Assembly: GCA_009379825.1 (NCBI GenBank)
Contig: WHTA01000011.1
Location: 1-64,000, forward strand
From: Streptosporangiales bacterium
Lineage (GTDB): Bacteria > Actinomycetota > Actinomycetes > Streptosporangiales > WHST01
Length of the DNA stretch: 64,000 nucleotides
Direction of reading: 5' to 3'
Both the position numbers and the translations under genes were made by a program. The first letter of the stretch is position 1; each line of letters opens with the position of its first letter. Under the pieces are notes generated by a model. The model was not told the origin of the DNA. It saw only the letters and a list, made by a program, of their open reading frames with translations, and did no database searches. This document shows, one piece after another, positions 1 to 64,000 of the stretch.

Positions 1-1
1 C

Positions 2-130
2 CGCATCGAGTACAACGCGATCAGGCCACACGAGGCCATCGCCTTCAACCGGCCCAAGGAGGTGCACCTGGGCCTGGCCGACCCGAAGATCCCGACCTTT
101 CAAGTCAAGGAAATCCTGCCAACTCCTTGA
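2..130 (+). CDS. C-terminal end of an insertion-sequence transposase (partial)
   Basis: The window opens inside a reading frame whose last 42 codons end at a TGA at 128-130. The visible part carries YNAIRPHEAI, the tail motif of rve/DDE integrase cores in IS3- and IS481-type transposases. The catalytic region lies outside the window, so completeness cannot be judged. It abuts a sulfotransferase-like gene on the other strand that lacks its 3' part, so the element probably inserted into that gene or removed part of it. Confidence 0.7.
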   Translation, partial: RIEYNAIRPHEAIAFNRPKEVHLGLADPKIPTFQVKEILPTP

Positions 131-614
131 CGCGGGACAGGCGGTTTGTTGAACATGTGGTCGAGTCACTGCTCGTACGGCGTGCGCAGCCCGTTTTGGA
201 GGTACTGCTGCCACTGCGACACGATGATCCGGATCAGCGGCCGCAACGTCACCACGACATGAGCGCGTGCACCGGCGAGCTCGGTCACCACTCGCCGTGC
301 CGTCTCGTCGTCGCCGTCGGCGAAGAACTCGCTGCTGACTACAACGCGTCGGTCGCCGGCGGCGGCGACCTCGTCGACGAGGTCGGTCCAGTCCGACGTG
401 GTGGCCGGGCGGTCACCGACCAGCGTGGCGTTTCTGCCGGTGATCGCGAGTGCCGCCCAGGCTCTTTGCCTTCCGGTGCCGGCGTAGACGACGCCGTGTT
501 TCGGCCAACCGCTGACGGGCCTGGTGAAATGCGCCTTGAATGGTCGCGGTGCCTGTTTTTCGGCGGACCGATGTGCAGCAGGCGCACACCGCGGTCGAGC
601 GTCAGGTCCTGCAC
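131..614 (-). pseudogene. Broken sulfotransferase-family gene
   Basis: On the minus strand, pieces of one sulfotransferase-like protein lie in successive frames. The first is LLHIGPPK, the start of the PAPS-binding loop (family form HIGPPKTGT), from a GTG at 614. The next reads TGTATIQGAFHQARQRLAE one frame away. The third is HGVVYAGTGRQ through WQQYLQNGLRTPYEQ, followed by a TGA where the family usually has Trp. Both frame changes sit in runs of A (on the minus strand). After the stop, codons still read LDHMFNKPPVPRQ, then homology ends at the transposase tail. The gene therefore has two frameshifts, one nonsense codon and a missing 3' half. Some of the frameshifts could be sequencing errors in homopolymers, but the truncation by the IS is not explained that way. 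Confidence 0.65.
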
Positions 615-803
615 GACTCGTCAAACCCTCCCTGCCTCGCCCGGGCATCCTTCCACGGCAGCACCATGTACAACCAGCGGGCGGGGTGATCGTCGGAGTG
701 GAGGCAGGCTCGTAGGATGAGGCATGCCCAACGGATGCAATGACTCGACTGGATGTAGTCACGTGGGTGATGAGCCTCCTAGTTGCCAGCCGGTTGGTGC
801 CCG

Positions 804-2141
804 GTGACCGAGTGGTTGTTGATCGCGGCCGGGGTGGTGTTGACCCTGGGCACGGGGGTCGCGGTCGCGGCGGAGTTCTCGCTGGTCACGGTCGAACGCA
901 GCACCATCGAGTCTGCCGCGGAGACCGGTGACGCGTCCGCTGCGCGGGTGTTGAAGAGCCTGCGGAACCTGTCGACGCAGTTGTCGGGTGCGCAGGTCGC
1001 GATCAGCTTCACGACATTGCTGGTGGGCTACCTCGTGGAGCCGTCGCTGGCCGGTTTGCTGCACGGCCCGTTCGAGGCGATCGGGCTGCCGCCGGCCGCG
1101 GTCGCAACGGTGACCGTGGTACTGGCCATGTTCATCGCGACGATGTTCTCCATGCTGGTTGGTGAGCTGATCCCGAAGAACCTCGCGATCGCGCGGCCGC
1201 AGGGCACGGCACGGTGGTCCGCGCCGATGCAGGCGGTGTTCACGGTGGCGACGCTGCCGTTGATCCGCGCGTTGAACGGCACCGCGAACGCGTTCATCCG
1301 CGCGATCGGGTTGCACCCGCAGGAGGAACTCTCCGCCGGTCGCACGCCCGACGAGCTGGCCGTGCTAGTGCGGCACTCGGCACGTGCAGGGGCGCTGGAC
1401 GAGGCCACCGCGACCCGCGTCGGGCGGTCGTTGACGTTCGGCCGGTTGACCGCCGGCGATGTGATGGTCCACCGGGTCCACGTCGAGACGATCGACCACG
1501 ACACCACCGCCGCCGACGTCATCGCCTCGACACGTGCCACCGGGCACTCCCGATTCCCCGTGGTCCGGGACAGCGCTGATGAGGTCGTCGGCGTCGTCCA
1601 CGTCAAACGGGCGGTCGCGGTGCCGCGCGCCGCCCGCGGCGAGGTGGCCGTAACAGAGGTGATGGACCCGGTACTGCACGTGCCGGGGTCGCTCCGTGTG
1701 GCGAATCTGCTGGTCGAGCTGAAGAGCGAGACCGGCCCACTCGCTGTCGTCGAGGACGAGTACGGCGGCACCGCCGGGATCGTCACTCTCGAAGACGTCG
1801 TCGAAGAGGTCGTCGGCGCCGTCGCCGACGAACACGACCCCACCGACATCGACGCCGTCCGCGACGCCGACGGGTCGTGGATGCTCGCTGCCACGCTGCG
1901 CCCTGACGAGGTCCGTGCCCGCACTGGCTTGGACATCCCGGACAGCCCCGACTACGACACCATCGCCGGGTTCGTTCTCACCCAGCTGGGCCGGCTCGCT
2001 GAACCCGGCGACCGGGTTCCGGTAACCGGTGGGCGCCTCGAGGTCGTTGATCTTGACGGCAGGCACATCGAACGACTCCGCTTCCAGCCCGACGAACCGG
2101 GCAGCGGAACCGACGCTGCCGCCCAGCAGGAGCAGCGATGA
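804..2141 (+). CDS. CNNM/CorC-type membrane protein with CBS pair
   Basis: This 445-residue protein has the layout of the HlyC/CorC (CNNM) family: an N-terminal DUF21 domain with about four hydrophobic segments (residues 1-170), a paired CBS domain that probably binds adenine nucleotide (about 200-330, with SRFPVVRDSADEVVGVVHVK), and a C-terminal CorC_HlyC domain (about 350-430). Family members act in Mg2+/Co2+ efflux or homeostasis; the substrate here is inferred. The GTG at 804 was chosen because the protein then starts just before the first membrane segment (MTEWLLIAAGVVL). A TTG at 783 is an alternative. It overlaps the next gene by ATGA, so the two are probably co-translated. Confidence 0.88.
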   Translation: MTEWLLIAAGVVLTLGTGVAVAAEFSLVTVERSTIESAAETGDASAARVLKSLRNLSTQLSGAQVAISFTTLLVGYLVEPSLAGLLHGPFEAIGLPPAAVATVTVVLAMFIATMFSMLVGELIPKNLAIARPQGTARWSAPMQAVFTVATLPLIRALNGTANAFIRAIGLHPQEELSAGRTPDELAVLVRHSARAGALDEATATRVGRSLTFGRLTAGDVMVHRVHVETIDHDTTAADVIASTRATGHSRFPVVRDSADEVVGVVHVKRAVAVPRAARGEVAVTEVMDPVLHVPGSLRVANLLVELKSETGPLAVVEDEYGGTAGIVTLEDVVEEVVGAVADEHDPTDIDAVRDADGSWMLAATLRPDEVRARTGLDIPDSPDYDTIAGFVLTQLGRLAEPGDRVPVTGGRLEVVDLDGRHIERLRFQPDEPGSGTDAAAQQEQR

Positions 2142-3193
2142 GCTCCGGTCTCGGTATCGCCTTCGGGGTCGTCCTGCTGGTCGTCAATGCGTTCTTCGTC
2201 GGCGCGGAGTTCGCGGTGATCTCCGCCCGCCGCAGCCAGATCGAGCCCCGCGCCGAGGCCGGCAGCAAAGCGGCGAAGACCACGCTGTGGGCGATGGAGA
2301 ACGTCTCCCTGATGCTGGCGTGTGCCCAGCTCGGCATCACCGTGTGCTCGCTCGGGCTCCTCGCGATCACCGAGCCCGCGCTACACCATGCCCTCGAAGG
2401 CCCGCTGCACGCGGTCGGGCTGCCCGAGCCGGCGATCACCACGATCGCGCTGGTCGTCGCCGTGTTCGTCGTCGGCTACCTGCACATCGTCGCCGGGGAG
2501 ATGATCCCGAAGAACATCTCCCTGTCCATCCCTGACCGCGCGGCGCTGCTGCTGGTACCCGCCCTGGTCGGGGTCGCGCATGTAGTCAAGCCGCTTATCG
2601 TCGCGTTGAACTGGGCCGCCAACACCGCGCTCAAGGCGGCCCGGGTACCGCCCAAGGACGAGGTCTCCGCCGTCTACACCCTCGAAGAAGTCCGGTCGCT
2701 GGTCGACGCCTCCCAGCGCGAGGGCCTCCTCGACGACACCCATGACGTGCTCACCGGCTCGCTGACCTTCGGCGATCGCCGCGCCGCCGACGTCATGGTT
2801 CCCCTCGACCAGGTCGTGACGCTGCCCGAGCAGGCGCGACCGCACGATGTCGAGGACCTCGTCGCCCGCACCGGCTACAGCCGCTACCCGGTTCACTCCG
2901 ACAGCGCGATCGGCGACACGGTGTCGGGCTACCTACACCTGCAAGACGTCCTGCACGATCCCGGCGACCAGCCCGTACCGCCCAACCGGATCCGCCCCCT
3001 CGCCCGCGTCAGGGACCAGGACCGCGCCGACGACGTCCTCGCCATGATGCAACGCAACCGCACCCACCTAGTCGCCGTCGTCGACCAGCAGGAACACGTC
3101 ACCGGCGTGTTGTTCTTCGAGGACGTCCTCGAAGAACTCGTCGGGGAGATCAAGGACATGACCCAAGTCGCATCGACGCCCGACGTCCGGTGA
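2138..3193 (+). CDS. Second CNNM/CorC-type CBS-pair membrane protein
   Basis: This 351-residue protein is a paralogue of its upstream neighbour. It has an N-terminal DUF21 membrane domain (MSSGLGIAFGVVLLVVNAFF, then further hydrophobic segments to about residue 165) and two CBS motifs (about 200-335). It ends directly after the second CBS motif and lacks the CorC_HlyC domain of the first protein. The start codon overlaps the upstream stop (ATGA at 2138). Paired genes of this family are common in actinobacteria and may form heteromeric transporters or regulators; this last point is inference. Confidence 0.88.
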   Translation: MSSGLGIAFGVVLLVVNAFFVGAEFAVISARRSQIEPRAEAGSKAAKTTLWAMENVSLMLACAQLGITVCSLGLLAITEPALHHALEGPLHAVGLPEPAITTIALVVAVFVVGYLHIVAGEMIPKNISLSIPDRAALLLVPALVGVAHVVKPLIVALNWAANTALKAARVPPKDEVSAVYTLEEVRSLVDASQREGLLDDTHDVLTGSLTFGDRRAADVMVPLDQVVTLPEQARPHDVEDLVARTGYSRYPVHSDSAIGDTVSGYLHLQDVLHDPGDQPVPPNRIRPLARVRDQDRADDVLAMMQRNRTHLVAVVDQQEHVTGVLFFEDVLEELVGEIKDMTQVASTPDVR

Positions 3194-3223
3194 CCACGCC
3201 GCCACGGCTCCTGACCGCTGCGC

Positions 3224-3433
3224 TTAGGGGTAGTTGGGGCCTGGCGACGGCCTGCCGCGTGGCGGGTTGATGTCGGTGGGGAACACGCCGAGCGCCCGCA
3301 TGACCGACTCCGCGAACGCGGCCGTTCCGAACTGGACGACCACGGTCACAACCATCGCGACAACCTCAGCCGCGCTCAACTCGCTAACCTCCCGCCCGCC
3401 GCCACCGGCGGGCACGTTCATCGTCTCACTCAC
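3224..3433 (-). CDS. Small hydrophobic protein, unknown
   Basis: A 69-codon frame from GTG at 3433 (or 65 codons from ATG at 3421). It contains a glycine-rich start, an acidic SELSAAEVV segment and one hydrophobic stretch (VVAMVVTVVVQFGTAAFAES), then a proline-rich tail. No family is recognised. It is convergent with the CBS gene pair. No convincing ribosome binding site is visible for either start, so the gene call rests mainly on the amphipathic composition. Confidence 0.35.
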   Translation of the reverse strand: MSETMNVPAGGGGREVSELSAAEVVAMVVTVVVQFGTAAFAESVMRALGVFPTDINPPRGRPSPGPNYP

Positions 3434-3542
3434 GCCGTGGTCGTAGTGGCCCTGGCGATGTGAGGTCGAATGCGACAGTTCTACCGGTAGGACTACTCTC
3501 GGGCGGATCTGGCCACCACCGCCGCCCGAGGGAGGCCCAAAC

Positions 3543-3635
3543 ATGACCTTTCGACGTAAGGGCGACGTGGCGATGCTGCTCGCCCTCACGGTCTCGCTGC
3601 TCGTCTTCATGATCACCACCGCCTTGGCCCAATGA
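3543..3635 (+). CDS. Possible 30-residue membrane or secreted peptide
   Basis: An ATG at 3543 is preceded by a good Shine-Dalgarno stretch (GAGGGAGG, 8 bases upstream). It opens a 30-codon frame with a basic start (MTFRRKGD), a hydrophobic core (VAMLLALTVSLLVFMITT) and an ALAQ end. This is the shape of a single-pass peptide or an isolated signal peptide. No family is known to me. The clear binding site is the main support; the short length makes it uncertain. Confidence 0.35.
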   Translation: MTFRRKGDVAMLLALTVSLLVFMITTALAQ

Positions 3636-4168
3636 CGATAGGAGAGGGGTTCACGTCGTCGCTGGCGGTGACGGTTTCGACCGCGATGCCGGCTTCCGCG
3701 GCGATCTGCGGGGCCGTCGTGCCGACGGCATCGGGGTGTCTCGGGTCGATCCCGTGATTACCCTGGGATCGCGCGGCCCGGTCGTGTCCCCCGTGGCCGG
3801 GTCGCGCCCTTCGTGCCAGGGCGTGTCTCCCGGTCTGAGGTGGGGGAGTTCAGACGGTCCCGGCAGCGCCTGTCTCGACTACTGGGACCTGACCGCCGTT
3901 GATGCCCGGGCACCGACGACTGGCTGCGGTCATCGGTACCCATCGGGGCGTCGGCGCAAACGTCAGAGCCAGGACGGGTGTTGGCGCGAGCGCAAGGTTG
4001 TACCGTCCGGGCCTCCGGTACCCTTCCGGGGCAAGTAGCTGTCGTCAACGTAACCTGTTCGCCAGGTGTCGGGGCAGCCGGACGCGCCGCGCGAGCATCT
4101 GCTGGCGTGATCATTCCGTCGGGTGGACGGGGGGTCGCGCCTCCGCGCGGCGCGTTCGCGCGAGAGTG
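3636..4168. other. Gene-poor stretch
   Basis: About 530 bases without a frame that looks coding on either strand. The open frames here are arginine-, glycine- and serine-rich shadows. No repeat, tRNA or strong hairpin was recognised. Confidence 0.5.
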
Positions 4169-4375
4169 CTACGGCTTCTCCGTGTCTGTCGTCTGCCGGC
4201 CGGTGTTGTCATTGTCCGGCACTGCGGTGGCAGTGTCGGTTGGCGAGTCGGATCCTGCCGTGGCCTCGTCGTCGGTCAAGGTCTCGTCGAGCTTCTCCTT
4301 GGCGGGGTCGCTCGGCGGCGGCCCCTGCGCGCGGAAGCCTGGCCGAGCGCCGAGAAGATCAACGTTGGTATCCAC
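4169..4375 (-). CDS. Small acidic protein related to its neighbour's tail
   Basis: A 68-codon frame from GTG at 4375. Its second half (KLDETLTDDEATAGSDSPTD and the following Thr/Asp-rich tail) resembles the middle and end of the next protein upstream (DETLTDSTNGEPASDSKSAT), so the two look like diverged copies. The N-terminal part has no counterpart and may be out of frame or eroded. It could be a real small protein or the remnant of a duplicated gene; no function can be assigned. Confidence 0.35.
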   Translation of the reverse strand: MDTNVDLLGARPGFRAQGPPPSDPAKEKLDETLTDDEATAGSDSPTDTATAVPDNDNTGRQTTDTEKP

Positions 4376-4409
4376 GCTGCGGTCGGCATGGCGGTCGATG
4401 GTGGGACGG

Positions 4410-4676
4410 CTACTGCTTGCCGGGGTCCTGCTTGTGTTCGTCTGCGGTGTCCGGGCCCTTCGACTCTGGCGGGTTCGCCGCACCGTCGCTGGTGCGGTCG
4501 GGTGTCGCGTCAGCGCCACTGTTCGGCGTAGTGGCCGCGTCCGGCTCGGTGTCAGTGGCTGACTTGCTGTCACTGGCCGGTTCGCCATTGGTGCTGTCGG
4601 TGAGTGTTTCGTCGCTCTGGTCTTTGTGGCCGCGGGCGAACCGTTTGGCCTTGTTCAGCAGGTCCTGCAATCCCAT
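4410..4676 (-). CDS. Small Rv0909/MT0933-antitoxin-like protein
   Basis: This 88-residue protein starts MGLQDLLNKAKRFARGHKDQ. That resembles the start of the actinobacterial MT0933-like putative antitoxin family (MGxxDKAKxxAxxHxDQ) and is followed by a long Thr/Ser/Asp-rich, probably disordered tail. The ATG at 4676 has an excellent binding site (GAGGAGG, 7 bases upstream), which rejects longer upstream starts in the same frame. No toxin gene is adjacent, so an antitoxin role is only a family label. A second gene with a similar tail lies directly downstream. Confidence 0.6.
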   Translation of the reverse strand: MGLQDLLNKAKRFARGHKDQSDETLTDSTNGEPASDSKSATDTEPDAATTPNSGADATPDRTSDGAANPPESKGPDTADEHKQDPGKQ

Positions 4677-4864
4677 ACTGTTCTCCTCCTCGTGATGATC
4701 TGTGCCGATGCTCTCGCGCAGCAGTTGCAGAGGCTGCGATTCGCAAGGTCCGACCGTACCCGGTGGAGAAACCCGGTGCACCCCGGGCCTGGTGGGTTCA
4801 GCGGCGGACCAGCCGTCGAGTCCCCCGCTTGGGGGGTGCCATCGGCCGCGGATCGCGAGCCTGG

Positions 4865-5614
4865 TCAGCCGGGTGCCTCGGCCGACGACCAGAAGTGGGC
4901 GAGGTACTCGTTGAACGGCGTGCCGGTCTGGGGCACGGAGTGCCCGGCACCCGGCACCACGACCCGGGCTGCGGGGAGGCGCGCCTGGAGCAGGTCGCAG
5001 ACGGCATCGAACATGGCGCTGTGCGCGCCGGAGATCACCAGCTTGGGGAACGGCGTAGGCGCGAGGTCGTCGAGTGGGATCTCTGCCTCCCATGGCCACC
5101 GCCCGCGCATCTGCAATTTGGCCGCCTTCGCCAGGGGCGGCGGCAGCGGCGACGGCAACCGGTTCGGGTCGCCGCCGACGGCGCGGACGAACTGCGGTAG
5201 GAACTCCTCCGGCGACGGGGCGCGGTCGATGATCGCCCGCACGGTGGTGATGAACTCGCGGGTGTCTGCGCGATCGCGGGTGAGCCCGAGCGCCGGCGGC
5301 TCGACCACCGCTAGCGACAGCACCGCCTCCGGCCGACGCGCCGCGGCGAGCAACGCGACGACACCGCCGTAGGAGTGCCCGACCAGGTGCGCGCCGTCAC
5401 CCAAGACCTCCGCGACATCGACCGCGTCGACGGCGAAGTCCTCGCCGTCGACATCCGGGCTGCCGCCGAACCCGCGGCGGTTCACCAGCAGTAGCCGACG
5501 CCCCCGGGCCAACGGCCGCTGCTGGTTCCACGTCCCCTCCGCCCCGAACACGTCACCGTGGACGAGAACCGCCGGGACCCCCGAGCCCTGTTCGATCACC
5601 TCGACCGGCCACAT
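4865..5614 (-). CDS. Alpha/beta hydrolase
   Basis: A 249-residue protein of the alpha/beta-hydrolase fold. It shows an oxyanion-loop region (VLVHGDVFGAEGTW), the nucleophile elbow GHSYGG, and a late catalytic-His segment (VVPGAGHSVPQTGTPFNEYL). An acid residue is probably in the SGAHSAMFDAV region. The ATG at 5614 follows a GGGGGCG stretch and leaves a normal-length N-terminus (MWPVEVIEQGSGVP). An ATG at 5659 in the same frame is an alternative. The substrate cannot be deduced. It is an isolated gene within a decayed region. Confidence 0.8.
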   Translation of the reverse strand: MWPVEVIEQGSGVPAVLVHGDVFGAEGTWNQQRPLARGRRLLLVNRRGFGGSPDVDGEDFAVDAVDVAEVLGDGAHLVGHSYGGVVALLAAARRPEAVLSLAVVEPPALGLTRDRADTREFITTVRAIIDRAPSPEEFLPQFVRAVGGDPNRLPSPLPPPLAKAAKLQMRGRWPWEAEIPLDDLAPTPFPKLVISGAHSAMFDAVCDLLQARLPAARVVVPGAGHSVPQTGTPFNEYLAHFWSSAEAPG

Positions 5615-6055
5615 TTCGCCCCCAAGAGTCGGCAACCTCGCTGCGTCTGCCCAGGTCATCCCTGCTCGACAGCGTCGCACGTACACCATTCCGCCGAGTC
5701 CTGGCGCAGAGATCCGTACACAACGTGCGCGGCCGCTGCCGCCTCGCAAACGATCGCGTACGACCCGCCGGCGGCGGCAGCGGGTCGTGTACGGAAGGGA
5801 ACCCCAACCGGCCGTACGCCAGTGACGCAAGTAGCGCTCGTGCCTTCGACCAGGGGAGTCGAACATGGGTGGTACGCAGAGACGCTCAGCGAGGATGGGA
5901 TGGGCTATCCGGACGCCGCCCGAGGCCAGGCTCATGACAACGCTCCTCCGCACGGAGACGGTGATCGCGATGTACGTCGCTCGTGTGGAGACCACTATCG
6001 GACATCTGTCGTCACGGCTGTTTCAACATAGCGGACGAACGCCGGGCCGCTCCGG
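5615..6055. other. Intergenic stretch without recognised features
   Basis: About 440 bases between the hydrolase start and the next leftward gene. Apart from a possible upstream start for the hydrolase at 5659, no coding frame, repeat or RNA gene was recognised. The hydrolase promoter presumably lies here. Confidence 0.45.
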
Positions 6056-6504
6056 CTACGGGCGCGGCTGCTCGACCCACGCGGAGGCGTGCCACCTGTC
6101 GCAGTTCTCGCAGCGCCATACGCGGTAGGGCACCCGCCGGCCGCTGGCCGCGCGGGCGGCGGCCGCGGCTGCTGAGCGGCTGGGGTAACGAGTACCTCGC
6201 GGGCAGTCGGTCACCGGTGTCTCCGGCACAGTGATCTGCTGGTCGTCGTGAGCCTCCGTTGGACGCGTCATGCGATCCTCCGTCGACGCCGTAGAACCTG
6301 GATCCGTGTCCGTCTGTCTCGTCCGGCCGGTCTTGCCCGCCACGGTTTCAAGGAGGGTGATGGCCTGCAGGAGCGACGCAGCCGCCGCCGCGGGATCCAT
6401 GTCCGGCGTGCGACCGACTCGCGAAGCTCGGCCAGGGTCTGGAGCAGGTGAGCGTAGTTGTTCTGTCCCAGCTGCCGCAGGTCGTTGAGGTGCTCGGGGT
6501 CCAC
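6056..6504 (-). pseudogene. Small CxxC-W-H zinc-ribbon-like gene, apparently frameshifted
   Basis: Two leftward frames appear to belong to one gene. From GTG at 6504 the first gives VDPEHLNDLRQLGQNN then AHLLQTLAELRESV and afterwards turns into arginine-rich nonsense. From about 6405 a second frame continues with MDPAAAAASLLQAITLLETV and ends with RVWRCENCDRWHASAW, a short C-x2-C ribbon followed by W-H as in many small actinobacterial proteins. A single indel near 6405 would join them. Alternatively the second frame starts independently at ATG 6400, giving 114 residues. The function is unknown. Confidence 0.45.
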
Positions 6505-7020
6505 CGCTTGCCCACTTCCCGCATTGCACCCTTCCGGCTGGGCACCGAGGTCTGGGATTACCCGGGAACGCGACGCGTTTGGCCCACCGTAAACACCAAG
6601 ACCGGCGCGCCACCGGAATTCGCCCGAGTAGTGACAAGCCGAGCTCACAGCCACGTGCTGTGACGGCGCGGCCGCAAACACCCGCACCTGTCGGAGTCGG
6701 CAGGGCAGCCGGGCCGGGTTCACGCTCCGGCAGCGAACGATCGCGCCGCTCGGCAGTTACAGGGTCATGTGGATGTGTACTGGCCAGTACGACGTAGCTT
6801 CAGGCCTAGCGCACGCGTGAGGGGATTTGGGGCAGCCACCGAGCGGGGGTCCACTGGGGAGTGCGAGAGCCGCCGGCCACGCGCGCTCGGGGAACGGCGT
6901 CGGCAGGCCCGTCCATTCCGGACCTGCCGACGCCGTTTGACACCCTTTGCCTGCATGGCTCTGCTGCCCCACGCGAACATTGCGTGGTGGCGACGCGTCG
7001 GCGAGAGCGGTCGACGCTGA
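6505..7020. other. Intergenic stretch with one strong hairpin
   Basis: About 515 bases with no convincing gene. The only structure seen is the long inverted repeat at 6893-6937, listed separately. Confidence 0.45.
6893..6937. repeat. Perfect 15-bp inverted repeat
   Basis: AACGGCGTCGGCAGG at 6893-6907 is exactly repeated in inverted orientation at 6923-6937, with a 15-base spacer. As RNA it would form a very stable stem. It could be a transcription terminator, an IS end remnant or part of a small RNA. It lies in a gene-free gap between two decayed genes and no run of T follows on either side. Confidence 0.6.
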
Positions 7021-7310
7021 CTAGAGGTGCTGGCTGAGCAGGCCGGCGTCGACGTCGTAGATGAAGCCGCCGACGAGCACCCCGTCGCCGATCAGCGGGT
7101 GCTGACGGACTACGGTGACGTCGTGGCGCAGCGTGTCGAACTGGTCGGGGATGGCGTTCATGGGCAGGTAGCCGCCGGGGCATCCGGCGGCGGTCTCGGC
7201 CGTTGCTCGCAGGTTGTCTTCGGTCATCGACGCCATCGCGCAGCGGGTGTGAGGATCACCAGGATCCGCTGTACGCCGAGCAGCTGGCCGGTCATGGTGA
7301 GCTCGGTGAC
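7021..7310 (-). pseudogene. Truncated, frameshifted beta-carbonic anhydrase
   Basis: Read leftward from 7310 the frame gives VTELTMTGQLLGVQRILVIL, the helix and strand before the second zinc-ligand loop of beta-carbonic anhydrases. The next frame then supplies HTRCAM (the H-x-x-C zinc ligands) and continues to the C-terminus with VRQHPLIGDGVLVGGFIYDV, a classic ending of the family. One C is missing at the junction (the expected ILHTRC reading needs CTCCACACC). The N-terminal half, with the first zinc Cys and the Asp-Arg dyad, is absent. Homology stops exactly where an IS110-type transposase remnant begins on the other strand, so the element probably truncated the gene. Confidence 0.65.
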
Positions 7311-7550
7311 CCGGCGGCCGCCTCAACCGCTCCGCCGACCGCCACCGCCTCAACCGCACCCTGCACACCGTCGCGCTATCCCGACTCCAGCACCACCACG
7401 AAACCCGGACCTACGCCGCCCGGCGCACCACCGAAAGCAAGAACACCCGAGACATCAAAACGGTGTCTCAAACACAACATCGCACGCGCGATCTACCGTC
7501 TCCTCGAAGCCCACGCCAAGGCCGTCAGCAGAACCCCTCACGCCGCTTGA
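7311..7550 (+). pseudogene. IS110-family transposase C-terminal fragment, frameshifted
   Basis: The frame reads GGRLNRSADRHRLNRTLHTV and then ALSRLQHHHETRTYAARRTT, followed after a +1 shift by KRCLKHNIARAIYRLLEAHA to the TGA at 7548-7550. This is the end of the Transposase_20 domain of IS110-type recombinases. The frameshift is one extra A in ATCAAAACGG. The catalytic N-terminal RuvC-like domain is absent. Its left edge coincides with the truncation point of the carbonic anhydrase gene. Confidence 0.65.
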
Positions 7551-7559
7551 CAAGACATA

Positions 7560-7677
7560 GAAGCATCCAAGCTGCGAGCCGCCCTCAATGATGCTGGCCT
7601 CAGCCAAGCTGACCTGGCTCGCCGTTTGGGCCGCAGTGACGGCATCGTCTCCGAAATTCTAGCCGGCACCCGATCCG
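7560..7677 (+). pseudogene. XRE-type helix-turn-helix fragment
   Basis: Directly after the transposase stop, in the same frame, codons read SKLRAALNDAGLSQADLARR then LGRSDGIVSEILAGTR. This is a nearly complete HTH_3 fold (the LSQADLARRLG turn and the SxSxISxILxG recognition helix). No start codon or long continuation is visible. It is probably a leftover of an antitoxin- or Cro/CI-type regulator cut by the IS events here. Confidence 0.45.
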
Positions 7678-7848
7678 CACGACCGCCATTGCTCGCCGCC
7701 GGCGGCACGTGCAGGACCCGCGAACCTCGAAAGGTAGCTGGCGGCCCTAACTTGGCACCGGGTTCGACATGCGGGCGCATCGCTGTCGGTACCTGTTGGC
7801 AGGGTAGGCCGACGAATCGTCCGCCCAGTGTGAGGAGGCGCCTGCCTG

Positions 7849-8433
7849 ATGACCAAAGCCGATGCGACACCTGACCCGCGGCCGCACCTTGGTGCCGCGC
7901 TCGACCAGACCCAACACGAGATCGATGCGATCGAGGCCGTCGACCTGGACCGACCGACACCGTGTGCCGAGTATGACGTGCAGACGCTGCTGGCCCATCT
8001 CGTCGCTGTCCTGCGCAAGCTCGCGGTCGTCGGGAACGGTGAAGACATGACTCAAGTGAAAGATCCGGCTGACGACCACCCCGACGACTGGGGTAACGCG
8101 TTCCGTAGTGCTCGTGCCGACCTCGAACAGGTCTGGGCGCCCGACTCGGCACTCGGCAAGAGCTACACCCTGCCCTGGGCCAGGCTGACCGGACACGAGC
8201 TGCTCGACGCGTACGCGCACGAATTCACCGTCCACGCCTGGGACCTCTCCCGAGCCACCGGCCGCAGCAACGAGCTTGACCCGGTTCTGGCCGAGGCTGC
8301 CCTCGACTGGTTCACGCGCAACGTCCCAGCGGAGGATCGCAGCGACGGCGGGCCGTTTGCACCGGTCGTGGCTGTCGCCAACGACGCCGACGCCTACACC
8401 CGGCTCGCCGCTTTCGTCGGCCGACCGGTGTAG
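7849..8433 (+). CDS. TIGR03086-type DinB/maleylpyruvate-isomerase-fold protein
   Basis: A 194-residue protein with the hallmarks of the TIGR03086 family: DLDRPTPCAEYDVQTLLAHL near the start (the PTPC and first His region), DAYAHEFTVHAWDLSRATGR in the middle, and a short C-terminal FVGRP end. Families of this four-helix fold include mycothiol-dependent isomerases and use a His-rich metal site. The actual reaction is unknown. It is a stand-alone gene with an ATG at 7849 and appears intact, in contrast to its neighbours. Confidence 0.82.
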   Translation: MTKADATPDPRPHLGAALDQTQHEIDAIEAVDLDRPTPCAEYDVQTLLAHLVAVLRKLAVVGNGEDMTQVKDPADDHPDDWGNAFRSARADLEQVWAPDSALGKSYTLPWARLTGHELLDAYAHEFTVHAWDLSRATGRSNELDPVLAEAALDWFTRNVPAEDRSDGGPFAPVVAVANDADAYTRLAAFVGRPV

Positions 8434-8445
8434 ATGTTGAGAAGC

Positions 8446-8461
8446 ACGTGCGGGCGCACGT
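8446..8461. terminator. Short palindromic hairpin after the DinB-like gene
   Basis: ACGTGCGGGCGCACGT lies 12 bases after the stop of the preceding gene and can fold into a 6-7 bp GC-rich stem. There is no T-run, so termination activity is a guess from position. Confidence 0.3.
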
Positions 8462-8533
8462 CTTGACGGGCCGCGACCGAACCGGGCGGCCACCGATTGC
8501 TGCGGCCCGTGTCGCAAGGCGATAAGGAGAGAG

Positions 8534-9053
8534 ATGACAACCGGGACCCTGGACTTCGCCGGCCGAGTTCGTCGCGCGATTCGGTTGACCGAAGGGCTCA
8601 ACGCGCTGCGCTACGACGACCAGGAGGAGATCCGCGCTGCCTGGACCGAACTCACGGGTCAGTCAGTCGATGATGCCTTCCACTTGATCCCCCCCGGTCT
8701 ACTCCGACCACGGAGTCAACATCCGGATCGGGCGCAACGTCTTCATCAACCAGGGCTGCCGGTTCAACGACGTCGGCGGTATCGAGATCGGCGACGACGT
8801 GATGATCGGGCCGAGCACCAGCCTGATCAGCTCCGGTCATCCGCTCGCGCCGGCCGAGCGTCGGACCGGGATCACGGCCGCGCCGATCGCGATCGGACGC
8901 AACGTCTGGATCGGCGCCTCGGTGACGATCCTGCAGGGCGTGACCATCGGCGAGGACGCCGTCATCGGAGCCGGTTCGGTCGTCACCCGGGCTGTTCCGC
9001 CGCGCACGCTCGCCGCCGGGGTGCCGGCGCGGGTGGTGCGCAACATCGCCTAG
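8534..9053 (+). pseudogene. Hexapeptide-repeat O-acetyltransferase, frameshifted
   Basis: A maltose/galactoside O-acetyltransferase-type gene with a strong binding site (AAGGAGAG) before ATG 8534. The N-terminal helical part (YDDQEEIRAAWTELTGQSVD) is followed by a run of seven C at 8690-8696. With six C the frame would continue as PPVYSDHGVNIRIGRNVFIN and then the hexapeptide repeats (RNVWIGASVTILQGVTIGED, AVIGAGSVVTRAVPP) to the stop at 9051. As written, the product is cut after about 54 meaningful residues. The rest of the coding sequence is perfectly conserved, so the extra C may be a sequencing error or a very recent mutation. Family members transfer acetyl from acetyl-CoA to sugars. Confidence 0.75.
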
Positions 9054-9255
9054 GCGGCGAACGTCCGCACTACCTCCCCGATGAGGTCGTCGAGGCAGAA
9101 ACCACAACCTGCATGTGGGCCCCTCGTGGGCCAAACGGTTCGGGTGGCCCGCATAGTGACGGCGTTTGCGCAGGTGAAGGCCGGGTGGCGTTCGAAAACA
9201 GCTCGGCCTTCGGAGCCGATGAAGTGGCGGCTGCCGCGGCGAGCCGAGGGGGTCG

Positions 9256-10018
9256 TCAACGGCGTAGGAAGGCCTTGACCATCGGCAGCACCAGGTCGGC
9301 CCGCTTGGCGACCTCGATGTGCTTGGTTCCGGGCAGGATGGCCAGCTGCGAGTCCGGCAGCCGGTTCTGCATCTCGGCCACGTGCTCGAGCCGGACGAAG
9401 TCGGTGTCCCCGATGATCATCAGGGATCGGCATGGTCAGCCGGGCCAACTGCTCATCGGTCCATGGCTCGAAGTCGTGCACCGCCGGCTGGATCTTCTCC
9501 AGGAACGCGAAGAAATGGTCCGGATCGGGCGCCACCTCCGTGTAGGCCCGGTGCATCGCCGCGAAGTCGTCCTCGGTCGGCAGCCGGGGCGAGTCCTGCT
9601 CCGGCGCCGTGATCTCCGGGTAATACGCGTCCGGCCGGAAGTGCGACGCGGCCAGCACCACCCGACCGACCCGCTCCGGGTAGCCGGTGGCGACCTCGGT
9701 CGAGACCAGCCCACCCAGACTGAAGCCGAAGAAGTCGGCCCGCTCCACGCCCAGCTCGTCCAGCAACGCCACCACGTCCTCCGCGCACTGCCGGATGCTG
9801 AACGGCCGCTCGCCGTCGGCGGTATGGCCATGCCCCTGCAGCTCCACCCCGATCACCTGCCGGTCGGCGGCCACCTCCGGCAGCAACGCATCGAAACTCA
9901 GGTGGAACGTGAGCACGCCCCCATGCAGCATGATCAACGGAATTCCGGGTCGATCCGCGCCGTGCACCTCGTAGTAGAGGTCTATGCCGTTCACTGATGC
10001 GTACGCACCGGGCGTCAT
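9256..10018 (-). pseudogene. Alpha/beta hydrolase, frameshifted near its C-terminus
   Basis: The frame from ATG 10018 encodes a typical alpha/beta hydrolase: LIMLHGGVLTFHLSFDALLP, VELQGHGHTADGERPFSIRQ, and nucleophile GFSLGG. After LARLTMP the frame turns into arginine-rich nonsense. One extra base near 9428 (minus strand CCGATCCCTGATG) explains it. The next frame reads LMIIGDTDFVRLEHVAEMQN then LPGTKHIEVAKRADLVLPMV to a TGA at 9256-9258, supplying the catalytic Asp and His regions. With the shift repaired the protein has about 253 residues and looks complete. It faces the frameshifted acetyltransferase. Confidence 0.72.
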
Positions 10019-10100
10019 CTGAGTCGTTCCTTCCGCTGGAGTGAGTGATCACCGGTACTGACCGCCGAGGTGGCCGAAAGTCATCGGCTTGGCGGCTAGG

Positions 10101-12032
10101 TCAGCTGGCTGCGCGTTCGATAATGATGTCGCCGCGTCGCGTGCCGGCATCGACCGTCAGCTCGTTGTCGGGCTTCCCCTGCGGCGAAACCGAGTTGCGC
10201 ACCGATCCGTTCTTGCTGTTGGCATCCACCCGGACAGCGGTGCCCTCGCTGATGCCGATCTCGATGTTGCCCGAGAGGTTCGACAGTTCCGCGTGGCCGC
10301 GGGTCAGCCGTTGCCGTCCGCGCGGTCGATGTCGAAGCCGCCGTTGCTGTTGGTGAGATCGAGGTCGGCTGAGGCGGTGCCGATCCGGACGTGCCCGGAC
10401 GAGCCCAGGAGCTTGACGTTGCCGTCGACCTCGCTGATCCGCACTGCGGCCGACCCGCCCTCGATGTCGGCGCGCCCGGCGACGACCTCGCCGGCTGCGA
10501 GATTCGCCCGCAGCGCGTCGATGCGATCGAGCTGGATCCGGCCCGACGCCATGTTCAGCTCGCACGGGCCGAGCGGGCCGTCGGCGTGCACACTCGAGTA
10601 CGCCACGCCTGCGACCAGGCTGGAGCCGGCGGGCAGGTCGATCGTGATGGCCACCGATCCGCTCTTATCGCCCGCGACGTTCGTTTCGACAGTGAGCTGA
10701 CCACCGAAGAAGCCGACCGTGGTCTTCTCGGCCACCTTTACGCGCAGCAGCTGGACGGCCGGCGACGACTCGACCTCGCCGGGGCTGGCGTCCCCCGCCG
10801 GGACGGCCAGCGGCGCAACCTGCCAGAGCGCCTCACCGGTGATGCCGAGCGGCTCCCTGCTGGTCGCCAGGATCCGCAGCCGCCGGCACTCGCCTAGAAC
10901 TCGGTGGGCGAACGCCGCGGCCGACTCGATCACGTGCTCACAGTTGTCCAGGATCAGCAGCACCTCCCGCTCGCGGATCGCAGCAATGAGCCGGTCCGTC
11001 AGCTCCGCGTGCGGTGTCGCACCGAGCATCCCGCAGGCCGAGTGCGGTGAGCGTCGCCTGCGCCACGTCCCCGTCGGCGCCGATGGCGGCAAGCTTCACC
11101 AGCCAGACCCCGTCCGGCAGATCGCCGAGCAGCGTGCGCGCGGTTTCTGTGGCCAGCCTGGTCTTTCCCGAGCCGCCCGGCCCGATCAAGGTGGTGAGCC
11201 GATGTTCGGCGCTGAGCTTGCCGACCGCAGCGACATCGGCCTCCTTGCCGACGAAGCTGGTCAGCTCGGCACGGAGGTTGGTCTTCCGGTTCTCGTCCGG
11301 TGGCCCCAACTCGCCCTTCAGCAGCGCGACGTGTAGGGCGGACAGCTCAGGTGACGGGTCGGCGCCGAGTGCGTCGGCCAGGGCTTCCCTCGTGCGCTGG
11401 TAGGTGAGCAGCGCCTCCGAGTCCCGACCGGCCGCGACGAGGGCCCGCATCAGCGCGGCGGCCAGCCGTTCCCGCAACGGATGCGCGGCCACCATGTCGG
11501 TCAGTTCCGCGATGAACTCGACACCGTGGCCGAGGCTGACTTCGGCCTCGTACCGATCTTCCCTGGCGGTCAGGCGGAGCCCCTCGAGTCGGCTCACCGC
11601 AGCGTCGAACGCTGCACTGTCCTGGAGTCCGACATCCTGCATGGCCGCACCACGCCATATTGCGAGAGCCTCGCGCAGCAGCCGTACCCGCCGGGGACCC
11701 TCCTCATGGCGAGCCTGACCGATGAGGCGTTCGAAGCGCACGGCGTCGACCGTGTCGGGGTCGACCAACAACCGATAGCCGTCTGGCTGTCCTTCGACCA
11801 GCCCGTCCGGTAGCACCTTTCGCAGCCGGGAGGCCAAGCGTTGCAAGGCATTCACCGCGTCGTCGGGCGGGAGCTCACCCCAGATCCAGTCGATCAGCGC
11901 CGCCTTGGAGACCACGCGCCCTGGTTGCTGGGCGAGCGCGGTCAACAAGCCGCGCAGCCGGGCGCCCGGCACGTCGGCGAGGAGGCCGTCGTCGGTGCGA
12001 ACCTGAAGAGGTCCCAGCATCCCGATCTGCAC
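10101..12032 (-). pseudogene. SARP/AfsR-type regulator fused to a DUF4097 C-terminus, two frameshifts
   Basis: From GTG 12032 the frame starts MQIGMLGPLQVRTDDG, the classic OmpR-like winged-helix start of SARP regulators. It continues through the bacterial transcriptional activator domain (to about residue 250) and into an NB-ARC ATPase with Walker A LIGPGGSGKTRLATETA. Near 11045 the frame shifts. The next frame carries LLILDNCEHV (Walker B) and LATSREPLG, and at about 10735 passes directly into a different protein: VKVAEKTTVGFFGGQLTVET, the inside of a DUF4097 beta-repeat protein. A TGA at 10304-10306 interrupts this, but the DUF4097 sequence resumes in another frame (LTRGHAELSNLSGNIEIGIS) and ends at 10101. 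The ATPase end, TPR region and DUF4097 start are missing. This is best read as a deletion fusion that later decayed. Confidence 0.7.
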
Positions 12033-12143
12033 CGAGCGATTTTCCCACAACGAGCCGTTTTCGCCTCTGGTAGCTTGTGCGTCAGTGCCGACGTCAAAGT
12101 CCGTGGCGGGGGTGGCCTGTCGACGTGTGCGAGGGAAGCTCAG

Positions 12144-12764
12144 ATGAATGTGATGGCGCTGGCCCGGCAGGAACGGTCGGAGCTGGCCGACTTCCTGGAC
12201 GAGCTGACCCCGGACCAGTGGGAGGCCAAGAGCCTGTGTTCGAACTGGCGGGTCCGCGATGTTGTCGCCCATGTCGTCAGCTACGAGGAGCACGGGAAAG
12301 GCGAGTTGCTCCGCCGGTTGGCCAGGGCGCGGTTCCGATTCGGGGAGCTCAACCAGGTCGCGTTGGCCGAGTACGCCCAGCTCGATACCCGCCAGCTGGT
12401 CGCGTTCCTGCGCTCTCATCTGGACCCGCAGGGCACGACCGCGAAGTTTGGCGGCCGCATCGGCCTCGTCGATGCGCTCGTTCATCAGCAGGACATCCGT
12501 CGTCCACTCGGAAAGCCACGTCTCATCCCTGAGGAGCGGCTGCGGTATGCACTCCCGTTCGCCGTCACAGCCCCGCCACTACGCGGTTTCTGGAACGCGC
12601 GGGGCGTGCGACTGGTCGCAACCGACCTCGACTGGTCCCGCGGCAAGGGTCCAGAAGCACGAGGTACGGCCGAGGCGGTCTTGATGGTCTTGGCCGGACG
12701 CGCCGGAGTAGCGCATGAACTCACCGGGCCGGGCGCAGACGTCCTGCGGCGCAGGCTGGGATGA
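12144..12764 (+). CDS. Maleylpyruvate-isomerase-family (mycothiol-dependent type) protein
   Basis: A 206-residue protein of the TIGR03083 family. It starts MNVMALARQERSELADFLDE and contains LTPDQWEAKSLCSNWRVRDV (family form LTPxxWxxPTxCxGWxVRDV) and LVDALVHQQDIRRPLG, with the conserved His and Asp. Such proteins have a DinB-like metal-binding N-terminal domain and often use mycothiol. The substrate is unknown. ATG 12144 has a fitting binding site (GAGGGAAG). It is divergent from the SARP gene, and its stop overlaps the next start (ATGA), so the two rightward genes form an operon. Confidence 0.85.
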   Translation: MNVMALARQERSELADFLDELTPDQWEAKSLCSNWRVRDVVAHVVSYEEHGKGELLRRLARARFRFGELNQVALAEYAQLDTRQLVAFLRSHLDPQGTTAKFGGRIGLVDALVHQQDIRRPLGKPRLIPEERLRYALPFAVTAPPLRGFWNARGVRLVATDLDWSRGKGPEARGTAEAVLMVLAGRAGVAHELTGPGADVLRRRLG

Positions 12765-13282
12765 TCGAACTCAGCCGGTCCGAGCTCCGCGAGGTCGCCG
12801 GCTACGCGGTGGCGTGCGCGCGGCCTGCACTGGCGATCTTCGAACGTGCACGCCCGGACGACCGGCGCCCACGAGCCGCGATCGACGCTGCGCAGGCGTT
12901 CGCGGAGGGAGCCGAGCGGACCAAGGCGCTACGTGACAGCGCGTGGGCGGCACAGCGGGCGGCCCAGGAGACCCGCGATGCAGGACAGGCCGCGGCGAGC
13001 GACGCTGCGCGCGCGGCCTTGGGCGCGGCCGGTGCGGCGTTCCTCCACCCGCTGGCGAAAGCCACTCAGGTCAGGCACATCCTCGGGTCGGCCGCGCATG
13101 CCGCACGAGCGTTCGAGCTCTCCGCCGGCGACGATCCCGCCGTCGGTGCCGACCACATCGCGCAGTCGCGGGCCCTTGCGCACCCCGTCGTGGTGGACGT
13201 CCTGAGGCGCTACCCGGCCGCCCCGCGCGGCGGCGGGCGGGTCGGCGAACTGATCCGCCAGTTGGACATGTCACTGCGGTGA
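12761..13282 (+). CDS. Imm-5-like putative immunity protein
   Basis: A 173-residue alanine-rich helical protein with the repeats typical of the Imm-5-like family: ELREVAGYAVACARPALAIF, DDRRPRAAIDAAQAFAEGAE, and a later segment LAKATQVRHILGSAAHAARA. Family members are found next to many different genes and the immunity label comes from association in polymorphic toxin loci. No toxin gene is next to this one. It is coupled by ATGA to the upstream mycothiol-type enzyme. Confidence 0.65.
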   Translation: MIELSRSELREVAGYAVACARPALAIFERARPDDRRPRAAIDAAQAFAEGAERTKALRDSAWAAQRAAQETRDAGQAAASDAARAALGAAGAAFLHPLAKATQVRHILGSAAHAARAFELSAGDDPAVGADHIAQSRALAHPVVVDVLRRYPAAPRGGGRVGELIRQLDMSLR

Positions 13283-13720
13283 TCCCACGGCCAGCCTCTC
13301 ATGGGCGGTGGATCAGGCAGGTGGTGGTGCCGTGGCCACGAGACGGCCCTGGTCGTCGACGACACGACCTTCCGCGGTAGCGCCGATGAGGTCCTGCTGG
13401 AGCGTTTCTCCCGGTTTATCCCTGAATGCCCGTTCAGCGCTGGGTAACGCGCGGCCCGAGAGTCGGTAAACTCCGTACGACCGGACCCCAGCGACAGGAG
13501 GAGACCCATCCAGTTCCGTCGATCACGGACACCGCGTTGGGCAACTCGCCTGGGTGGTCGCCGCCGTTCCGCCCGAGCCACGGAAGGAACCGGCAGGCGT
13601 CCGGCCGTGCTCGCACATCCACGGCCCGCGACTGTACGCGAGCCGATCTCCCTCGGCGCGACGGTGGACGGACAGGTCCTCTCCCCCAGGTACGGAGCGC
13701 ACAGCACACCCCTGGACACC
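13283..13720. other. Intergenic stretch
   Basis: About 440 bases. A 48-codon frame from ATG 13301 to TAA 13447 (VDDTTFRGSADEVLLERF near its middle) is possible but has no recognised family. An AGGAGGAG stretch at 13497-13504 precedes no ATG or GTG, although the frame of the next gene is open from there. No repeat or RNA gene was seen. Confidence 0.4.
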
Positions 13721-14320
13721 ATGCGCACGAACCGGCGGCCGCCCCGTCACCGGGCCAGCCGCGGACGGCACAGGGGACGGCACCGAGCGCGTCCACCGTC
13801 GCTGCGGGAGCGCTGGGACCGGTCCAGGGCCAAGCGTGCTGTCACCACGTCGTCGAAGAACCTGGTCCGCGGCACTCAACGCCGCGTCGGACGGTCCGGG
13901 TTGTCGAAGCGGCGAGTACGCACCGCCCTGGCCGACTCGGTAGGGATCCCCGTGGCGTACGCGGGAATCGCGTTGGCGCAGGGGCAGCCCGCGATAGCCG
14001 CCATCAACATGCTCGCCATCTCCGTAGTGCTGCCGTTCAACCTGTACCGAGGGGCGAAAGCCGAGCGGGCGGCGCGACGCGAGGGCGGCGGCGTCAGAGC
14101 TCTCGAGAGCAGGATCAAGGATCTCGAGGGGCAGCTGAACAAGCTGCGCCCGCTCCTGGACCGACACCAGACGCCGCAAGCCGACGAGCTGGCCGCCGGG
14201 GAACGGGAACGCCTGCGCGGGCGCACAGCGCGCCAGCCCAAAGACGTACCCAGGCACCGCTCACCGGACCCGGGGCGCACGGCAAGCACCACCCACGAAC
14301 CGTTCGACCGCGGCCGCTGA
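13721..14320 (+). CDS. Basic membrane protein with coiled coil, unknown
   Basis: A 199-residue frame from ATG 13721. The first 65 residues are extremely rich in Arg, His and Ser. One or two hydrophobic segments follow (about 80-117: VGIPVAYAGIALAQG, and INMLAISVVLPFNLY). Then comes a short coiled coil (about 127-152: VRALESRIKDLEGQLNKLRP) and a charged tail. No family is recognised. The frame stays open upstream to the Shine-Dalgarno-like stretch near 13500, so the start could be earlier. Its composition differs from neighbouring enzymes, but it still has a strong GC bias at third positions. Confidence 0.5.
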   Translation: MRTNRRPPRHRASRGRHRGRHRARPPSLRERWDRSRAKRAVTTSSKNLVRGTQRRVGRSGLSKRRVRTALADSVGIPVAYAGIALAQGQPAIAAINMLAISVVLPFNLYRGAKAERAARREGGGVRALESRIKDLEGQLNKLRPLLDRHQTPQADELAAGERERLRGRTARQPKDVPRHRSPDPGRTASTTHEPFDRGR

Positions 14321-14331
14321 ACGCGACACGG

Positions 14332-16319
14332 TCACTCGACGTCCACGGTGGCGGTGTCGTTCAGGGCGTCTGCCACGGTGGTATCGGAGCCGTACTGGTC
14401 CGCGTGGACACCCAGCTCGGTGAGCTTCTCGAGGAGTACGTGCGGGTTCCCGTCGGCGTCGTTCAGAAGCGCGGCGTGCACATCCGCAGCCGTGTCGGCA
14501 CGCATGATCGCCAGGTCGACCTCGTCGACCGACTGGGACAGCCCGCCGGTCAGGGAGCTCTGGTCTTCCTCGGTGGTCTGCTGCACCAGCTCGTCGACCT
14601 CCTCCTCGGTGACGTCACCTTCGCGTAGGGCGTGCTTCTGCAGCGTCTGTTCCCTGATCGCGTGCAGCTCGTCGTCGCTGAACGTGACGCGGACGTCGGC
14701 GTCGTCGGCCACGTCGACGTCGGAGTCGCCGGTCCGGTGACCGAGGTAGGTCTCCATCAGCTCGCCGTCGGCGCCGTACTCCGCGGCGTAGTCGGTCGTG
14801 GCGTCGCCGGACGTGTGGGTGGTCGCGATGCTCGTGTGCCCGTCGGCATGGACGGTGCTCGAGGCGTCGAGCGAGCCGCTCGACGACAGCAACGTCGGCT
14901 CCCACGGGCCCAGGTCCACACCGAGCTCCGTGTTCGCCGAGGCGTCGACCACGTTCGTGACGGTCTCGTTCGACGTGCCGGGCGTCCCGCCCGGTGGCAG
15001 TACGCCGGTGGCGAGGAACCGTTCGTACGCGACCCGGCCTTCCGGTGTGGTGATGTCGAGGTCGATCGTACGCAGCTTGCCGTCCTCGTACGACTTGCTG
15101 ATGTCGAGCTCGCCCTTGAGGTTGTCGACGCCGACGCTGCCGCCGGCTGGGTGCTCGACCAGCTCGGAGTCGCCGACGCGAACCGTGGTGCCGTCGACCC
15201 GTTCGATCCCCGTACTGACCGTCTCGGTGTGCGTGTACCCGACGTTGGCACGCAGCACGCCGCGGTACTCGCCGCTCGCGTCGAACCCCGCGTAGAAGCT
15301 GCCGTCGAGCACCACCGTCGTGCGGCGGGGCTGCCGCCGTCGACGAACAGGTCCGCCGACGAAGGATCGGTGACGACCCGGTACTCCAGTCGCTTCCCCG
15401 CGAACGCCGCGAGGCTCCCGCCGAGCACGCCCTTCTTCGTCTCCCCGGCCACCTCCAGCGTGCCGCTGACCTCCAGGGTGGCGGTCAGCGACACCTTGCG
15501 GTCGCCGTCGTCCTCGATCTCCTCGCTGCTGCGCTCGTCGGTGAACGTGACCGAGAGCCAGTCAGGCAACCGGCCGCCGAGCAGCGAGGAGAACTGACCG
15601 ATGAGGCTCATGCTCTCCCAGTTGTCGACGGCCGGGCCTATCGCCCTGCCGTCCCGTGGATGCCCGGTGTCGAGGATCGGTCTCGGCCTGGCGGTCTCCC
15701 ACCACGCACGACCGACGACCGTGGTCAACAGCTCCAGCTGCACCACGGCGAGCTCGTCACGGTTGGCACCCGCCACCACCCCGTCCGCCCAGTCGGTGAA
15801 GGTGACCGGCCCCTGCGACACCCGGTCGAGCACCTGCCGTGCCCAGGTGTCAGCCGTCTCCGCGTGTCCGAGGGCGCCTACGAGCTGCGTGGTGAGACGT
15901 GCCGCGGCGAGGCTGGCCGGTTCCTCGTCCCCCTCCCGCGGATAGTCGACGTCTTCCCTCAGCGTCACCGTGCCGTCGCTGGCCACGTACAGGTTCAGCT
16001 CCTCGGCCTGTCCGACCAGCTGCCTGGCCAGGCTCTGAGCGGACCTGAGGCCGGCCTGCAGGCCGAGCACGGCGACCTTCGCGGTCGTGGTGCGGGTGAC
16101 GCCGACGTCCAGCGCCGTCCGGTTGAGCCGCACGGTGGTGAGCGCGGCTGGCTGGCCGGTGCCGCTCCATGCCACGCCGGCGTCAAGCGGGTTGAGCACC
16201 TCGCCGACGAGCCGCTCCCGCGCCCGGTCGAACGAGCGGCTGGTGCGGCCGAACGCGGTCACCACGCCAGCCAGTGCGGCCACGTTCATCCGGGTCAACG
16301 TCTCGACGGTGATCGCCAT
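14332..16319 (-). pseudogene. Large WXG-type secreted-protein-like gene, one frameshift
   Basis: From ATG 16319 the frame begins with a helical domain that includes AWSGTG (a W-x-G turn at residues 51-53), as in WXG/LXG-like substrates of type VII secretion. A mixed domain follows, with SVTFTDERSSEEIEDDGDRK and beta-rich VSLTATLEVSGTLEVAGETK. At about 15320 the frame is lost: the sequence has four C where five would restore reading. The second frame continues with VLDGSFYAGFDASGEYRGVL and a very acidic C-terminus (EEEVDELVQQTTEEDQSS) to TGA at 14332. Repaired, the protein would have about 660 residues. No known toxin motif is seen. It lies 7 bases downstream of a small helical gene in the same direction, the usual arrangement of such substrate pairs. 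Confidence 0.6.
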
Positions 16320-16326
16320 GCCCGCC

Positions 16327-16641
16327 TCAGTACACCGTCACCGCGCCGTGGCTGAACAGGTCGGCGGTCGCCGCATCGGTCGTGCCGTGGGTACTCGCCG
16401 TCGTGCAGAGTTTGTTGCCGACGCTGGTGACCGTCGCGGTCGCGTCGCGGCCGCTCAACTCGCAGCCGGTCAACGCCATGGTGAGTGCCTGGTACATGGC
16501 CAGGCCGTCGATGCGGGTCGCCTGTACGTCTTCGTGCGCATCGGCGAGGTTGGTAGCCACCGTGCCGAGCACGTCGTCTGCGATGCCACGGGCCGCCACA
16601 CCGAGTGCGTCGACCCTCCGCGGTTTGATGCTGACCGACAT
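16327..16641 (-). CDS. Small helical WXG100/EspC-like protein
   Basis: A 104-residue protein starting MSVSIKPRRVDALGVAARGI, predicted largely helical with a turn around LTGCELSGRD. Size, composition and position just upstream of a larger WSG-containing protein match the small partner proteins of type VII-like secretion loci (EspC/DUF2580-like). It has no W-x-G motif itself, so the family assignment is weak. No secretion ATPase or membrane component is encoded in the window. Confidence 0.5.
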   Translation of the reverse strand: MSVSIKPRRVDALGVAARGIADDVLGTVATNLADAHEDVQATRIDGLAMYQALTMALTGCELSGRDATATVTSVGNKLCTTASTHGTTDAATADLFSHGAVTVY

Positions 16642-16719
16642 GGGCTCCCCCCCATGCGGGTTCCGCGACGCGCGTTCGACGACGGCGGGAACTGCTCGCT
16701 TCCGTGCTTAGCTGTGTCG

Positions 16720-17321
16720 ATGCACACACGTGTCGTGACGGCGCTGCGCCTGGCCAGTGCACTGCTGGTGGCGTCCGCGGAGGTCTACCTGGTGGTGCAC
16801 CTGGGCGACCGGCTGGTACCGGCGAACCACCTGAGCTACTTCACCGTGCTGTCGAACCTGTACGCGGCGGCGGTGCTGTTGGCCGGCGTGTTCGGCCGGG
16901 TACCCGCTGCGGTACGCGGCGCGGCGGTGCTGTACCTGGCGGTCACCGGTGTCGTGTACGTGACCATGCTGCGCGGGGTGGACGTGGCCACGCCCGCGTA
17001 CGCCAACGTCGTGCTGCACGCGATCATGCCGGTCCTCGTGGTGGTGGACTGGGTGCTCGCCCCACCGCGGCCGCCTGCCCGGCTGCGGCACGCGGCGTGG
17101 TGGCTCGCGTTCCCTGTCCTGTACCTCGGCTACTCGCTGGTGCGTGGTCCCCTCGTCGGCTGGTACCCTACCCGTTCCTCGACCCGGCCGACGGCGGGTA
17201 CGCCGGCGTAGCCGTGGCCGGCGCGGTGGTCGCGGTCGCCGTGGTGCTGTTCGCGGCGCTGGTGTGGTGGACGGGCAAACTGCTCGCCCCCAGGGGCGGG
17301 GCAGCGCGGCGTACGGCGTGA
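16720..17321 (+). pseudogene. Pr6Pr-family membrane protein, frameshifted
   Basis: ATG 16720 opens a membrane protein of about six hydrophobic segments. SYFTVLSNLYAAAVLLAGVF, HAIMPVLVVVDWVLAPPRPP and YLGYSLVRGPLVGWYP match the Pr6Pr (FAR-17a/AIG1-like) family. The family continues WYPYPFLDPxxGGY. Here one base is missing after TGGTACCC at about 17167, and the continuation PYPFLDPADGGYAGVAVAGA is in the next frame, ending at 17321. The function of the family is not established. The single indel in an otherwise conserved gene is as compatible with sequencing error as with mutation. Confidence 0.7.
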
Positions 17322-17324
17322 CGG

Positions 17325-17699
17325 TCAGAGGTCGTACGCGGGCGGGTGCTTCGGTTGGTAGAGCAGCAGCTGTCCGGCACCGGGCACGGCCAGCATGATG
17401 ACCAGGCCGTACCCCTCGTCGCGCACCTCGCCGTCGAAGACCGCACCCTTCGCGGTGAGCTCGGCGACCGTCACCTCGATGTCGTCGCACATCAACGACA
17501 CCTGGTGGTGTTGCTCGGCCGGCCCGACCGTGGTGGACGTCGGGTGCACCCCGAGCTCGAACGGCCCGGTGCGGAAGATCAGCCAGCCGTCGCCCGCGTC
17601 GACGTGCGGCCAGCCGAGTACGTCGCGGAAGAAGGCTCGCGCTGCCTCCGGGTCGTCGGCGTACACCAGGGAGTGCACAGCGGTAATCATGCCTTCCAC
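17325..17699 (-). CDS. VOC (glyoxalase/bleomycin-resistance fold) protein
   Basis: A 124-residue protein with two beta-alpha-beta-beta-beta modules: SLVYADDPEAARAFFRDVLG at the start, HHQVSLMCDDIEVTVAELTA in the middle, GLVIMLAVPGAGQLLLYQPK near the end. This is the vicinal-oxygen-chelate fold of glyoxalases, dioxygenases and antibiotic-binding proteins. The metal ligands fit (His9, Glu near residue 49, late positions less clear). An internal Met three residues in is an alternative start. It is convergent with the Pr6Pr gene. Confidence 0.8.
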   Translation of the reverse strand: MEGMITAVHSLVYADDPEAARAFFRDVLGWPHVDAGDGWLIFRTGPFELGVHPTSTTVGPAEQHHQVSLMCDDIEVTVAELTAKGAVFDGEVRDEGYGLVIMLAVPGAGQLLLYQPKHPPAYDL

Positions 17700-17717
17700 G
17701 CTAGCCCCGGCAGGCGG

Positions 17718-18422
17718 TCAGCGGGATCCCTTGGTGCCCTTCGTGTTGCGGCGGCGTTCCCGGCCGAGACCGTCGATCAGCTGGTCGAGGCCCCAGGAGT
17801 ACTGCGACTCCAGCGCGCCCTGCGGCAGGTACTCCGCCGCGGCGTGCAGCTGCGGGTACTGTTCCGGCGGCAGGTCCGCCAGGGTGTGCCGCCACCAGGT
17901 CTCGTGCTCGGCGTACGGGTGGGTCCTGGTGCGTTCGACCTCGTACTCGGCGAAGCCGAGGGTGTAGATCTGCGCCGCACGGTACGCGCGCACTGCACCC
18001 TCCGTGCTCCAGCCGCCTGACGTCAGCCTGGTGAGCAGCCACTCGACCATGTCGGCCATGTCCGGGCTCCACAGCCGCCGCTTGATCAGCAGCTGCACGA
18101 GCGTCGGGTACTCGAGCATGCGCTGCCGCAGCGCCACGCAGTACCGGCGCAGCGCCTCGTCCCACGACGGGTGACCGGAACGGTCCACCGGCAGGTCGCT
18201 GATCACCCGGGACGTGACCTGCGAGAGCAGGTCCTCGCGGTTCTGGACGTAGCCGTACAACGTCATCACGCCGCAGTCGAGCTCGGCGGCCAGCCGCGGC
18301 ATGCTCAGCGCGTCGATGCCGTCGCGTTGGATCAACGTGATGGCGGCGTCGACCACCTGCTCGGCCGAGAGCGACTTCCTCGGCCTGCGCTTCCGCGGCG
18401 GCTCCGCGCGAGCTCGTGCCAT
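17718..18422 (-). CDS. TetR-family regulator, last gene of the ABC/CoA-transferase operon
   Basis: A 234-residue TetR protein. It has an N-terminal HTH (SLSAEQVVDAAITLIQRDGI, then MPRLAAELDCGVMTLYGYV) and a helical ligand domain resembling the TetR_C class with a WSPDMADMVEWLL helix. The basic start (MARARAEPPRKRRPRKSL) is from ATG 18422. It follows the MmgE/PrpD gene by 14 bases, a gap holding a TTACCGTAA half-site identical to one arm of the palindrome before the operon's first gene. It probably represses the operon and itself in response to the imported compound or its CoA derivative. This regulation is inferred. Confidence 0.85.
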   Translation of the reverse strand: MARARAEPPRKRRPRKSLSAEQVVDAAITLIQRDGIDALSMPRLAAELDCGVMTLYGYVQNREDLLSQVTSRVISDLPVDRSGHPSWDEALRRYCVALRQRMLEYPTLVQLLIKRRLWSPDMADMVEWLLTRLTSGGWSTEGAVRAYRAAQIYTLGFAEYEVERTRTHPYAEHETWWRHTLADLPPEQYPQLHAAAEYLPQGALESQYSWGLDQLIDGLGRERRRNTKGTKGSR

Positions 18423-18427
18423 GGCCC

Positions 18428-18436
18428 TTACCGTAA
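18428..18436. promoter_or_regulatory. Half-site TTACCGTAA before the tetR gene
   Basis: The nine bases TTACCGTAA are identical to the left arm of the palindrome at 24541-24561. They sit in the 14-base gap between the MmgE/PrpD stop and the tetR start. A second arm is not visible at the expected distance, so this may be a weak or accidental site. Confidence 0.4.
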
Positions 18437-19834
18437 CTACCGGCCGCCGCCGAACGCGACGAACATCGCCGCCACCACGTCGGCCGCCGCGGATCCGACG
18501 TCGCCGGCCAGCAGGTCGTCCAGCTGCTTCACCGCGTCGTCGGTGAGCGGGCCGGTGACGTTGGCCGCGAACTTCGCCCGCAGCTCGTCCTCGCTGAGCG
18601 GCCGCTGTGGCGCCCCGCGCACGGTCTCGACGCTGGCACGCAGCTGCCGGCCGGAGCGGTCGGTGTACGTGCCGGTCGCGATGAGCTGCTCGGGGAACCG
18701 GCCGCTCGCCCAGTCGTCGGCCTCGACGTGTACGCGGTCGGCGAGCGCGAGCAGCGTCTCGTCGGCGAGCAGGTCGGGTGGGAAGTCGGAGAGCGCGAGG
18801 CCGAGACCCGCACCGCCACGCAGCGCGAGCGCGACGGTCATCGGCCCGGAGAAGCGCGCGTGGTACGGCGTATCGGGCCGCACCTTCGCAGCGCGCGGCT
18901 CGGCGATGGTCGGCAGCACCTGTCGCGCCACGCCGACCACGAGCCGGTCCAGCTCCTCGGCCCGCGCGCCCTGGTCGCGCAGCTGCAGCGCGAGCTCGAT
19001 CGGCGCGTGCGTGAACGCGTTCGTCGGGTACGGCTTCGTCGACACGGAAAGCACCTGCCAGCCGTCGGCGTACGGGTCGCCGAGCGGACGAGCGGCGAGC
19101 TCCGGCGCGCCGAACGCGTTGAGCATCCCGAACCGTCCCTCGAACACCGTCGGCGGCGCGGTGAGCCCGCACTGCGCGGCGTACGCGGCACGGATGCCGG
19201 AGGCTGCCGCCCAGCCCGCGTGGAACGGCTTGACGGTGCCGCCGGTGCGGTTCGCCTCGAGCACCCCGCTGGCGAGGCTCGCGGCAATGCCGACGGCGTG
19301 CCCGAGCTCGTCGGCGGAGAGGTCGATGAGCACGCCGGCAGTCACCGCGGCGCCGAGCGTGGTGCACACCGGCGTCGGGTGGAAGCCGCGCTCGAACAGC
19401 ATCGAGTTGCTGCCGTCCGCGGTCAGCAACGCTGTGCCGACGCGCAGGCTGGTCTCCTGCCCTGCCGCGATCGCCGCGGCCAGGCGCGCACCGTCGCCGG
19501 TAGCGCGGGCTGCGGCGAGAGCGGTGGGAACGATGACGCAGCTGGGGTGCACGAGCGTGGGCAGCTGCACGTCATCGTAGTCGTGTGCGTGCGCTGCAGT
19601 GCCGAGTAACAGCGCGACGTCTTCCGCGCGCGCCGGCAGCTCGTCGCCGGTGCCCGCGGTGAGCCGCAACGCACTGCGACTGGCCGCCTCGCCCGCGCCG
19701 GCGACGATGCAACCTACGGTGTCGCGCACCGAGTCACGGACGAACCGCGCGACATCTTCCGGCAGTGGCGTCTGCGCCGCGCGGTGCACCCATGCCGCCT
19801 GCTCGCTCGACTGCGTGCTCTGTGTTCCGCTCAT
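18437..19834 (-). CDS. MmgE/PrpD-family protein
   Basis: A 465-residue member of the MmgE/PrpD family, which includes 2-methylcitrate dehydratase and cis-aconitate decarboxylase. Conserved segments are visible: AHAHDYDDVQLPTLVHPSCV (His/Asp-rich N-terminal site), GFHPTPVCTTLGAA, and TVKPFHAGWAAASGIRAAYA. The second domain contains ISTKPYPTNAFTHAPIE-type sequence (SVSTKPYPTNAFTHAPIELA). Members dehydrate or decarboxylate tricarboxylic-type acids. The true substrate is unknown. It overlaps the upstream cyclase by 4 bases and is in the ABC/CoA-transferase operon. Confidence 0.87.
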   Translation of the reverse strand: MSGTQSTQSSEQAAWVHRAAQTPLPEDVARFVRDSVRDTVGCIVAGAGEAASRSALRLTAGTGDELPARAEDVALLLGTAAHAHDYDDVQLPTLVHPSCVIVPTALAAARATGDGARLAAAIAAGQETSLRVGTALLTADGSNSMLFERGFHPTPVCTTLGAAVTAGVLIDLSADELGHAVGIAASLASGVLEANRTGGTVKPFHAGWAAASGIRAAYAAQCGLTAPPTVFEGRFGMLNAFGAPELAARPLGDPYADGWQVLSVSTKPYPTNAFTHAPIELALQLRDQGARAEELDRLVVGVARQVLPTIAEPRAAKVRPDTPYHARFSGPMTVALALRGGAGLGLALSDFPPDLLADETLLALADRVHVEADDWASGRFPEQLIATGTYTDRSGRQLRASVETVRGAPQRPLSEDELRAKFAANVTGPLTDDAVKQLDDLLAGDVGSAAADVVAAMFVAFGGGR

Positions 19835-20628
19835 GCGCCCACCACCGCGAGCGGACGCGCCGGTGAGCCCGTGCCCCCGACGATCTTCAACGGGCTACAG
19901 ACGAACAGGAACTCCGTCACGTCCGCGGCCGCGATGCCCTCAAGGTCGAGCACCTCGATGATGTTCACCCCCGCGTCGAAGAGCAGACGTTGGTGCACCG
20001 GCAGCTGACCGTGTCCGGTGCTCGCGTGGATCTGTTCGAACGCGATGGTGTCGCCGCCGGCCGCGCGTATCCCGCGGTCGAGCAGCCAGTCCGCACCGGT
20101 GGTGTCGATGCCGGGTACGCCCGTGCTGCGGCCGACGAACGCTTCCGCGTCGTGCCACAGCTGTGGCCAGCCGGTGCGGATCAACGCCACGTCGCCCGGC
20201 CGCAGCTCGACGTCGGCCGCCTTCTCCAGGTCGTCCGCCGTGACGCCGTAGCCGGCGTCCAGCCGCTCCATCCCAAGAGCGCGCGGTACGTCGAAAAGCA
20301 CGCCGCGGGCGAGGATCGGTGGCACGGTGTCGATGCCGTGTACGGTGAACCGCCCGCCCACGCTCGCCTCGTGGGCGTCGACGCCGCCGTGCAGCTTGCC
20401 GTGCAAGGCCACGTGGCACAGCGCGTCGACGTGGGTGCCGACGTGACCGCCGGTGGAGATCAGCTCGTTCGCACCGGACAGCCCACTCGGGCGTACCGCG
20501 TCACCGTGCCTGCGGATGAGCGCCATCCGGAAACCCGGATGGTTCGGCGAACACGGTGTGTTGGCGTCGAGCGGCTGGCCCAGGTCGTAGACCGTGGCGC
20601 CGTTCTCGATCGCGTCTAGCAGCAGCAT
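19831..20628 (-). CDS. Cyclase-family metal-dependent hydrolase (KynB-like)
   Basis: A 265-residue protein of the cyclase family (PF04199), with the metal-binding signature HVGTHVDALCH and a late HASTGHGQLPVHQRLLFDAG segment. Relatives hydrolyse N-formylkynurenine, cyclic imides or lactone-like compounds using Zn or Mn. The start is ATG 20628, and the end overlaps the MmgE/PrpD start by ATGA. In this operon it may open a ring or amide of the imported compound; that is inference. Confidence 0.87.
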   Translation of the reverse strand: MLLLDAIENGATVYDLGQPLDANTPCSPNHPGFRMALIRRHGDAVRPSGLSGANELISTGGHVGTHVDALCHVALHGKLHGGVDAHEASVGGRFTVHGIDTVPPILARGVLFDVPRALGMERLDAGYGVTADDLEKAADVELRPGDVALIRTGWPQLWHDAEAFVGRSTGVPGIDTTGADWLLDRGIRAAGGDTIAFEQIHASTGHGQLPVHQRLLFDAGVNIIEVLDLEGIAAADVTEFLFVCSPLKIVGGTGSPARPLAVVGA

Positions 20629-20641
20629 CGGTGTCCCCTCA

Positions 20642-21841
20642 TCAGATGGCGCCTCGCTCCCGGAGCGCCGCGATGCGCTCCCCCGTCACTCCTGCTTCCC
20701 GCAGGACCTCGTCGGTGTGCGCACCGAGCGGCGGCCCGGTCCAGCGGATCGCGCCAGGGGTGCCGGACAACCGGAACAACAGGCCCTGCATCGACACCTG
20801 GCCGAGCTCGTCGTCGGGCAGCCGGACGACGCTGCCGCGGTGCTGCACATGTGGATCCGCGACGACGTCCGCCGCACTGTAGATCGGCGCTACCGCCACC
20901 TGCGCCTCAGTGAACGCTGCAACCACGTCGTCGGCGTCGCGCGCGGCGATCCACGACCCGACGGCCTCGTCGAGCTCGTCGGCGTGCTGCGCGCGACCGC
21001 CGCCGGTCGAGAACCACGGCTGTTCCACCAACTCCGGGCGACCGACCAGCCGCACCACGCGTTCCGCGACGTTCTGCGCGCTCGTAGAGATCGCCAGCCA
21101 CCTGCCGTCGCGGGTGCGGTACGTGTTGCGCGGCGCGTTGTTGACGCTGCGGTTCCCTGTCCGTTCCTGCACCACCCCGAGCTGGTCGAAGTCGATGACC
21201 TGCGACCCGAGCACGGTGAGGATCGGCTCGTAGAGCGCCAGGTCGATGACCTGGCCCTGCCCGGTGCGCTCCCGCGCCCACAGCGCGGTCATGACCGCGT
21301 AGGCACCGGTGATCGCGGCGATCCCGTCCGCCAGGCCGAACGGCGGCAACGTCGGCGGGCCGTCCGGCTCACCGGTGATGTGTGCGAACCCGCTCATCGA
21401 CTCGGCGAGGGTGCCGAAGCCGGGGCGTGAGCTGTACGGGCCGTCCTGCCCGAAACCGGTCGTACGCAACAGCACGAGCCGCGGGTTCACCCCGCGGAGG
21501 ACGTCCCAGCCCAAGCCCCAGCGTTCCAGCGTGCCGGGGCGGAAGTTCTCGATCACCACGTCGGCACTACGCACCAGGGCGAGGAAGATGTCGCGGCACT
21601 CTTCGTCGCCGAGGTACAAGGTGGCGCACCGCTTCCCGCGCGACAGCATCTTGTTCCACAGCGCGACGCCGTCCTTGCTGCGGCCGTGCCCGCGCGCCGG
21701 ATCGCCGCGCGGATGCTCGATCTTCGTCACCTCGGCGCCCTGGTCGGCAAGCAGCGTGGCGGCCAGCGGCCCGGCGAACAAGGTGGCGATGTCGAGCACC
21801 TTGACGCCGGTGAGTGCCGCCTGCTCCCCCTCCTCGGTCAC
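20642..21841 (-). CDS. CaiB/BaiF-family CoA-transferase
   Basis: A 399-residue class III CoA-transferase. It has VKVLDIATLFAGPLAATLLA at the start, IENFRPGTLERWGLGWDVLR, GFGQDGPYSSRPGF, and the region around LADGIAAITGAYAV where the catalytic Asp of the family lies. Such enzymes move CoA between organic acids without free energy input. The start overlaps the stop of the substrate-binding protein gene by 4 bases. In the operon it probably activates the imported acid as a CoA thioester. Confidence 0.9.
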   Translation of the reverse strand: MTEEGEQAALTGVKVLDIATLFAGPLAATLLADQGAEVTKIEHPRGDPARGHGRSKDGVALWNKMLSRGKRCATLYLGDEECRDIFLALVRSADVVIENFRPGTLERWGLGWDVLRGVNPRLVLLRTTGFGQDGPYSSRPGFGTLAESMSGFAHITGEPDGPPTLPPFGLADGIAAITGAYAVMTALWARERTGQGQVIDLALYEPILTVLGSQVIDFDQLGVVQERTGNRSVNNAPRNTYRTRDGRWLAISTSAQNVAERVVRLVGRPELVEQPWFSTGGGRAQHADELDEAVGSWIAARDADDVVAAFTEAQVAVAPIYSAADVVADPHVQHRGSVVRLPDDELGQVSMQGLLFRLSGTPGAIRWTGPPLGAHTDEVLREAGVTGERIAALRERGAI

Positions 21842-22878
21842 TTCATCACCTGGTCGGTGACCGTGGTCGTGTACGACTCCTTCGAAGGGACCTTCAGCTT
21901 CGGCTCGACCTTCTTCTCGAACCGGTACGCCGCGTCCGCGTCCTCGGCGTCGACGGCGACCGACTTCGGTGTCGCGGACACCACCTGCTCGAACGCCTCC
22001 TCGAACTGCTCGTCGGAGAGCTGCTTGTACTTCTTCCTGACGACCTTCTTCGCCTGCTCCGGGTCACTGTGGATGAGCTCCACGGCCTTGTTCAGCGCAC
22101 GCGAGTAGCACACCAACGCGTCCTTCTTCTTCTCGAGCGCTTCCTTCGACGTGAGCGCGGTGAGCCACAGGATGTCGTCGAACGCAGGTACCGTGCCTTC
22201 GGACAGGTCCAGGGCGACCTTGCCGTCCCCCTTCTCCGCACCGATGATCGACGCCGGCGGCGAGATGACGTAGGCGTCGATGCTGCCCCTGGCGAACGAC
22301 GCGACCATCTCCGACGATCCGCCGGTCGCCACGATCTCGACGTCCTTGTCCGGGTCGAGCCCGTGCTGCAGGAACAGGTAGCGCATGATCCTGTCGGTCG
22401 AGCTGCCCGCCGACGTGATGCCGACCTTCTTGCCGCGCAGCGCCTCGACGACCGCCTCCTCGCTCTCCTCGTCCGGGGCGATGTCGGACTTCATCGTCAG
22501 GCCGTAGAGCAGGCTGTCCATGACGGTGGCGAAGGTCAGCACCGGGCCGCCCTTCTCCCGGGTGGACAGCACCGTCGGATGCGTCGACAGCGTCACGTCG
22601 GCGCTGCCGCCGACGAGCGCCTGGATCGCCTCCGAGCCACCGCCGAGCGCGATCCGGTCGATGGTCAGGCCCTGCTTGGCGAACATCCCCTTCGCGGCCG
22701 CGATCTCGTCCGCGATGTAGAGCATGCTGCCGTCGGTGGCCTGGCTGATCCGCAGCGTCTGTCCCGCGCACGGACCATCGGCGGACGCGGCCTGCTTCGG
22801 CTTCTGACAGGCTGCGCCACTCAGCACCAGCGCCCCGACTGCGACTGCGCACCCCATAGTGCGCGTGAGCTTGTTCAT
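21838..22878 (-). CDS. ABC substrate-binding lipoprotein (NMT1/SsuA-type)
   Basis: A 346-residue periplasmic-type binding protein. ATG 22878 gives a signal peptide with a lipobox-like end (MNKLTRTMGCAVAVGALVLS then GAAC), so the mature protein is probably lipid-anchored. The body shows the NMT1/THI5-like pattern (GMFAKQGLTIDRIALGGGSE, LVGGSADVTLSTHPTVLSTR, GKKVGITSAGSSTDRIM). Relatives bind sulfonates, thiamine precursors, nitrate or aromatic acids. It is the third gene of the importer operon. A longer frame upstream lacks a binding site. Confidence 0.88.
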   Translation of the reverse strand: MNKLTRTMGCAVAVGALVLSGAACQKPKQAASADGPCAGQTLRISQATDGSMLYIADEIAAAKGMFAKQGLTIDRIALGGGSEAIQALVGGSADVTLSTHPTVLSTREKGGPVLTFATVMDSLLYGLTMKSDIAPDEESEEAVVEALRGKKVGITSAGSSTDRIMRYLFLQHGLDPDKDVEIVATGGSSEMVASFARGSIDAYVISPPASIIGAEKGDGKVALDLSEGTVPAFDDILWLTALTSKEALEKKKDALVCYSRALNKAVELIHSDPEQAKKVVRKKYKQLSDEQFEEAFEQVVSATPKSVAVDAEDADAAYRFEKKVEPKLKVPSKESYTTTVTDQVMK

Positions 22879-22891
22879 GACCGACTCACTT

Positions 22892-23731
22892 CTAACGACT
22901 CGAGTAACGCTCTGCACGGGTGACCGCGATGTTGATCACGACCGCGACGACCATCAGCACCACGACGGCGGCGAAGGTGCCCGCGGTGTCGAACGTGTTC
23001 GCCGAACGCTTCAGCAGGTAGCCGAGACCCTCGTTCGACGCGGTGATCTCACTGACGACCGCACCGATGAGGGAGTAAGGAACGGCGAGCCGCAGGCCGG
23101 TGAAGACCCAGCTCGCCGCGGCGGGCACGATGACCTTCACCAACCGGTCCTTGCGGTTGGCGCCCATCAAGGTGACGACGTCCAACAGCTCCTGGTCGAC
23201 GTTCTTCGCGCCGGAGAAGCTGTTGTGGAACACCAGGAAGAAGACCACGACCGCGGTGAGCGCGACCTTCGACTCCAGCCCGATGCCGAACCAGAGGATG
23301 AACAACGGCGCAAGCGCGAGCTTCGGCAGGCTGTTCGCGGCGATGACGAGCGGGTTGAGCACCTCGGCGAGGAACGGCGACCGACCGAGGACGAAGCCGA
23401 CCGTCACGCCCGCGGCACCACCGACGACGAAGCCGAGTGCCATCGCCTGCAACGTCGCCGAGCCGTGCGTCCACAGCGACCCGTCGATGCACCACGTCCA
23501 GAGCTTGGTCAGCACGGCGGACGGGCTGGAGATCCAGAACGGGTCGATCAGCGCGCCCGAGCACAGCTCCCACCCGGCGACGGCCACGGCGACGAGCACG
23601 GCACGTACGACCCACACCCAGCCCATGCGTTTCCTGCGCCGCACCTGCAGCTGTTGTGCGTCCGCCGTCTCCGCGGCCGTGCGCCGCGCGGATGCTTCCT
23701 GATCGGTGGTGTCCATGGCGGTGACACTCAT
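22892..23731 (-). CDS. ABC transporter permease (SsuC/TauC-type)
   Basis: A 279-residue BPD_transp_1 permease with about six membrane segments. The cytoplasmic coupling motif is MGANRKDRLVKVIVPAAASW (EAA-loop form). The N-terminal 35 residues are hydrophilic. The start at ATG 23731 overlaps the ATPase stop (ATGA); ATG 23716 is an in-frame alternative. It pairs with the ATPase upstream and the binding protein downstream. Confidence 0.9.
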   Translation of the reverse strand: MSVTAMDTTDQEASARRTAAETADAQQLQVRRRKRMGWVWVVRAVLVAVAVAGWELCSGALIDPFWISSPSAVLTKLWTWCIDGSLWTHGSATLQAMALGFVVGGAAGVTVGFVLGRSPFLAEVLNPLVIAANSLPKLALAPLFILWFGIGLESKVALTAVVVFFLVFHNSFSGAKNVDQELLDVVTLMGANRKDRLVKVIVPAAASWVFTGLRLAVPYSLIGAVVSEITASNEGLGYLLKRSANTFDTAGTFAAVVVLMVVAVVINIAVTRAERYSSR

Positions 23732-24519
23732 GAAGCGAGCTCGTGTTCGACGTCGTCGGCCAGTGCCGCCCAGAGTTCCTCGAACAGCTCCGCGTACCTC
23801 GACTCGAACCTGATCTTGAACATGTCGCGCGGCCTCGGCAGGTCGATGTCGCGGATCAGCCGGATCCGCCCTGGACGCTTCGACATGACGACCACGCGGT
23901 CGCCGAGCGCGATCGCCTCGCCGATGTCGTGCGTCACGAAAACGACCGTGGAACCCGTACGCTCCCAGATGCGGTGCATCTCGGCCTGGAGTACGGTCTT
24001 CAGCTGCGCGTCGAGCGCGCCGAACGGTTCGTCGGCGAGGATCGCCTCGGGCTCGTAGACGAGCGTCCTGGCGAGAGCGACCCGCTTGCGCATGCCACCG
24101 GACAGCTGCCGGGGATACGCGTCGGCGAAGCTGGTGAGCCCGACCAGGTCGAGCATGGCGTCCACCCGCTCGGCGATCTCGCCTTTGTCCAGACCACGCA
24201 GCTCGAGCGGGAGCGCGACGTTGCGCCGCACCGAACGCCACGGCAACACGTTGTCCTTCTGGGTGATGTAGCCCACCTTGGTGTTCGGCGCGGTGACCGG
24301 CTCGCCGTCGTAGTGGACGGCACCGTCGGACGGCGCCATCAGGCCCGCCGACATGTTCAACAGCGTCGACTTCCCACAACCGCTCGGGCCGACGACACAG
24401 CAGAACTCGCCGCGCGCCACCTCGAGGTCGACGTCCTCGACCGCGGTGAACATCGAGCGGTCGCGCTCGAACCGCTTGGCCACCCGCAGAAGGCTGATCA
24501 GCGTTGATCGCTCGTCCAT
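23728..24519 (-). CDS. ABC transporter ATPase (SsuB/TauB-type), first gene of the operon
   Basis: A 263-residue ATPase with Walker A GPSGCGKST, Q-loop ITQKDNVLPWRSV, signature LSGGMRKRVALAR, Walker B AILADEPFGALD and H-loop FVTHDIGEA. The MLPWR-like Q-loop sequence is typical of the nitrate/sulfonate/taurine branch. ATG 24519 was preferred over GTG 24525 because of the GGAG spacing. A 21-bp palindrome ends 21 bases upstream and is the likely operator of the whole leftward operon. Confidence 0.92.
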   Translation of the reverse strand: MDERSTLISLLRVAKRFERDRSMFTAVEDVDLEVARGEFCCVVGPSGCGKSTLLNMSAGLMAPSDGAVHYDGEPVTAPNTKVGYITQKDNVLPWRSVRRNVALPLELRGLDKGEIAERVDAMLDLVGLTSFADAYPRQLSGGMRKRVALARTLVYEPEAILADEPFGALDAQLKTVLQAEMHRIWERTGSTVVFVTHDIGEAIALGDRVVVMSKRPGRIRLIRDIDLPRPRDMFKIRFESRYAELFEELWAALADDVEHELAS

Positions 24520-24540
24520 GCCCACTCCAGTTGGAGGTAC

Positions 24541-24561
24541 TTACCGTAAGTTATACGGTAA
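24541..24561. promoter_or_regulatory. 21-bp palindrome before the importer operon (likely TetR operator)
   Basis: Perfect 8-bp arms TTACCGTA-N5-TACGGTAA, 22-42 bases upstream of the ATPase ATG. It is AT-rich in a very GC-rich region and has the size of a TetR-type operator. The last gene of the operon encodes a TetR protein and has one copy of the arm in front of it. TACGGTAA also occurs at 26587-26594, before an acyltransferase gene. Confidence 0.7.
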
Positions 24562-24839
24562 GGCCGTCCGCGAAGCAACGTGATCGCTCTCACCGTCCCC
24601 GCCCGGGCAGCCGTCACCACCACAGTCGGCGCGAGCGGATGTTCCTGGCCTGACTCAGCTGGGACATCACGCCATCGGCTTCGAGTCGGCGCCTCGCACC
24701 GCACGCAGCGGGCGCCTGCAGGCGTTCGGCCTGGAGGAACCGATTGCGGATCGGCCGTTGCCCGGCCTGGGTGACTCCTCGGCGCGGACGTAGCCCGAAG
24801 CTACAGTTTGATTGTTCGCAGAACGAGAGGGGGCAGTGC

Positions 24840-25295
24840 GTGCAGATCGCCGTCGACGACCTCACCGGCACGAAGACCGCCGAGTTCCTCGCCGAGCACC
24901 TCGACGAGATGCGCGCCATCACACCGCCGGAGAGCGTGCATGCGCTCGGCCTCGACGAACTACGCGAGCGCGGCGTGACATTCTGGTCGGCGACCGACGG
25001 CGGCACGGTCGTGGGCTGCGGCGCACTGAAGCGGCTCGACGCGACGCACGCCGAGCTCAAGGCCATGCGGACGAAGCAGGCGCGCAAACGAAGCGGTGTC
25101 GCGTCCGTCCTGCTCGCGCACATCCTCGACGAGGCCAAGCAGCTGGGTTTCACCCGGCTGAGCCTGGAGACCGGGTCGACCGACTCCTTCCTGCCCGCCA
25201 GGCGGCTGTACGAGAAGTTCGGCTTCGAGTACTGCGACCCCTTCGCCGGCTACCGTCCCGACCCGCACAGCGTCTTCATGACGAAACTCCTGTGA
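24840..25295 (+). CDS. GNAT-family N-acetyltransferase
   Basis: A 151-residue GNAT protein. It has the acetyl-CoA binding signature around MRTKQARKRSGVASVLLAHI (the R/Q-x-x-G-x-G/A region) and the late FGFEYCDPFAGYRPDPHSVF strand, a pattern of YsnE/EAT-type acetyltransferases. GTG 24840 was chosen because it has a GAGGGGG binding site; a longer frame upstream lacks one. It is convergent with the acyltransferase gene. The substrate is unknown. Confidence 0.85.
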   Translation: MQIAVDDLTGTKTAEFLAEHLDEMRAITPPESVHALGLDELRERGVTFWSATDGGTVVGCGALKRLDATHAELKAMRTKQARKRSGVASVLLAHILDEAKQLGFTRLSLETGSTDSFLPARRLYEKFGFEYCDPFAGYRPDPHSVFMTKLL

Positions 25296-25301
25296 GACGG
25301 G

Positions 25302-26381
25302 TCACCGTCGGTCGGCGGCGGACCGCAGCCGGAACAGCCAGTCCAGCCTGGGCTCGGCGAACGGCTGGACGAGCTGGGTGACCGGCCGACTGGAGAACAG
25401 GAACACCAGGCCCACCGCGAGCGCGACGACCAGAGCACTGCCGGCCACCGTGTGCAGCCACGCCGGTTCGTACAGGCCGAACCCGGCCGCGCCCTTCACC
25501 ACGAACCGGTGCAGCAGGTACACGTACATCGTCGCCGCACCGAGACCGGTGAACCAGGTGAAGCGCCGTGGCACGACGGCGAGGAACGCAGTGAGCAGCA
25601 CGAACCCGAGCGCCAACGCGCAGGCGCGATGCCCCAGGCCGGACAACGCCGACACGCCGATCTGCTCGTAGCTCTTGTCGTAGTACAGCCAGACCCTGCC
25701 GCCGTCCTGCGCGAACAGGTACGCACCGGCGAGCGAGAAGAGCAGCGCCGGGATCGCTAGCCCCCTGGCCAGCTTCGTACGCACCAGGTCGAAGTAGCGC
25801 TTCGGCATCATCAGGCCGGCGACGTAGAACGGCAGGAAACCGAGCACCCGACTCGGGTCGAACGAGGACGGCAGCTCGGTGAGGCCGGCAGCCAGCGAGA
25901 TGGCGACCGCCACCGCCACTGCGACCACCGGGTGCAACGCATTCCACATCGGGACGCTCAATCGCCAGAACAGCAACGCGATCAGGAACCACATCGCGAA
26001 CGACGGGTCGAGCGGGCTGATCACGATCTCGGTGCCACTGGTGAAGTCACGCAGGATCTCGTAGCTGAACTCGAAGATCAGATACGGCAGCACGATGCCG
26101 GTGATCAACCGGCGCCCCTGGTGCGGCTTGCCGGTGAAGTTACGGGACAGGTAACCGGAGATCAGGATGAACACCGGCATGTGGAACGCGTAGATGGTGA
26201 CGTAGAGACCCTTGGTCGCCGGCACGTCGCGCAGCGGTTCGATCGCGTGGCCGATCACCACGAGCACGATCGCGAGGAACTTCGCGTTGTCCAGGAACGG
26301 GTCGCGGACGGGCGAGCGGTCGGCTGGCACCGACACCGCCGTCGGCCTGTCGTGCGGGAGCGCGCGCACGTCAGTGGCCAC
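25302..26381 (-). CDS. Membrane acyltransferase (Acyl_transf_3 family), copy 1
   Basis: A 359-residue integral membrane protein with about ten hydrophobic segments. The family motif near the N-terminus is present (LDNAKFLAIVLVVIGHAIEP with the catalytic-type His, then YAFHMPVFILISGYLSRNF). This resembles fucose 4-O-acetylase-like and OafA-like enzymes that acylate cell-surface sugars. The first 30 residues are hydrophilic. It is a close paralogue of the next leftward gene (26607-27698), and the two leader regions are also similar, so the locus arose by duplication. Confidence 0.87.
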   Translation of the reverse strand: MATDVRALPHDRPTAVSVPADRSPVRDPFLDNAKFLAIVLVVIGHAIEPLRDVPATKGLYVTIYAFHMPVFILISGYLSRNFTGKPHQGRRLITGIVLPYLIFEFSYEILRDFTSGTEIVISPLDPSFAMWFLIALLFWRLSVPMWNALHPVVAVAVAVAISLAAGLTELPSSFDPSRVLGFLPFYVAGLMMPKRYFDLVRTKLARGLAIPALLFSLAGAYLFAQDGGRVWLYYDKSYEQIGVSALSGLGHRACALALGFVLLTAFLAVVPRRFTWFTGLGAATMYVYLLHRFVVKGAAGFGLYEPAWLHTVAGSALVVALAVGLVFLFSSRPVTQLVQPFAEPRLDWLFRLRSAADRR

Positions 26382-26586
26382 GTAACTGTCTCCTTGTCAC
26401 GTCCGGGAGCAGGCCTTTCGGACGCGACGAAACGCCGGAACAGCAGGAACCAGCACCGGTTCAGCGCACGACCGGGCTGGCAAGATGTCGCTCGCACAGC
26501 GAGCCGACACGCGACAGACGACGCCTCACGAAGAGCTCAGGCATGCAGGAAAAGGGCTCCGGCGGTCGACGGCACGTATGTCACAG

Positions 26587-26594
26587 TACGGTAA
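26587..26594 (-). promoter_or_regulatory. Shared GTTACCGT motif in the acyltransferase leader
   Basis: On the minus strand GTTACCGTACTGTGACATAC lies about 200 bases before copy 1. The homologous GTTACCGTCCCTTTACTTAT lies about 125 bases before copy 2 (27831-27839). Both leaders also share a CGAAGAG-x-TCAGG stretch. The block may be a promoter or regulator site kept after duplication. The 8-mer TACGGTAA is also one arm of the palindrome at 24541. Confidence 0.4.
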
Positions 26595-26606
26595 CAGCAC
26601 GGGCAG

Positions 26607-27698
26607 TCAGACCCGCGCGCGGGTGACCTCCGGCTGTCGTGACTGCGACGGGCCGAGCAGCCAGTCCAGCCGGGGCTCCACGAACGGCCGCGCGAGCCGA
26701 ACAACCGGAGGAGAGGACAGCAACAGCGTCACCGCGACAGCGAGGAGCACGACCAGGCCGGTCCCCGCGACGGTGTGCAGCCACGGCGCGTCGTACAGCC
26801 CGACCGATGTGGCGCCCTTCACTACGTACCTGTGCAAGAGATAGACGTACATCGTCGCCGCACCGAGTCCAGTGAACCACATCGACCGCCGCGGCACCAC
26901 CGCCAGGAACGCGGTGAGCAACACGACCCCCAGCGCCAGCGCGGCTGCCCGGTTGCCCATCCCCCAGAACGCACCGAGACCGACCTGCTCGTAGCTCTTG
27001 GCGTAGTAGATCCACAGGCTGCCGTGCTTGGTGAGCTGGTACGCACCGAAGACCGCGCCGAACAGTACCGGCAGCGCCAACGCCCGGACGCCCCTCATTC
27101 GTACGAGCTCGAGGTACCAGTCCGGCAGCACCAGGCCGGCGACGTAGAACGGCAGGAAGCCGAGCACCCGGTACAGGTCCAGCTCGCCGGACAGATCGGT
27201 CAGCGGCACCAGCATCGAGACGACCACGGCCACCCCGACGGCGAGCCCCGGCGGCATCGCCTTCCACAGCGGCACCGTCAGCCGCCAGATCAGCAGCGCG
27301 ACGAGGAACCACATGGCGAAGGACGGGTCGAGCAGGCTGACGGCGACCTCCTGGCCGCGGGCCACGTCACGGAGGAGCTCGTAGCTGATCTCGAACACCA
27401 GGTACGGGATCACCACGCCGTCGAGCAGCCGCCGCGCCTGTCGCCGCGCACCCGTGAAGCCGCGCGAGAGGTAGCCGGCGATCAGGATGAACACCGGCAT
27501 GTGGAACGCGTAGATCGCCATGTACGCGCTGTTCGCGGCTGGCACGTCGCGCAGCGGCTCGATCGCATGCCCCACGACCACCAGCGCGATGGCAAGGAAC
27601 TTCGCGTTGTCGAGTAACGGGTCACGTGCCGGGGGACGCTCGACACCCACCGACGAGGTTGGGCAGCCTTGCGAAACCGTACCCGTGCCCGTGGTCAC
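26607..27698 (-). CDS. Membrane acyltransferase (Acyl_transf_3 family), copy 2
   Basis: A 363-residue paralogue of the 25302-26381 gene with the same topology and motifs (LDNAKFLAIALVVVGHAIEP, YAFHMPVFILIAGYLSRGFT, GLGAATMYVYLLHRYVVKGA). GTG 27698 was chosen since it leaves an N-terminal extension like that of copy 1. A longer frame to 27770 is arginine-rich. Identity between the copies is high along the full length, so both are probably functional and may differ in acceptor sugar. Confidence 0.86.
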   Translation of the reverse strand: MTTGTGTVSQGCPTSSVGVERPPARDPLLDNAKFLAIALVVVGHAIEPLRDVPAANSAYMAIYAFHMPVFILIAGYLSRGFTGARRQARRLLDGVVIPYLVFEISYELLRDVARGQEVAVSLLDPSFAMWFLVALLIWRLTVPLWKAMPPGLAVGVAVVVSMLVPLTDLSGELDLYRVLGFLPFYVAGLVLPDWYLELVRMRGVRALALPVLFGAVFGAYQLTKHGSLWIYYAKSYEQVGLGAFWGMGNRAAALALGVVLLTAFLAVVPRRSMWFTGLGAATMYVYLLHRYVVKGATSVGLYDAPWLHTVAGTGLVVLLAVAVTLLLSSPPVVRLARPFVEPRLDWLLGPSQSRQPEVTRARV

Positions 27699-27909
27699 CC
27701 GATCTCCCGTCCAACTTCGAGGGCACCTGCTCGAGCGAGGCTCGACGCCGAGGAGCAGCGTTCGACACACGAAGAGAGTTCAGGAACAGGCAGAGCGCCC
27801 CGGGATACCGACAACCACATAAGTAAAGGGACGGTAACAGACGTGGGGAGGTCTTTGCAAAAAATTTACTATCAGCTCAGTCGGATTTACCGACTATAAA
27901 ACAGAAAGA

Positions 27910-27939
27910 ACGCGCCGCCCCGAGACGGGACAGCGCGCT
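27910..27939 (-). terminator. Hairpin terminator after the sigma-factor gene
   Basis: On the minus strand GCGCGCTGTCCCG-TCT-CGGGGCGGCGCGTT folds into a long GC stem with small internal mismatches and is followed by TTCTTTCTGTTTTAT. Position (17 bases after the sigma stop) and the T-rich end fit intrinsic termination. Confidence 0.7.
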
Positions 27940-27955
27940 CCATGCGGTTGGTTGC

Positions 27956-28894
27956 TCAGGCCGCGTCGCGACCGTCGAATCCTTCGATGCTTGCGTACTT
28001 CTTCAGCTTGGCCAGCGCCTCGCGCTCCAGCTGCCTGATCCGCTCCCTGGTCAGGCCGAGATTGCGGCCGATCTCGGACAGCGAGTGCTGCCTGCCGTCG
28101 GAGAACCCGAACCGGGCCCGCACGATCGTCGCCGAGCGCGGGTCGAGCCGCTCGATCAGAGTGTCGAGGTTCTCCCGCTGCGACGCCGCCACGACGATCG
28201 ACTCCGGCGACGGCGCGTCACCCTCCTCGACCAGCTCGCCGAGGCTGGTGTCCTCGTCGTCACCGACCTTCGCATCCAGGCTCAGCGGCTCGCGGGCCCA
28301 GCCCACGAGCTCCTCGACCCGCTCGAGCGGCATGTCGAGGGCCGCGGCCAGCTCGTCGATCTCCGGGTCACGTCCCAGCTGGCGGGTCAGGGCGCGGCGG
28401 GTGGACCCCATCCGGTTGAGCTCCTCCACGACGTGCACCGGCAGGCGCACCGTCCTGGCCGTCTGCGCGATGGCACGGGAGATCGCCTGGCGGATCCACC
28501 AGGTGGCGTACGTCGAGAACTTGTAGCCGCGGGCGTAGTCGAACTTCTCCACCGCGCGGACCAGGCCGGTGTTGCCCTCCTGCACCAGGTCGAGCAGCGG
28601 CATCTGGTGACCGCCGTACCGGCGTGCGACCGACACGACGAGGCGGAGGTTCGCCTGGATGAAGCGCTGTTTGGCCCGCTGTCCCTGCTCCGCCAGCGCC
28701 GTCAGCTCGGTCTTCGTCACACCCTTGGGCACCTTGTCGGTCTCGAGCAGGTGCTCGGCGTACAACCCAGCCTCGATGGCCTTGGACAGCTCGACCTCTT
28801 GGACAGCGTCGAGCAACGCAGTGCGGCTGATCTCGTCGAGGTACGTGCCGACGAGGTCCCGCTCCGGAATCTGCTCTTCGTACTGGATCGTCAC
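27956..28894 (-). CDS. Group 2 sigma-70 factor (SigB/Hrd-like)
   Basis: A 312-residue sigma factor lacking the long acidic region 1.1. Visible parts are region 1.2 (DLVGTYLDEISRTALLDAVQ), region 2 (ANLRLVVSVARRYGGHQMPL, LLDLVQEGNTGLVRAVEKFD, FSTYATWWIRQAISRAIAQT), region 3, and region 4 (HSLSEIGRNLGLTRERIRQL). The length matches non-essential principal-like factors such as mycobacterial SigB or streptomycete Hrd proteins. It would redirect RNA polymerase under stress or in stationary phase. An SOS-box-like site lies about 170 bases upstream, in the divergent region shared with the VOC gene. Confidence 0.92.
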   Translation of the reverse strand: MTIQYEEQIPERDLVGTYLDEISRTALLDAVQEVELSKAIEAGLYAEHLLETDKVPKGVTKTELTALAEQGQRAKQRFIQANLRLVVSVARRYGGHQMPLLDLVQEGNTGLVRAVEKFDYARGYKFSTYATWWIRQAISRAIAQTARTVRLPVHVVEELNRMGSTRRALTRQLGRDPEIDELAAALDMPLERVEELVGWAREPLSLDAKVGDDEDTSLGELVEEGDAPSPESIVVAASQRENLDTLIERLDPRSATIVRARFGFSDGRQHSLSEIGRNLGLTRERIRQLEREALAKLKKYASIEGFDGRDAA

Positions 28895-29064
28895 TGGGCG
28901 AACTTTCCCCTCGATCTAGCCCCCACCGTCGTCACTGATGAGAACGCACGAGGACGGCTGGAGATTCCACCAAATCCGGGCCATCTCGTACGGCAACACA
29001 TCAGTCCCATTGATAACCACGCGCGAGGGCCTTACGCGGGGGACGGGCGTGATGCATCTCACTA

Positions 29065-29080
29065 TCGAACGCAGGTTCGA
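29065..29080. promoter_or_regulatory. Perfect actinobacterial SOS (LexA) box
   Basis: TCGAACGCAGGTTCGA matches the TCGAAC-N4-GTTCGA consensus of LexA boxes in mycobacteria and related actinobacteria at all 12 specified positions. A TATACC sequence follows 2 bases later and could be a -10 element. The site is 84 bases before the VOC gene start (29164) and about 170 bases before the sigma gene start on the other strand. Which transcript it controls is not certain; the spacing favours the rightward genes. Confidence 0.7.
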
Positions 29081-29163
29081 CTATACCGGCTGGGGTGAGA
29101 AGCCGTCGCGGTTGGCGTGTGGCAGCCTTTGGCGGACCCGCCACCTGACTGGGAGATCCTGAC

Positions 29164-29553
29164 ATGACCAGTAAGTTCACCGAGCTTGCGATCGACTGTG
29201 CCGATCCCAACGGTCTCGCCCGGTTCTGGTGCGCGGTCCTTGGCTACGAGGTGAAAGACGAAGACGACGGAATTGTCGCAATTGGCTCCCCGATGGTGCC
29301 TGAAGGCAAGAACCACCTCGGCCCAGTGCCACCGACGTTGACATTCGCGCACGTGCCCGAGGGCAAGACCAGCAAGAACAGGCTCCACCTCGACGTCAAC
29401 CCAACCGACAGGGAGCAGGACGAAGAGGTCCTTCGCCTGCTCGACCTGGGTGCTCGACACGCCGACGTCGGGCAAACCGGCGATGAGAGCTGGGTCTGTC
29501 TCACCGACCCGGAGGGGAACGAGTTCTGCGTTCTTGCGGGTCGCCACCCCTGA
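29164..29553 (+). CDS. VOC/Glyoxalase_6 protein behind an SOS box
   Basis: A 129-residue protein with MTSKFTELAIDCADPNGLAR, FWCAVLGYEVKDEDD, and LHLDVNPTDREQDEEVLRLL. The end, WVCLTDPEGNEFCVL, is typical of the actinobacterial Glyoxalase_6 group. ATG 29164 has a GGGAG binding site 7 bases upstream. An SOS box lies 84 bases upstream. SppA follows 93 bases downstream in the same direction and could be on the same transcript. Confidence 0.85.
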   Translation: MTSKFTELAIDCADPNGLARFWCAVLGYEVKDEDDGIVAIGSPMVPEGKNHLGPVPPTLTFAHVPEGKTSKNRLHLDVNPTDREQDEEVLRLLDLGARHADVGQTGDESWVCLTDPEGNEFCVLAGRHP

Positions 29554-29646
29554 CCGGAGGCCGCACACCGCGCCAGACCTACCGTGCCCCTCCCCGTAGG
29601 GTGTGACCAGGCAGCTGTCCTGGCCAGCGGAAGCGGAGGCAACGAC

Positions 29647-31368
29647 GTGAGCACCCAGAGCTCCCTCCTCCTCGAACAGCTCCGGACGGCCAAGCGGCGG
29701 CGGAAGGCACCGCTTGTCCTCGAGGTCGACCTGACCCAGCCGCTCGTCGAAGGCGTGCCGCACGATCCGCTCACCGCCGCGCTCTCGTTCCGCAAGCACA
29801 CGCTGCGCGGCACCATCGACGCGCTCCACCGGGCCGGCCGCGACCCCCGGGTACGCGCTCTCGTCGCGAAGGTCGGCGGCAACACGCCGCTCGGGCTCGC
29901 CCGGGCGCAGGAGCTGAAGGAGGCGGTCGCCGCATTCCGGGCCGGCGGCAAGCCGGCGTACGCGTGGGCCGAGACGTTCAACGAGTTCGGCCCGGGCAAC
30001 GGCGGGTACCTGCTCGCAACCGGGTTCGACGAGATCTGGCTGCAGCCGTCCGGCGCCGTCGGCCTCACCGGCGTCGCCGCCGTACAGCTGTTCCTGCGGG
30101 AGGCGCTCGAACAGGTGCGGGCCAAGCCGCAGTTCGGGCAGCGGCACGAGTACAAGAACGCGGTGAACCTGCTCACCGAGTCCGGGTTCACCGGGCCGCA
30201 CCGGGAGTCCGTCGAGGCCATCGTCACGTCCAGCACCGCGCAGCTGGTCAGCGGCGTGGCCGAGGGGCGCGACGTACCCGCCGCCGAGGTGCGCGGGCTG
30301 GTGGACCGCGGTCCGCTGCTGGCCGCCGAGGCGCACAGCGCCGGCCTGGTCGACCACCTCGGTTACCGCGACGAGGTCTACGACACCGTCCGGCACCGCG
30401 CCGGCAGCGACGCCGAGCTGCTGTACCTGTCCCGGTACGGGCGGTCCGGCATCGACCAGCTGACCAAGCGGGTGGCCACCAGCGACCACGACGCGGTCGC
30501 GCTCGTGCACGTCACCGGCGGGATCCACCTCGGCCGCAGCGGCGGCGTACGGCCGTTCTCCGCCCAGACGGCGGGCTCGGACACCGTCGCCGCGGCGATC
30601 AGGGCGGCGGTCCGTAGCCCGGAGGTGCGCGCGATCGTGTTGCGCGTGGACAGCCCGGGTGGCTCGTACACCGCGTCGGACACCATCTGGCGTGCCGTCG
30701 GCCAGGCGAGGGCCGCCGGCAAGACGGTGGTCGCTTCGATGGGTGAGGTCGCCGCGTCCGGCGGGTACTACGTGGCGATGGGCACGCACGCCATCGTCGC
30801 CGAGCCGCTGACGCTCACCGGCTCGATCGGGGTGCTCGGCGGGAAGGTCGTCCTCGACGACCTGATGCGCAGGTTCGGCGTCGCGCGCGAGGGGGTCACC
30901 GGCGGCGAGCACGCGCTGCTGTCTTCGCCGCTCTACGAGTACAGCGACGCGGACCGGGACCGGCTGAACAGCTGGCTCGACCACGTATACGACGACTTCA
31001 CCGGCAAGGTCGCGGTCGGGCGGCGGCTGTCGCGGGAGCGGGTGCACGAGCTCGCCCGCGGCCGGGTCTGGACCGGCACCGACGCGCACGAGCGCGGCCT
31101 CGTCGACGAGCTCGGTGGCCTCACCCACGCGATCGAAGTGGCCAAGCGGTACGCCGGCATCCCAGCGACCGTACTGACGCCGGTGCGCGTCTTCCCGCGG
31201 ATCTCGCCGCTGACGCAGCTGCTGCCGGCCCAGTCGAGCGAGGACGCCACGGCGGTGACGGCGAGCCTCAGGACGTCCGGTTGGGGGATCTTCGCCGGCG
31301 TCGCCGCGCAGCTCGGCCTGCCGGTTTTCGGGCCGTTGAGCCTGCCCGGTGACTGGCGGTTGCACTGA
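29647..31368 (+). CDS. sppA: Signal peptide peptidase SppA (long, double-domain form)
   Basis: A 573-residue SppA of the 67-kDa type, with tandem peptidase S49 domains. The catalytic dyad is visible: Lys170 in HEYKNAVN of the first domain and Ser371 in MGEVAASGGYYVAMG of the second. Unlike the E. coli protein, no strong N-terminal membrane anchor is seen after GTG 29647 (MSTQSSLLLEQLRTAKRRRK). A longer start at 29584 has no better anchor. The enzyme degrades leftover signal peptides and membrane fragments. The absence of a transmembrane segment suggests a cytosolic or peripherally bound form. Confidence 0.88.
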   Translation: MSTQSSLLLEQLRTAKRRRKAPLVLEVDLTQPLVEGVPHDPLTAALSFRKHTLRGTIDALHRAGRDPRVRALVAKVGGNTPLGLARAQELKEAVAAFRAGGKPAYAWAETFNEFGPGNGGYLLATGFDEIWLQPSGAVGLTGVAAVQLFLREALEQVRAKPQFGQRHEYKNAVNLLTESGFTGPHRESVEAIVTSSTAQLVSGVAEGRDVPAAEVRGLVDRGPLLAAEAHSAGLVDHLGYRDEVYDTVRHRAGSDAELLYLSRYGRSGIDQLTKRVATSDHDAVALVHVTGGIHLGRSGGVRPFSAQTAGSDTVAAAIRAAVRSPEVRAIVLRVDSPGGSYTASDTIWRAVGQARAAGKTVVASMGEVAASGGYYVAMGTHAIVAEPLTLTGSIGVLGGKVVLDDLMRRFGVAREGVTGGEHALLSSPLYEYSDADRDRLNSWLDHVYDDFTGKVAVGRRLSRERVHELARGRVWTGTDAHERGLVDELGGLTHAIEVAKRYAGIPATVLTPVRVFPRISPLTQLLPAQSSEDATAVTASLRTSGWGIFAGVAAQLGLPVFGPLSLPGDWRLH

Positions 31369-31428
31369 CGGGAACCGGGCGTACCGGACACCCCTCGGCG
31401 TGCAGGCGCGACTGTACGCTCGGGTCCC

Positions 31429-34032
31429 ATGAACGAGGTTCCCGCCGGCTGGTACCCGGATCCGTATGGTGTGCCGGGCCTGCTGCGGTGGTGGGACGGT
31501 TACCAGTGGGCCGCGGAGACCGCGCCGATGCCCGGCGAGATGCAGCCGGGCGCGGCCGAGGACGCGGCGACCGTCCATCCGGAGCCACCAACCGCCGAGT
31601 TCGGCGACGCCTCGGGCGTCGGCTGGGAACCCCAGGCCGAGCCACCACCATGGACCGGTGACCACCAGCCACCGATGACCGACTGGCAGCAACCCCCACC
31701 GGACGAGTACCCACCAGGCCCGGCTCCGACGCCGACCCTGCACCACACCCCGCCGGCCGTCCCCTTCGACCAGCAGCCAGCGACCGACCCGCACGCCCCG
31801 CAACCACCGCCCTGGCCGGCGCAACCGGCCCCTGCCGACACCGGCCTGGCATACCCGACCCCCGACCCCGCCGCGGACCCGGCCGCCCAGTGGCAACAAT
31901 CGGCGGCCAACCCCGCCAGCACCGCAGCACCCGAGCCACCAGCTACCGAGTGGCAACAGCCAGCAGCGGACCCCGCCGCCCAGTGGCAACCCCCGGCGGA
32001 CCCAGCTGCCGCGTGGCAACAACCCGCGGCGGCCCCCGCCGATGCCACCTGGCAACAGCCCACGGCCGACCCGGCCGGCGCTGCAGCACCCGAACCGCCG
32101 GCTACCGAATGGCGGCAGCCAGCAGCGGACCCGGCCGCCCAGTGGCAACAAGCCGCGGCCGACCCAGCCAGCGCCGAGCAGTACGCGGCACCCGACCCAC
32201 CGACCACCAACTGGCAACCCCCAGCGGACCCAGCTGCAGCGTGGCAACAGCCCGCGGCTGACCCCGCCGATGCCACCTGGCAACAGCCCGCAGCCACCGA
32301 GCCGCCGAGCACCGAGTGGCAACAAGCGCCAGAGCAGGCCGACGCCGGGTGGCAACAGCCCGCGGCGGACCCCGCCGATGCCACCTGGCAACAGCCCACG
32401 GCCGACCCGGTCGGCGCTGCAGCACCCGAACCGCCGGCTACCGAATGGCGGCAGGCGCCAGAGCAGGCCGACGCTGGGTGGCAACAGGGCGCGGCCGAAC
32501 CGCCGGCCACGGAGTGGCAGCAGCCCGCCGACCTGGAGGGCGACACCTGGCAGTCCGCCAGCCCCGAGCAGGCGCCCGCCGACGCTCCACCGGACACCGG
32601 GTGGGAGCCCACGGCCAACACTTGGCAGCCGTCCCAGGACATGCCGCAACCATCGGCCCAGTACCCGGCAACCGAGTGGCAGCAGGCGCCGGAGCCGGTC
32701 GGTGAAAGCTGGCAACCACCACAGCCGCCGACCTACCACCTCGAACACGAACCGGCGGCGCAAGAAGCACCGCAACCGCCGACCCACCACCTAGACCAAG
32801 AGGCACCGGCCGGCGACGCCTGGCAACCGCCGACCCACCATGTCGACCAGCAACCCGCTGATGGGCAGTATCCGGGGCACGCTGCCACCCAGTGGCAACC
32901 GGCGGAACCGCCCGTCGACGCGGCGCCGCCTCCCGAGCCGCCGACCCACCACCTCGACCAAGACCCACCCGCCGACGACGCATGGCAGACACCGCAACCA
33001 CCGACCCACCACCTCGACCAAGACCCACCCGCCGACGACGCATGGCAGGTGCCGCAGCCGCCGACCCACCACCTCGGTCAGGAGCCTCCCCCGGTCGCCG
33101 GGTGGGAGGCCGACGGTGATGGGTGGCAGGCGTCGCCGTATGTGCCGGAGCCGCCGACTTATCATCTGGACGGGTCCGGTGCCGGTGAGCAGGAGGCGTA
33201 CGCGCCCGCGCCGCCCACCGTTCACCTCGGGCAGGAGGGCGCTGCCGACCCGTACGCCGGTCTGCAGGCGGCGTGGGAACCCGAGGCCGAGTACACCACG
33301 TACCAGCAGCAGGAAGCGCCGCCGCCGAAGAAGAAGCGCCGCGGTGCTCTCGTCGGCGGCATCGCCGGGGGGCTCGCGCTGGTGCTGGTCCTCGGCCTGC
33401 TCGGTGGCTGGTTCTACCTGAACCGCGACGGCGAGCCGACCACGAAGCCGACCAACGGGCCGTCGAAGCCGGCGAAGTCGCCCACCGACGAGCCGAGCAA
33501 GACCCGACCGTCGGGTCCGCGGGTCACCGCGGGTGCGATCTCGTACACCCAGCTCGACGGGGACTGGACCGAACCGGCGAGTACTCCGGTCGACGAGCTC
33601 ACCGGCAGCAAGGGCCAGACCCAGACCACCCAGCGGAACGCGATCAAACCACGCAACGACTGGGTGGCGCAGGTGACGGTCGGCACCATGGCGAAGCGGT
33701 TCGACTACTCCGGCCCGGACGACCTGCAGTCGACGACCGAGTCGTTCGCCGAGTCCGTCGAGAGGAACTACTACAAACCGATGACCGTGACGCGCGGCGA
33801 CGAGCAGCCGAAGGAGATCACGGTGTCCGGCAAGCAGGGCTACGAGATGAGGTTCGACCTGGAGTTCGAGGACCGGCCGGACGGCTTCGAGGCCACCGGC
33901 GAGACCGTGTACGTCGCCGTCATCGACGCCGACCCGCGGCCGGTCGGCGTCTACATCACCGTCCCCGACAACAAGCCGGAGCTGGAGTCGAGCATCGACG
34001 ACGTCGTCGCGAGCCTCCAGGTAGGTTCGTAG
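31429..34032 (+). CDS. DUF2510 membrane protein with long Pro/Gln/Trp-rich repeat region
   Basis: An 867-residue protein. Residues 1-33 form a DUF2510 motif (VPAGWYPDPYGVPGLLRWWDGYQW is split here as PAGWYPDP ... LLRWWDG). Residues about 40-610 are a disordered region of Pro, Gln, Ala, Asp and Thr with a Trp every 10-20 residues, built from units such as ATEWQQPAADPAAQWQ and PPTHHLDQDPPADDAWQ. A basic KKKRR stop precedes one membrane segment at about 639-664. An extracellular domain of about 200 residues follows (SYTQLDGDWTEPAST, GYEMRFDLEFEDRPDGFEAT). The topology suggests a cytoplasmic scaffold joined to an outside sensor or cell-wall domain; the role is unknown. Confidence 0.82.
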   Translation: MNEVPAGWYPDPYGVPGLLRWWDGYQWAAETAPMPGEMQPGAAEDAATVHPEPPTAEFGDASGVGWEPQAEPPPWTGDHQPPMTDWQQPPPDEYPPGPAPTPTLHHTPPAVPFDQQPATDPHAPQPPPWPAQPAPADTGLAYPTPDPAADPAAQWQQSAANPASTAAPEPPATEWQQPAADPAAQWQPPADPAAAWQQPAAAPADATWQQPTADPAGAAAPEPPATEWRQPAADPAAQWQQAAADPASAEQYAAPDPPTTNWQPPADPAAAWQQPAADPADATWQQPAATEPPSTEWQQAPEQADAGWQQPAADPADATWQQPTADPVGAAAPEPPATEWRQAPEQADAGWQQGAAEPPATEWQQPADLEGDTWQSASPEQAPADAPPDTGWEPTANTWQPSQDMPQPSAQYPATEWQQAPEPVGESWQPPQPPTYHLEHEPAAQEAPQPPTHHLDQEAPAGDAWQPPTHHVDQQPADGQYPGHAATQWQPAEPPVDAAPPPEPPTHHLDQDPPADDAWQTPQPPTHHLDQDPPADDAWQVPQPPTHHLGQEPPPVAGWEADGDGWQASPYVPEPPTYHLDGSGAGEQEAYAPAPPTVHLGQEGAADPYAGLQAAWEPEAEYTTYQQQEAPPPKKKRRGALVGGIAGGLALVLVLGLLGGWFYLNRDGEPTTKPTNGPSKPAKSPTDEPSKTRPSGPRVTAGAISYTQLDGDWTEPASTPVDELTGSKGQTQTTQRNAIKPRNDWVAQVTVGTMAKRFDYSGPDDLQSTTESFAESVERNYYKPMTVTRGDEQPKEITVSGKQGYEMRFDLEFEDRPDGFEATGETVYVAVIDADPRPVGVYITVPDNKPELESSIDDVVASLQVGS
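31860..33230 (+). repeat. Degenerate tandem repeats inside the DUF2510 gene
   Basis: Two repeat types follow each other. From 31860 to about 32540 variable units encode ATEWQQPAADPAAQWQ-like blocks. From about 32700 units encode PPTHHLDQ blocks. The pair 32941-33000 and 33001-33060 is an exact 60-bp tandem repeat with 55 identical bases, and a third, diverged copy starts at 33061. Such repeats are prone to copy-number change and to assembly error. Confidence 0.8.
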
Positions 34033-34063
34033 TCGAGTCATCGCCAACCCATAGAGTGAAGGT

Positions 34064-34723
34064 ATGAACGACCGACTTGTGTGGGTCGACTGCGAGATGA
34101 CCGGCCTCGATCTGAAGCACGACGCGCTCGTGGAGATCGCTGCGTTGGTCACCGACCAGGACCTGAACGTGCTCGGCGACGGTGTCGACGTCGTCATCCG
34201 CCCGCCCGCCGCCGCCATCGAGCAAATGTCCGACCTCGTCCGCGAGATGCACACCTCGTCCGGCCTGCTCGGCGAGCTACCGAACGGCACCTCGCTCGAG
34301 GACGCGGAGAACCAGGTCCTCGACTACATCCGCGGGTGGGTGAGCGAACCGGGCAAGGTGCCGCTGTGCGGCAACACCATCGCCACCGACCGCGCGTTCA
34401 TCGCCAGAGACATGGGCGCGCTGGACGAGCACCTGCACTACCGGATGATCGACGTCTCGTCGGTGAAGGAGCTGGCTCGCCGCTGGTACCCGAGGGTGTA
34501 CTTCGCCAGCCCGGAGAAGCACGGCGGCCACCGCGCGCTCGCCGACATCCGCGAGTCGATCGACGAGCTGCGCTACTACCGCGACGCCCTGTTCGTCCCC
34601 CAGCCGGGGCCCGACAGCGAGACCTCCAGGCAGGTCGCCGCCGCGATCATGGCCAACCCCACCGGCGTGCCCGCGGTGCCGTCCGCCGGCACGAACTCGC
34701 CGCCCACCGGCACGTCCGCCTGA
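34064..34723 (+). CDS. orn: Oligoribonuclease
   Basis: A 219-residue DEDDh 3'-5' exonuclease. It has the start [20 protein letters not shown] with the catalytic Asp9 and Glu11, [16 protein letters not shown] (middle Asp) and [20 protein letters not shown] (catalytic His and Asp). It degrades 2- to 5-nt RNA and pGpG-type dinucleotides and is usually essential in actinobacteria. A Pro/Thr-rich tail of about 30 residues follows the core. The tRNA-His gene lies directly downstream, an arrangement common in actinobacteria. Confidence 0.96.
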
Positions 34724-34765
34724 CGCACCAGTAGACTGGTCGCCGGCCGTCGGCGAACGGCACAT

Positions 34766-34839
34766 GGTGGGCGTAGCTCAGCTGGCAGAGCACCTGGTTG
34801 TGGTCCAGGGGGTCGTGGGTTCAAGTCCCATCGCTCACC
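34766..34839 (+). tRNA. tRNA-His (GTG anticodon)
   Basis: A full cloverleaf. The acceptor GTGGGCG (34767-34773) pairs with CGCTCAC (34832-34838), the D-arm is AGCTCAGCTGGCAGAGCA, the anticodon stem-loop is CTGGTTGTGGTCCAG with GTG, and the T-arm has GGTTCAAGTCC. G at 34766 can pair with the discriminator C at 34839, the G-1:C73 pair diagnostic of histidine tRNAs. CCA is not fully encoded. Confidence 0.97.
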
Positions 34840-34849
34840 CGCAGGTAAG

Positions 34850-34883
34850 AGGCCCTTTCCGCACGCTCGGAAGGGCCTTTTCC
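34850..34883 (+). terminator. Hairpin terminator after tRNA-His
   Basis: AGGCCCTTTCCG (34850-34861) and CGGAAGGGCCT (34868-34878) form a long stem followed by TTTTCCTT. It lies about 10 bases after the tRNA and should terminate the orn/tRNA-His transcript. Confidence 0.85.
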
Positions 34884-35018
34884 TTGCGTACAGCACGGAA
34901 GTACAGCAGTTAGGTGCCCGCGAGCACTACGGAAGGTTGGACAAAGCCAGGACGTCAGGTGGCTCCGCCCTCGCCGGTCGCGCCGTCCACCGGGTTCCGG
35001 TCGTGCGCCGACGGCAGG

Positions 35019-35867
35019 TCAGCGGACGGACCGGTCGGCCAGCCGCTCGACGGCGGTGACCAGCTCGGAGCCGGCGAGCATGACGTCGTCGTTGTGGCCG
35101 GCGCCGGTGACCTCGACGATCTCGATCTGGCCGGCGGCGGCCTCGGCGACCGCCCGGCTCTGCGCTTGCGGAATGATCGTGTCAGCAGTGCCGTACACGA
35201 CCGTCGTCGGCACGTCGATCCCCGCGATCTGCCGGGCGATGGGATAGCGGTCGCGGAGCAGCAGGCGGACCGGAACGATCGGGTAGTGCCGCTGGCCTAC
35301 CGCGGCCAGGTCCTCGTACGGCGAGCGCAGGAGCAGCCCGGCTGGCGGGTGCTCGGCGGCCAGCTCCACGACCACACCGGTGCCGAGCGACTCGCCGAAG
35401 TACAGCAACCGTTCGGGCGGGACATTCTGGTCATCGACAAGGAACCGGTAGGCAGCCCGGATGTCCCTGGCCAGGCCTTCCTCGCTGGGACTGCCGGGGT
35501 TGTCGCCGTAACCGCGGTAGTCGAACAGCAGCACGTCGAATCCGGCGTGGCTGAGCGCCGTCGCCGTGGGTGCGCGGCCGGCTCGGTTCCCGGCGTTGCC
35601 GTTCGCCACCAGAACCGTCACGTCGCGCCGGGCGCCGGCGGCGGGCACGTGCCAGGCCCCGAGCTCGAGCCCGTCCGAGGTCCTCAGGCTGACGTCTCGC
35701 GCACCGGGGATCACGTCGCCCGCGGCTGGCACGTCGCTGCGGTCGGGCAGGTAGATCAACTGGCGCTGAAAGAGCCACAGCAGTGCGAGCAGCAGCACCA
35801 CGACCCCGGCGACGACCACGAGCCCGCGCACGACCCTCACGACGCTCCTCCTCGAGCGATCTACCAA
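35019..35867 (-). CDS. Membrane-anchored alpha/beta hydrolase (BEM46-like)
   Basis: A 282-residue protein with an N-terminal membrane anchor (VVRGLVVVAGVVVLLLALLW) and a serine hydrolase domain. It contains LLFDYRGYGDNPGSPSEEGL, nucleophile GESLGTG, acid region VVYGTADTIIP and His in VTGAGHNDDV. This matches the ABHD13/BEM46 group. The active site probably faces outside. It is transcribed away from the histidine kinase gene; the substrate is unknown. Confidence 0.86.
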   Translation of the reverse strand: MVDRSRRSVVRVVRGLVVVAGVVVLLLALLWLFQRQLIYLPDRSDVPAAGDVIPGARDVSLRTSDGLELGAWHVPAAGARRDVTVLVANGNAGNRAGRAPTATALSHAGFDVLLFDYRGYGDNPGSPSEEGLARDIRAAYRFLVDDQNVPPERLLYFGESLGTGVVVELAAEHPPAGLLLRSPYEDLAAVGQRHYPIVPVRLLLRDRYPIARQIAGIDVPTTVVYGTADTIIPQAQSRAVAEAAAGQIEIVEVTGAGHNDDVMLAGSELVTAVERLADRSVR

Positions 35868-36068
35868 GAAACGGTAGAGCGTGCCGCATGTGTCGTCGAA
35901 GACGGCCCTGGTGACACGTAGTCACGCTGGTGCCAGGGGCTCCCTCAGCCCACAAGACATCATGGGAAACCAGGCCGTGCGGCCGGCGTCGGGCACGGCG
36001 TACGCAGCTCGACGTAGATCGGGTCGGAACCGGCGACTTCGGGCCGGTGCGCTGCCTATGCTGCTCGC

Positions 36069-37186
36069 GTGGCAGGACGACGCCCGTGGCCACCGTGGCC
36101 GGATCTCGTGGTCGCGGCGCTGGGCGCCGCGGTCGTCGGGTTGGGCACCGTTCACGTGGCCGCAACCCAGGACGCGCCGCGGCCGTTGGATGCGGTCGCG
36201 GTGGTCGTCGCGGTCGGCGCGGCGCTCGCGCTCGGCTGGCGACGCCGGGTGCCGCTGCTCGCCCTCGCCGCCAACGTCGCGCTCGTGGGCGGTTACCTGC
36301 TCGCCGGCTACCCGTACGGGCCGATCCAGCTGTGCATGGTCGTCGCCATGTTCGAGGTGGCGCGGCGACGCGAGCTGCGGGTGTCGCTGCCCGCCTGCGC
36401 CGCCGCCGTGGCGGGCACGGCCGCGGCGCTGCTGGCCCGCGCGATCCTGCCGGCGGACGTGCCGGTGCTGCTGCTGGCCGTGTGGGCGAGCTGGTTGGTC
36501 GTCCCCTGGTCGGTCGGGGCGCTCGTCCAGGCCCGTACCGCGGCGGCGCAGCGCGCCCTGCGGGAGCTCGCCGCGGAAGCGGCGCTCGCGGAACGCGTCC
36601 GCATCGCAAGCGAGGTGCACGACGTGGCCGGACACGCCTTCTCCGCCGTGGCGATGCAGGCCAGGGTGGCGCTCCTGGTGTTCGACGAGGACCCGCCGCA
36701 GACCCGCAGGTCGCTGGAGGCGATCCAGGCCACGAGCGCGACCGCGCTCGGTGAGCTACGCACCATGCTCGACGTGCTGCCAGGCTCGGCACAGCACCGC
36801 GTCGGCCGGCCGGCCTGGCCGGGCTCGACGCCCTGGTCGCGGACGTACGCGCCGCCGGCCTGCCGGTCGAGCTGTCCACCACGGCGACGGACGTGCCCGC
36901 GCAGGTCGGCCAGGTCGCGTACCGGGTCGTGCAGGAGGCGCTGACCAACGTGCTCCGCCATGCAGGGCCGACGACCGCAGAGGTGTCCGTACACCGGGAC
37001 GGCGACGCCCTCACCGTGCAGGTGCTCGACCGCGGCGTCGGCCCGGCCGGGGACACGGACGGCCGCGGCCTGGCCGGCATGCGCGACCGCGTGCGACGGG
37101 CCGGCGGCGAGCTGGTGGCGCTGCCGCGCACCGACGGCGGGTTCGCCGTCACCGCCCGGCTGCCGCTGCCGGAGGACGCACCGTGA
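36069..37186 (+). pseudogene. Histidine kinase of a NarL-type two-component system, frameshifted
   Basis: The frame from GTG 36069 encodes four or five membrane segments (residues about 10-160) and a HisKA_3 domain with ERVRIASEVHDVAGHAFSAV (phosphoacceptor His184). Near 36815 a single indel in GGCCGGCCGGCC shifts the frame. The next frame gives GLAGLDALVADVRAAGLPVE and the complete HATPase core (RVVQEALTNVLRHAGPTTAE, GRGLAGMRDRVRRAGG) to TGA 37186. The two parts are clearly one kinase. Its stop overlaps the response regulator start (GTGA). Because both halves are well conserved, a sequencing error in the GGCC repeat is likely. Confidence 0.78.
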
Positions 37187-37845
37187 TCCGGGCGGTGCTG
37201 GCCGACGACCAGGCCGTCGTACGGATGGGGCTGCGCGTCGTCGTCGAGCGGGAGGCGGACATGACCGTCGTCGGTGAGGCCGAGGACGGCGCGGCCGCCC
37301 TCGACCTGCTCCGCGCCACCCGGCCGGACGTCCTGCTGCTCGACATCAGGATGCCGGGGATGGACGGCCTGCAGACGCTGCAGGAGATCGCCGCCGACGC
37401 GACCCTCGCCGACACCAAGGTGATCGTCGTCACCACGTTCGAGATCGACGAGTACGTCTTCCGTTCCCTGCAGCTGGGCGCGAGTGGCTTCGTGCTCAAG
37501 GACACGCCGCCGGCCGAGCTCGTCCACGCGATCGAGGTCGTGGCGGCCGGGGAGGCGCTGCTGTCGCCGTCGGTGACGCGCCGGATGATCACGCACTTCA
37601 GCCGGCAGCCGGCTCACGTCGACACCCCGGTCGCCGGTCTCGACGACCTGACCGAGCGGGAACGGGAGCTGGTCGCGTGGGTCGCCACCGGCAAGTCGAA
37701 CCAGGAGATCGGCAGGGAGCTGTTCATCAGCCCGGCCACCGTGCGCACCCACGTCGGCCGCGCCATGCTGAAGCTCGGCGCGCGGGACCGGGCCCAGCTC
37801 GCGGTGTTCGCGATGCAGGCCGGACTGACGGTCCCGCGCTCCTGA
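37183..37845 (+). CDS. NarL/FixJ-type response regulator
   Basis: A 220-residue regulator. It has a receiver domain with DD at 8-9, phosphoacceptor Asp54 (LLLDIRMPGMDG) and a conserved Lys in VLKDTPP. The C-terminal LuxR-type HTH reads LTERERELVAWVATGKSNQE then ELFISPATVRTHVGRAMLKL. GTG 37183 overlaps the kinase stop. It would be phosphorylated by the adjacent kinase. Target genes are unknown. Confidence 0.93.
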   Translation: MIRAVLADDQAVVRMGLRVVVEREADMTVVGEAEDGAAALDLLRATRPDVLLLDIRMPGMDGLQTLQEIAADATLADTKVIVVTTFEIDEYVFRSLQLGASGFVLKDTPPAELVHAIEVVAAGEALLSPSVTRRMITHFSRQPAHVDTPVAGLDDLTERERELVAWVATGKSNQEIGRELFISPATVRTHVGRAMLKLGARDRAQLAVFAMQAGLTVPRS

Positions 37846-37864
37846 TGATCCGCCTACCCGAGCG

Positions 37865-38578
37865 TCAGGCCTCTGCCTCGGAGTCCAGCAGCCCGCGCCA
37901 GTAGCTGTCCGCGCTCTGCAGGTGCCGCTCGAGCAGGTCGACCGCACGGTCCTCGTCCCGCGCGGCGAGGGCATCGAAGAGTCCTACGTGCTCGTCGTGC
38001 GACTGCCGACACCGCGCGGGCTCCCTGAAGAAGTACTCACGCCGTTTCTCTGTCATGTAGTAGAAGACGTTGACCAGACGGAACAGCACCTGGTTATGCG
38101 TCGCCTTGGCGATCTCGCAGTGGAAGACGCGGTCGAGCCTGGCGATCGAGCCGCCGGCCTCGATCTCGGCCGCGGAGTCGTCGAGGCAGGCGCGGAGCGC
38201 CTCGATGTTGGCCTCGGTGTGGCGCACGCAGGCGAGCCGGACGGCCTGGACCTCCTGGATGCGGCGGACCTCGACGATCTCGCCCACCTCGTCCTTCGAC
38301 AGCGGCACACCGATCTGGGCGAACAGTGCCAGCGCCTCGATGCTCGCCGTCTCGGTCGTCATGTAGATGCCGGACTTCGGCCGCCGCTCGATCACCCGCA
38401 GCGCCTCGAGCGCCGCCAGCGCCTCCCGCATCTGGGCCCGGCTGGTCTGGAACCGGTCGGCGAGCTGGCGTTCGGACGGAGCGCGCTCGTCCGGCGCGTA
38501 ACCACGGGCGAGTAGGAACGGCACGAGCTGCGCGACCAGCGTCTGTTGGTCCGTCCTCGCTGCCTCGCCAACACTCAC
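37865..38578 (-). CDS. GntR regulator of the FadR/FCD subfamily
   Basis: A 237-residue protein. The winged HTH is seen in LARGYAPDERAPSERQLADR and SRAQMREALAALEALRVIER. The FCD effector domain has metal-binding His residues (FHCEIAKATHNQVLFRLVN, then SHDEHVGLFDALAARD). GTG 38578 has a strong binding site (GAGAGGAG). It is divergent from the Nramp-like/enolase-superfamily operon and probably controls it through the inverted repeat between them. FCD ligands are usually small organic acids such as sugar acids. Confidence 0.9.
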   Translation of the reverse strand: MSVGEAARTDQQTLVAQLVPFLLARGYAPDERAPSERQLADRFQTSRAQMREALAALEALRVIERRPKSGIYMTTETASIEALALFAQIGVPLSKDEVGEIVEVRRIQEVQAVRLACVRHTEANIEALRACLDDSAAEIEAGGSIARLDRVFHCEIAKATHNQVLFRLVNVFYYMTEKRREYFFREPARCRQSHDEHVGLFDALAARDEDRAVDLLERHLQSADSYWRGLLDSEAEA

Positions 38579-38630
38579 GCGATCTCCTCTCCGCCGCAGT
38601 GCTGGGAATGCTATCCACTCCCCGTCGCAG

Positions 38631-38661
38631 AATTGGTCTTTCCAATCTGGCCTGACCAATT
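38631..38661. promoter_or_regulatory. Inverted repeats in the gntR/transporter intergenic region
   Basis: AATTGGTC (38631-38638) and GACCAATT (38654-38661) are perfect inverted 8-mers 15 bases apart. A nested ATTGG-TCTTT-CCAAT sits on the left half. TTGGTC/GACCAA halves fit the TGGT-N-ACCA pattern of FadR-type GntR operators. The position between divergent genes supports autoregulation plus control of the transporter. Confidence 0.65.
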
Positions 38662-38702
38662 GTACGCTCACTGCCAGCTGCCGAGCGAAGGGCAACGTCG
38701 CC

Positions 38703-40040
38703 ATGAACGCAACCAGCTCCCCGACCGCCACCGTGTCGCCACCGCCGGTCCCCACCGGCTGGAAGGGGTACCTGAAGGGCGTAGGCCCCGGCCTCGTCGT
38801 CGCGATGTCATGGCTGGGGACCGGCGATCTCATCGACTCCTCGGTCGCCGGCGGCAACTACGGGTACGCGTTGATGTGGGCGATGACGCTCGCCTGCATC
38901 ACCAAGTACTTTTACGCGAGCGGTCTCGCGAAGTACCAGCTTGTGCAACAGGTTCGGGGACATCACGCCGCTCGCCGGGTTCCGCAGGCTGTGGCGCTGG
39001 TCCCGCTGCTGCTCGGCATCGGGGCGCTGATCACCGGCTTCGTGTTGCAGACCTACATCGCGCGGGGCATCGGCACCGCGCTGTTCCACCTCAGCGGTGG
39101 TCTGGGTGGCGACCGCTGGGGAGTCGCCATCTGGACCACCGTCGGGATCCTGCTGACCATCGGCCTCGCGCTGAGCAAATCGCGCCAGTACCGGATCCTC
39201 GAGTACGTCGCGCGGGCCACCGTGGTCGTCCTCATCCTCACCTTCGTCACGACCGCCGCCGTCAACCGGCCGGACGCCAGCGAGCTCGGCGCCGGCCTGT
39301 TGTTCTCCCTGCCCGAGGACCGCGGCGTCTTCAGCTCGCTGCTCGTCGCGGTCGCCCTCGTCGCCGCGATCGGCAGCTCGATCGGCACGCTCCTCTACAG
39401 CGAGTTCGTCAGGGACAAGGGCTGGGTCGGACCGCAGTACCTGAAACTGCAGCGGTTCGACCTGGCGGTCGGCCTCGGCGCCACCGTGCTCATCAACCTG
39501 GCCATCTGGACGGTGGCCGCGGAGACGTTGCAAGGCACCGGGCGCACCATCGAGAACGAGCAGCACCTCAGCGACATGATGGCGACGGCCGTGGGCTCGA
39601 TCGGCCCCACCCTGTTGTGGATCTCGTTCTTCTTCATCACCTTCAGCTCGTTCCCCGCGTACGGCCGCGGGTACGCGACGCTGTTCCTCTCCGGCATCCA
39701 CAGCAGTTTCGAGAGTCGCGGCCAGCGGTACGGCAGCCCGGAGAACGACCCGCTCTACAAGTGGATCCAGTTCGGCCTGCTCTACTCGGTGCCGGTGGTC
39801 TTCGGCCTGCCGATGTTCTCGAACCTGGTGGCACTCACCGTCGCCGGCAACTCGGTCGCCGGACTGCTCGCGCCGTTCGTCATCATCGGCATCCTCGTGC
39901 TTACCAGCCGCAAGTCGATGATGCAGGACGGTTACGCCAACCGCCCGTGGGAGATCGCCGTGCTCGCCGCCGTCGGTCTCTTCGCCGTCTGGGCGTCCTG
40001 GGGAGTGGTAAAGGGGCTGCTCTCCATGCTGCCCGGCTAG
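38703..40040 (+). CDS. Nramp-related transporter without the canonical metal-binding motifs
   Basis: A 445-residue protein with about eleven membrane segments that aligns with Nramp transporters. However, the TM1 metal site DPGN is replaced by GTGD (residues 39-42 in AMSWLGTGDLIDSSVAGGNY). The TM6 MPH motif is also absent (LGATVLINLAIWTVAAETL). Residues 81-99 look out of frame: reading one base ahead gives CNRFGDITPLAGFRRLW, so two compensating indels (near 38943 and 39000) are probable. It shares an operon with an enolase-superfamily enzyme and is controlled by an FCD regulator. Transport of an organic acid or atypical cation is therefore as likely as transport of Mn or Fe. Confidence 0.75.
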   Translation: MNATSSPTATVSPPPVPTGWKGYLKGVGPGLVVAMSWLGTGDLIDSSVAGGNYGYALMWAMTLACITKYFYASGLAKYQLVQQVRGHHAARRVPQAVALVPLLLGIGALITGFVLQTYIARGIGTALFHLSGGLGGDRWGVAIWTTVGILLTIGLALSKSRQYRILEYVARATVVVLILTFVTTAAVNRPDASELGAGLLFSLPEDRGVFSSLLVAVALVAAIGSSIGTLLYSEFVRDKGWVGPQYLKLQRFDLAVGLGATVLINLAIWTVAAETLQGTGRTIENEQHLSDMMATAVGSIGPTLLWISFFFITFSSFPAYGRGYATLFLSGIHSSFESRGQRYGSPENDPLYKWIQFGLLYSVPVVFGLPMFSNLVALTVAGNSVAGLLAPFVIIGILVLTSRKSMMQDGYANRPWEIAVLAAVGLFAVWASWGVVKGLLSMLPG

Positions 40041-40064
40041 CCACTCAACCACGACCAGGACTGG

Positions 40065-41210
40065 ATGCGCATGAAGATCGTCGACGTACAAGCGTTCCCC
40101 TGCTCGTTCCCGACCGCCCCGGAGGCCCGGGTGAAGATGGGCATCGGGGAGGCGGTGAAGCGGGACACCGTCGTCGTCAAGGTTACGACGGACGACGGCC
40201 TCGTCGGCTGGGGCGAGGCGCATCACGGCCGCGCACCGGGGACGATCGCGCACCTGATCAACAGCAACCTCAAGCACCTGGTCGTCGGTATGTCCGCAAC
40301 CGACGTGGCCGGCGTCTGGCAACGGCTGTACCGGATGCACTTCTCCAGTCACGGGCTCGGTGCCGGCACGGCCATCGCGATGAGCGGTATCGACATGGCG
40401 CTGTGGGACGTCAGGGGCAAGGCCGTCGGCTGGCCGCTCTACCGGCTGCTCGGCGGCGCCGCCCGCGAGATACCCGCGTACGCGGGCGGCGTATCGCTCG
40501 GCTACGCGGAACCCGGCGAGCTGATCGACGAGATGAGACCGTCGGTCGAGGCCGGCTACCGCGCGGTGAAGGTCCGCATCGGCGACTCCCCCGACCGCGA
40601 CCTCGCCCGGGTCGCCGCCGTCCGGGATGCGTTCGGCGACGACCTCGTCATCCTCACCGACGCGAACACCGGCTACTCGGTGGCCGACGCCAGGGCAGCC
40701 ATCCCGGGGCTGGTCGAGCACGGTGTCTCGTGGCTGGAGGAACCGTTCCCGCCGCACGACTACCGCAGCTACCAGACGGCCAGCAGCTACGGGCCGATCC
40801 CGCTTGCGGCCGGCGAGAACCACTACACGCGCTTCGAGTTCCACCGCCTGATCACCGACGGCGCAGTGAGCATCCTGCAGCCCGACCTCTCCAAGACAGG
40901 CGGCGTCACGGAGGTGATGCGCATCGCGGCGCTGGCTTCGGCGTGGAAGCTCTCGATCAACCCGCACACGGCGTCCAGCGGCCTGAACATGGCGGCCACC
41001 ATCCACCTGCTCGCGGCGATCGACAACGGCGGCTACTTCGAGGGCGACGTCTCCCGCGGCAACCTGTTCCGCGACCAGCTCGTCTCGACGCCGTACGAGG
41101 TGAGCGCGGCAGGCACCGTCCGTCCGCTCGAAGGTCCAGGCCTCGGCCTCGGGGTGGACGAGGACTTCCTCGCCGCCCATCCGGTGATCGACGGGCCGAG
41201 CTACGTCTGA
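40065..41210 (+). CDS. Mandelate racemase/muconate lactonizing-type enolase-superfamily enzyme
   Basis: A 381-residue enolase-superfamily protein. The capping domain is seen early (VVVKVTTDDGLVGWGEAHHG). The barrel shows YRAVKVRIGD with the K-x-K/R base pair region, metal ligands in ILTDANTGY, SWLEEPFPPHDY and LAAGENHYTRFEF, and INPHTASSGLNMA with the second base His. This is the mandelate racemase-type set used by sugar-acid dehydratases. ATG 40065 follows an AGGA; ATG 40071 is the alternative. It lies 24 bases behind the transporter gene. Confidence 0.9.
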   Translation: MRMKIVDVQAFPCSFPTAPEARVKMGIGEAVKRDTVVVKVTTDDGLVGWGEAHHGRAPGTIAHLINSNLKHLVVGMSATDVAGVWQRLYRMHFSSHGLGAGTAIAMSGIDMALWDVRGKAVGWPLYRLLGGAAREIPAYAGGVSLGYAEPGELIDEMRPSVEAGYRAVKVRIGDSPDRDLARVAAVRDAFGDDLVILTDANTGYSVADARAAIPGLVEHGVSWLEEPFPPHDYRSYQTASSYGPIPLAAGENHYTRFEFHRLITDGAVSILQPDLSKTGGVTEVMRIAALASAWKLSINPHTASSGLNMAATIHLLAAIDNGGYFEGDVSRGNLFRDQLVSTPYEVSAAGTVRPLEGPGLGLGVDEDFLAAHPVIDGPSYV

Positions 41211-41314
41211 CCCTCACGCTCCGCGTTGACCTCCGGTCGCCACTGGCGCGTCAGCTGCCCGTCATCTGACCCGGACACGATGACGTGCGTCCGAACTACC
41301 ACGTGGAGGTCACT

Positions 41315-41787
41315 GTGAGAGTCATCAGGATCGCGCGCGCCGCCACGGCGCTCCTGATCGCCTACGCTGCCGGGATGGGCCTGGCGATACCGGCAGCCGC
41401 CGGCACCGACGTCGCGGTCATCGCGCATCGCGGTTCGTCCGGGATCGCCCCGGAGAACACGGCCGCGGCCGTCAAGGCCGCCATCAAGCAGGACGCGGAC
41501 TTCGTCGAGATCGACGTGCAGCGCACGAAGGACGGGAAGCTGGTCAACTTCCACGCCTCGATGCGGAGCGTCCGTCCGACGCCGAGCTGGTCGAGCTGAG
41601 CACCTGGGCGGACCAGGTCAACACCAGCACCGACGTCACCGACGAGGCGCTCGTCGAGCGGGTGCAGGAGCTCGGCATGGAGAGCAACGTCTGGACCGTC
41701 AACGAGCCCGGCCGGATGCGTGAACTGGTGGGCTTCGGCGTGGACGGCATAATCACCGACTTCCCCCAGTCACTCACCCAGTCCTGA
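41315..41787 (+). pseudogene. Glycerophosphodiester phosphodiesterase with internal deletion
   Basis: From GTG 41315 (GTGGAGG binding site) the frame has a signal peptide (ATALLIAYAAGMGLAIPAAA) and the GDPD start VAVIAHRGSSGIAPENTAAA followed by DFVEIDVQRTKDGKLV. After about 85 residues the central barrel is missing. The family's C-terminal part appears in another frame (LVERVQELGMESNVWTVNEP, VDGIITDFP) and ends at TGA 41787. Full-length relatives have about 280 residues; here about 130 are gone and the frame is lost at about 41575. The remaining product could not fold as a barrel. Confidence 0.8.
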
Positions 41788-41850
41788 CGCCGGCGGCCAG
41801 ATCCCCGTCGCCGCTGCGGCCGGCGTGCTGCTACTGTTAGCAGCGCGTTC

Positions 41851-41923
41851 GCGCCGCTAGCTCAACTGGCAGAGCAACGGACTCTTAATCCGTGGGTTCG
41901 GGGTTCGAGTCCCTGGCGGCGCA
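41851..41923 (+). tRNA. tRNA-Lys (CTT anticodon)
   Basis: A complete cloverleaf. The acceptor GCGCCGC pairs with GCGGCGC, the D-arm is AGCTCAACTGGCAGAGCA, the anticodon loop is GACTCTTAATC with CTT, and the T-arm is GGGTTCGAGTCCC. The discriminator is A. A phage-type integrase gene begins its 3' end 68 bases away, so the tRNA 3' end is the probable attachment site of a former integrated element. Confidence 0.97.
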
Positions 41924-41936
41924 CACTCTACGCAGG

Positions 41937-41981
41937 TCAGGGCCATGATCACGGCTGCAAAGCTGCTGGTCATGGCCCTGA
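41937..41981. terminator. 12-bp inverted repeat between tRNA-Lys and integrase
   Basis: TCAGGGCCATGA (41937-41948) is repeated inverted as TCATGGCCCTGA (41970-41981). The inner spacer itself has a GCTGC/GCAGC pair. It lies 10 bases after the integrase stop on the minus strand and 14 bases after the tRNA on the plus strand, so it may be a two-way terminator. No T-run follows. Confidence 0.6.
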
Positions 41982-41990
41982 ACCCGCCGG

Positions 41991-43163
41991 TTACCCACCG
42001 CTTTCCTCTTTCGAGGGCTCATCGAAGATGTCCTCCAACGCGGCGACGACCCGAGGGTTACTGGCCTTCCGGCCGAAGTAGACGTCCTGGGTCATCGACG
42101 GCCTAGCGTGCCCGAGCTGGTCGGCGACGTCACGGCTGGTCAGACCCGCCTCGTCCAGGATGGTCGCGGCGGTCTTGCGGAAGTTGTGCGAAGTTACCCA
42201 CGCAAACTTGGCACTCCCTCGCGCGTTGCGAAGATCCCGGCGCGTATTCCACGGGTCGCGGAGGCCACCCTCGGTGTTCGGGAAGACCGGGGCATCCAGC
42301 CGTGGGTTCGCGAGGAACCGTCGCTGCAGCATCGCCATCGCCCAGTCCGGTAGCCGCAGGGTCCGCTTGCCCGTGTCGGTCTTGGTGGTCTTACGCAGCA
42401 AGCCCTTACCTGTGACGCGGATGATGGTCGAGTCGAAGGTCACTTCACCGGTGGTGAAGTTGACCTGTGACCAGAGCACCGCGATGGCCTCGCCGATGCG
42501 GACGCCGGTCGCGAGCAGGAACCGGGTCAAATCGGGTAGGTCCCGCCGCACGGCCTTCTCATCAGTGTCGAGCTGGACCAGCCACTCCGTGCGTTCCTCG
42601 CGGGTGAGCGCTCGCGGCGCCTTTCGAGGCTTGCCCTCGATGGGCGAGACGTCGCGAACGGGGTTGGTGAGGATCGCTCCGTAGCGGATAGCGAGCCCGA
42701 AGACACCGGAGAGGACGCTGCGACAGGCCTTGGCCGTCGGCGGTCCCGTCTCGTCAGCAACCTGCGTCAGGAACCTGTCGAGCACGCCGGTCGTCGCCTC
42801 GGCTACGCGCAGCTCCCCCAGGGCCGGCAGGATATGCCCGTCGATGTGCCGCTGGTAAGTCTCTGCGCTGCCCGGTGAACGTGTGCCCTTCTCGACGGCC
42901 CTGTCGAACCGCTCCTTCCAGAGCTTGATGGCATCACGTAGGTAGCTCGCCCCGGACAGCTCGCCTTGGCGCGCGAGTGCGGAACGGTCCTGGAGAGCGA
43001 CCCGCAGCTTGCTTCGAGCAGCATTCTCGGTCTTGCCCCAGCGTTCGACCCGCCGGGTTCGCCCGTCGAAGTCGCGGTAGCGGGCCATGGCGCGGTACCT
43101 GGTGGGCTTGCCGTCGTCATCGCGGGCGGCGACGCAGACGGAGATCTCGCCCCAGGTGCCAAG
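41991..43163 (-). pseudogene. Tyrosine-recombinase integrase lacking its start
   Basis: The frame has a complete integrase body: an N-terminal SAM-like/AP2-type part (ISVCVAARDDDGKPTRYRAM, YRDFDGRTRRVERWGKTENA) and a core-binding domain (SAETYQRHIDGHILPALGEL). The catalytic domain has Arg in LATGVRIGEAIAVLW, HNFRKTAATILDEAG, and LGHARPSMTQDVYFG with the Tyr nucleophile. Homology to family N-termini begins at LGTWGEIS (43163). Immediately upstream the sequence belongs to an MFS transporter, so the first few codons and the promoter are lost. Translation might still start at a later ATG (MARYRDFDG), but this is doubtful. The gene sits beside tRNA-Lys, as usual for such elements. Confidence 0.75.
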
Positions 43164-43777
43164 CGGAGGACGGCACCCCAGACGTCCGGGCGGCCGTTGC
43201 GAACCGTGGGCGCACCGGCGGCGACACCTCGCCAGGCCAGGGCTAGCGCGCAGGCGGCCATCGGCACGTTCACGAACATCACCCAGCGCCAGCTGGCGTA
43301 CTCGGTGAGCGGGCCGCCGATCAGGACGCCGAGGGCACCGCCGGCAGCGTTCATCGCGCTCCATCCGCCGAAGGCCCGGACGCGGGGCTTGCCGGTGGGG
43401 AACGTCGCGCTCAGCAGCGCAAGCGCGGACGGCGCCAGCGCGGCAGCCCCGATGCCCTGCACGGCACGGGCGGCGACGAGCTGGCCGGGGTCCTGGGCGA
43501 AGCCGCCGGCGAGCGAGGCGAGGCCGAACAGGCCGAGCCCGAGCAGCAGGACCCGTTTGTGGCCGTACCGGTCGGCCGCCTTGCCGCCAAGGAGCAGCAG
43601 CCCGCCGAAGGTGCGGGCGTACGCGTGGATCACCCAGGTCAGGCCCACTGCGCTGAAACCGAGGCCGGCAGCGATCTGCGGGAGTCCGACGTTCACGACC
43701 GACAGGTCAAGCGACACCAGGAACTGCACGGCGGCGACCGCGGCGAGGGTGAGCCCCTTGGACGAATTTTCGAACAC
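43164..43777 (-). pseudogene. MFS drug transporter (EmrB/QacA-type), 3' truncated
   Basis: From GTG 43777 the frame encodes the first six membrane helices of a 14-TM-type MFS efflux pump. It includes QFLVSLDLSVVNVGLPQIAA (motif D1), KAADRYGHKRVLLLGLGLFG (motif A) and AFGGWSAMNAAGGALGVLIG (motif C-like). After RPDVWGAVL the frame is joined to integrase sequence, so the second half is missing. The next gene, tetR, is divergent. Together they look like a drug-efflux/regulator pair whose pump was cut by a deletion that ended inside the integrase. Confidence 0.75.
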
Positions 43778-43787
43778 GTTCCGAAAA
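43767..43787. promoter_or_regulatory. TetR-type palindrome over the MFS start
   Basis: Arms TTTTCG-N9-CGAAAA overlap the MFS start codon. The AT-rich palindrome lies in the divergent mfs/tetR region, the usual place for a TetR operator. Confidence 0.55.
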
Positions 43788-43840
43788 TAGCCTCGGGCGC
43801 CGTCAGGTGTCGAACGCGGACGCGGGAGCATGATGGGACG

Positions 43841-44536
43841 ATGGCCAGACCCACCGCACCGCAGGGCCGAACCGGCCGGCCACGCCTCACCTCGCGTGCG
43901 CAGATCCTGGCGGCCGCCCGTCAGCTCATCGACCGCGAAGGCTGGGAGAAGCTGACCATCCGCCGGCTGGCCGCCGAGATCGGCATCGGGCCGACGACGC
44001 TCTACCACCACGTAAGGGACAAGGAAGACCTCCTGGTCCAGCTGCTCGACGAGCACACCGGGCAGATCGAGCGCCCCGAGCTGCCCGACGACCCGCGGGA
44101 CCGCATCGTGGTGGCGGCCACCGCGATGCACGACGCCCTCGCTGCCTGGCCGTGGGCAGCGGAGGTCCTCACCGCCGACGGTTTCCTCGGCCGGCTCGGC
44201 GAGGCGGCCCTGTGGCCGGTGGAGATCATGGTGGCCGCAGCGACCGACCACGGATGCACGCCCGAACAGGCCGTCGACGTGTTCCGCAACGTCTGGTACT
44301 ACACCGTCGGCGAGATCCTCGTCCGCGCGCGCTCCGACCGCCGGCTGGCCGACGACCGGCGCCCGCGGCCCAACTACCGGGAGATCGACTTCGGCAGCTT
44401 CGACGCGTCGAAGCTGCCACACCTGGCCGACATCGCCGACCAATGGCCCACGCTCGCCGCACGAGACACCTACCCGCAGGGACTCAGCGCGTTCGTCGAC
44501 GGACTGCTCGCACAAGCCACGTCGGCGACTCCCTAG
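43841..44536 (+). CDS. TetR-family regulator of the truncated MFS pump
   Basis: A 231-residue TetR protein. The N-terminal HTH is LTSRAQILAAARQLIDREGW then LAAEIGIGPTTLYHHVRDKE, and the C-terminal domain resembles TetR_C_1 (tetracycline-repressor-like), with HGCTPEQAVDVFRNVWYYTV. ATG 43841 lies 64 bases from the divergent MFS start. It probably represses the pump gene; since that gene is now truncated, the regulator may be an orphan. Confidence 0.88.
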   Translation: MARPTAPQGRTGRPRLTSRAQILAAARQLIDREGWEKLTIRRLAAEIGIGPTTLYHHVRDKEDLLVQLLDEHTGQIERPELPDDPRDRIVVAATAMHDALAAWPWAAEVLTADGFLGRLGEAALWPVEIMVAAATDHGCTPEQAVDVFRNVWYYTVGEILVRARSDRRLADDRRPRPNYREIDFGSFDASKLPHLADIADQWPTLAARDTYPQGLSAFVDGLLAQATSATP

Positions 44537-44621
44537 TTCCGGACGTGGAATAGGCTCTGGACACCCCACGTTTGGCCCACTCGGGGGCATGCTGCGGCCG
44601 ATAAGGGCGGTATACCAAACG

Positions 44622-44638
44622 GACGACTGGTAGTCGTC
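44622..44638. promoter_or_regulatory. 17-bp palindrome before the DUF3311/symporter operon
   Basis: GACGACT-GGT-AGTCGTC is a perfect 7-bp inverted repeat 28 bases before ATG 44666. It overlaps a second, looser repeat (TACCA-N10-TGGTA, 44613-44632). It is a plausible operator for a regulator outside this pair; none is encoded adjacent except the upstream TetR. Confidence 0.5.
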
Positions 44639-44665
44639 GCACTGAGGGTGAAGGAAGCCATAGAT

Positions 44666-44947
44666 ATGAGCAGCTCGCAACGGACCGGCAGTCCGGTCAA
44701 GCGGGTGGTAGCCGTGGTCCTCGGGGTCGTACTCGCCGGCTTGATGGTGTGGCCGTGGCCACAGGGAACGCCGGAGCCGATCGTGTTCGGCGTCATGCCC
44801 GCCCCGCTGTTCTTCTGGGTGCTGTGGACGGCGCTGTTCGTCGGCTACGTGGCGTGGCTCGCCATCGGGTGGGACCCGTACAAGGACGTCGTGACGCGGA
44901 ACCTCGCCGCGATCGAGTCCACCGAGTCGTCGTCCAACGAGAGCTGA
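44666..44947 (+). CDS. DUF3311 small membrane partner of a sodium:solute symporter
   Basis: A 93-residue protein with two membrane helices (VVAVVLGVVLAGLMVWPWP and PAPLFFWVLWTALFVGYVAW) and a hydrophilic tail. It matches the DUF3311 family, whose members almost always precede MctP-like SSS transporters and probably serve as an accessory subunit. ATG 44666 was chosen for its AAGGA site. The symporter starts 11 bases downstream. Confidence 0.85.
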   Translation: MSSSQRTGSPVKRVVAVVLGVVLAGLMVWPWPQGTPEPIVFGVMPAPLFFWVLWTALFVGYVAWLAIGWDPYKDVVTRNLAAIESTESSSNES

Positions 44948-44958
44948 ACGGAGCACAC

Positions 44959-46464
44959 ATGTCCGCCCCCGCGATGTGGGTAGCGCTCTGCGTCTTCGCC
45001 CTCGTGATGATCGTGCTCGGCTACCTCGGCCACCGCGGCACGACGAGCACCATGGAGGACTTCGTCCTCGGCAGCAGGAAGCTCGGCATGCTGCCGGCCT
45101 TCTTCACCGTGACCGCCACCTTGTTCAGCGCGTTCTCGTACTTCGGCATCATCGGCCAGTACTACAGCAGCGGCCTCGGCGCCTGGATCCAGGTCGCCAC
45201 CACCGCCGCGGTGGGGCCGATCCTCTACTTCGCCGGCACGAGGATCTGGCTGGTCGCCAAGAAGTACGGGTTCGTCAACGTCACCGAGTACCTCTCCGAC
45301 AGGTACAAGTCGCCGGCGGTCGGGCTGGTCGCCGGTCTCATCATGATCGCCGCGCTCGTGCCTTACATGGGCGCGCAGTTCCGCGGCAGCGGGCTCACCC
45401 TCGAGGCGGTCACCGGCGGCGGCATCCCGTTCTGGGCCGGCGCGGTCTTCCTCGCCGTCGTCGTCACGCTGTACGTGATGTCCGGCGGGTTCCGCAGCGT
45501 GGTGTGGACGGACGTCATCCAGGGCGCGCTGATGTACGTCCTGCTGATCGTCGCCATGGTGCTGCTGCTCGTCACCACGAAGGGCAGCGTCGGCGACCTG
45601 ATGCAGGCGGTGGAGGACGAGCGCGCGGGACTGCTGTCCAACCCCGGCGCCGACGGCACATTCGGCCTGCCGTACCTGATCTCCGTGCTCGTCATCTTCG
45701 CCGCGGCGCACTTCACCATGCCGCAGCTGCAGCAACGCTGGATGGCCGCACGCAGCCACAGGACGCTGAAGTTCACCGCACTCTCGCTGCCGGTGGGCAC
45801 CGCCATCATCTACATGTGCGGCTTCTACATCGCCATGGTCGGTGTCGTGCAGCGGCCGAACCTGGAGACGCCGGAGGCGATCTACCCGACGCTGATCGCG
45901 GACGTGATGCCGCAGTGGCTGCTCGTCATCGCCATCCTCGCGATCATCGCGGCGACCGGGAGCACGGCGAACTCCATCGTGCTCACGCTGAGCTCGATCG
46001 TGGCCAACGAGTACTACCGGCCGCTCGTCGCGAAGCGCGACACCAACCGCAGCCACGACAAGCTGGTCACCACCGTCACCCGGGTGATGCTGCCGATCCT
46101 CGTCGCGGGTGGGCTCCTGGTGGCGTTCTACGGGCCGGCAACCATCATCGAGATCATCGTGGCCATCACCTGGCCCGCGGTCTTCCTGATCTTCCCTACG
46201 CTCTTCGCCGGCCTGTACTGGCGAAGGGCGACGGCGGTCGCCGCGGTCGCGTCGATGGTGGTGTCCGAGGTGCTGTTCCTCAGCCTGCACCTCGGCTGGC
46301 TGCCGATCGACCTGGCCGGCTGGCACCCGGCGATCCCGGCGGGCATCCTCGGCGTCCTCGTGCTGGTGGTAGGCAGCCTGGTCACGGCACCGCCGCCGCA
46401 GGAGCACCTGGACCGGCACTTCGCGATGTTCGACCCGGCAGAGCCGCAGCCGACGAACGCCTAG
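44959..46464 (+). CDS. Sodium:solute symporter (MctP-like, monocarboxylate type)
   Basis: A 501-residue SSS-family transporter with about 13 membrane helices. It has GTTSTMEDFVLGSRKLGMLP at the start, SAFSYFGIIGQYYSSGLG in TM2, and YVMSGGFRSVVWTDVIQGAL, the conserved central SSS motif. Relatives with a DUF3311 partner import pyruvate, lactate, acetate or similar acids with Na+ or H+. Its stop shares the four bases CTAG with the stop of the convergent thioesterase gene. Confidence 0.9.
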   Translation: MSAPAMWVALCVFALVMIVLGYLGHRGTTSTMEDFVLGSRKLGMLPAFFTVTATLFSAFSYFGIIGQYYSSGLGAWIQVATTAAVGPILYFAGTRIWLVAKKYGFVNVTEYLSDRYKSPAVGLVAGLIMIAALVPYMGAQFRGSGLTLEAVTGGGIPFWAGAVFLAVVVTLYVMSGGFRSVVWTDVIQGALMYVLLIVAMVLLLVTTKGSVGDLMQAVEDERAGLLSNPGADGTFGLPYLISVLVIFAAAHFTMPQLQQRWMAARSHRTLKFTALSLPVGTAIIYMCGFYIAMVGVVQRPNLETPEAIYPTLIADVMPQWLLVIAILAIIAATGSTANSIVLTLSSIVANEYYRPLVAKRDTNRSHDKLVTTVTRVMLPILVAGGLLVAFYGPATIIEIIVAITWPAVFLIFPTLFAGLYWRRATAVAAVASMVVSEVLFLSLHLGWLPIDLAGWHPAIPAGILGVLVLVVGSLVTAPPPQEHLDRHFAMFDPAEPQPTNA

Positions 46465-46892
46465 GCGGACGCCGCGCCGGTGGCGTAGAGCCCGCGGCCG
46501 ACGGCCAGCTCCTTGTCCTGGTCATCGAGCACGGTGATGTCCGTGACGCCGAGCTGTCGGCCGCACCGCACGATGGTGCCGACGCCGCGCAGGTACCGGC
46601 CAGGCAGTGCCGGCCGCAGGTAGTCGACGCGCAGGTCGACCGTCGGTACGGCGCTGCCGATCCGGGTGATGAGGGCGAAGTCGCCGGCGACGTCCGCCAG
46701 CGTCGCGAGCAACCCGCCGTGCACGTACGAGCCTTCGGAGTCGGCGAGGAACTCGGCACGGTACGGCATGCCGACCACGACCCGGCCGTACGTCGCCTCG
46801 AGCAGCTCGAGCCCGAGCCACTTGTGGTACGCGGGTGTGGTGAGCAACCGCTCCACCAGCTCGACGTCCACCTCGTCCGCTGTCGCGCTCAC
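46461..46892 (-). CDS. PaaI/hotdog-fold thioesterase
   Basis: A 143-residue hotdog protein with GSYVHGGLLATLADVAGDFA, the His-Gly-Gly and catalytic acid region of PaaI-type thioesterases, and VDLRVDYLRPALPGRYLRG. It hydrolyses acyl- or aryl-CoA. GTG 46892 overlaps the stop of the acyl-CoA ligase gene (GTGA), so the ligase and thioesterase act together. It is the last gene of a three-gene leftward operon. Confidence 0.88.
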   Translation of the reverse strand: MSATADEVDVELVERLLTTPAYHKWLGLELLEATYGRVVVGMPYRAEFLADSEGSYVHGGLLATLADVAGDFALITRIGSAVPTVDLRVDYLRPALPGRYLRGVGTIVRCGRQLGVTDITVLDDQDKELAVGRGLYATGAASA

Positions 46893-48448
46893 GTAGCCGT
46901 CCCTTCCTGTCCCAGCTCGGCGGCCCGCTCGGTCAGCGCCGCCCGGTCGATCTTGCCCGTGCCGCCGAGCGGGTACTCGTCGACGAACCACACCCGCCGC
47001 GGGTGCGCGTGCGCGGCACCGTGGTCGAGGCAGTGCGCCTTCACCTCGTCCTCGGTGACGCCGTCTGCCTTGACGAACGCCGCCGGCACCTCGCCCTTGC
47101 GCGGGTGCGGCATGGCCACCACCACCGCCTGGCGCACCTGCGGCATGGTGAGCAGCAGCTTCTCCACCTCGGTCGGGTAGACGTTCTCGCCACCGACGTT
47201 CATCATGTCGTCGCGGCGGCCGAGCACCTGGTAGTAGCCGTCGGCGTCGCGTGCGCCGAGGTCGCCGGTACGCAGCCACCCGTCCACGCTGATCCGCTTC
47301 GCGGTCACCTCGGGCAGGCCGAAGTACCCCACGGTGACGCCGGGGTTGCGCACCCACATCTCGCCGACCTCGCCGAGCGGCACCTCAGGGACGTCGGCCA
47401 CGGCGGTCGCCGGCATGTCCTCGACGTCGAGCAGCCGCACCTCGCCGCCTGGCATCACCTTGCCCGCCTTGCCGTAGCGCGGCTTCGCGTCGCGCGGCGT
47501 CATCAGCACCTGCGGGCCGCCCTCGGTGAGCCCGTACGCCTCGATCACCGGCACGCCGAGGCTGCGCGCGGCCCGGCTGCCGAACTCCTCGGACAGGGGC
47601 GCAGAGCCGCAGATGACGAACCGCAACGACGACAGGTCCCTGCGCTCGTGCTCGCCGCTCTCCAACAGCAGCTCGTACGTGGCGGGCACGCCCGTGGTGT
47701 ACGTGCACGCGTGCCGTTCCACCTCTGCGGGGATACTGCGCGGCTCGGGCGACTCACCCACCACGATCGTGCCGCCGCACAGCAGCAACGGCTTGACGAC
47801 GCAGATCATCGCGTTCTTGTGGTACAGCGGCGCGGTCACCAACCCCCGGTCGGAACCGTCGAGCTGCCAGCCCTCGCGTACGGCGGACGCGTTCCAGTAC
47901 TGGCCGCCGTGGGTCAGCAGGCAGCCCTTCGGCGCACCCGTGGAGCCGGAGGTGTACGGCTGCAGGCAGACGTCGTCGTCGCGCACGGGGTACGCCTGCT
48001 CGGCCGGGTCGGCGTCGATGTGCGTGCCGTCCCCGGCGAGCAGCCAACCGTCGCCGTCGGTGAGGAGCACCCGCGCGCCGACGTCGCCGGCCAGTGAGGC
48101 CGCGCGGTCTGCCAGCGAGTGGTGCGCGACCAGCACGCCGGCGCCGGAGTCGGCGAGCGCGTACTGCAGCCCGGACCTGCCCGACCTGGTGTTCAGCGGC
48201 ACCGCAATCGCTCCGCGGTAGATCACCGCGAGCAGCGCCTCGACGAAGCTGTGGTCGTTCGGGAACAACAGCGCCACCCGCTGCCCGTACCCGACGTCCA
48301 GCCGGCCGAGCACGGCCGCAGCGCGGCGTACCTGCCGCTCCAGCTCCGCGTAGCTGACGGCCAGGTCGCCCTGCCGGATCGCGACCCGGTCGGGGCCGTC
48401 CGCTGCGTGCCGCAGCAGCCGGACCGCCAGGTTGTCGGCCGTGCTCAC
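46889..48448 (-). CDS. AMP-forming acyl-CoA ligase
   Basis: A 519-residue ANL-superfamily enzyme. It has the P-loop YTSGSTGAPKG, YGLTEGGP, GWLRTGDLGARDADGYYQVL (adenylate-binding Asp) and PLGGTGKIDRAAL with the catalytic Lys. It activates a carboxylic acid with ATP and CoA; the sequence does not tell which acid. It sits between an oxidoreductase and a thioesterase, and is next to a monocarboxylate-type symporter operon on the other strand. Confidence 0.92.
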   Translation of the reverse strand: MSTADNLAVRLLRHAADGPDRVAIRQGDLAVSYAELERQVRRAAAVLGRLDVGYGQRVALLFPNDHSFVEALLAVIYRGAIAVPLNTRSGRSGLQYALADSGAGVLVAHHSLADRAASLAGDVGARVLLTDGDGWLLAGDGTHIDADPAEQAYPVRDDDVCLQPYTSGSTGAPKGCLLTHGGQYWNASAVREGWQLDGSDRGLVTAPLYHKNAMICVVKPLLLCGGTIVVGESPEPRSIPAEVERHACTYTTGVPATYELLLESGEHERRDLSSLRFVICGSAPLSEEFGSRAARSLGVPVIEAYGLTEGGPQVLMTPRDAKPRYGKAGKVMPGGEVRLLDVEDMPATAVADVPEVPLGEVGEMWVRNPGVTVGYFGLPEVTAKRISVDGWLRTGDLGARDADGYYQVLGRRDDMMNVGGENVYPTEVEKLLLTMPQVRQAVVVAMPHPRKGEVPAAFVKADGVTEDEVKAHCLDHGAAHAHPRRVWFVDEYPLGGTGKIDRAALTERAAELGQEGTAT

Positions 48449-49422
48449 GGCCGCACGACGACCTTGCCGAACACCACCCGCTCCTCGAGCAGGCGCTCCG
48501 CCTCGCGCATCTCGTCCAGCGGCAGCACCCGGTCGATCACCGGCTCCAGCTTGCCGTCGCGCACCAGCTCTAGCAGTGCCTCCAGGTCGGAACGCCGCCA
48601 GCCGTTGCTGCCCCTGATGTCGAGCTCCCGTACCCAGACGAACGGCTGGAACTGGGTCACCTCGTAGCCGCTCGTCGCGCCGCAGGTCACCACGCGGCCG
48701 CCCGGCCTGGTCGCCCGGATCGAGTGCTGCCAGGTGTCCGCGCCGGTGTTGTCCACCATCAGGTCGACGCCCTGCTTGCCGGTGGCCGTCCAGACCTGGG
48801 CGCCCCAGTCGTCCTTGCTGGAGTCGATCAGCACGTCGGCGCCGAGCTCGCCGAGCCGCTGCAGCTTCTGCTCCGAGCTGGCGAGCGCGATGACCCGCGC
48901 GCCGACTGCCTTCGCGATGAGCACAGCGCCGGTGCCGAGCCCGCCGGACGCGCCGAGGATCGCGACCGTCTCGCCCGCCTGCAGCCCTCCGCGGGTGATC
49001 AGCTGCCGGCGCGCGGTGCCGTACGCGATCGGCAACGCGGCGGCCTGCTCGTACGAGACCTCGTCCGGCAGCGGGATGATGTTGCCCACGGGCACAGCCG
49101 CGTACTCGGCGAGCCCGCCCTGCATGTCCTCGCCGAGCGCCTTGCCGTCCACCAGCGGGTCGATCAGCACGCGCTGCCCGACCGTGCGGCCCTGGACGTT
49201 CGCGCCGACCCGCTCGACGTCGCCGGAGATGTCGCCCCCTGAGATGTGCGGCAGCGGCAGGTGCTTACCCGCGACGCCCTTGCGCACGAAGATGTCCAGG
49301 TGGTTGAGCGAGCACGCGCGCACCCGGACGAGCACGTCGTCGTCGCCGACCGCCGGCTCCGGGTGGTCACCGATGACGCGTCCGTCCGGTCCGCCACGCT
49401 CGACGATCAGGGCAGCACGCAT
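48445..49422 (-). CDS. Zinc-independent-type MDR oxidoreductase
   Basis: A 325-residue medium-chain dehydrogenase. It has an N-terminal GroES-like domain (VLVRVRACSLNHLDIFVRKG) and a Rossmann domain with VAILGASGGLGTGAVLIAKA. A GHE zinc motif is not seen; the corresponding region reads HISGGDISGDVE. This is the quinone-oxidoreductase/enoyl-reductase branch, NADPH-dependent. ATG 49422 has a strong binding site (GGAGGAG). It is the first gene of the operon with the ligase and thioesterase, with ATGA-type overlap. Confidence 0.88.
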   Translation of the reverse strand: MRAALIVERGGPDGRVIGDHPEPAVGDDDVLVRVRACSLNHLDIFVRKGVAGKHLPLPHISGGDISGDVERVGANVQGRTVGQRVLIDPLVDGKALGEDMQGGLAEYAAVPVGNIIPLPDEVSYEQAAALPIAYGTARRQLITRGGLQAGETVAILGASGGLGTGAVLIAKAVGARVIALASSEQKLQRLGELGADVLIDSSKDDWGAQVWTATGKQGVDLMVDNTGADTWQHSIRATRPGGRVVTCGATSGYEVTQFQPFVWVRELDIRGSNGWRRSDLEALLELVRDGKLEPVIDRVLPLDEMREAERLLEERVVFGKVVVRP

Positions 49423-49490
49423 CGGTTCACTCCTCCAAGACTGGGCGCGGTGTTGCGACGCGTCCAACATACAAGGGCTACGGTGACGAG

Positions 49491-50126
49491 GTGTTCACCG
49501 AGATCGACCACCTGGTGTGGGCAAGCAACGACCTGGCCGGCCTCGTCGCGCACGTCACGTCGCTGACCGGCGTAGAGCCGCAGGCCGGCGGGCAGCACGA
49601 GGGCCGCGGCACCCGCAACCACCTGCTCGCCCTCGGCGCCGGGCGCTACCTCGAGCTGATCGGCCCGGACCCGGAGCAGGCCGCGCCGGCGACATCCCGG
49701 CCGTTCCAGGTCGACCGGCTGGCCGGGCACCAGCTCGCCGGGTGGGCGGCACGCACCAGCACCATGGGCGACGTGCTCACGGCCAGCCGGGAGCGCGGCT
49801 ACGACCCTGGCCCGGTGGAGGACATGTCGCGGCAGCTGCCGGACGGCTCGCGGCTGAGCTGGCAGCTGACCCCGCCGTCCGGCGGGCTGGCCGGCGTGCT
49901 GCCGTTCGTCATCGACTGGCGCGGCGGCGGACACCCCGCCGACGAGCTGGCCGTCGAGGTGGAGCTGCTCGCGCTGCAGCTCACCCACCCGGACCCGGCC
50001 GCGGTCGAGCGCGGGCTCGACGCGCTGCTGCTGCGCGACCGCGACGCCGTCACGGTCGAGGCCGGCCAGGCGCCCGCCCTGCGCGCGCAGGTGGCGACCC
50101 CGAACGGCGTCGTGGAGCTCCGCTAG
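49491..50126 (+). CDS. Glyoxalase_3-type VOC protein
   Basis: A 211-residue protein starting MFTEIDHLVWASNDLAGLVA, with GRGTRNHLLALGAGRYLELI and LSWQLTPPSGGLAGVLPFVI. This matches the Glyoxalase_3 (PF13468) family. GTG 49491 is divergent from the MDR gene. It precedes the GlxA-type regulator by 38 bases and may be cotranscribed. No substrate is known. Confidence 0.85.
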   Translation: MFTEIDHLVWASNDLAGLVAHVTSLTGVEPQAGGQHEGRGTRNHLLALGAGRYLELIGPDPEQAAPATSRPFQVDRLAGHQLAGWAARTSTMGDVLTASRERGYDPGPVEDMSRQLPDGSRLSWQLTPPSGGLAGVLPFVIDWRGGGHPADELAVEVELLALQLTHPDPAAVERGLDALLLRDRDAVTVEAGQAPALRAQVATPNGVVELR

Positions 50127-50164
50127 CGCTGCGGCCAGATCGCTGCGCGTGCAAGAATCGGGTC

Positions 50165-51172
50165 ATGGCTGTGTTCACGCACCCGAAGCGGCACCGGGTG
50201 GCGGTGCTGGTCAGGAACGGCCTGCTGCCCATCGAGCTCGGCATCGTGCACCGGCTGTTCGGCGACGCCAGGTCGGCGGCAGGCGAACCGCTGTACGAGG
50301 TGCTGACCTGCGCGCTCGAACCAGGCCCGGTACGTACGGAGGCCGACTTCACCGTCCAGGTGCAGCACGGGCCGCAGGCGCTGGCCGAGGCGGACACCGT
50401 GATCGTGCCCGCCGCACATGACGGGGAGCCGGACGGCGGGTACCTGCCCGGCGGGCTCGCCGCCGCGCTCGCACTGATCCGGCCGGGCACGCGGGTCGCG
50501 TCGATCTGCACCGGCGCGTTCGTGCTCGCGGCCGCGGGACTGCTCGACGGCCGCCGGGCCACCACGCACTGGCGGGCAGCACGCGGGTTCCGGCGGGCGT
50601 TCCCCCAGGTGCGCCTGGACGCCGACGTGCTCTACACCGACGAGGGCGACGTGCTCACCTCGGCGGGCGTCGCGGCGGGCATCGACCTGTGTCTGCACAT
50701 GATCCGCAACGACCACGGCTCCGCGGTGGCCAACGACGTGGCCAGGGGCACCGTCGTACCGCCGCACCGCGAGGGCGGGCAGGCCCAGTTCGTCCGCCGG
50801 CCGGTGCCGGCGCCGCGGGTCTCGTCCACCGGCGCGGCGCGCGCCTGGGCGCTCGAGCATCTAGACCAGCCGCTGACGCTGCGCGACCTCGCCGGCAAGG
50901 AGTCGATGAGCGTACGTACCTTCACCCGCAGGTTCCGCGACGAGGTCGGCGTCTCCCCGCTGCAGTGGGTGACCCAGCAACGCATCCAGCGCGCTCGCCA
51001 GCTGCTCGAGGAGACCGACCTGCCGGTCGACCGGATCGCCACCGACGTGGGGTTCGGCACAGCGACCTCGCTGCGCCAGCACCTGCAGGCCGCGATCGGC
51101 GTCTCGCCCACCACGTACCGCAGCACCTTCCGCTGCCCGGACACCGACCTGATCGAGGAGGAGCCGGCGTGA
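50165..51172 (+). CDS. GlxA-family AraC-type regulator with DJ-1/PfpI domain
   Basis: A 335-residue protein. It has an N-terminal class I glutamine-amidotransferase-like domain (VIVPAAHDGEPDGGYLPGGL, SICTGAFVLAAAGLLDGRRA with Cys in the elbow) and a C-terminal pair of AraC HTHs (FTRRFRDEVGVSPLQWVTQQ, RIATDVGFGTATSLRQHLQA). Proteins of this type activate genes for the use of quaternary amines or arginine, or respond to nucleophilic metabolites. Its stop overlaps the next start (GTGA), so it is probably linked to that oxidoreductase. Confidence 0.9.
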   Translation: MAVFTHPKRHRVAVLVRNGLLPIELGIVHRLFGDARSAAGEPLYEVLTCALEPGPVRTEADFTVQVQHGPQALAEADTVIVPAAHDGEPDGGYLPGGLAAALALIRPGTRVASICTGAFVLAAAGLLDGRRATTHWRAARGFRRAFPQVRLDADVLYTDEGDVLTSAGVAAGIDLCLHMIRNDHGSAVANDVARGTVVPPHREGGQAQFVRRPVPAPRVSSTGAARAWALEHLDQPLTLRDLAGKESMSVRTFTRRFRDEVGVSPLQWVTQQRIQRARQLLEETDLPVDRIATDVGFGTATSLRQHLQAAIGVSPTTYRSTFRCPDTDLIEEEPA

Positions 51173-52083
51173 GCACCGCAGTGGTCTTCGACGAGTACGG
51201 CGATCCCGACGTCCTGCACCTGGCCGACGTCGAGCTGCCCGAGGTGGCGCCCGACCAGGTCCTGGTGGACGTCGCCGCGGCCGGTGTGCAGCCGTTCGAC
51301 ACGTACTTCCGCAGTGGCCGTACGGCGTCCTGGCTGCCGGCCACCTTCCCGCAGCAGCTGGGCAACGAGGTCGCAGGCACCGTACGCGAGGTGGGCGCGG
51401 ACGTCACCGCGTTCGCCGCCGGCGGCGAGGTGCTCGGCTGGGTCTCGTTCCGTGGTTACGCCGAACAGGTGGTCGTCAAGGCGAAGCAGCTGGTGGCGAA
51501 GCCGGTGGAGATGCCGTTCGAGGTGGCAGGCGTACTCACTGCCTCCGGGCAGACTGCAGCGACGGCGCTGGAGGACCTGGCGGTCACGGCCGGCGACACC
51601 TTCCTCGTACACGCGGCGGCCGGCGGCGTCGGTTCGTTCGCCGTGCAGCTCGCGCGGGCGGCAGGCGCGACGGTCATCGGCACCGCCAGCCCGCGCAACC
51701 ACGACTACCTGAGGTCGCTCGGCGCACTGCCGGTCGGCTACGGCGACGGGCTCGCCGAGCGGGTGCGCGAGCTGGCGCCCGACGGTGTGGACGCCGCACT
51801 CGACGCCGCGGGCACCGACGAGGCGCTGCGGGTGTCGGCGGCGCTGGTCGCCGACAAGAACCGGGCCGGCAGCATCGCCGCGGGCGCGCAGGCCAAGGAG
51901 CTCGGCCTGCAGGAGCTCGGCACCAGGCGGTCCGCAGAGCGCCTCGCCCGTCTCGTGCGCCACTACCAGGACGGCGCGCTGCGCGTCACGGTCGACCGCG
52001 TCCTCACCCTCGCGGAAGCCGCCAAGGCCCACCGCGAGCTTGAGACCGGCCACGTCCGCGGCAAGATCGTGCTCCGCGTCTAG
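51169..52083 (+). CDS. NADPH-dependent MDR oxidoreductase
   Basis: A 304-residue quinone-oxidoreductase-like protein with PDQVLVDVAAAGVQPFDTYF, HAAAGGVGSFAVQLARAAGA (dinucleotide motif) and a C-terminal HVRGKIVLRV end typical of actinobacterial members. It has no zinc-binding residues. GTG 51169 overlaps the regulator stop. Its TAG and the secDF TAG on the other strand share CTAG at 52080-52083. Confidence 0.9.
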   Translation: MSTAVVFDEYGDPDVLHLADVELPEVAPDQVLVDVAAAGVQPFDTYFRSGRTASWLPATFPQQLGNEVAGTVREVGADVTAFAAGGEVLGWVSFRGYAEQVVVKAKQLVAKPVEMPFEVAGVLTASGQTAATALEDLAVTAGDTFLVHAAAGGVGSFAVQLARAAGATVIGTASPRNHDYLRSLGALPVGYGDGLAERVRELAPDGVDAALDAAGTDEALRVSAALVADKNRAGSIAAGAQAKELGLQELGTRRSAERLARLVRHYQDGALRVTVDRVLTLAEAAKAHRELETGHVRGKIVLRV

Positions 52084-54401
52084 ACGACGGCACCGGAGTC
52101 GGTGCGTTCGCCGCTGTGCGTACGCGGGCGACCCGACTTCTTCTTCGCCCCGCCGCGGTGTACGGCCACGGGTGCCTGCGTGCGGGAAGCCAGGCCGACG
52201 ACGATCGGCGTCGCGGTGAACACCGTGGAGAACGTACCCGCCACGATCCCGACCAGCAGCGCGACGGCGAAGTCGGTGAGCGAGTCGCCGCCGAGCACGG
52301 CGAGCGCCGCGAGGATGAACAACGCGCCCATCCCCGTGTTCACCGTGCGCGGCACCGTCTGGAGCACGGCGGTGTTGGCGACGCCGGCGAACGACGCGCC
52401 CTTCTGCCGGTGCGACAGCCCCCACTGCTCGCGGATGCGGTCGAACACCACGACAGAGTCGTTCACCGAGTACCCGATCACCGTGAGCATCGCCGCAAGG
52501 AACACGCCGTCGACGGGTTTGCCCAGCCAGGCGAACGCGCCGATGACGATCAGCACGTCCTGGAACATGGCCAGCACCGCGCCGAGACCGAAGGTCCAGC
52601 GGAACCTGATGGCCAGGTAGAGCAACTGCGCGGCGAGCGCGACGCCGAGTGCGATCAACGCCTTGTTGCGCAGCTCGTCGCCGAGGCTCGGGCCGATCAG
52701 CTCGTCGCGTTCCTTCTGCACGTCACCGGCCACCCGCTCCAGCGAGGTCTCGATGCTGTGCGCCTCGTCGTTGTCGAGCTGCCCGGTGCGTACGGAGATG
52801 TTGTCGCCCGAGGTCTGCACCACCGCGCGGGGGAAGCCCGCGTCGGCGACGGCCGACCGCGCCCGTTCGACGCTCACCTCGTCCGACACCGAGTACTCCA
52901 ACACCCGGCCGCCGGTGAACTCGGCGCCGAAGTCGACGCCGCGGAACCCGATGCCGGCCAGTGCGACGACGACGACCACCGCGGAGACGCCGAGCCAGCG
53001 CTTGCGTCTGCTCATCAGGTCGGGGTTCCTGCGGGTCAGCCAGTTACGCACCCGGCCGGTGCTGGCGAGGCCGGTGATGGCGGGACGGTTCTTCAGCAGC
53101 CTCCGGTCCACAGCGAGCCCGGCGAGGAACCTGGTGATCAACAGCGCCGACACCATCGACGCGACCACACCGATGGACAACGTGACACCGAAGCCGCGCA
53201 CCGGCCCGGACGCCAGGAAGAACAACAGGCCCGCCGCGAGCAGCGTGGTGACGTTGGAGTCGACGATCGCGCTCAACGCCTTGCCGAAGCCACCGGTCAA
53301 CGCCCGCGAGACGTCACCGCGGTTCTCGCGCAGCTGGTACTCCTCCCGCGCTCGCTCGAACACCAGCACGTTCGCGTCCACAGCCATCCCGATGGCGAGC
53401 ACGAAGCCGGCCAGGCCTGGCAGCGTCAGGGTGGCGTTCAACGCGACGAGCACGGCGTACGAGATCAGCGCGTAGCAGGCCAGCGCGACGGTCGCCAGGA
53501 AGCCGACGAGCCGGTAGATGACGACGATGAACAGCGCGGTCAGCGCCACGCCGATGACCGCGGCCTTGGCCGACGCCTCGATCGCGTCGGCGCCGAGTGT
53601 CGGGCCGACCGTGCGTTGCTCGATCACCTCGACCGGCATCGGCAGCGCGCCGCCCGCGATCAGTACGGCAAGATCCTTCGCCTCCTTTTCCTTGAACTGT
53701 CCGGTGATCTGCGTCGAGCCGCCGGTCATCCCGACGTCGCACTGGATGTCCTGCGCCACCTGCGGCGAGGAGATCACCTTGTCGTCGAGCACGATCGCCA
53801 CCCGCCGCCGCGGGTCACCGGGCTGCTGACACGCAGCGTCGCCGGTGAGGCCCTCCCACTTCTGTACGCCTTCGCCCTCGAAGTCGACGTTGACCACCCA
53901 CTGCGCGGTGGTCTGCTGGTCGATCACCGACTCCGCGCCCTTGACCTCGTCACCGCTCAGCGCGCTCGGACCGAGCAACAGCCGCTGGCCGGCCTCGTCG
54001 GGCAGTACGCGTTCACCCTTGCCCAGCTCGGGTTTCTGGCCCTCGGGCGCGATCCCCTTCACCGGGTGGAACGAGAGCTGCGCGGTGCGGCCGATGACCT
54101 CCGCCGCCTCCCGCGGGTCCTGCACCCCGGGCAGCTCGACGATGATGCGGTTCTCCCCCGACCTGGTCAGCGTGGGCTCGGACACGCCCAGCGCGTCCAC
54201 CCGGCCACGGAGCACCTCCACCGTCCTGTCGGTCGTCTCCGCGTCGGCCTTCACCCTTGCGGTGTCCTGACCCTCGAGGACGATCTGGGTGCCGCCTCGC
54301 AGGTCGAGACCGAGGCGGGCCGGTGAGCTGAGCGCGAAGTACAGCGACGCGCCGATGATCGCCAGGGCGAGTACGGCGCGCACGACGGGTGCACGGGACA
54401 A
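52080..54401 (-). CDS. secDF: SecDF fusion protein-export subunit
   Basis: A 773-residue single-chain SecDF. The SecD half has LGLDLRGGTQIVLEGQDTAR, the P1 periplasmic domain and LPGLAGFVLAIGMAVDANVL (D-x-N-V-L-V). The SecF half starts near residue 460, with IGFRGVDFGAEFTGGRVLEY and the second conserved block IGYSVNDSVVVFDRIREQWG. It uses the proton gradient to pull exported proteins from SecYEG. Many actinobacteria have separate secD and secF as well, so this may be an additional copy. A His/Lys-poor tail rich in Arg and Ser ends the protein. Confidence 0.95.
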   Translation of the reverse strand: MSRAPVVRAVLALAIIGASLYFALSSPARLGLDLRGGTQIVLEGQDTARVKADAETTDRTVEVLRGRVDALGVSEPTLTRSGENRIIVELPGVQDPREAAEVIGRTAQLSFHPVKGIAPEGQKPELGKGERVLPDEAGQRLLLGPSALSGDEVKGAESVIDQQTTAQWVVNVDFEGEGVQKWEGLTGDAACQQPGDPRRRVAIVLDDKVISSPQVAQDIQCDVGMTGGSTQITGQFKEKEAKDLAVLIAGGALPMPVEVIEQRTVGPTLGADAIEASAKAAVIGVALTALFIVVIYRLVGFLATVALACYALISYAVLVALNATLTLPGLAGFVLAIGMAVDANVLVFERAREEYQLRENRGDVSRALTGGFGKALSAIVDSNVTTLLAAGLLFFLASGPVRGFGVTLSIGVVASMVSALLITRFLAGLAVDRRLLKNRPAITGLASTGRVRNWLTRRNPDLMSRRKRWLGVSAVVVVVALAGIGFRGVDFGAEFTGGRVLEYSVSDEVSVERARSAVADAGFPRAVVQTSGDNISVRTGQLDNDEAHSIETSLERVAGDVQKERDELIGPSLGDELRNKALIALGVALAAQLLYLAIRFRWTFGLGAVLAMFQDVLIVIGAFAWLGKPVDGVFLAAMLTVIGYSVNDSVVVFDRIREQWGLSHRQKGASFAGVANTAVLQTVPRTVNTGMGALFILAALAVLGGDSLTDFAVALLVGIVAGTFSTVFTATPIVVGLASRTQAPVAVHRGGAKKKSGRPRTHSGERTDSGAVV

Positions 54402-54458
54402 CGAGAACCTCCGGAAGAGACGTGCGGCGCGTACGCGCGCACGGGAACGACGAGAGCG

Positions 54459-54896
54459 TCAGGATCCGGAGGTCGCGGGTGGTGCGCGGCCCTGCGGCAC
54501 CCGGCCGCGTACGCCGCGCGCCCACGGGGCAGCGGTGTGTGCGAGCCCGAGCAGCAGCAGCGCACCGAGCAGGTAGGCAGCGGCGGCCGGCAGCGCCGGC
54601 GCGTCGCCGGACGCCGACTTGGCCGCGGCACCGGAACGCACCGCGACGGCGACCGTCGCGGCGGCGGCGCCACGGGACCACCGCACGGCGCTGTTCGCCG
54701 CACGGTCCGTGGCCCGTACGGCGCTGCTCCCGGTGACCGCGCCCGCGGCGCTGCCGCGTACGTCGGTCGCGCCGCCCGACCCGCTGCTGCGGGCGGTGGT
54801 GGAGCTCCACCCGAACGAGCCGAGCAGCACAGCGAGCGCGGCGAGCACGGCGGCGATCGCCACCGGCTTCATCCTGCGCCATCCGCGGTGCTGCAC
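54459..54896 (-). CDS. Alanine/serine-rich small membrane protein upstream of secDF
   Basis: A 145-residue protein with hydrophobic segments near each end (MKPVAIAAVLAALAVLLGSF and AAAAYLLGALLLLGLAHTAA) joined by a Ser/Ala/Arg-rich linker. GTG 54896 has an AAGGTGG site. The later ATG 54872 is possible. No family is recognised. It precedes secDF by 57 bases in the same direction and could be cotranscribed with it. Confidence 0.55.
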   Translation of the reverse strand: MQHRGWRRMKPVAIAAVLAALAVLLGSFGWSSTTARSSGSGGATDVRGSAAGAVTGSSAVRATDRAANSAVRWSRGAAAATVAVAVRSGAAAKSASGDAPALPAAAAYLLGALLLLGLAHTAAPWARGVRGRVPQGRAPPATSGS

Positions 54897-54917
54897 GTAG
54901 CCACCTTACGGACCAGG

Positions 54918-56420
54918 TCAGCGCAGCTGGAGCGCGAGGTGCAGGTCGACCAGGTCCGGCAGCCGCCGCAGGTCCTTGCCGGTGAGCTGCTCGATCCGCT
55001 CGACCCGGTACCGCAGCGTGTTCACGTGGACGTGCAGCTGCTCGGCCGCCTTCGACCACGAGCCGGAAGACGCCAGGTAGACCTCCAGCGTGTGCACGAG
55101 CTCGGACGTGTGCTGCGCGTCGTACTCCAGCAGCGGCCCGAGCACCCGGGCGCGGAAGGTGGCGCGGACGTCCGCGGGCACACTCGCCAGCAGCAGCTCG
55201 TGGCCGTCCAGCTCGTCCGGACCGGCGACGGCGACCGGCTCCGCCTTCGCGACCGCCAGCTGGTGTGCGTGCCGCGCCTCGGTGACCGCGCCGACCAGGC
55301 CGTCGGCCCCCGGCACCTGCTCGCTGATGCCGGCGGCCATCCGCTCGCCTGGCGTGACCGCGGTCGCCACCGCCCTGGCCGCCGCCGTGAGGTCGTCGCC
55401 GGTGCCCGCGACCGAGGCGACCGCGAGCACGCCGTCGCCGTCCGGCAGCCAGACGAACGGCTCCGCACGCCCCGCGACGACCTCGAGCGCCAGGGCGGCG
55501 AGCCGTTCTGCGCCGACGGTGCCGGACAGCACGAGCACGCTGAGCGGCTCACCGGGCTCCAGGCCGGCGAGCCGCAGCCGCGCCGCGACCGCCGCCGTGT
55601 CCGCGCCGTCGTCGAGCAGGGCGAGCAGGTCGTCGTCGGTCCTGGCGGCGTGCACCTGACCGTCGGCATCCAGCGCGACCATGGCCGCAAGCTCGTCCAC
55701 CACCGAGCGCCGCTGCGGTGGCCAGCGGGTGTGGTCGTCGTCCACGACGAGCAGCCGGCGCACCGGCGCCAGCGCCTGCACCGCGAACACCGAGTGCATC
55801 ACGCCGCCGCCGGCGTCCACCAGGAACGGCAGCGGGGCGCCGCGCGCCACCTCGCCGAGGATGGTGTCGCATTGCCGCTGCGCGACGGTGGAGTTGCCGC
55901 GCAGCAGCCGCCCGGTCGGCGACAGCACGCCGCAGCGCATGTCCAGCTCGCCGGCGACCAGGTCGAGCACGCCGGCGAGGTCGCTGCCGGCCTCGATGAG
56001 CGAGCGGTGCCGGCCGAGCACGGTGGCCAGGTCGGCGGAACGCACGGCGGACGCCTGGCGTACGACGTGCTCGGTGATCGTGGAGAACGCGACCTCGGCG
56101 CGCACGTGGAACAGCGGCAGCCGGTGGTGCCGGCAGGCGGCCACCAGGTCGGTGGGCAGCTCGTCGCGGTCCGGGTCGCCGGCGCCGAGGGCGGCCGCGC
56201 CCGCGGCGACCAGGTGCCGGACGAACCGCTCGGCGTCGTCGGCGTCGCGGCGCCACACCATGCCGGTGAGGACGAGCTCACCGCCGGTGAGATACCGGCG
56301 GGGATCGGGCAGGTCCGTGGTGACCACCCAGCTGACCGTGCGGTCCAGCTGCCGCTCGCCGCACAGCAGCTCCAGCCCCAGCTCCGGCGTCTGGAGCAGC
56401 GACCTGAGGTCCACCGCCAT
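54918..56420 (-). CDS. pucR: PucR-type regulator of purine catabolism
   Basis: A 500-residue PucR-family regulator. It has an N-terminal purine catabolism regulatory domain (MAVDLRSLLQTPELGLELLC to about residue 125), a central GGDEF-like/CdaR region, and a C-terminal HTH_30 (LEVYLASSGSWSKAAEQLHV, HVNTLRYRVERIEQLTGKDL). It is divergent from the uraD/uox/xdh/allB genes, so it almost certainly regulates them in response to purine or a breakdown product. It could activate or repress. Confidence 0.9.
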   Translation of the reverse strand: MAVDLRSLLQTPELGLELLCGERQLDRTVSWVVTTDLPDPRRYLTGGELVLTGMVWRRDADDAERFVRHLVAAGAAALGAGDPDRDELPTDLVAACRHHRLPLFHVRAEVAFSTITEHVVRQASAVRSADLATVLGRHRSLIEAGSDLAGVLDLVAGELDMRCGVLSPTGRLLRGNSTVAQRQCDTILGEVARGAPLPFLVDAGGGVMHSVFAVQALAPVRRLLVVDDDHTRWPPQRRSVVDELAAMVALDADGQVHAARTDDDLLALLDDGADTAAVAARLRLAGLEPGEPLSVLVLSGTVGAERLAALALEVVAGRAEPFVWLPDGDGVLAVASVAGTGDDLTAAARAVATAVTPGERMAAGISEQVPGADGLVGAVTEARHAHQLAVAKAEPVAVAGPDELDGHELLLASVPADVRATFRARVLGPLLEYDAQHTSELVHTLEVYLASSGSWSKAAEQLHVHVNTLRYRVERIEQLTGKDLRRLPDLVDLHLALQLR

Positions 56421-56460
56421 CAGCTCATTGTGCCTGCTCGGCGGGTAATTCGGAGAAAGC

Positions 56461-56497
56461 TACGAGACCGCCGCGCCGGCAGGGCGACATTCTCGTA
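56461..56497. promoter_or_regulatory. 7-bp inverted repeat in the pucR/uraD intergenic region
   Basis: TACGAGA (56461-56467) and TCTCGTA (56491-56497) are perfect inverted repeats centred 30 bases apart, about three helical turns. The position between the divergent genes suggests a PucR binding site. No other regulator gene is nearby. Confidence 0.5.
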
Positions 56498-56571
56498 CGC
56501 GGCGCCGATTGTGCGCACCACGCTGCGCGACGTCTAATGCAAACCTCGGCAACGCGGCGGGTGGAGGTGGC

Positions 56572-57063
56572 GTGACGCTCGACGAGTTCAACCGCCTCCA
56601 CCCGCACGCGGCCGTGACCGAGCTGCTCACCTGTTGTGCCTCACGGGGGTGGGCACAGCAGGTGAGCCACGGCCGGCCGTACCGGTCCGCGGACGCGTTG
56701 CTCGCCGCCGGCGACACGGCGTTCGCCGCGCTCTCCGCATGCGACGTGGACACGGCCGTCGCCGCGCACCCGCGCATCGGCGAGCGACCTGCGGCGACCG
56801 ACCGGGCGTCCACGTGGTCGCGGCAGGAACAGGCCGGCGTGGCCACGAGCGACGTACGTGCCGAGCTGGCCGCGGCGAACGTCGCGTACGAGGAGCGGTT
56901 CGGGCACGTGTTCCTGATCTGCGCCACCGGCCGCAGCGCCGCGGAGATCCTGGCCGAGGCACGGCGGCGGCTCGCCAACGACGCGCACACCGAACGCGCC
57001 GAGACGGTGCGCGAGCTCGGCGCGATCGTGCGGCTGCGGCTGCGGAAGCTGGTGACGCAGTGA
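56572..57063 (+). CDS. uraD: 2-oxo-4-hydroxy-4-carboxy-5-ureidoimidazoline decarboxylase
   Basis: A 163-residue OHCU decarboxylase with the signature AAHPRIGERPA (catalytic His region) and VAYEERFGHVFLICATGRSA. It converts OHCU to S-allantoin after urate oxidation and HIU hydrolysis. GTG 56572 has a strong GGAGGTGG site. The stop overlaps the uraH start (GTGA). First gene of the purine operon. Confidence 0.93.
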   Translation: MTLDEFNRLHPHAAVTELLTCCASRGWAQQVSHGRPYRSADALLAAGDTAFAALSACDVDTAVAAHPRIGERPAATDRASTWSRQEQAGVATSDVRAELAAANVAYEERFGHVFLICATGRSAAEILAEARRRLANDAHTERAETVRELGAIVRLRLRKLVTQ

Positions 57064-57383
57064 CCCTCTCCTCGCACCTGCTCGACGCCACCTCCGGCCG
57101 GCCCGCGGCCGGTGTGTGGCTGAGCCTGTGGCGGCAGGAGGGCCACGACTGGAAGTTCGTCGCCGACGGGCACACCGACACCGAAGGACGAGTGCGGGAC
57201 TGGCCGTTGACCGTCGGCAACCACCGGCTCGTCTTCGACACCGGCGGCTGGTGGCGGGACCGCGGCCAGCCGACGTTCCACCCCGAGGTCGTAGTGACGT
57301 TCACCGTCGCCGACGCCGACGCCCACCACCACGTGCCGCTGCTGCTGAGCCCGTTCTCGTACACCACCTACCGGGGCAGCTGA
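57060..57383 (+). CDS. uraH: 5-hydroxyisourate hydrolase
   Basis: A 107-residue transthyretin-like enzyme with SSHLLDATSGRPAAGVWLSL at the N-terminus and the family-specific C-terminal YRGS. The HPEVVVTF segment supplies another active-site His. It opens 5-hydroxyisourate to OHCU for UraD. The GTG start overlaps the uraD stop and uox follows after one base. Confidence 0.94.
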   Translation: MTLSSHLLDATSGRPAAGVWLSLWRQEGHDWKFVADGHTDTEGRVRDWPLTVGNHRLVFDTGGWWRDRGQPTFHPEVVVTFTVADADAHHHVPLLLSPFSYTTYRGS

Positions 57384-57384
57384 G

Positions 57385-58212
57385 ATGGACACCGTGCTCG
57401 CGTCGAACAGGTACGGCAAGGCCGAGACCAGGTTGGTGCGGATCGACCGCGGCGACCCGCAGCACGAGGTCGTCGACCTGACGGTGACGACGACGCTCAC
57501 CGGCGACTTCGCGGACGCGCACCTCGCCGGCGACAACCGCAATGTGCTGCCCACCGACAGCCAGAAGAACACCGTGTACGCGTTCGCGCGCGACGGCGTC
57601 GGCTCGCCTGAGGCGTTCGGCACGCGGTTGGCCAGGCACTTCGTGGACACCCAGCCGAGCGTGCACACGGCGTGCGTGGAGCTTGCCGCGCACCGGTGGG
57701 AACGGGTCGGCCCGCACTCGTTCACCCGCGCAGAAGGCGGCGAGACGCGTACCGCGACGGTCGGCTACGACGGCAGCGTCCCCACGGTGACCGCCGGCCT
57801 CACCAGCCTGCTGCTGCTGAACTCCACGGCGTCGGAGTTCACCGACTTCGCCGTGGACGAGTACACGACGCTCGAACCCACCACCGAGCGGGTGCTCGCC
57901 ACCTCGGTGACCGCGCGGTGGCGCTACGGCGTGGACACCGTGGACTACGACACCGCGCACGCGATCGCGCGGGCGGCGCTCGTCGAGGCGTTCGCCGACA
58001 CCTACTCGCTCGCGCTGCAGCAGACGCTGTACGCAATGGGCGAGCGGGTGCTCGCCCGTATCCCCGAGGTCACGGAGGTCACGCTCACGCTGCCGAACAA
58101 ACACCACTTCCTGGTCGACCTGACACCGTTCGGCAGGGACAACCCGGACGCCGTCTACTACGCCGCCGACCGGCCGTACGGCCTGATCGAGGGCACGGTG
58201 GCCCGCGCATGA
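57385..58212 (+). CDS. uox: Factor-independent urate oxidase
   Basis: A 275-residue cofactor-free uricase. The catalytic residues fit the family: Lys12 in RYGKAETRLVRI, Thr in NVLPTDSQKNTVYAFA, and His in LPNKHHFLVDLTPFG. It oxidizes urate to 5-hydroxyisourate and makes H2O2. The domain pair is complete. It overlaps the FAD subunit gene by ATGA. Confidence 0.95.
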   Translation: MDTVLASNRYGKAETRLVRIDRGDPQHEVVDLTVTTTLTGDFADAHLAGDNRNVLPTDSQKNTVYAFARDGVGSPEAFGTRLARHFVDTQPSVHTACVELAAHRWERVGPHSFTRAEGGETRTATVGYDGSVPTVTAGLTSLLLLNSTASEFTDFAVDEYTTLEPTTERVLATSVTARWRYGVDTVDYDTAHAIARAALVEAFADTYSLALQQTLYAMGERVLARIPEVTEVTLTLPNKHHFLVDLTPFGRDNPDAVYYAADRPYGLIEGTVARA

Positions 58213-59069
58213 GCACCGACTTCTTCCGGCCTGCCTCGTTGCGGGAGGCCGTCGAGACGAAGGCCGCGCATCCGGACGCGACGCCGATCGCCGGCGGCAC
58301 CGACGTGATGGTGGAGCTGAACTTCGACCGCAGGCCGCCGGGTGCACTGCTCGACCTCACCGCCGTGCCCGAGCTGGCCTGCTGGGAACGCACCGGCGAC
58401 GGGGTGCGGCTCGGCGCCGCGGTGACGTACACGACGGTCATCGAGCAGCTTGGTGTGCTGCTGCCGGCGCTCGCGTTCGCGGCCCGCACCGTGGGGTCGC
58501 CGCAGATCCGCAACCGGGGCACGGTCGGCGGCAACCTCGGCGCCGGCTCGCCGGCCGGTGACAGCCACCCGCCGTTGCTGGCCACGGGCGCCGAGGTCGA
58601 GCTGGTCAGCGTGCGCGGCACCCGCACAGTGGCCGCTACCGACTTCTACGTCGGCGCGAAGCGCACCGCGCTTGCCCCGGACGAGCTGATCGCCGCGGTC
58701 CTCGTACCGCTGGTGCCCGGCCCGCAGCAGTTCGCGAAGATCGGTCCGCGCAACGCGATGGTCATCGCCGTCTGCTCGTTCGCGCTCGCCCTCGACCCGG
58801 CACACCAGCGGGTCGGTACGGGTATCGGCTCGGCCGGGCCCACGCCGTTACGGGCGCCGGATGCGGAGGAGCTGCTGGCGAACGAGCTGCCGTGGCAGCG
58901 GCGGGACCGGCTGGGTGACGCCGTCGCGCAGCGGTTCGGCGAGCTAGTCGCGGCCGCCGCTACACCCATCGACGACGTGCGCGGCACCGCCCGGTACCGC
59001 AGGCACGCGCTCGCGGTGCTGGCCCGCCGCTGCCTGCTCTGGACGTGGGAGGAGCTGCGATGCGCGTAA
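58209..59069 (+). CDS. Xanthine dehydrogenase-type FAD subunit
   Basis: A 286-residue protein with the FAD-binding AGGTDVMVEL motif, RTVGSPQIRNRGTVGGNLGA (second FAD motif) and a CO-dehydrogenase flavoprotein C-terminal domain. It is the medium chain of a molybdenum hydroxylase made of three subunits encoded here. The order FAD, 2Fe-2S, deaminase, large subunit is unusual only in the inserted deaminase gene. Confidence 0.92.
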   Translation: MSTDFFRPASLREAVETKAAHPDATPIAGGTDVMVELNFDRRPPGALLDLTAVPELACWERTGDGVRLGAAVTYTTVIEQLGVLLPALAFAARTVGSPQIRNRGTVGGNLGAGSPAGDSHPPLLATGAEVELVSVRGTRTVAATDFYVGAKRTALAPDELIAAVLVPLVPGPQQFAKIGPRNAMVIAVCSFALALDPAHQRVGTGIGSAGPTPLRAPDAEELLANELPWQRRDRLGDAVAQRFGELVAAAATPIDDVRGTARYRRHALAVLARRCLLWTWEELRCA

Positions 59070-59533
59070 CGTGCACCGTCAACGGCACGACCAGGACCGC
59101 CGATGGCGTCCGGGCCGGCGAGAGCCTGTTGTACCTGCTGCGCGAGCGGCTCGGCCTGCCGGGCACGAAGAACGCCTGCGAACAAGGCGAATGCGGCTCC
59201 TGCACGGTGTTCCTCGACGGCGTGCTGGCGTGCGCCTGCCTGGTCGCCGCCGGCCAGGCGTCCGGTCGCGAGGTCGTCACCGTGGAGGGCCTGACGTCCG
59301 CCGGCGAGCCCGACCCGGTGCAGGCGGCGTTCGTGACGGCGGACGCCGTGCAGTGTGGCTTCTGCACGCCCGGCCTGGTCGTCGCCGTGCACGACCTGCT
59401 GGCCCGCCGCAAGGACCCGTCCGACGCAGAGATCAGGGAGGCACTCGCCGGGAACCTCTGCCGCTGCACCGGCTACGAGAAGATCCTCGACGCGGTGCGC
59501 CTGGCCGCGCAGCGACGCGAGGTGACGCGATGA
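59060..59533 (+). CDS. Xanthine dehydrogenase-type 2Fe-2S subunit
   Basis: A 157-residue small subunit. It has two iron-sulfur clusters: a plant-ferredoxin-type site with Cys40, Cys45 and Cys48 in ACEQGECGSCT and a later Cys in LACACL, then CGFCTPG and NLCRCTGY for the helical cluster. ATG 59060 has a GGGAGGAG site and overlaps the FAD gene by 10 bases. Its stop overlaps the deaminase start. Confidence 0.94.
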   Translation: MRVTCTVNGTTRTADGVRAGESLLYLLRERLGLPGTKNACEQGECGSCTVFLDGVLACACLVAAGQASGREVVTVEGLTSAGEPDPVQAAFVTADAVQCGFCTPGLVVAVHDLLARRKDPSDAEIREALAGNLCRCTGYEKILDAVRLAAQRREVTR

Positions 59534-60903
59534 GCAGGCGGCTGGTGATCGAGGGCGCGGCGGTGGCCACCGTCGACGAGGCGGGCACCGAGTACGACCG
59601 CGGGCACCTGGTGGCGGTGGACGGCGTGATCACCGCGGTCGGGCCCGGCGCCACGCCTGCGCTCAGCGACGGGCTCCCCACGCGGCGGGTGGACGGCAGC
59701 GGCTGCCTGCTCACCCCCGGCCTGGTGAACACGCACCACCACCTGTACCAGTGGGCGACCAGGGGGCTCGCCGTCGACGAAGCCTTGTTCCAGTGGCTGC
59801 GCGCGCTCTACCCGGTGTGGGCGGAGCTGGGCGCCACGGAGGTGCGCGCGGCGACGCGCGCGGGCCTCGGCTGGCTCGCGCTTTCCGGGTGCACCACCAG
59901 CGCCGACCACCACTACGTGTTCCCGCGCGACGCCGGCGACCTGCTCGCCGTGACGGTCGAGGCGGCCACCGAGATCGGGCTCCGGTTCCACCCGTGCCGC
60001 GGCTCGATGGACCTCGGTGCGTCCGCCGGCGGGCTGCCGCCGGACGACCTGGTGGAGGACATCGACGCCGTGCTCACCGCTACCGAGCAGGCGATCACCA
60101 GGCACCACGACCCGTCGCCGGCCGCCATGACCCGGGTCGGGGTGGGGCCGTGCTCGCCGTTCTCGGTGAGCACGCAGCTGCTGACGGCGTCGGCGGAGCT
60201 GGCCCGCGCGCACGGCGTGCGGCTGCACACCCACCTCGCCGAGACCGCCGACGAGGAGCGCTACTGCCAACGGACGTACGGCTGCACGCCGGTGGAGTAC
60301 CTCGACTCGCTCGGCTGGCTAGGGCCGGACACCTGGCTCGCGCACGGCGTGCACCTCGACGACGCCGCCGTGAAACGCCTCGGGGCGACCGGCACCGCGG
60401 TGGCGCACTGCCCGAGCTCCAACGCCCGGCTCGGCGCGGGCATGGCCAGGGTGCGCGACCTGCTCGACGCCGGCGTACCCGTCGGGCTCGGCGTGGACGG
60501 TGCCGCGTCGCAGGAGGCCGGCCTGCTCGTCGAGGAGCTGCGGCAAGCCCTGTACACGGCGCGGCTACGCGGCGGCCCGGCTGCGCTGACCGCCCGCGAG
60601 GCACTGGCGATGGCCACCCGCGGCGGCGCCCGCCTGCTCGGCCGCGACGGCGAGCTCGGCTCGCTGCAGCCGGGACTGCTGGCCGACCTCGCGCTGTGGC
60701 GGCTGGACGGACTGGGCCACGCGGACATCGCCGACCCGGTGACCGCACTGGTGCTCGGCCCACCCGCGCCGCTGCGGCTGCTCACCGTCGCCGGCACCCC
60801 GGTGGTGACCGACGGCGTACTCGCCACCGCCGACCCGACCGCCCTTGCCCGCGAGCTACGCGCCGCCAACCGCAGGCTACGAATGCGAACAGAGACACGA
60901 TGA
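59530..60903 (+). CDS. 8-oxoguanine deaminase-type amidohydrolase
   Basis: A 457-residue amidohydrolase of the 8-oxoguanine deaminase/AtzB group. Metal ligands are visible in GLVNTHHHLYQWATRG, LHTHLAETADEERYCQ, LAHGVHLDDAAV and GVDGAASQEAGLLVEEL. The N-terminal motif ALFQWLRALYPVWAELG is characteristic of 8-oxoguanine deaminases. It would turn 8-oxoguanine into urate, feeding the uricase. The last 37 residues (TADPTALARELRAANRRLRM and flanks) form the family's C-terminal helix, which is copied in the following small frame. Confidence 0.9.
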   Translation: MSRRLVIEGAAVATVDEAGTEYDRGHLVAVDGVITAVGPGATPALSDGLPTRRVDGSGCLLTPGLVNTHHHLYQWATRGLAVDEALFQWLRALYPVWAELGATEVRAATRAGLGWLALSGCTTSADHHYVFPRDAGDLLAVTVEAATEIGLRFHPCRGSMDLGASAGGLPPDDLVEDIDAVLTATEQAITRHHDPSPAAMTRVGVGPCSPFSVSTQLLTASAELARAHGVRLHTHLAETADEERYCQRTYGCTPVEYLDSLGWLGPDTWLAHGVHLDDAAVKRLGATGTAVAHCPSSNARLGAGMARVRDLLDAGVPVGLGVDGAASQEAGLLVEELRQALYTARLRGGPAALTAREALAMATRGGARLLGRDGELGSLQPGLLADLALWRLDGLGHADIADPVTALVLGPPAPLRLLTVAGTPVVTDGVLATADPTALARELRAANRRLRMRTETR

Positions 60904-61169
60904 CCACCACCACCGCCGGCGACACCCCCGTCGCGACCGACAGCGCGCCCGCCACCACCGACCCAGCCGCCCGCGCCCGCAAACTGCGACCGCACACCGA
61001 CAGCGACACCCCCATCGCGACCCACACCACCGACCCAGCCACACTCGCCCGCAAACTGCGACGGCGCACCGTCACCGACAGCGTGCCCGCCGCCGCCGAC
61101 GCGACCGCACTCGCCCGCGAGCTACGCGCCGCCGACGGCGGGCTGCGGATGCGGACGGAGGCGCGATGA
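60900..61169 (+). CDS. Small open frame built from repeats of the deaminase C-terminus
   Basis: An 89-codon frame starting at the ATGA overlap with the deaminase stop and ending at the ATGA that starts the molybdopterin subunit. It starts MTTTTAGD, like that subunit (MTTTVGG), and ends ALARELRAADGGLRMRTEAR, like the deaminase (ALARELRAANRRLRMRTETR). In between are two more copies of the ATxDPAxxARxLR unit (TTDPAARARKLR and TTDPATLARKLR). The frame is therefore a tandem duplication of the gene junction. Whether a stable protein is made is unknown. It keeps translational coupling across 270 bases. Confidence 0.6.
   Translation: MTTTTAGDTPVATDSAPATTDPAARARKLRPHTDSDTPIATHTTDPATLARKLRRRTVTDSVPAAADATALARELRAADGGLRMRTEAR
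60904..61165 (+). repeat. Degenerate tandem repeat of the deaminase/xdh junction
   Basis: Three diverged copies of the last about 70-110 bases of the deaminase gene. The final copy shares 21 identical consecutive bases with the original at the ARELRAA codons. The start of the first copy resembles the 5' end of the molybdopterin-subunit gene, showing that the duplicated unit spanned the junction. Confidence 0.6.
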
Positions 61170-63424
61170 CCACCACCGTCGGCGGGATTGGCGAGCGGGC
61201 GGTGCGTCCGGACGGCTGGGCGAAGGTCACGGGCGAGTTCACGTACGCGTCCGACCTGGTCCCGCACACCGCCCTGTTCGGTGCCACTCTGCGCAGTCCG
61301 TACCCGCATGCCAGGATCCGCGGCATCGACACGGGCGCCGCGCGCCGGCTGCCTGGTGTGCACGCGGTGCTGACGCACGCCGACGTGCCCGGTGAGAAGC
61401 ACACCGGGCAGGACGAGCGCGACCAGCCGGTGCTGGCGATCGACATCGTGCGCTTCCACGGCGAGCCGGTGGCGTTGGTCGCGGCGGACGACCCGGCCAC
61501 CGCCCGTCGCGCGCTGGGGCTGATCGCCGTCGACTACCAGGTGCTCGAACCGCTCACCGACCCATTGCGCGCGGCGTTCGACCACGACGCGCCGCACCTG
61601 CACAAGGGCGGGAACATCGCCAGGCACCAGCCGATACGTGTCGGCGACCCGGACGAGGCGCACGCCGACGTCGTGGTTCGCAACACCTACCGGGTCGGCA
61701 TGCAGGACCAGGCGTTCCTCGGCCCGGAGGCCGGGCTCGCGGTGCCGACCGCCGACGGCGGCGTCGAGCTGCACGTCGCCACCCAGTGGCTGCACGTCGA
61801 CCTGGACCAGCTCGCTCCGTGCCTCGGCCTGCCGACGGACAAGGTGCGGATGGTGCTCGCCGGCGTCGGCGGCGCGTTCGGCGGCCGCGAGGACCTCTCC
61901 GTGCAGGTGCACGCCTGCCTGCTCGCGCTCCGCACCGGCCGCCCGGTGCGGATGGCGTACCACAGGGAGGAGTCGTTCTTCGGGCACGTGCACCGCCATC
62001 CCGCCGTGCTGACCTACGAGCACGGCGCGACCACCGACGGCCGGCTGGTGTACGTGAAGGCGGAGATCGTGCTCGACGGCGGCGCGTACCTGGCCACCAC
62101 GAGGGCGGTGGTGGGCAACGCGGCGTCGCTCGGCGTCGGCCCGTACGAGGTGCCGCACGTCGCGGTGGACGCGTACGGGGTGTACACGAACAACCCGCCG
62201 TGCGGCGCGATGCGCGGGTTCGGCGCGGTGCAGGCGTGCTTCGCGTACGAGTCGCAGATGGACGCGCTCGCCGCGGAGCTCGGCCTCGACCCGCTGGAGG
62301 TACGCAGGCGCAACGCCGTGCGGGAGGGGTCGCGGCTCGCGACCGGTCAGCAGCTCGACTCCCCCGCGCCGCTGACCGAGATGCTCGACCGCATCGCCGG
62401 CTTCCCACTGCCGGCACCGGTCACCCATCCGCCAGATCCGCGCGACCTGCCTGGCGGCGTCTCGAACACCACGCACGGCGAGGGCGTGGTGCGCGGTGTC
62501 GGTTACGGCGTCGGCATCAAGAACCTGTGCTTCTCCGAGGGTTTCGACGACTACGCCACCGCCCGGGTGGTCCTGGAGTCGGTCGACGGCGAGCCGGTGG
62601 TGCGGGTGCACACGGCCGCCGCGGAGGTGGGCCAGGGCCTGGTGACCGTGCAGCATCAGGTCGCCAACACCGAGCTCGGCGTGCCCCGCGTGGTGCTCGA
62701 GACCGCGGACACCACGGTGGGTTCTGCCGGCTCGTCGTCCGCGTCACGGCAGTCGTACATGACCGGCGGCGCCGTACGGACCGCCTGCCTGGCCATCAAG
62801 GCCCGGGTGGCCGAGCTGCTCGGCCACCAGCCGGAGGAGCTGACCTGGACCGGCGGCACCGTACGTACGGCGGCCGGGGTGAGCTGACGGCTCGCCGACG
62901 TGCTCGACACCGCGGTCGAGGAGACCGCCGTGTTCAGGCACCGCCCGACGAAGCCGCTCGACCCGGTCACCGGGCAGGGCGACAGCCACGTACAGCTCGC
63001 GTTGTGCGTGCACCGCGCGGTCGTGGACGTGGACGTCGAGCTCGGCCTGGTGAAAGTGGTCGAGCTGGCCGCCGTCGAGGACGTCGGCTTCGCGGTCAAC
63101 CGGTCGGCGATCGAGGGTCAGATCCACGGCGGCTCTGCGCAGGGCCTCGGGCTCGCGGTGATGGAGGAGCTGCTCGTCGACGGCGGGCAGGTGCGCAACC
63201 CGTCGTTCACCGACTACCTGATCCCCACCTTCCTCGACATGCCACCGATGCGGCTGGACATCATGGAGTGCCCCGACCCGCATGCGCCGTACGGGCTGCG
63301 CGGCGTCGGCGAACCTGCCACGCTGTCGTCCACGCCGGCCATCGTGGCCGCCATCAGGGAAGCGACGGGGCTGGCGCTGACCCGGATCCCCGTACGACCT
63401 GAGCACCTGACCGACCAGACGTGA
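61166..63424 (+). pseudogene. Xanthine dehydrogenase-type molybdopterin subunit with in-frame TGA
   Basis: The reading frame from ATG 61166 encodes a molybdenum hydroxylase large chain. It has an N-terminal a/b hammerhead (VTGEFTYASDLVPHTALFGA), GVGGAFGGREDLSVQVHACL (substrate-loop Gln/Arg region), NPPCGAMRGFGAVQACFAYE and EVGQGLVTVQHQV. At 62885-62887 a TGA interrupts it after GGTVRTAAGVS. The same frame goes on without shift: RLADVLDTAVEETAVFRHRP and the C-terminal active-site part LRGVGEPATLSSTPAIVAAI (catalytic Glu in GVGEP) to 63424. A truncated chain lacking the GVGEP Glu could not be active. Reinitiation at GTG 62900 or a base error are alternatives. Confidence 0.8.
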
Positions 63425-63436
63425 CAGGAGCGGCCC

Positions 63437-63820
63437 ATGGTCCCGATGTTCCTCAACGGCACCGCCATGCGCGGCGGCGCGGCGCACGACGCCCTGCAGG
63501 GCGCCCGGCTGGTCGCGGAGATCTCGTCCGCACCGCGCTACCGGTTCTTCGCCGTACGCGGCGAGTTCCCCGGCATGACGCCGGCGGTGCCGGGCGAGAC
63601 CGGCTGCCGCGTGGCCGGTGAGCTGTACGAGCTGCCGCTCGACGTGCTCCGCGACTCGCTGCTGCCGACGGAGCCGCCGGAGCTCGAGCTCGGCGTCATC
63701 GAGCTGGCCAACGGCGAGGCGTCGCTCGCGATGGTGCTGCGCGACCAGTTCCGCGGTCACCACACGCTGGAGGACATCTCGGCCCTCGGCAGCTGGCGCG
63801 AGTACCAACAGCAGCGGTGA
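63437..63820 (+). CDS. AtzF C-terminal-domain-like (allophanate hydrolase-related) protein
   Basis: A 127-residue stand-alone protein resembling the C-terminal domain of allophanate hydrolase, a gamma-glutamylcyclotransferase-like fold: MFLNGTAMRGGAAHDAL, SAPRYRFFAVRGEFPGMTPA and GVIELANGEASLAMVLRDQF. The amidase domain of AtzF is absent. It lies between the xdh gene and allB, so a role with ureide or allophanate-type intermediates is suggested by context only. GTG or ATG starts upstream of 63437 are not needed. The stop overlaps the allB start (GTGA). Confidence 0.75.
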   Translation: MVPMFLNGTAMRGGAAHDALQGARLVAEISSAPRYRFFAVRGEFPGMTPAVPGETGCRVAGELYELPLDVLRDSLLPTEPPELELGVIELANGEASLAMVLRDQFRGHHTLEDISALGSWREYQQQR

Positions 63821-64000
63821 GCTCGCTCGTGCTGCGGTCGCAGCGGGTGGTGCTCCCTGACGGCGAGCGGCCGGCGACGGTCGTCGTCGAAGGCGGGCGG
63901 ATCGCCGCCGTGCTCGACCACGACGCGGAGGTCGACGCGGCCGAGATCGTCGACCTCGGCGACGACGCCCTGCTGCCCGGCCTCGTCGACACGCACGTGC
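63817..64000 (+). CDS. allB: Allantoinase (partial, runs off the window)
   Basis: The first 61 codons of an amidohydrolase. MSSLVLRSQRVVLPDGERPA, VVVEGGRIAAVL and DLGDDALLPGLVDTHV match the start of allantoinases, ending in the first metal-ligand motif (DTHVH). The GTG at 63817 overlaps the preceding stop. It would hydrolyse allantoin made by the upstream genes. The rest is outside the window. Confidence 0.85.
   Translation, partial: MSSLVLRSQRVVLPDGERPATVVVEGGRIAAVLDHDAEVDAAEIVDLGDDALLPGLVDTHV

Follow-up and report, generated by a model that had tools for sequence, protein, structure and literature searches.

A conserved actinobacterial operon combining an NMT1-type importer, a class III CoA-transferase, a PF04199 hydrolase and an MmgE/PrpD enzyme, and its possible role in breakdown of a masked C4-dicarboxylate

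Organisation of the operon

The window is a 64,000-nucleotide stretch of contig WHTA01000011.1 from a Streptosporangiales bacterium. An operon of seven minus-strand genes occupies positions 17718-24519 and is transcribed in the order ATPase, permease, lipoprotein, CoA-transferase, PF04199 hydrolase, MmgE/PrpD and TetR. The genes and associated features are listed by position.

17718..18422, minus strand: TetR regulator (PF00440, 29.5 bits, cut-off 24; PF02909, 56.9 bits, cut-off 21)
18427..18436, minus strand: one exact half-site of the operator, TTACGGTAAG, immediately preceding the tetR start, a possible second TetR site
18437..19834, minus strand: MmgE/PrpD-family enzyme (PF03972 and PF19305, 133.9 and 90.1 bits)
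19831..20628, minus strand: PF04199 metal-dependent hydrolase of the cyclase family (93.4 bits, cut-off 23.1)
20629..20641, minus strand: 13-base gap between the CoA-transferase and hydrolase genes, where a C-C lyase gene sits in Tamaricihabitans halophyticus (L126:9169-10014)
20642..21841, minus strand: class III CoA-transferase (PF02515, 409.6 bits, cut-off 23.3)
21838..22878, minus strand: NMT1-type substrate-binding lipoprotein (PF09084, 79.6 bits; PF13379)
22892..23731, minus strand: ABC permease, TauC/SsuC-like (PF00528), overlapping the ATPase gene by 4 bases
23728..24519, minus strand: ABC transporter ATPase, NtrCD/TauB-like (PF00005), the first gene
24541..24561, no strand assigned: predicted TetR operator TTACCGTATAACTTACGGTAA, a 21-bp palindrome 21 bases before the ATPase start codon

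Every gene matched Pfam profiles, and the seven leftward genes stand with the coordinates and families given in the first-pass annotation. Its description of mostly 4-base overlaps was corrected: overlaps are present at three of the six junctions (ATPase/permease, lipoprotein/CoA-transferase and hydrolase/PrpD), and the remaining three are gaps of 13, 13 and 14 bases, the permease/lipoprotein gap being reckoned with the lipoprotein start ATG at 22878. A VOC/glyoxalase gene at 17325-17699, 18 bases past tetR, was rejected as an eighth member because it had no match at 1e-12 in 81 loci (L126-L205 and L125).

Importer

The ATPase, the BPD_transp_1 permease and the PF09084 substrate-binding protein lie in one operon and constitute an NMT1-type ABC importer. 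The lipoprotein scored 85.6 bits with SsuA_fam (cut-off 163.5) and reached none of the NCBIfam substrate-binding protein cut-offs. Its AlphaFold2 model, calculated from three sequences, was poor (pLDDT 55.5). Matches of the lipoprotein to TAL-effector chains in the PDB were discarded as compositional; they were confined to residues about 151-235, with 0 stretches passing alone. With its own genome counted, the lipoprotein had homologues in 2 of the 345 order-level genomes (E ≤ 1e-40) and in 1 of the 394 class-level genomes (E ≤ 1e-45); these genome sets are incomplete, as Tamaricihabitans was not recognisable among the order-level matches. The importer is not obligatory to the enzyme set, as LIV-type ABC or MFS carriers are present in relatives.

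Enzymes

The hydrolase contains the full H62xxxH66xD68xxxH72 motif, of which H62, H66, D68 and H72 were invariant in 32 aligned rows. The best PDB match of its AlphaFold2 model (pLDDT 90.8) was 5ibz, followed by isatin hydrolases. Fold and metal motif are common to isatin hydrolase, kynurenine formamidase, the MGS0169 esterase and trans-dienelactone hydrolase; the window protein scored far below the cut-off of the arylformamidase (KynB) model TIGR03035 (31.4 bits against 223.05). Hydrolysis of formylkynurenine, isatin and esters is known from PF04199, a family that also takes in trans-dienelactone hydrolase (PMC5341072).

In the CoA-transferase, the FGLADG motif supplies an Asp that aligned with the catalytic Asp of E. 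coli YfdW (motif LGDSNTG). No NCBIfam equivalog cut-off was reached; the succinyl-CoA:glutarate and mesaconate CoA-transferase models gave 242.2 of the 750 and 224.4 of the 700 bits needed.

The PrpD enzyme was aligned in 121 of 122 rows, one short row being dropped. Residues H82, D85, H96, H152, K202 and K267 were retained, each in at least 118 of the 121 rows. In PMC12290011, which describes most homologues of this family as uncharacterised, all known substrates contain a 1,4-dicarboxylate and the His/Lys carboxylate-binding residues are conserved. The 2-methylcitrate dehydratase model NF042438 gave 29.6 bits (cut-off 950). The window enzyme is of a rare KPxHA subtype, with KPxHA/A273 in place of the KRxHC/H273 of the common form, and may use a different substrate from the common form, since several active-site positions differ.

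Regulator and predicted operator

The palindrome at 24541..24561 is predicted to be the TetR operator. It gave a single match in the window and 0 in 100 shuffles, and was conserved in T. halophyticus and in loci L127 and L128, beside a TetR-type operon in four genera and at one place per genome. The TetR protein was 74% identical in T. halophyticus, 53% in L127 and 51% in L128. A TetR-family protein is accompanied by a conserved palindrome at the promoter, in support of a regulator specific to the operon and of its predicted operator. Visual inspection of the equivalent position in the T. halophyticus locus revealed no half-site. A sigma-70 scan of 24400-24760 returned no promoter. By eye, a TTGCTT-17-TATAAC pair overlaps the operator; its sixth base fails the scan rule.

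Conservation in relatives

T. halophyticus (NZ_SLXQ01000001.1, L126) has a counterpart of each of the seven genes, identically ordered, at 54-80% identity and with the same operator, plus a CitE/RipC-like C-C lyase gene between the CoA-transferase and hydrolase genes, which the window operon lacks. ATPase, permease and lipoprotein were 80%, 73% and 54% identical in this genome, and 70%, 67.5% and 40% in G824 (L125), another genome of the order, which has all these genes including the lyase in a rearranged order and lacks TetR. The recurrence of the operon in Tamaricihabitans and, with its genes rearranged, in G824 upholds the view that the genes act as one unit. No description of the T. halophyticus operon was found among the open-access PMC papers searched.

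Among 80 named loci drawn with the hydrolase (L126-L205), PrpD lay directly downstream in 71, a CoA-transferase was present in 65 and the lyase in 63; the stretch examined gave no PrpD match in 6. An allantoinase/hydantoinase-like amidohydrolase occurred in 39 and a TcuA/flavocytochrome-c-like flavoprotein in 41. PrpD was within 600 bp downstream of the hydrolase in 28 of 29 PrpD-drawn loci and 21 of 24 hydrolase-drawn loci (4 loci in both lists; 1 PrpD-drawn and 2 hydrolase-drawn contig-end places left out). This adjacency is more than chance, and the CoA-transferase, hydrolase and PrpD genes are not scattered in relatives.

The common actinobacterial cluster has the order CoA-transferase, lyase, hydrolase, PrpD, often with an amidohydrolase, flavoprotein, racemase, IclR regulator and LIV importer. 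Its proteins are mostly 49-72% (CoA-transferase), 46-63% (hydrolase) and 38-49% (PrpD) identical to those of the window, which are in the same order. The window type differs in its TetR regulator, NMT1 importer and PrpD active site, and in the absence of amidohydrolase, flavoprotein and racemase from the operon. On a Rhodococcus plasmid the common form has as neighbours an amidase gene, caprolactamase-like genes and a row of itaconate-type genes. No close homologue of the amidohydrolase is encoded in the window genome (best 33%), so the common-form context may not carry over to the window.

A representative lyase (from L069) most resembled RipC/Ccl of the itaconate degradation pathway, along with malyl-CoA lyases. 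The window genome (G000) encodes five lyase homologues, the closest (G000:C4:94860-95711, 41%) being a member of another cluster. In a FastTree tree, from which the partial fifth homologue (C114) was left off, the other four branched apart from the L125, L126 and L127 operon lyases. The first-pass annotation had proposed one complete route, which was not confirmed: it did not foresee the lyase with which the pathway closes in most relatives (63 of 80 loci, and the sister operon), and this gene is missing here.

Proposed pathway

No paper on this combination of genes was found in the open-access PMC literature, in agreement with the initial remark that the set is not recognised as a described pathway. 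The best reading of the set is a further form of the CoA-transferase/C-C-lyase kind of diacid pathway. With moderate confidence, we propose that the operon, under TetR control and induced by its substrate, takes up and degrades a substituted C4-dicarboxylate in masked form (ring-closed, amide or ester/lactone).

TetR would bind the 21-bp operator and be released by the substrate or a product. The compound would be taken in by the NMT1-type importer and its ring, amide or ester opened by the PF04199 hydrolase, yielding a free diacid. The PrpD enzyme may then add or remove water or CO2, or otherwise rearrange C2/C3 of the 1,4-dicarboxylate, before the CoA-transferase would transfer CoA from succinyl-CoA or another donor to the product. 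A CitE/RipC-like lyase would finally cleave the 3-hydroxyacyl-CoA in a retro-Claisen reaction to an acyl-CoA (acetyl- or propionyl-CoA) and a 2-oxo acid; in the window genome this last enzyme would be supplied from outside the operon, or the route would end at the CoA ester. The order suggested earlier, ring or amide opening, CoA activation, then dehydration or decarboxylation, is plausible; PrpD is here placed before CoA activation because the family's enzymes known so far use free diacids and one tested isomerase was inactive on CoA esters (PMC12290011).

The masked C4-dicarboxylate reading draws on the protein families and motifs, the conserved operon with lyase and the clustering in most of the 80 loci. 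It is further supported by the likeness of the lyase to RipC/Ccl, the 1,4-dicarboxylate unit in PrpD-family substrates, the hydrolyses known for PF04199, the amidohydrolase and flavoprotein of relatives, and the neighbours of the common form on the Rhodococcus plasmid. Against it stand the lack of a lyase in the window operon, the position of the 41% homologue outside the operon-lyase group and the hydrolase loci without a PrpD match.

More tentatively, the window, Tamaricihabitans, G824, Nocardia colli and possibly the metagenome-assembled genome at L193 may form a rare, separate subtype of an undescribed actinobacterial pathway. In this subtype a PrpD with a KPxHA/A-G273 active site would perform a reaction new to the family, such as the hydration of a substituted maleate or fumarate that the hydrolase frees from an imide, lactam or lactone, and would feed the CoA-transferase and C-C lyase. 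A related substrate bearing an additional charged group would be handled by the common subtype, which has an extra Arg203.

Alternative explanations

An itaconate/methylsuccinate-type pathway proper, in which PrpD is an isomerase or hydratase acting on a simple branched C5 diacid or its lactone (itaconate, citraconate, methylsuccinate, paraconate), is unlikely. The cluster described in PMC12290011 (Ict, Ich, Ccl, Msi, Mcd) combines a CoA-transferase, citramalyl-CoA lyase and MmgE/PrpD enzyme and shares the C4-dicarboxylate skeleton, and a C-C lyase is present in window relatives; the L069 lyase scored 201.9 bits with RipC_Ccl, although below the cut-off of 375. The window operon, however, lacks the MaoC-type Ich hydratase, the Ccl lyase and the acyl-CoA dehydrogenase Mcd, and has instead the hydrolase, ABC importer and TetR. 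A plain diacid would also leave the hydrolase, and the amidohydrolase of relatives, without a role, and Tyr was found at neither candidate PrpD column in 121 rows.

That PrpD is an epimerase or isomerase of a substituted succinate, without hydration, so that the operon does no more than set the stereochemistry ahead of CoA activation, is quite unlikely. Isomerisations are two of the four characterised PrpD-family reactions, and the two epimerases, iminodisuccinate (IDS) epimerase and methylsuccinate isomerase, have an extra catalytic Tyr (PMC12290011). IDS epimerase was a good sequence match of the window PrpD (7.7e-24), yet Phe147 occupied the column of its Tyr (2hp0) in 121 of 121 rows. Tyr was also absent at column 148, where Glu/Asp in 118 of 121 rows could serve as a second base. 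The column of the P. aeruginosa methylsuccinate-isomerase Tyr is uncertain by one; mapping through the Rhodococcus plasmid PrpD failed, as Tyr is absent from that position in this protein too.

Aromatic or fatty-acid type catabolism, with the CoA-transferase acting on a monocarboxylate and PrpD a promiscuous bystander, is improbable: related solved class III CoA-transferases do span oxalate, benzylsuccinate, carnitine and racemase-type substrates, but PrpD is directly 3' of the hydrolase in most loci, and ring dioxygenase, acyl-CoA ligase and beta-oxidation enzyme are absent among the seven genes. It is very improbable that the importer carries an unrelated nutrient and is linked to the enzymes by co-transcription alone; NMT1 substrate-binding proteins include binders of thiamine or riboflavin precursors, sulfonate and nitrate, and the lipoprotein weakly matched the formylaminopyrimidine-binding 3ix1 (7.1e-6), but it reaches no NCBIfam cut-off, and an importer found with the same enzymes in three genomes and two gene orders would hardly be kept by accidental co-transcription.

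Distribution

The operon is a test case complete in itself, with an importer of its own and a predicted operator, and could reveal substrate, inducer and PrpD reaction at once. Many other actinobacteria carry similar gene sets, and a widespread carbon route among them may be without a known substrate; this is suggested by PrpD relatives in 29 of the 394 class-level genomes (E ≤ 1e-75, own included) and by a hydrolase gene directly upstream of PrpD in 28 of 29 PrpD-drawn loci.

Gene content and layout of the operon

The operon was located on the minus strand, from ~24540 down to 17718, and contains seven genes, with the ATPase gene first and tetR last.

23728-24519, minus strand, ABC ATPase
22892-23731, minus strand, permease
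21838-22878, minus strand, NMT1-type lipoprotein
20642-21841, minus strand, class III CoA-transferase
19831-20628, minus strand, PF04199 'cyclase' hydrolase
18437-19834, minus strand, MmgE/PrpD enzyme
17718-18422, minus strand, TetR regulator

The gene set and position agreed with the first-pass annotation, which had also described mostly 4-base overlaps; these were found at only three junctions, the other three being gaps of 13, 13 and 14 bases. A VOC gene following tetR was rejected as a member, having no match at 1e-12 in the 81 loci searched. No description of this gene combination was found in the open-access literature searched. Elsewhere on the minus strand, two similar acyltransferase genes (25302-26381 and 26607-27770) adjoin each other, the first recognised by a PF01757 match and the second by its likeness, judged by eye. 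Two minus-strand ORFs (14332-15315 and 14757-16319) overlap in different frames, have no Pfam match in either, and by eye look like a single long gene with a frameshift near 15300.

Related operons

The operon of Tamaricihabitans halophyticus (Pseudonocardiaceae; L126) has the same gene order with a CitE/RipC-like C-C lyase gene between the CoA-transferase and cyclase genes. Identities to the window proteins were 80% (ATPase), 73% (permease), 54% (lipoprotein), 80% (CoA-transferase), 78% (cyclase), 68% (PrpD) and 74% (TetR). G824, a genome of the same taxonomic order as the host, has the arrangement CoA-transferase-lyase-ATPase-permease-lipoprotein-cyclase-PrpD, with 4-base overlaps at 12081-12084, 11233-11236, 10412-10415, 8513-8516 and 7686-7689; tetR is replaced by a GntR gene. 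Identities were 70% (ATPase), 67.5% (permease), 40% (lipoprotein), 55% (cyclase) and 45% (PrpD). As both carry importer and enzymes in differing orders, these have stayed together despite rearrangement. Carriers vary, since in Nocardia colli (L127) tetR, CoA-transferase, lyase, cyclase and PrpD genes are followed by an MFS carrier, and in Actinomadura sp. KC06 a different, distant NMT1-type importer (lipoprotein 26%) lies upstream of the common form, the widespread actinobacterial CoA-transferase-lyase-cyclase-PrpD cluster.

Conservation across actinobacteria

Relatives of PrpD (E <= 1e-75) were present in 29 of 394 genomes of the class and relatives of the cyclase (E <= 1e-60) in 25 of 396 genomes of the phylum, the window's own genome counted in each. 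Loci were then scored with the window excluded and three contig-end places left out; the two lists share four loci, and a same-genus genome (G001) is in both. A PrpD gene followed the cyclase gene on the same strand at a distance of <=600 bp in 28/29 PrpD-drawn and 21/24 cyclase-drawn loci, and a CoA-transferase gene lay <=1.7 kb upstream in 23/29 and 19/24, respectively.

In a third draw the cyclase alignment was run against named genomes, some of them the same as before, and the best 80 loci were retained; the counts are lower bounds because contig ends cut many stretches. PrpD was directly downstream in 71/80 and absent from the stretch in L129, L133, L135, L163, L168 and L173. A CoA-transferase was found anywhere in the stretch in 65/80 and a C-C lyase in 63/80 (immediately upstream of the cyclase in 54/80). 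Other neighbours were an allantoinase-like amidohydrolase (39/80), a flavoprotein (41/80), a racemase (23/80), IclR (41/80), and LIV-type (17/80) or NMT1-type (2/80) binding proteins.

The missing C-C lyase

The proposal that the operon encodes one complete route was not borne out, as the C-C lyase is missing from the operon. The L126 lyase gene begins within the CoA-transferase stop (9169-9172) and reaches to the cyclase gene; in the window 13 bases without a lyase gene separate the two. G001 also has CoA-transferase, cyclase and PrpD genes with no lyase gene in between, in a locus of the common type with IclR. Five distant lyase homologues, which might provide the step in trans, are encoded in the window genome, the best (41%) on contig 4 in another cluster; it groups with its same-genus counterpart and not with the lyases of L125 (the G824 locus), L126 and L127.

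Contig 4 of this genome holds, at 85500-104500, a second, different cluster with a cyclase-like end (recognised by eye), a CN_hydrolase, an NMT1-type binding protein, a dehydratase-like gene, a CitE-like lyase, a class III CoA-transferase and a PEP-mutase/ICL-like gene, which suggests a parallel route with another hydratase replacing PrpD.

Active sites of the enzymes

According to PMC12290011, the four characterised MmgE/PrpD reactions have in common a 1,4-dicarboxylate substrate and a set of conserved residues; an additional Tyr is found in the two epimerases. The window PrpD retains H82, D85, H96, H152, K202 and K267. The IDS epimerase Tyr column holds Phe147 in the window and Phe in all 121 rows compared; the published numbering of the P. 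aeruginosa enzyme Tyr would also fit the adjoining column, 148, where 118/121 rows carry Glu or Asp, which could conceivably supply a substitute second base. We lean to a lyase-type reaction (hydration, dehydration or decarboxylation).

By residues 202-203 and 273, the aligned PrpD set comprises two sequence subtypes: K202-R203 occurs in 111/121 rows, K-Q in 4 and K-P in 6; only the window, L126, L125 and L127 have Ala or Gly at 273. A quick ML tree joined the window with L126 (SH-aLRT 99) and these with L125 and L127 (98), and placed the four and L193, a MAG locus, on one side of a branch (96), with long branches and a program warning that such joins may be false.

The closest PDB sequence is B. 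subtilis IRG1 (7bra). Its function may be related to that of the window PrpD, because its cis-aconitate decarboxylase role is doubted in PMC12290011. MmgE/PrpD matches occur at eight places in the window genome, several beside CoA-transferases, so the family is expanded there.

The classical metal motif of the PF04199 hydrolase is invariant across 32 rows, and a structural model of the protein (pLDDT 90.8) matches 5ibz as well as isatin hydrolases and kynurenine formamidases. According to PMC5341072, members of this family act on formylkynurenine, isatin and esters as hydrolases, and trans-dienelactone hydrolase is also named among them. The CoA-transferase belongs to its family over the full length, carries the Asp expected there and reached no equivalog cut-off.

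Possible substrate and proposed route

The common form often includes an allantoinase/hydantoinase-like amidohydrolase, a TcuA/flavocytochrome-c-like flavoprotein and a PF01177 racemase-family protein. A common-type cluster carried by Rhodococcus gordoniae plasmid pDND3A (NZ_CP101468.1, 116221-137373) adjoins an amidase and a hydantoinase/oxoprolinase pair, whose first subunit scored best with caprolactamase alpha (579.9 of 1000 bits). A MaoC-CoA-transferase-PrpD-acyl-CoA dehydrogenase-lyase row there resembles an itaconate/methylsuccinate cluster; none of these neighbour proteins reached an equivalog cut-off. The lyase of L069, a common-cluster representative, scored best with the RipC/Ccl profile of itaconate degradation (201.9 bits, cut-off 375) and also with malyl-CoA lyase 5ugr. 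By the features tested, the window operon is not an itaconate cluster member; it appears to work like known CoA-transferase/C-C-lyase diacid pathways.

A chemically simple reading is that a cyclic imide, lactam, ureide or lactone would be opened to a half-amide or diacid, which would be converted to an unsaturated or hydroxylated diacid and, via its CoA ester, cleaved to an acyl-CoA and a 2-oxo acid. Whereas the common form often has the amidohydrolase, flavoprotein and racemase, the window operon has none of them, and no close amidohydrolase homologue was found in its genome; the importer therefore presumably delivers the hydrolase substrate directly.

Predicted operator

A 21-bp palindrome, TTACCGTATAACTTACGGTAA, at 24541-24561 is a predicted TetR operator and the single match to its pattern within the window (0 in 100 shuffles). 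Near-identical sites were found at the promoter of L126 and, in L127 and a further locus, L128, between the tetR and CoA-transferase genes. With <=2 mismatches it occurred at one place per genome in these four (partly overlapping rows) and nowhere in G001 or a second genome, G002; the reversed pattern, as control, gave one match across six genomes. An exact half-site immediately ahead of tetR in the window suggests autoregulation; no counterpart was seen at that place in L126.

The operator-like site in L128 serves a second CoA-transferase-lyase pair without cyclase and PrpD. This pair (L128:424-3462), which has a TetR of its own and shares the predicted operator, may be the minimal unit of the regulon.

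Follow-up and report, generated by a model that had tools for sequence, protein, structure and literature searches.

The window analyzed here, a stretch of 64,000 nucleotides from a Streptosporangiales bacterium (contig WHTA01000011.1, positions 1 to 64,000), raises the question of what is carried by an Nramp-family protein that lacks the metal-binding motifs and is encoded directly upstream of a mandelate racemase (MR)-type enzyme. The protein, P0001, is encoded by an intact open frame of 445 codons (38703–40040, + strand) and matches the Pfam Nramp family PF01566 with 104.1 bits against a cut-off of 29.8. It misses the cut-offs of both MntH models, scoring 53.9 of 430 bits for NF001923 and 32 of 272.5 bits for TIGR01197. 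The broad model NF037982, named "Nramp family divalent metal transporter," is passed with 87.1 against a cut-off of 50, which accounts for the metal-transporter labels in databases. An AlphaFold2 model built from an input alignment of 31 sequences (pLDDT 89, pTM 0.88) predicts the Nramp variant of the LeuT fold, with a helix break in TM6 at residues 225–226 and no break in TM1 by DSSP. The top fold matches of this model were DraNramp 8e5s (TM 0.78/0.88), EleNRMT, and the model of Bacillus subtilis YcsG. The 26 best PDB matches were Nramp-family entries throughout, and the amino acid carriers ApcT and AdiC ranked below the Nramps.

Alignment of P0001 with DraNramp, E. coli MntH, BfraNramp, and EleNRMT showed that GTGD replaces the metal-binding DPGN of TM1 (residues 39–42; 38817–38828, + strand) and that TM6, AAIGSSIGTLLY, is devoid of MPH and places GSSIGT at that position. 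The sequence-only reading had reported both changes, and they are borne out by the four references, the TM1 change also by conservation among 29 ungapped members of a clade. P0001 therefore falls outside the canonical Nramp/MntH (SLC11) proteins, which are defined by DPGN and MPH. It possesses neither the DAGG/APW motifs nor the MgtE_N partner genes of the NRMT group, and it lacks the GPG[ST]/VPYN motifs of the PxpT/YcsG proteins and branches outside their clade. Its glycine motif in TM1 and its position outside the canonical and NRMT clades are those of the G-motif Nramp-related proteins. P0001 is an Nramp-family protein in the wide sense, but its motifs set it apart from the metal-transporting Nramps.

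Relatives were gathered from 46 genome loci, plasmids, the host genome, and other actinobacteria. On the basis of tree and motifs, they were split into canonical DPGN/MPH, NRMT-like DAGG/APW, PxpT-like GPGT/VPYN (one member of which, L087, adjoins pxpA), GSGE, and YGYW groups and the group of P0001, where YGYW is a working label for proteins with GGVGGT...YGY in TM6. A further Nramp-related group from actinobacteria (L164–L168), with D[IM]GD in TM1 and MTPYE in TM6, fits none of the named groups, and its neighborhoods contain no obvious metal or acid partner. The clade of P0001 shares LTWLG[AT]GD in TM1 and GAVGGSxxNLxYPY in TM6, and the phylogeny of the GTGD homologs showed that motif loss marks this whole clade, whose members occur in several phyla. 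G39 and G41 are kept in 29 of 29 and D42 in 27 of 29 ungapped members, which argues that GTGD did not arise by chance. The clade is rare: at the thresholds used, matches occurred in 4 of 298 other genomes of the order and in 4 of 394 others of the class that were sampled, and these low numbers point to a sporadic, probably horizontal, spread.

P0001 itself departs from the clade at six positions (R68K, N82Q, G221A, G225S, N229T, and P233S), at each of which the 30 other aligned members agree, so that P0001 is unique among 31. Four of these changes fall in the TM6 segment AAIGSSIGTLLYSEF (residues 221–235; 39363–39407, + strand), which is without MPH and deviates from the clade consensus. The branch leading to P0001 is long (0.63 in the tree), and no close ortholog was found among the relatives gathered. 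Since six positions have changed and no close ortholog was found there, the substrate of P0001 may differ from that of its clade, or its function may be weakened.

The pairing of P0001 with an MR-type enzyme, the second feature named in the sequence-only reading, is confirmed by a gene that starts 24 bp downstream (40065–41210, + strand) and encodes a 381-aa member of the enolase superfamily (P0002; MR_MLE_C 198.6 bits, MR_MLE_N 74.9 bits). Its motif residues place P0002 in the MR subgroup (the acidic metal ligands D199, E225 or E226, and E251; the Lys motif K169-x-R171; and a H301–D274 dyad), and its nearest solved structure, 3bjs (E 6e-133), bears a general family name only. On the other side of P0001, a divergent gene with a GTG start at 38578 and the ribosome site GGAGAGGAG encodes a 237-aa FCD-domain GntR (FadR-type) regulator (37865–38578, − strand; FCD 86.9 bits, GntR 42.3 bits). 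The intergenic region between the regulator gene and P0001 is occupied by a 31-bp palindrome, AATTGGTCTTTCCAATCTGGCCTGACCAATT (38631–38661), which was seen in 0 of 100 shuffles and is a probable operator. It contains two TGG-N5-CCA boxes, and ATTGGN5CCAAT is exact at 38632–38646 and has two mismatches at 38646–38660. The regulator proposed earlier is thus in place; its control of P0001 we infer from the divergent gene, and the palindrome backs this. Beyond P0002, a short glycerophosphodiester phosphodiesterase-like fragment adjoins a site-specific integrase (41285–43364), as if an element had been inserted beside the operon, and beyond the operon, at a distance of 3.7 kb downstream, there is a sodium:solute symporter-like gene (44959–46464).

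Orthologs of P0002 with 52–64% identity occur in Shinella, Polaromonas, and Cupriavidus. In Shinella, the ortholog is accompanied by a FadR-type regulator and a sugar ABC transporter, whereas its partners in Polaromonas and Cupriavidus are genes for TctC, IlvD, and aldehyde dehydrogenase. The regulator from Shinella shares 46% identity with the FCD protein of the window, far above any other compared, and the promoter region of the Shinella ABC-MR-FadR operon contains ATTGGTAGTACCAAA (L193:4684–4698), one mismatch from the window box. Regulator and enzyme are therefore also paired in another phylum, there with a different transporter. A conserved linkage of the Nramp gene to this enzyme was not found, since the MR enzymes nearest to P0002 beside other clade members are only 24–29% identical to it and its own orthologs stand with ABC or tricarboxylate transporters.

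The wider context was examined in a neighborhood survey of 39 non-redundant clade loci and 38 canonical, NRMT, and other D-motif loci. Genes were called with a codon-score caller whose starts can be late, which makes strict operon counts unreliable, and for this reason the survey relied on neighborhoods spanning ±2 and ±4 genes. Iterated profiles served for DtxR, MgtE_N, and ZIP, and a neighbor was counted if it lay within four genes. With control loci that are all actinobacterial and clade loci that span phyla, DtxR, MgtE_N, or ZIP neighbors were present at 0 of 39 clade loci versus 17 of 38 metal-type loci (Fisher p = 6e-7), and FCD regulators at 11 of 39 versus 1 of 38 (p = 0.003). These two tests were not picked from the neighbors of the clade; the acid-enzyme families were, so their counts are partly circular and descriptive. 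Within ±2 genes and among the matches listed, metal-type members adjoin the DtxR C-domain (9), FeoA (8), and MgtE_N (7), whereas clade members adjoin Amidohydro_2 (7), DHDPS (7), FCD (7), BNR (6), and PdxA (3), as well as MR_MLE, 2-hydroxyacid dehydrogenase, IlvD/Edd, RraA, and CoA-transferase families. The linkage that is conserved is to acid catabolism, together with the FCD regulators.

Two counts from this survey were set aside. The DUF1537 seed is a PdxA gene, which makes the DUF1537 and PdxA counts one and the same, and the former is not evidence. Likewise, the MR count was not used as evidence; of the seven loci counted as "MR," L040 and L057 encode mannonate dehydratase-like proteins and not MR enzymes. 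Another plausible organic-solute carrier lies within four genes at a few clade loci, examples being TctA at L151, a TRAP transporter at L153, an SSS-like protein at L044, and a TauE-like protein at L154.

We highlight two clade loci that bear on the substrate. At an actinobacterial locus (L163), a CdaR-like regulator is divergent from the Nramp gene, which is followed by genes for 3-dehydro-L-gulonate-2-dehydrogenase (above its model cut-off), a 2-hydroxyacid dehydrogenase, two glucarate dehydratases (scores of 659 and 736 bits, short of the strict 829-bit cut-off), a DapA-like protein, and a glycerate kinase. Besides the Nramp gene, no recognizable solute permease was found in this locus, and, as judged from gene content, the Nramp-like protein fills the permease slot of this predicted glucarate operon. 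The gene set agrees with the gud/gar pathway, which is known to include the DapA-like GudL and to use alternative carriers (PMC11775122). This example is a single genome, the carrier having been found once among 67 genomes of the family. The second locus, in a pectin cluster on a Croceibacterium plasmid (L065), encodes an acid-sugar kinase, PdxA, DHDPS, the Nramp-like protein, pectate lyase, GH28, and pectinesterases.

Elsewhere in the clade, FCD and Nramp genes lie beside FAD-linked oxidase and CoA-transferase genes (L063 and L064), and the nearest actinobacterial relatives, including a host paralog (L012), are accompanied by paired amidohydrolases, an FAD oxidoreductase, and sometimes a Rieske protein. 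These neighbors indicate that the substrates of the clade are broader than sugar acids. The sugar-acid context expected from the sequence-only reading is present at L163 and L065, but it is too narrow for a clade that also adjoins amidohydrolases, Rieske ferredoxins, and FAD-linked oxidases. In acidobacteria (L044, L047, L049, L051, and L060), a TonB receptor, a BNR/sialidase-like protein, a PhyH dioxygenase, and an HpcH/HpaI-type aldolase occur in conserved order, and these predicted clusters look like an uptake-and-degradation set for an acid.

The host genome contains eight Nramp-family genes, none with the canonical DPGN/MPH motifs. A ninth PF01566 match (C38) was rejected because it is a weak cross-match that falls within the gene of an SSS symporter. 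Among the host paralogs, L013 neighbors a gamma-glutamyltranspeptidase gene, L014 galactarate dehydratase-like and LarA-like genes, and L011 acyl-CoA synthetase and enoyl-CoA hydratase genes. More generally, sister G-motif groups adjoin gamma-glutamyltranspeptidase, oxoprolinase, D-glutamate cyclase, and galactarate dehydratase-like genes. The YGYW group (L013, L155–L162, and related loci) has gamma-glutamyltranspeptidase and FCD genes nearby, with oxoprolinase and D-glutamate cyclase in the pooled neighbors, which suggests 5-oxoproline or gamma-glutamyl compounds as its candidate substrates. A search of the host genome for pxpA (PF03746) found no such gene, and a PxpABC-type 5-oxoproline operon is accordingly less likely in this host.

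Taken together, we consider it likely that P0001 is a secondary carrier of the Nramp/LeuT fold that would import a carboxylic acid for the adjacent enzyme. The suggestion of an Nramp-fold organic-acid carrier stands in part: its core is well supported by the context across phyla, from the metal-neighbor contrast of the survey to L163, L065, and the PxpT system discussed below, but the pairing with this enzyme is not conserved and sugar acids are too narrow a class for the clade. The imported substrate would most likely be a sugar acid or hydroxy acid, which the MR-type enzyme would then dehydrate, epimerize, or cyclize. In amino acid carriers such as ApcT and AdiC, a glycine-rich unwound TM1 holds the substrate carboxylate. 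By analogy, the carboxylate could be held in P0001 by backbone amides and hydroxyls of the glycine/serine-rich G-T-G-D in the middle of TM1 and G-S-S in the broken TM6, the same positions at which Asp, Asn, Met, and His hold the metal in canonical Nramps. The conserved TM1 aspartate may be where a coupling ion, H+ or Na+, binds, and the FCD regulator, bound at 38631–38661, would keep transcription repressed on either side until it is released by the acid or a metabolite.

The same aspartate counts against an acid carrier, as it is conserved where the metal-binding asparagine sits and could still bind a cation. MR-type enzymes require a divalent metal, and P0001 could instead import divalent cations through an altered site, much as NRMTs do with Mg, and so feed Mg or Mn to the enzyme. 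YcsG, from a sister G-motif group, also counts against an acid carrier and favors metal supply, having been reported to import Mn (PMC10448178), and the NRMTs show that a metal switch is possible in the fold. The absence of a DPGN/MPH member among the eight host proteins also speaks for an importer of this kind. We nevertheless regard it as unlikely, because NRMT-type proteins have DAGG/APW motifs and MgtE_N neighbors and clade members have neither, because no DtxR, ZIP, or MgtE_N neighbor was seen at any of the 39 clade loci, and because the pathways nearby vary widely and include many enzymes that give no reason for a dedicated metal supply.

Sugar acids chelate divalent metals, and the acid and the cation could also be carried together, as CitM does with Mg-citrate, the aspartate holding the cation and the glycine-rich turns holding the chelating sugar acid. 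A complex of this kind would explain an acidic residue that is otherwise odd in an organic-anion site. It would also reconcile the conflicting readings of two proteins with 50% identity (PMC13274462), namely, the report of Mn import by YcsG (PMC10448178) and that of 5-oxoproline use through PxpT (PMC13274462). The aspartate is, however, absent from the PxpT-type members, which have GPGT, and we consider transport of a metal-acid complex by P0001 improbable. Finally, the six near-invariant residues changed in P0001 alone of 31, its long branch, and the truncated gene and integrase downstream would suit a drifting or specialized relic that has changed its job or is being lost from a clade of acid carriers, but this is very improbable given the intact 445-codon frame, the confident fold, the enzyme active-site residues, and the palindrome, and the altered substrate-site segments also fit a changed substrate.

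With import of a carboxylic acid as the preferred reading, P0001 is probably an organic-acid carrier under a wrong database name, as far as motifs and neighborhoods can tell. Whether the same extends to the large G-motif branch of the Nramps we regard as evenly balanced. The branch would then consist of carboxylate carriers that replace GudP, TRAP, tricarboxylate, or ABC transporters, metal transport would be derived, and the family would have begun with organic anions; with the same even chance, its substrates would comprise sugar acids, hydroxy acids, 5-oxoproline, and other organic acids. If the clade moves carboxylates, it supplies the missing permease to many catabolic operons and makes "Nramp family divalent metal transporter" the wrong label for many proteins; how metal selectivity arose in the Nramp superfamily could then be studied by comparison with a related site for organic anions.

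Among known systems, the canonical MntH/Nramp proteins (DraNramp and E. coli MntH) have the fold and Pfam family in common with P0001 but differ in the DPGN/MPH site and the DtxR-type regulators often found nearby, neither of which P0001 has. EleNRMT (7qia; PMC8806188) resembles P0001 in its fold and as an Nramp-related protein without DPGN/MPH, and differs in its DAGG/APW motifs, the MgtE_N partners of its group, and its transport of Mg and Mn. Ray, Berry and Gaudet (2026), who analyzed 97,939 sequences, described the Nramp-related groups other than the NRMT-like proteins and MntG as "entirely uncharacterized" (PMC12873925). Their paraphyletic G-motif groups are Nramp-related proteins without DPGN/MPH that share the TM1 glycine motif with P0001; these groups are defined by sequence only, and P0001 was fitted to them as a whole and not to a named subgroup. 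In the papers searched for Nramp proteins in glucarate, threonate, or uronate use, no description of a sugar-acid role was found, and one published figure legend labels an Nramp within alginolytic systems a "metal-ion transporter," nothing more. On the enzyme side, the group of 3bjs, an MR family protein from a Polaromonas plasmid, is 52–64% identical to P0002 and shares an acid-catabolic context, but its partners are tricarboxylate-type or ABC transporters and that of P0002 is an Nramp. GudP/GarP and GarABC hold the glucarate-operon slot that an Nramp-like protein holds at L163, and they belong to unrelated families of symporters and ABC transporters, respectively (PMC11775122). The precedent for an acid carrier is PxpT (Cg1142) of Corynebacterium glutamicum, an NRAMP-family protein required for growth on 5-oxoproline (PMC13274462). 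It differs from P0001 in that the pxpA-adjacent members have GPGT/VPYN, the partners are the PxpABC oxoprolinase genes, and the substrate is 5-oxoproline; what it shares with the window is an Nramp-family protein with a divergent GntR-type regulator, in one operon with organic-acid enzymes (PMC13274462).
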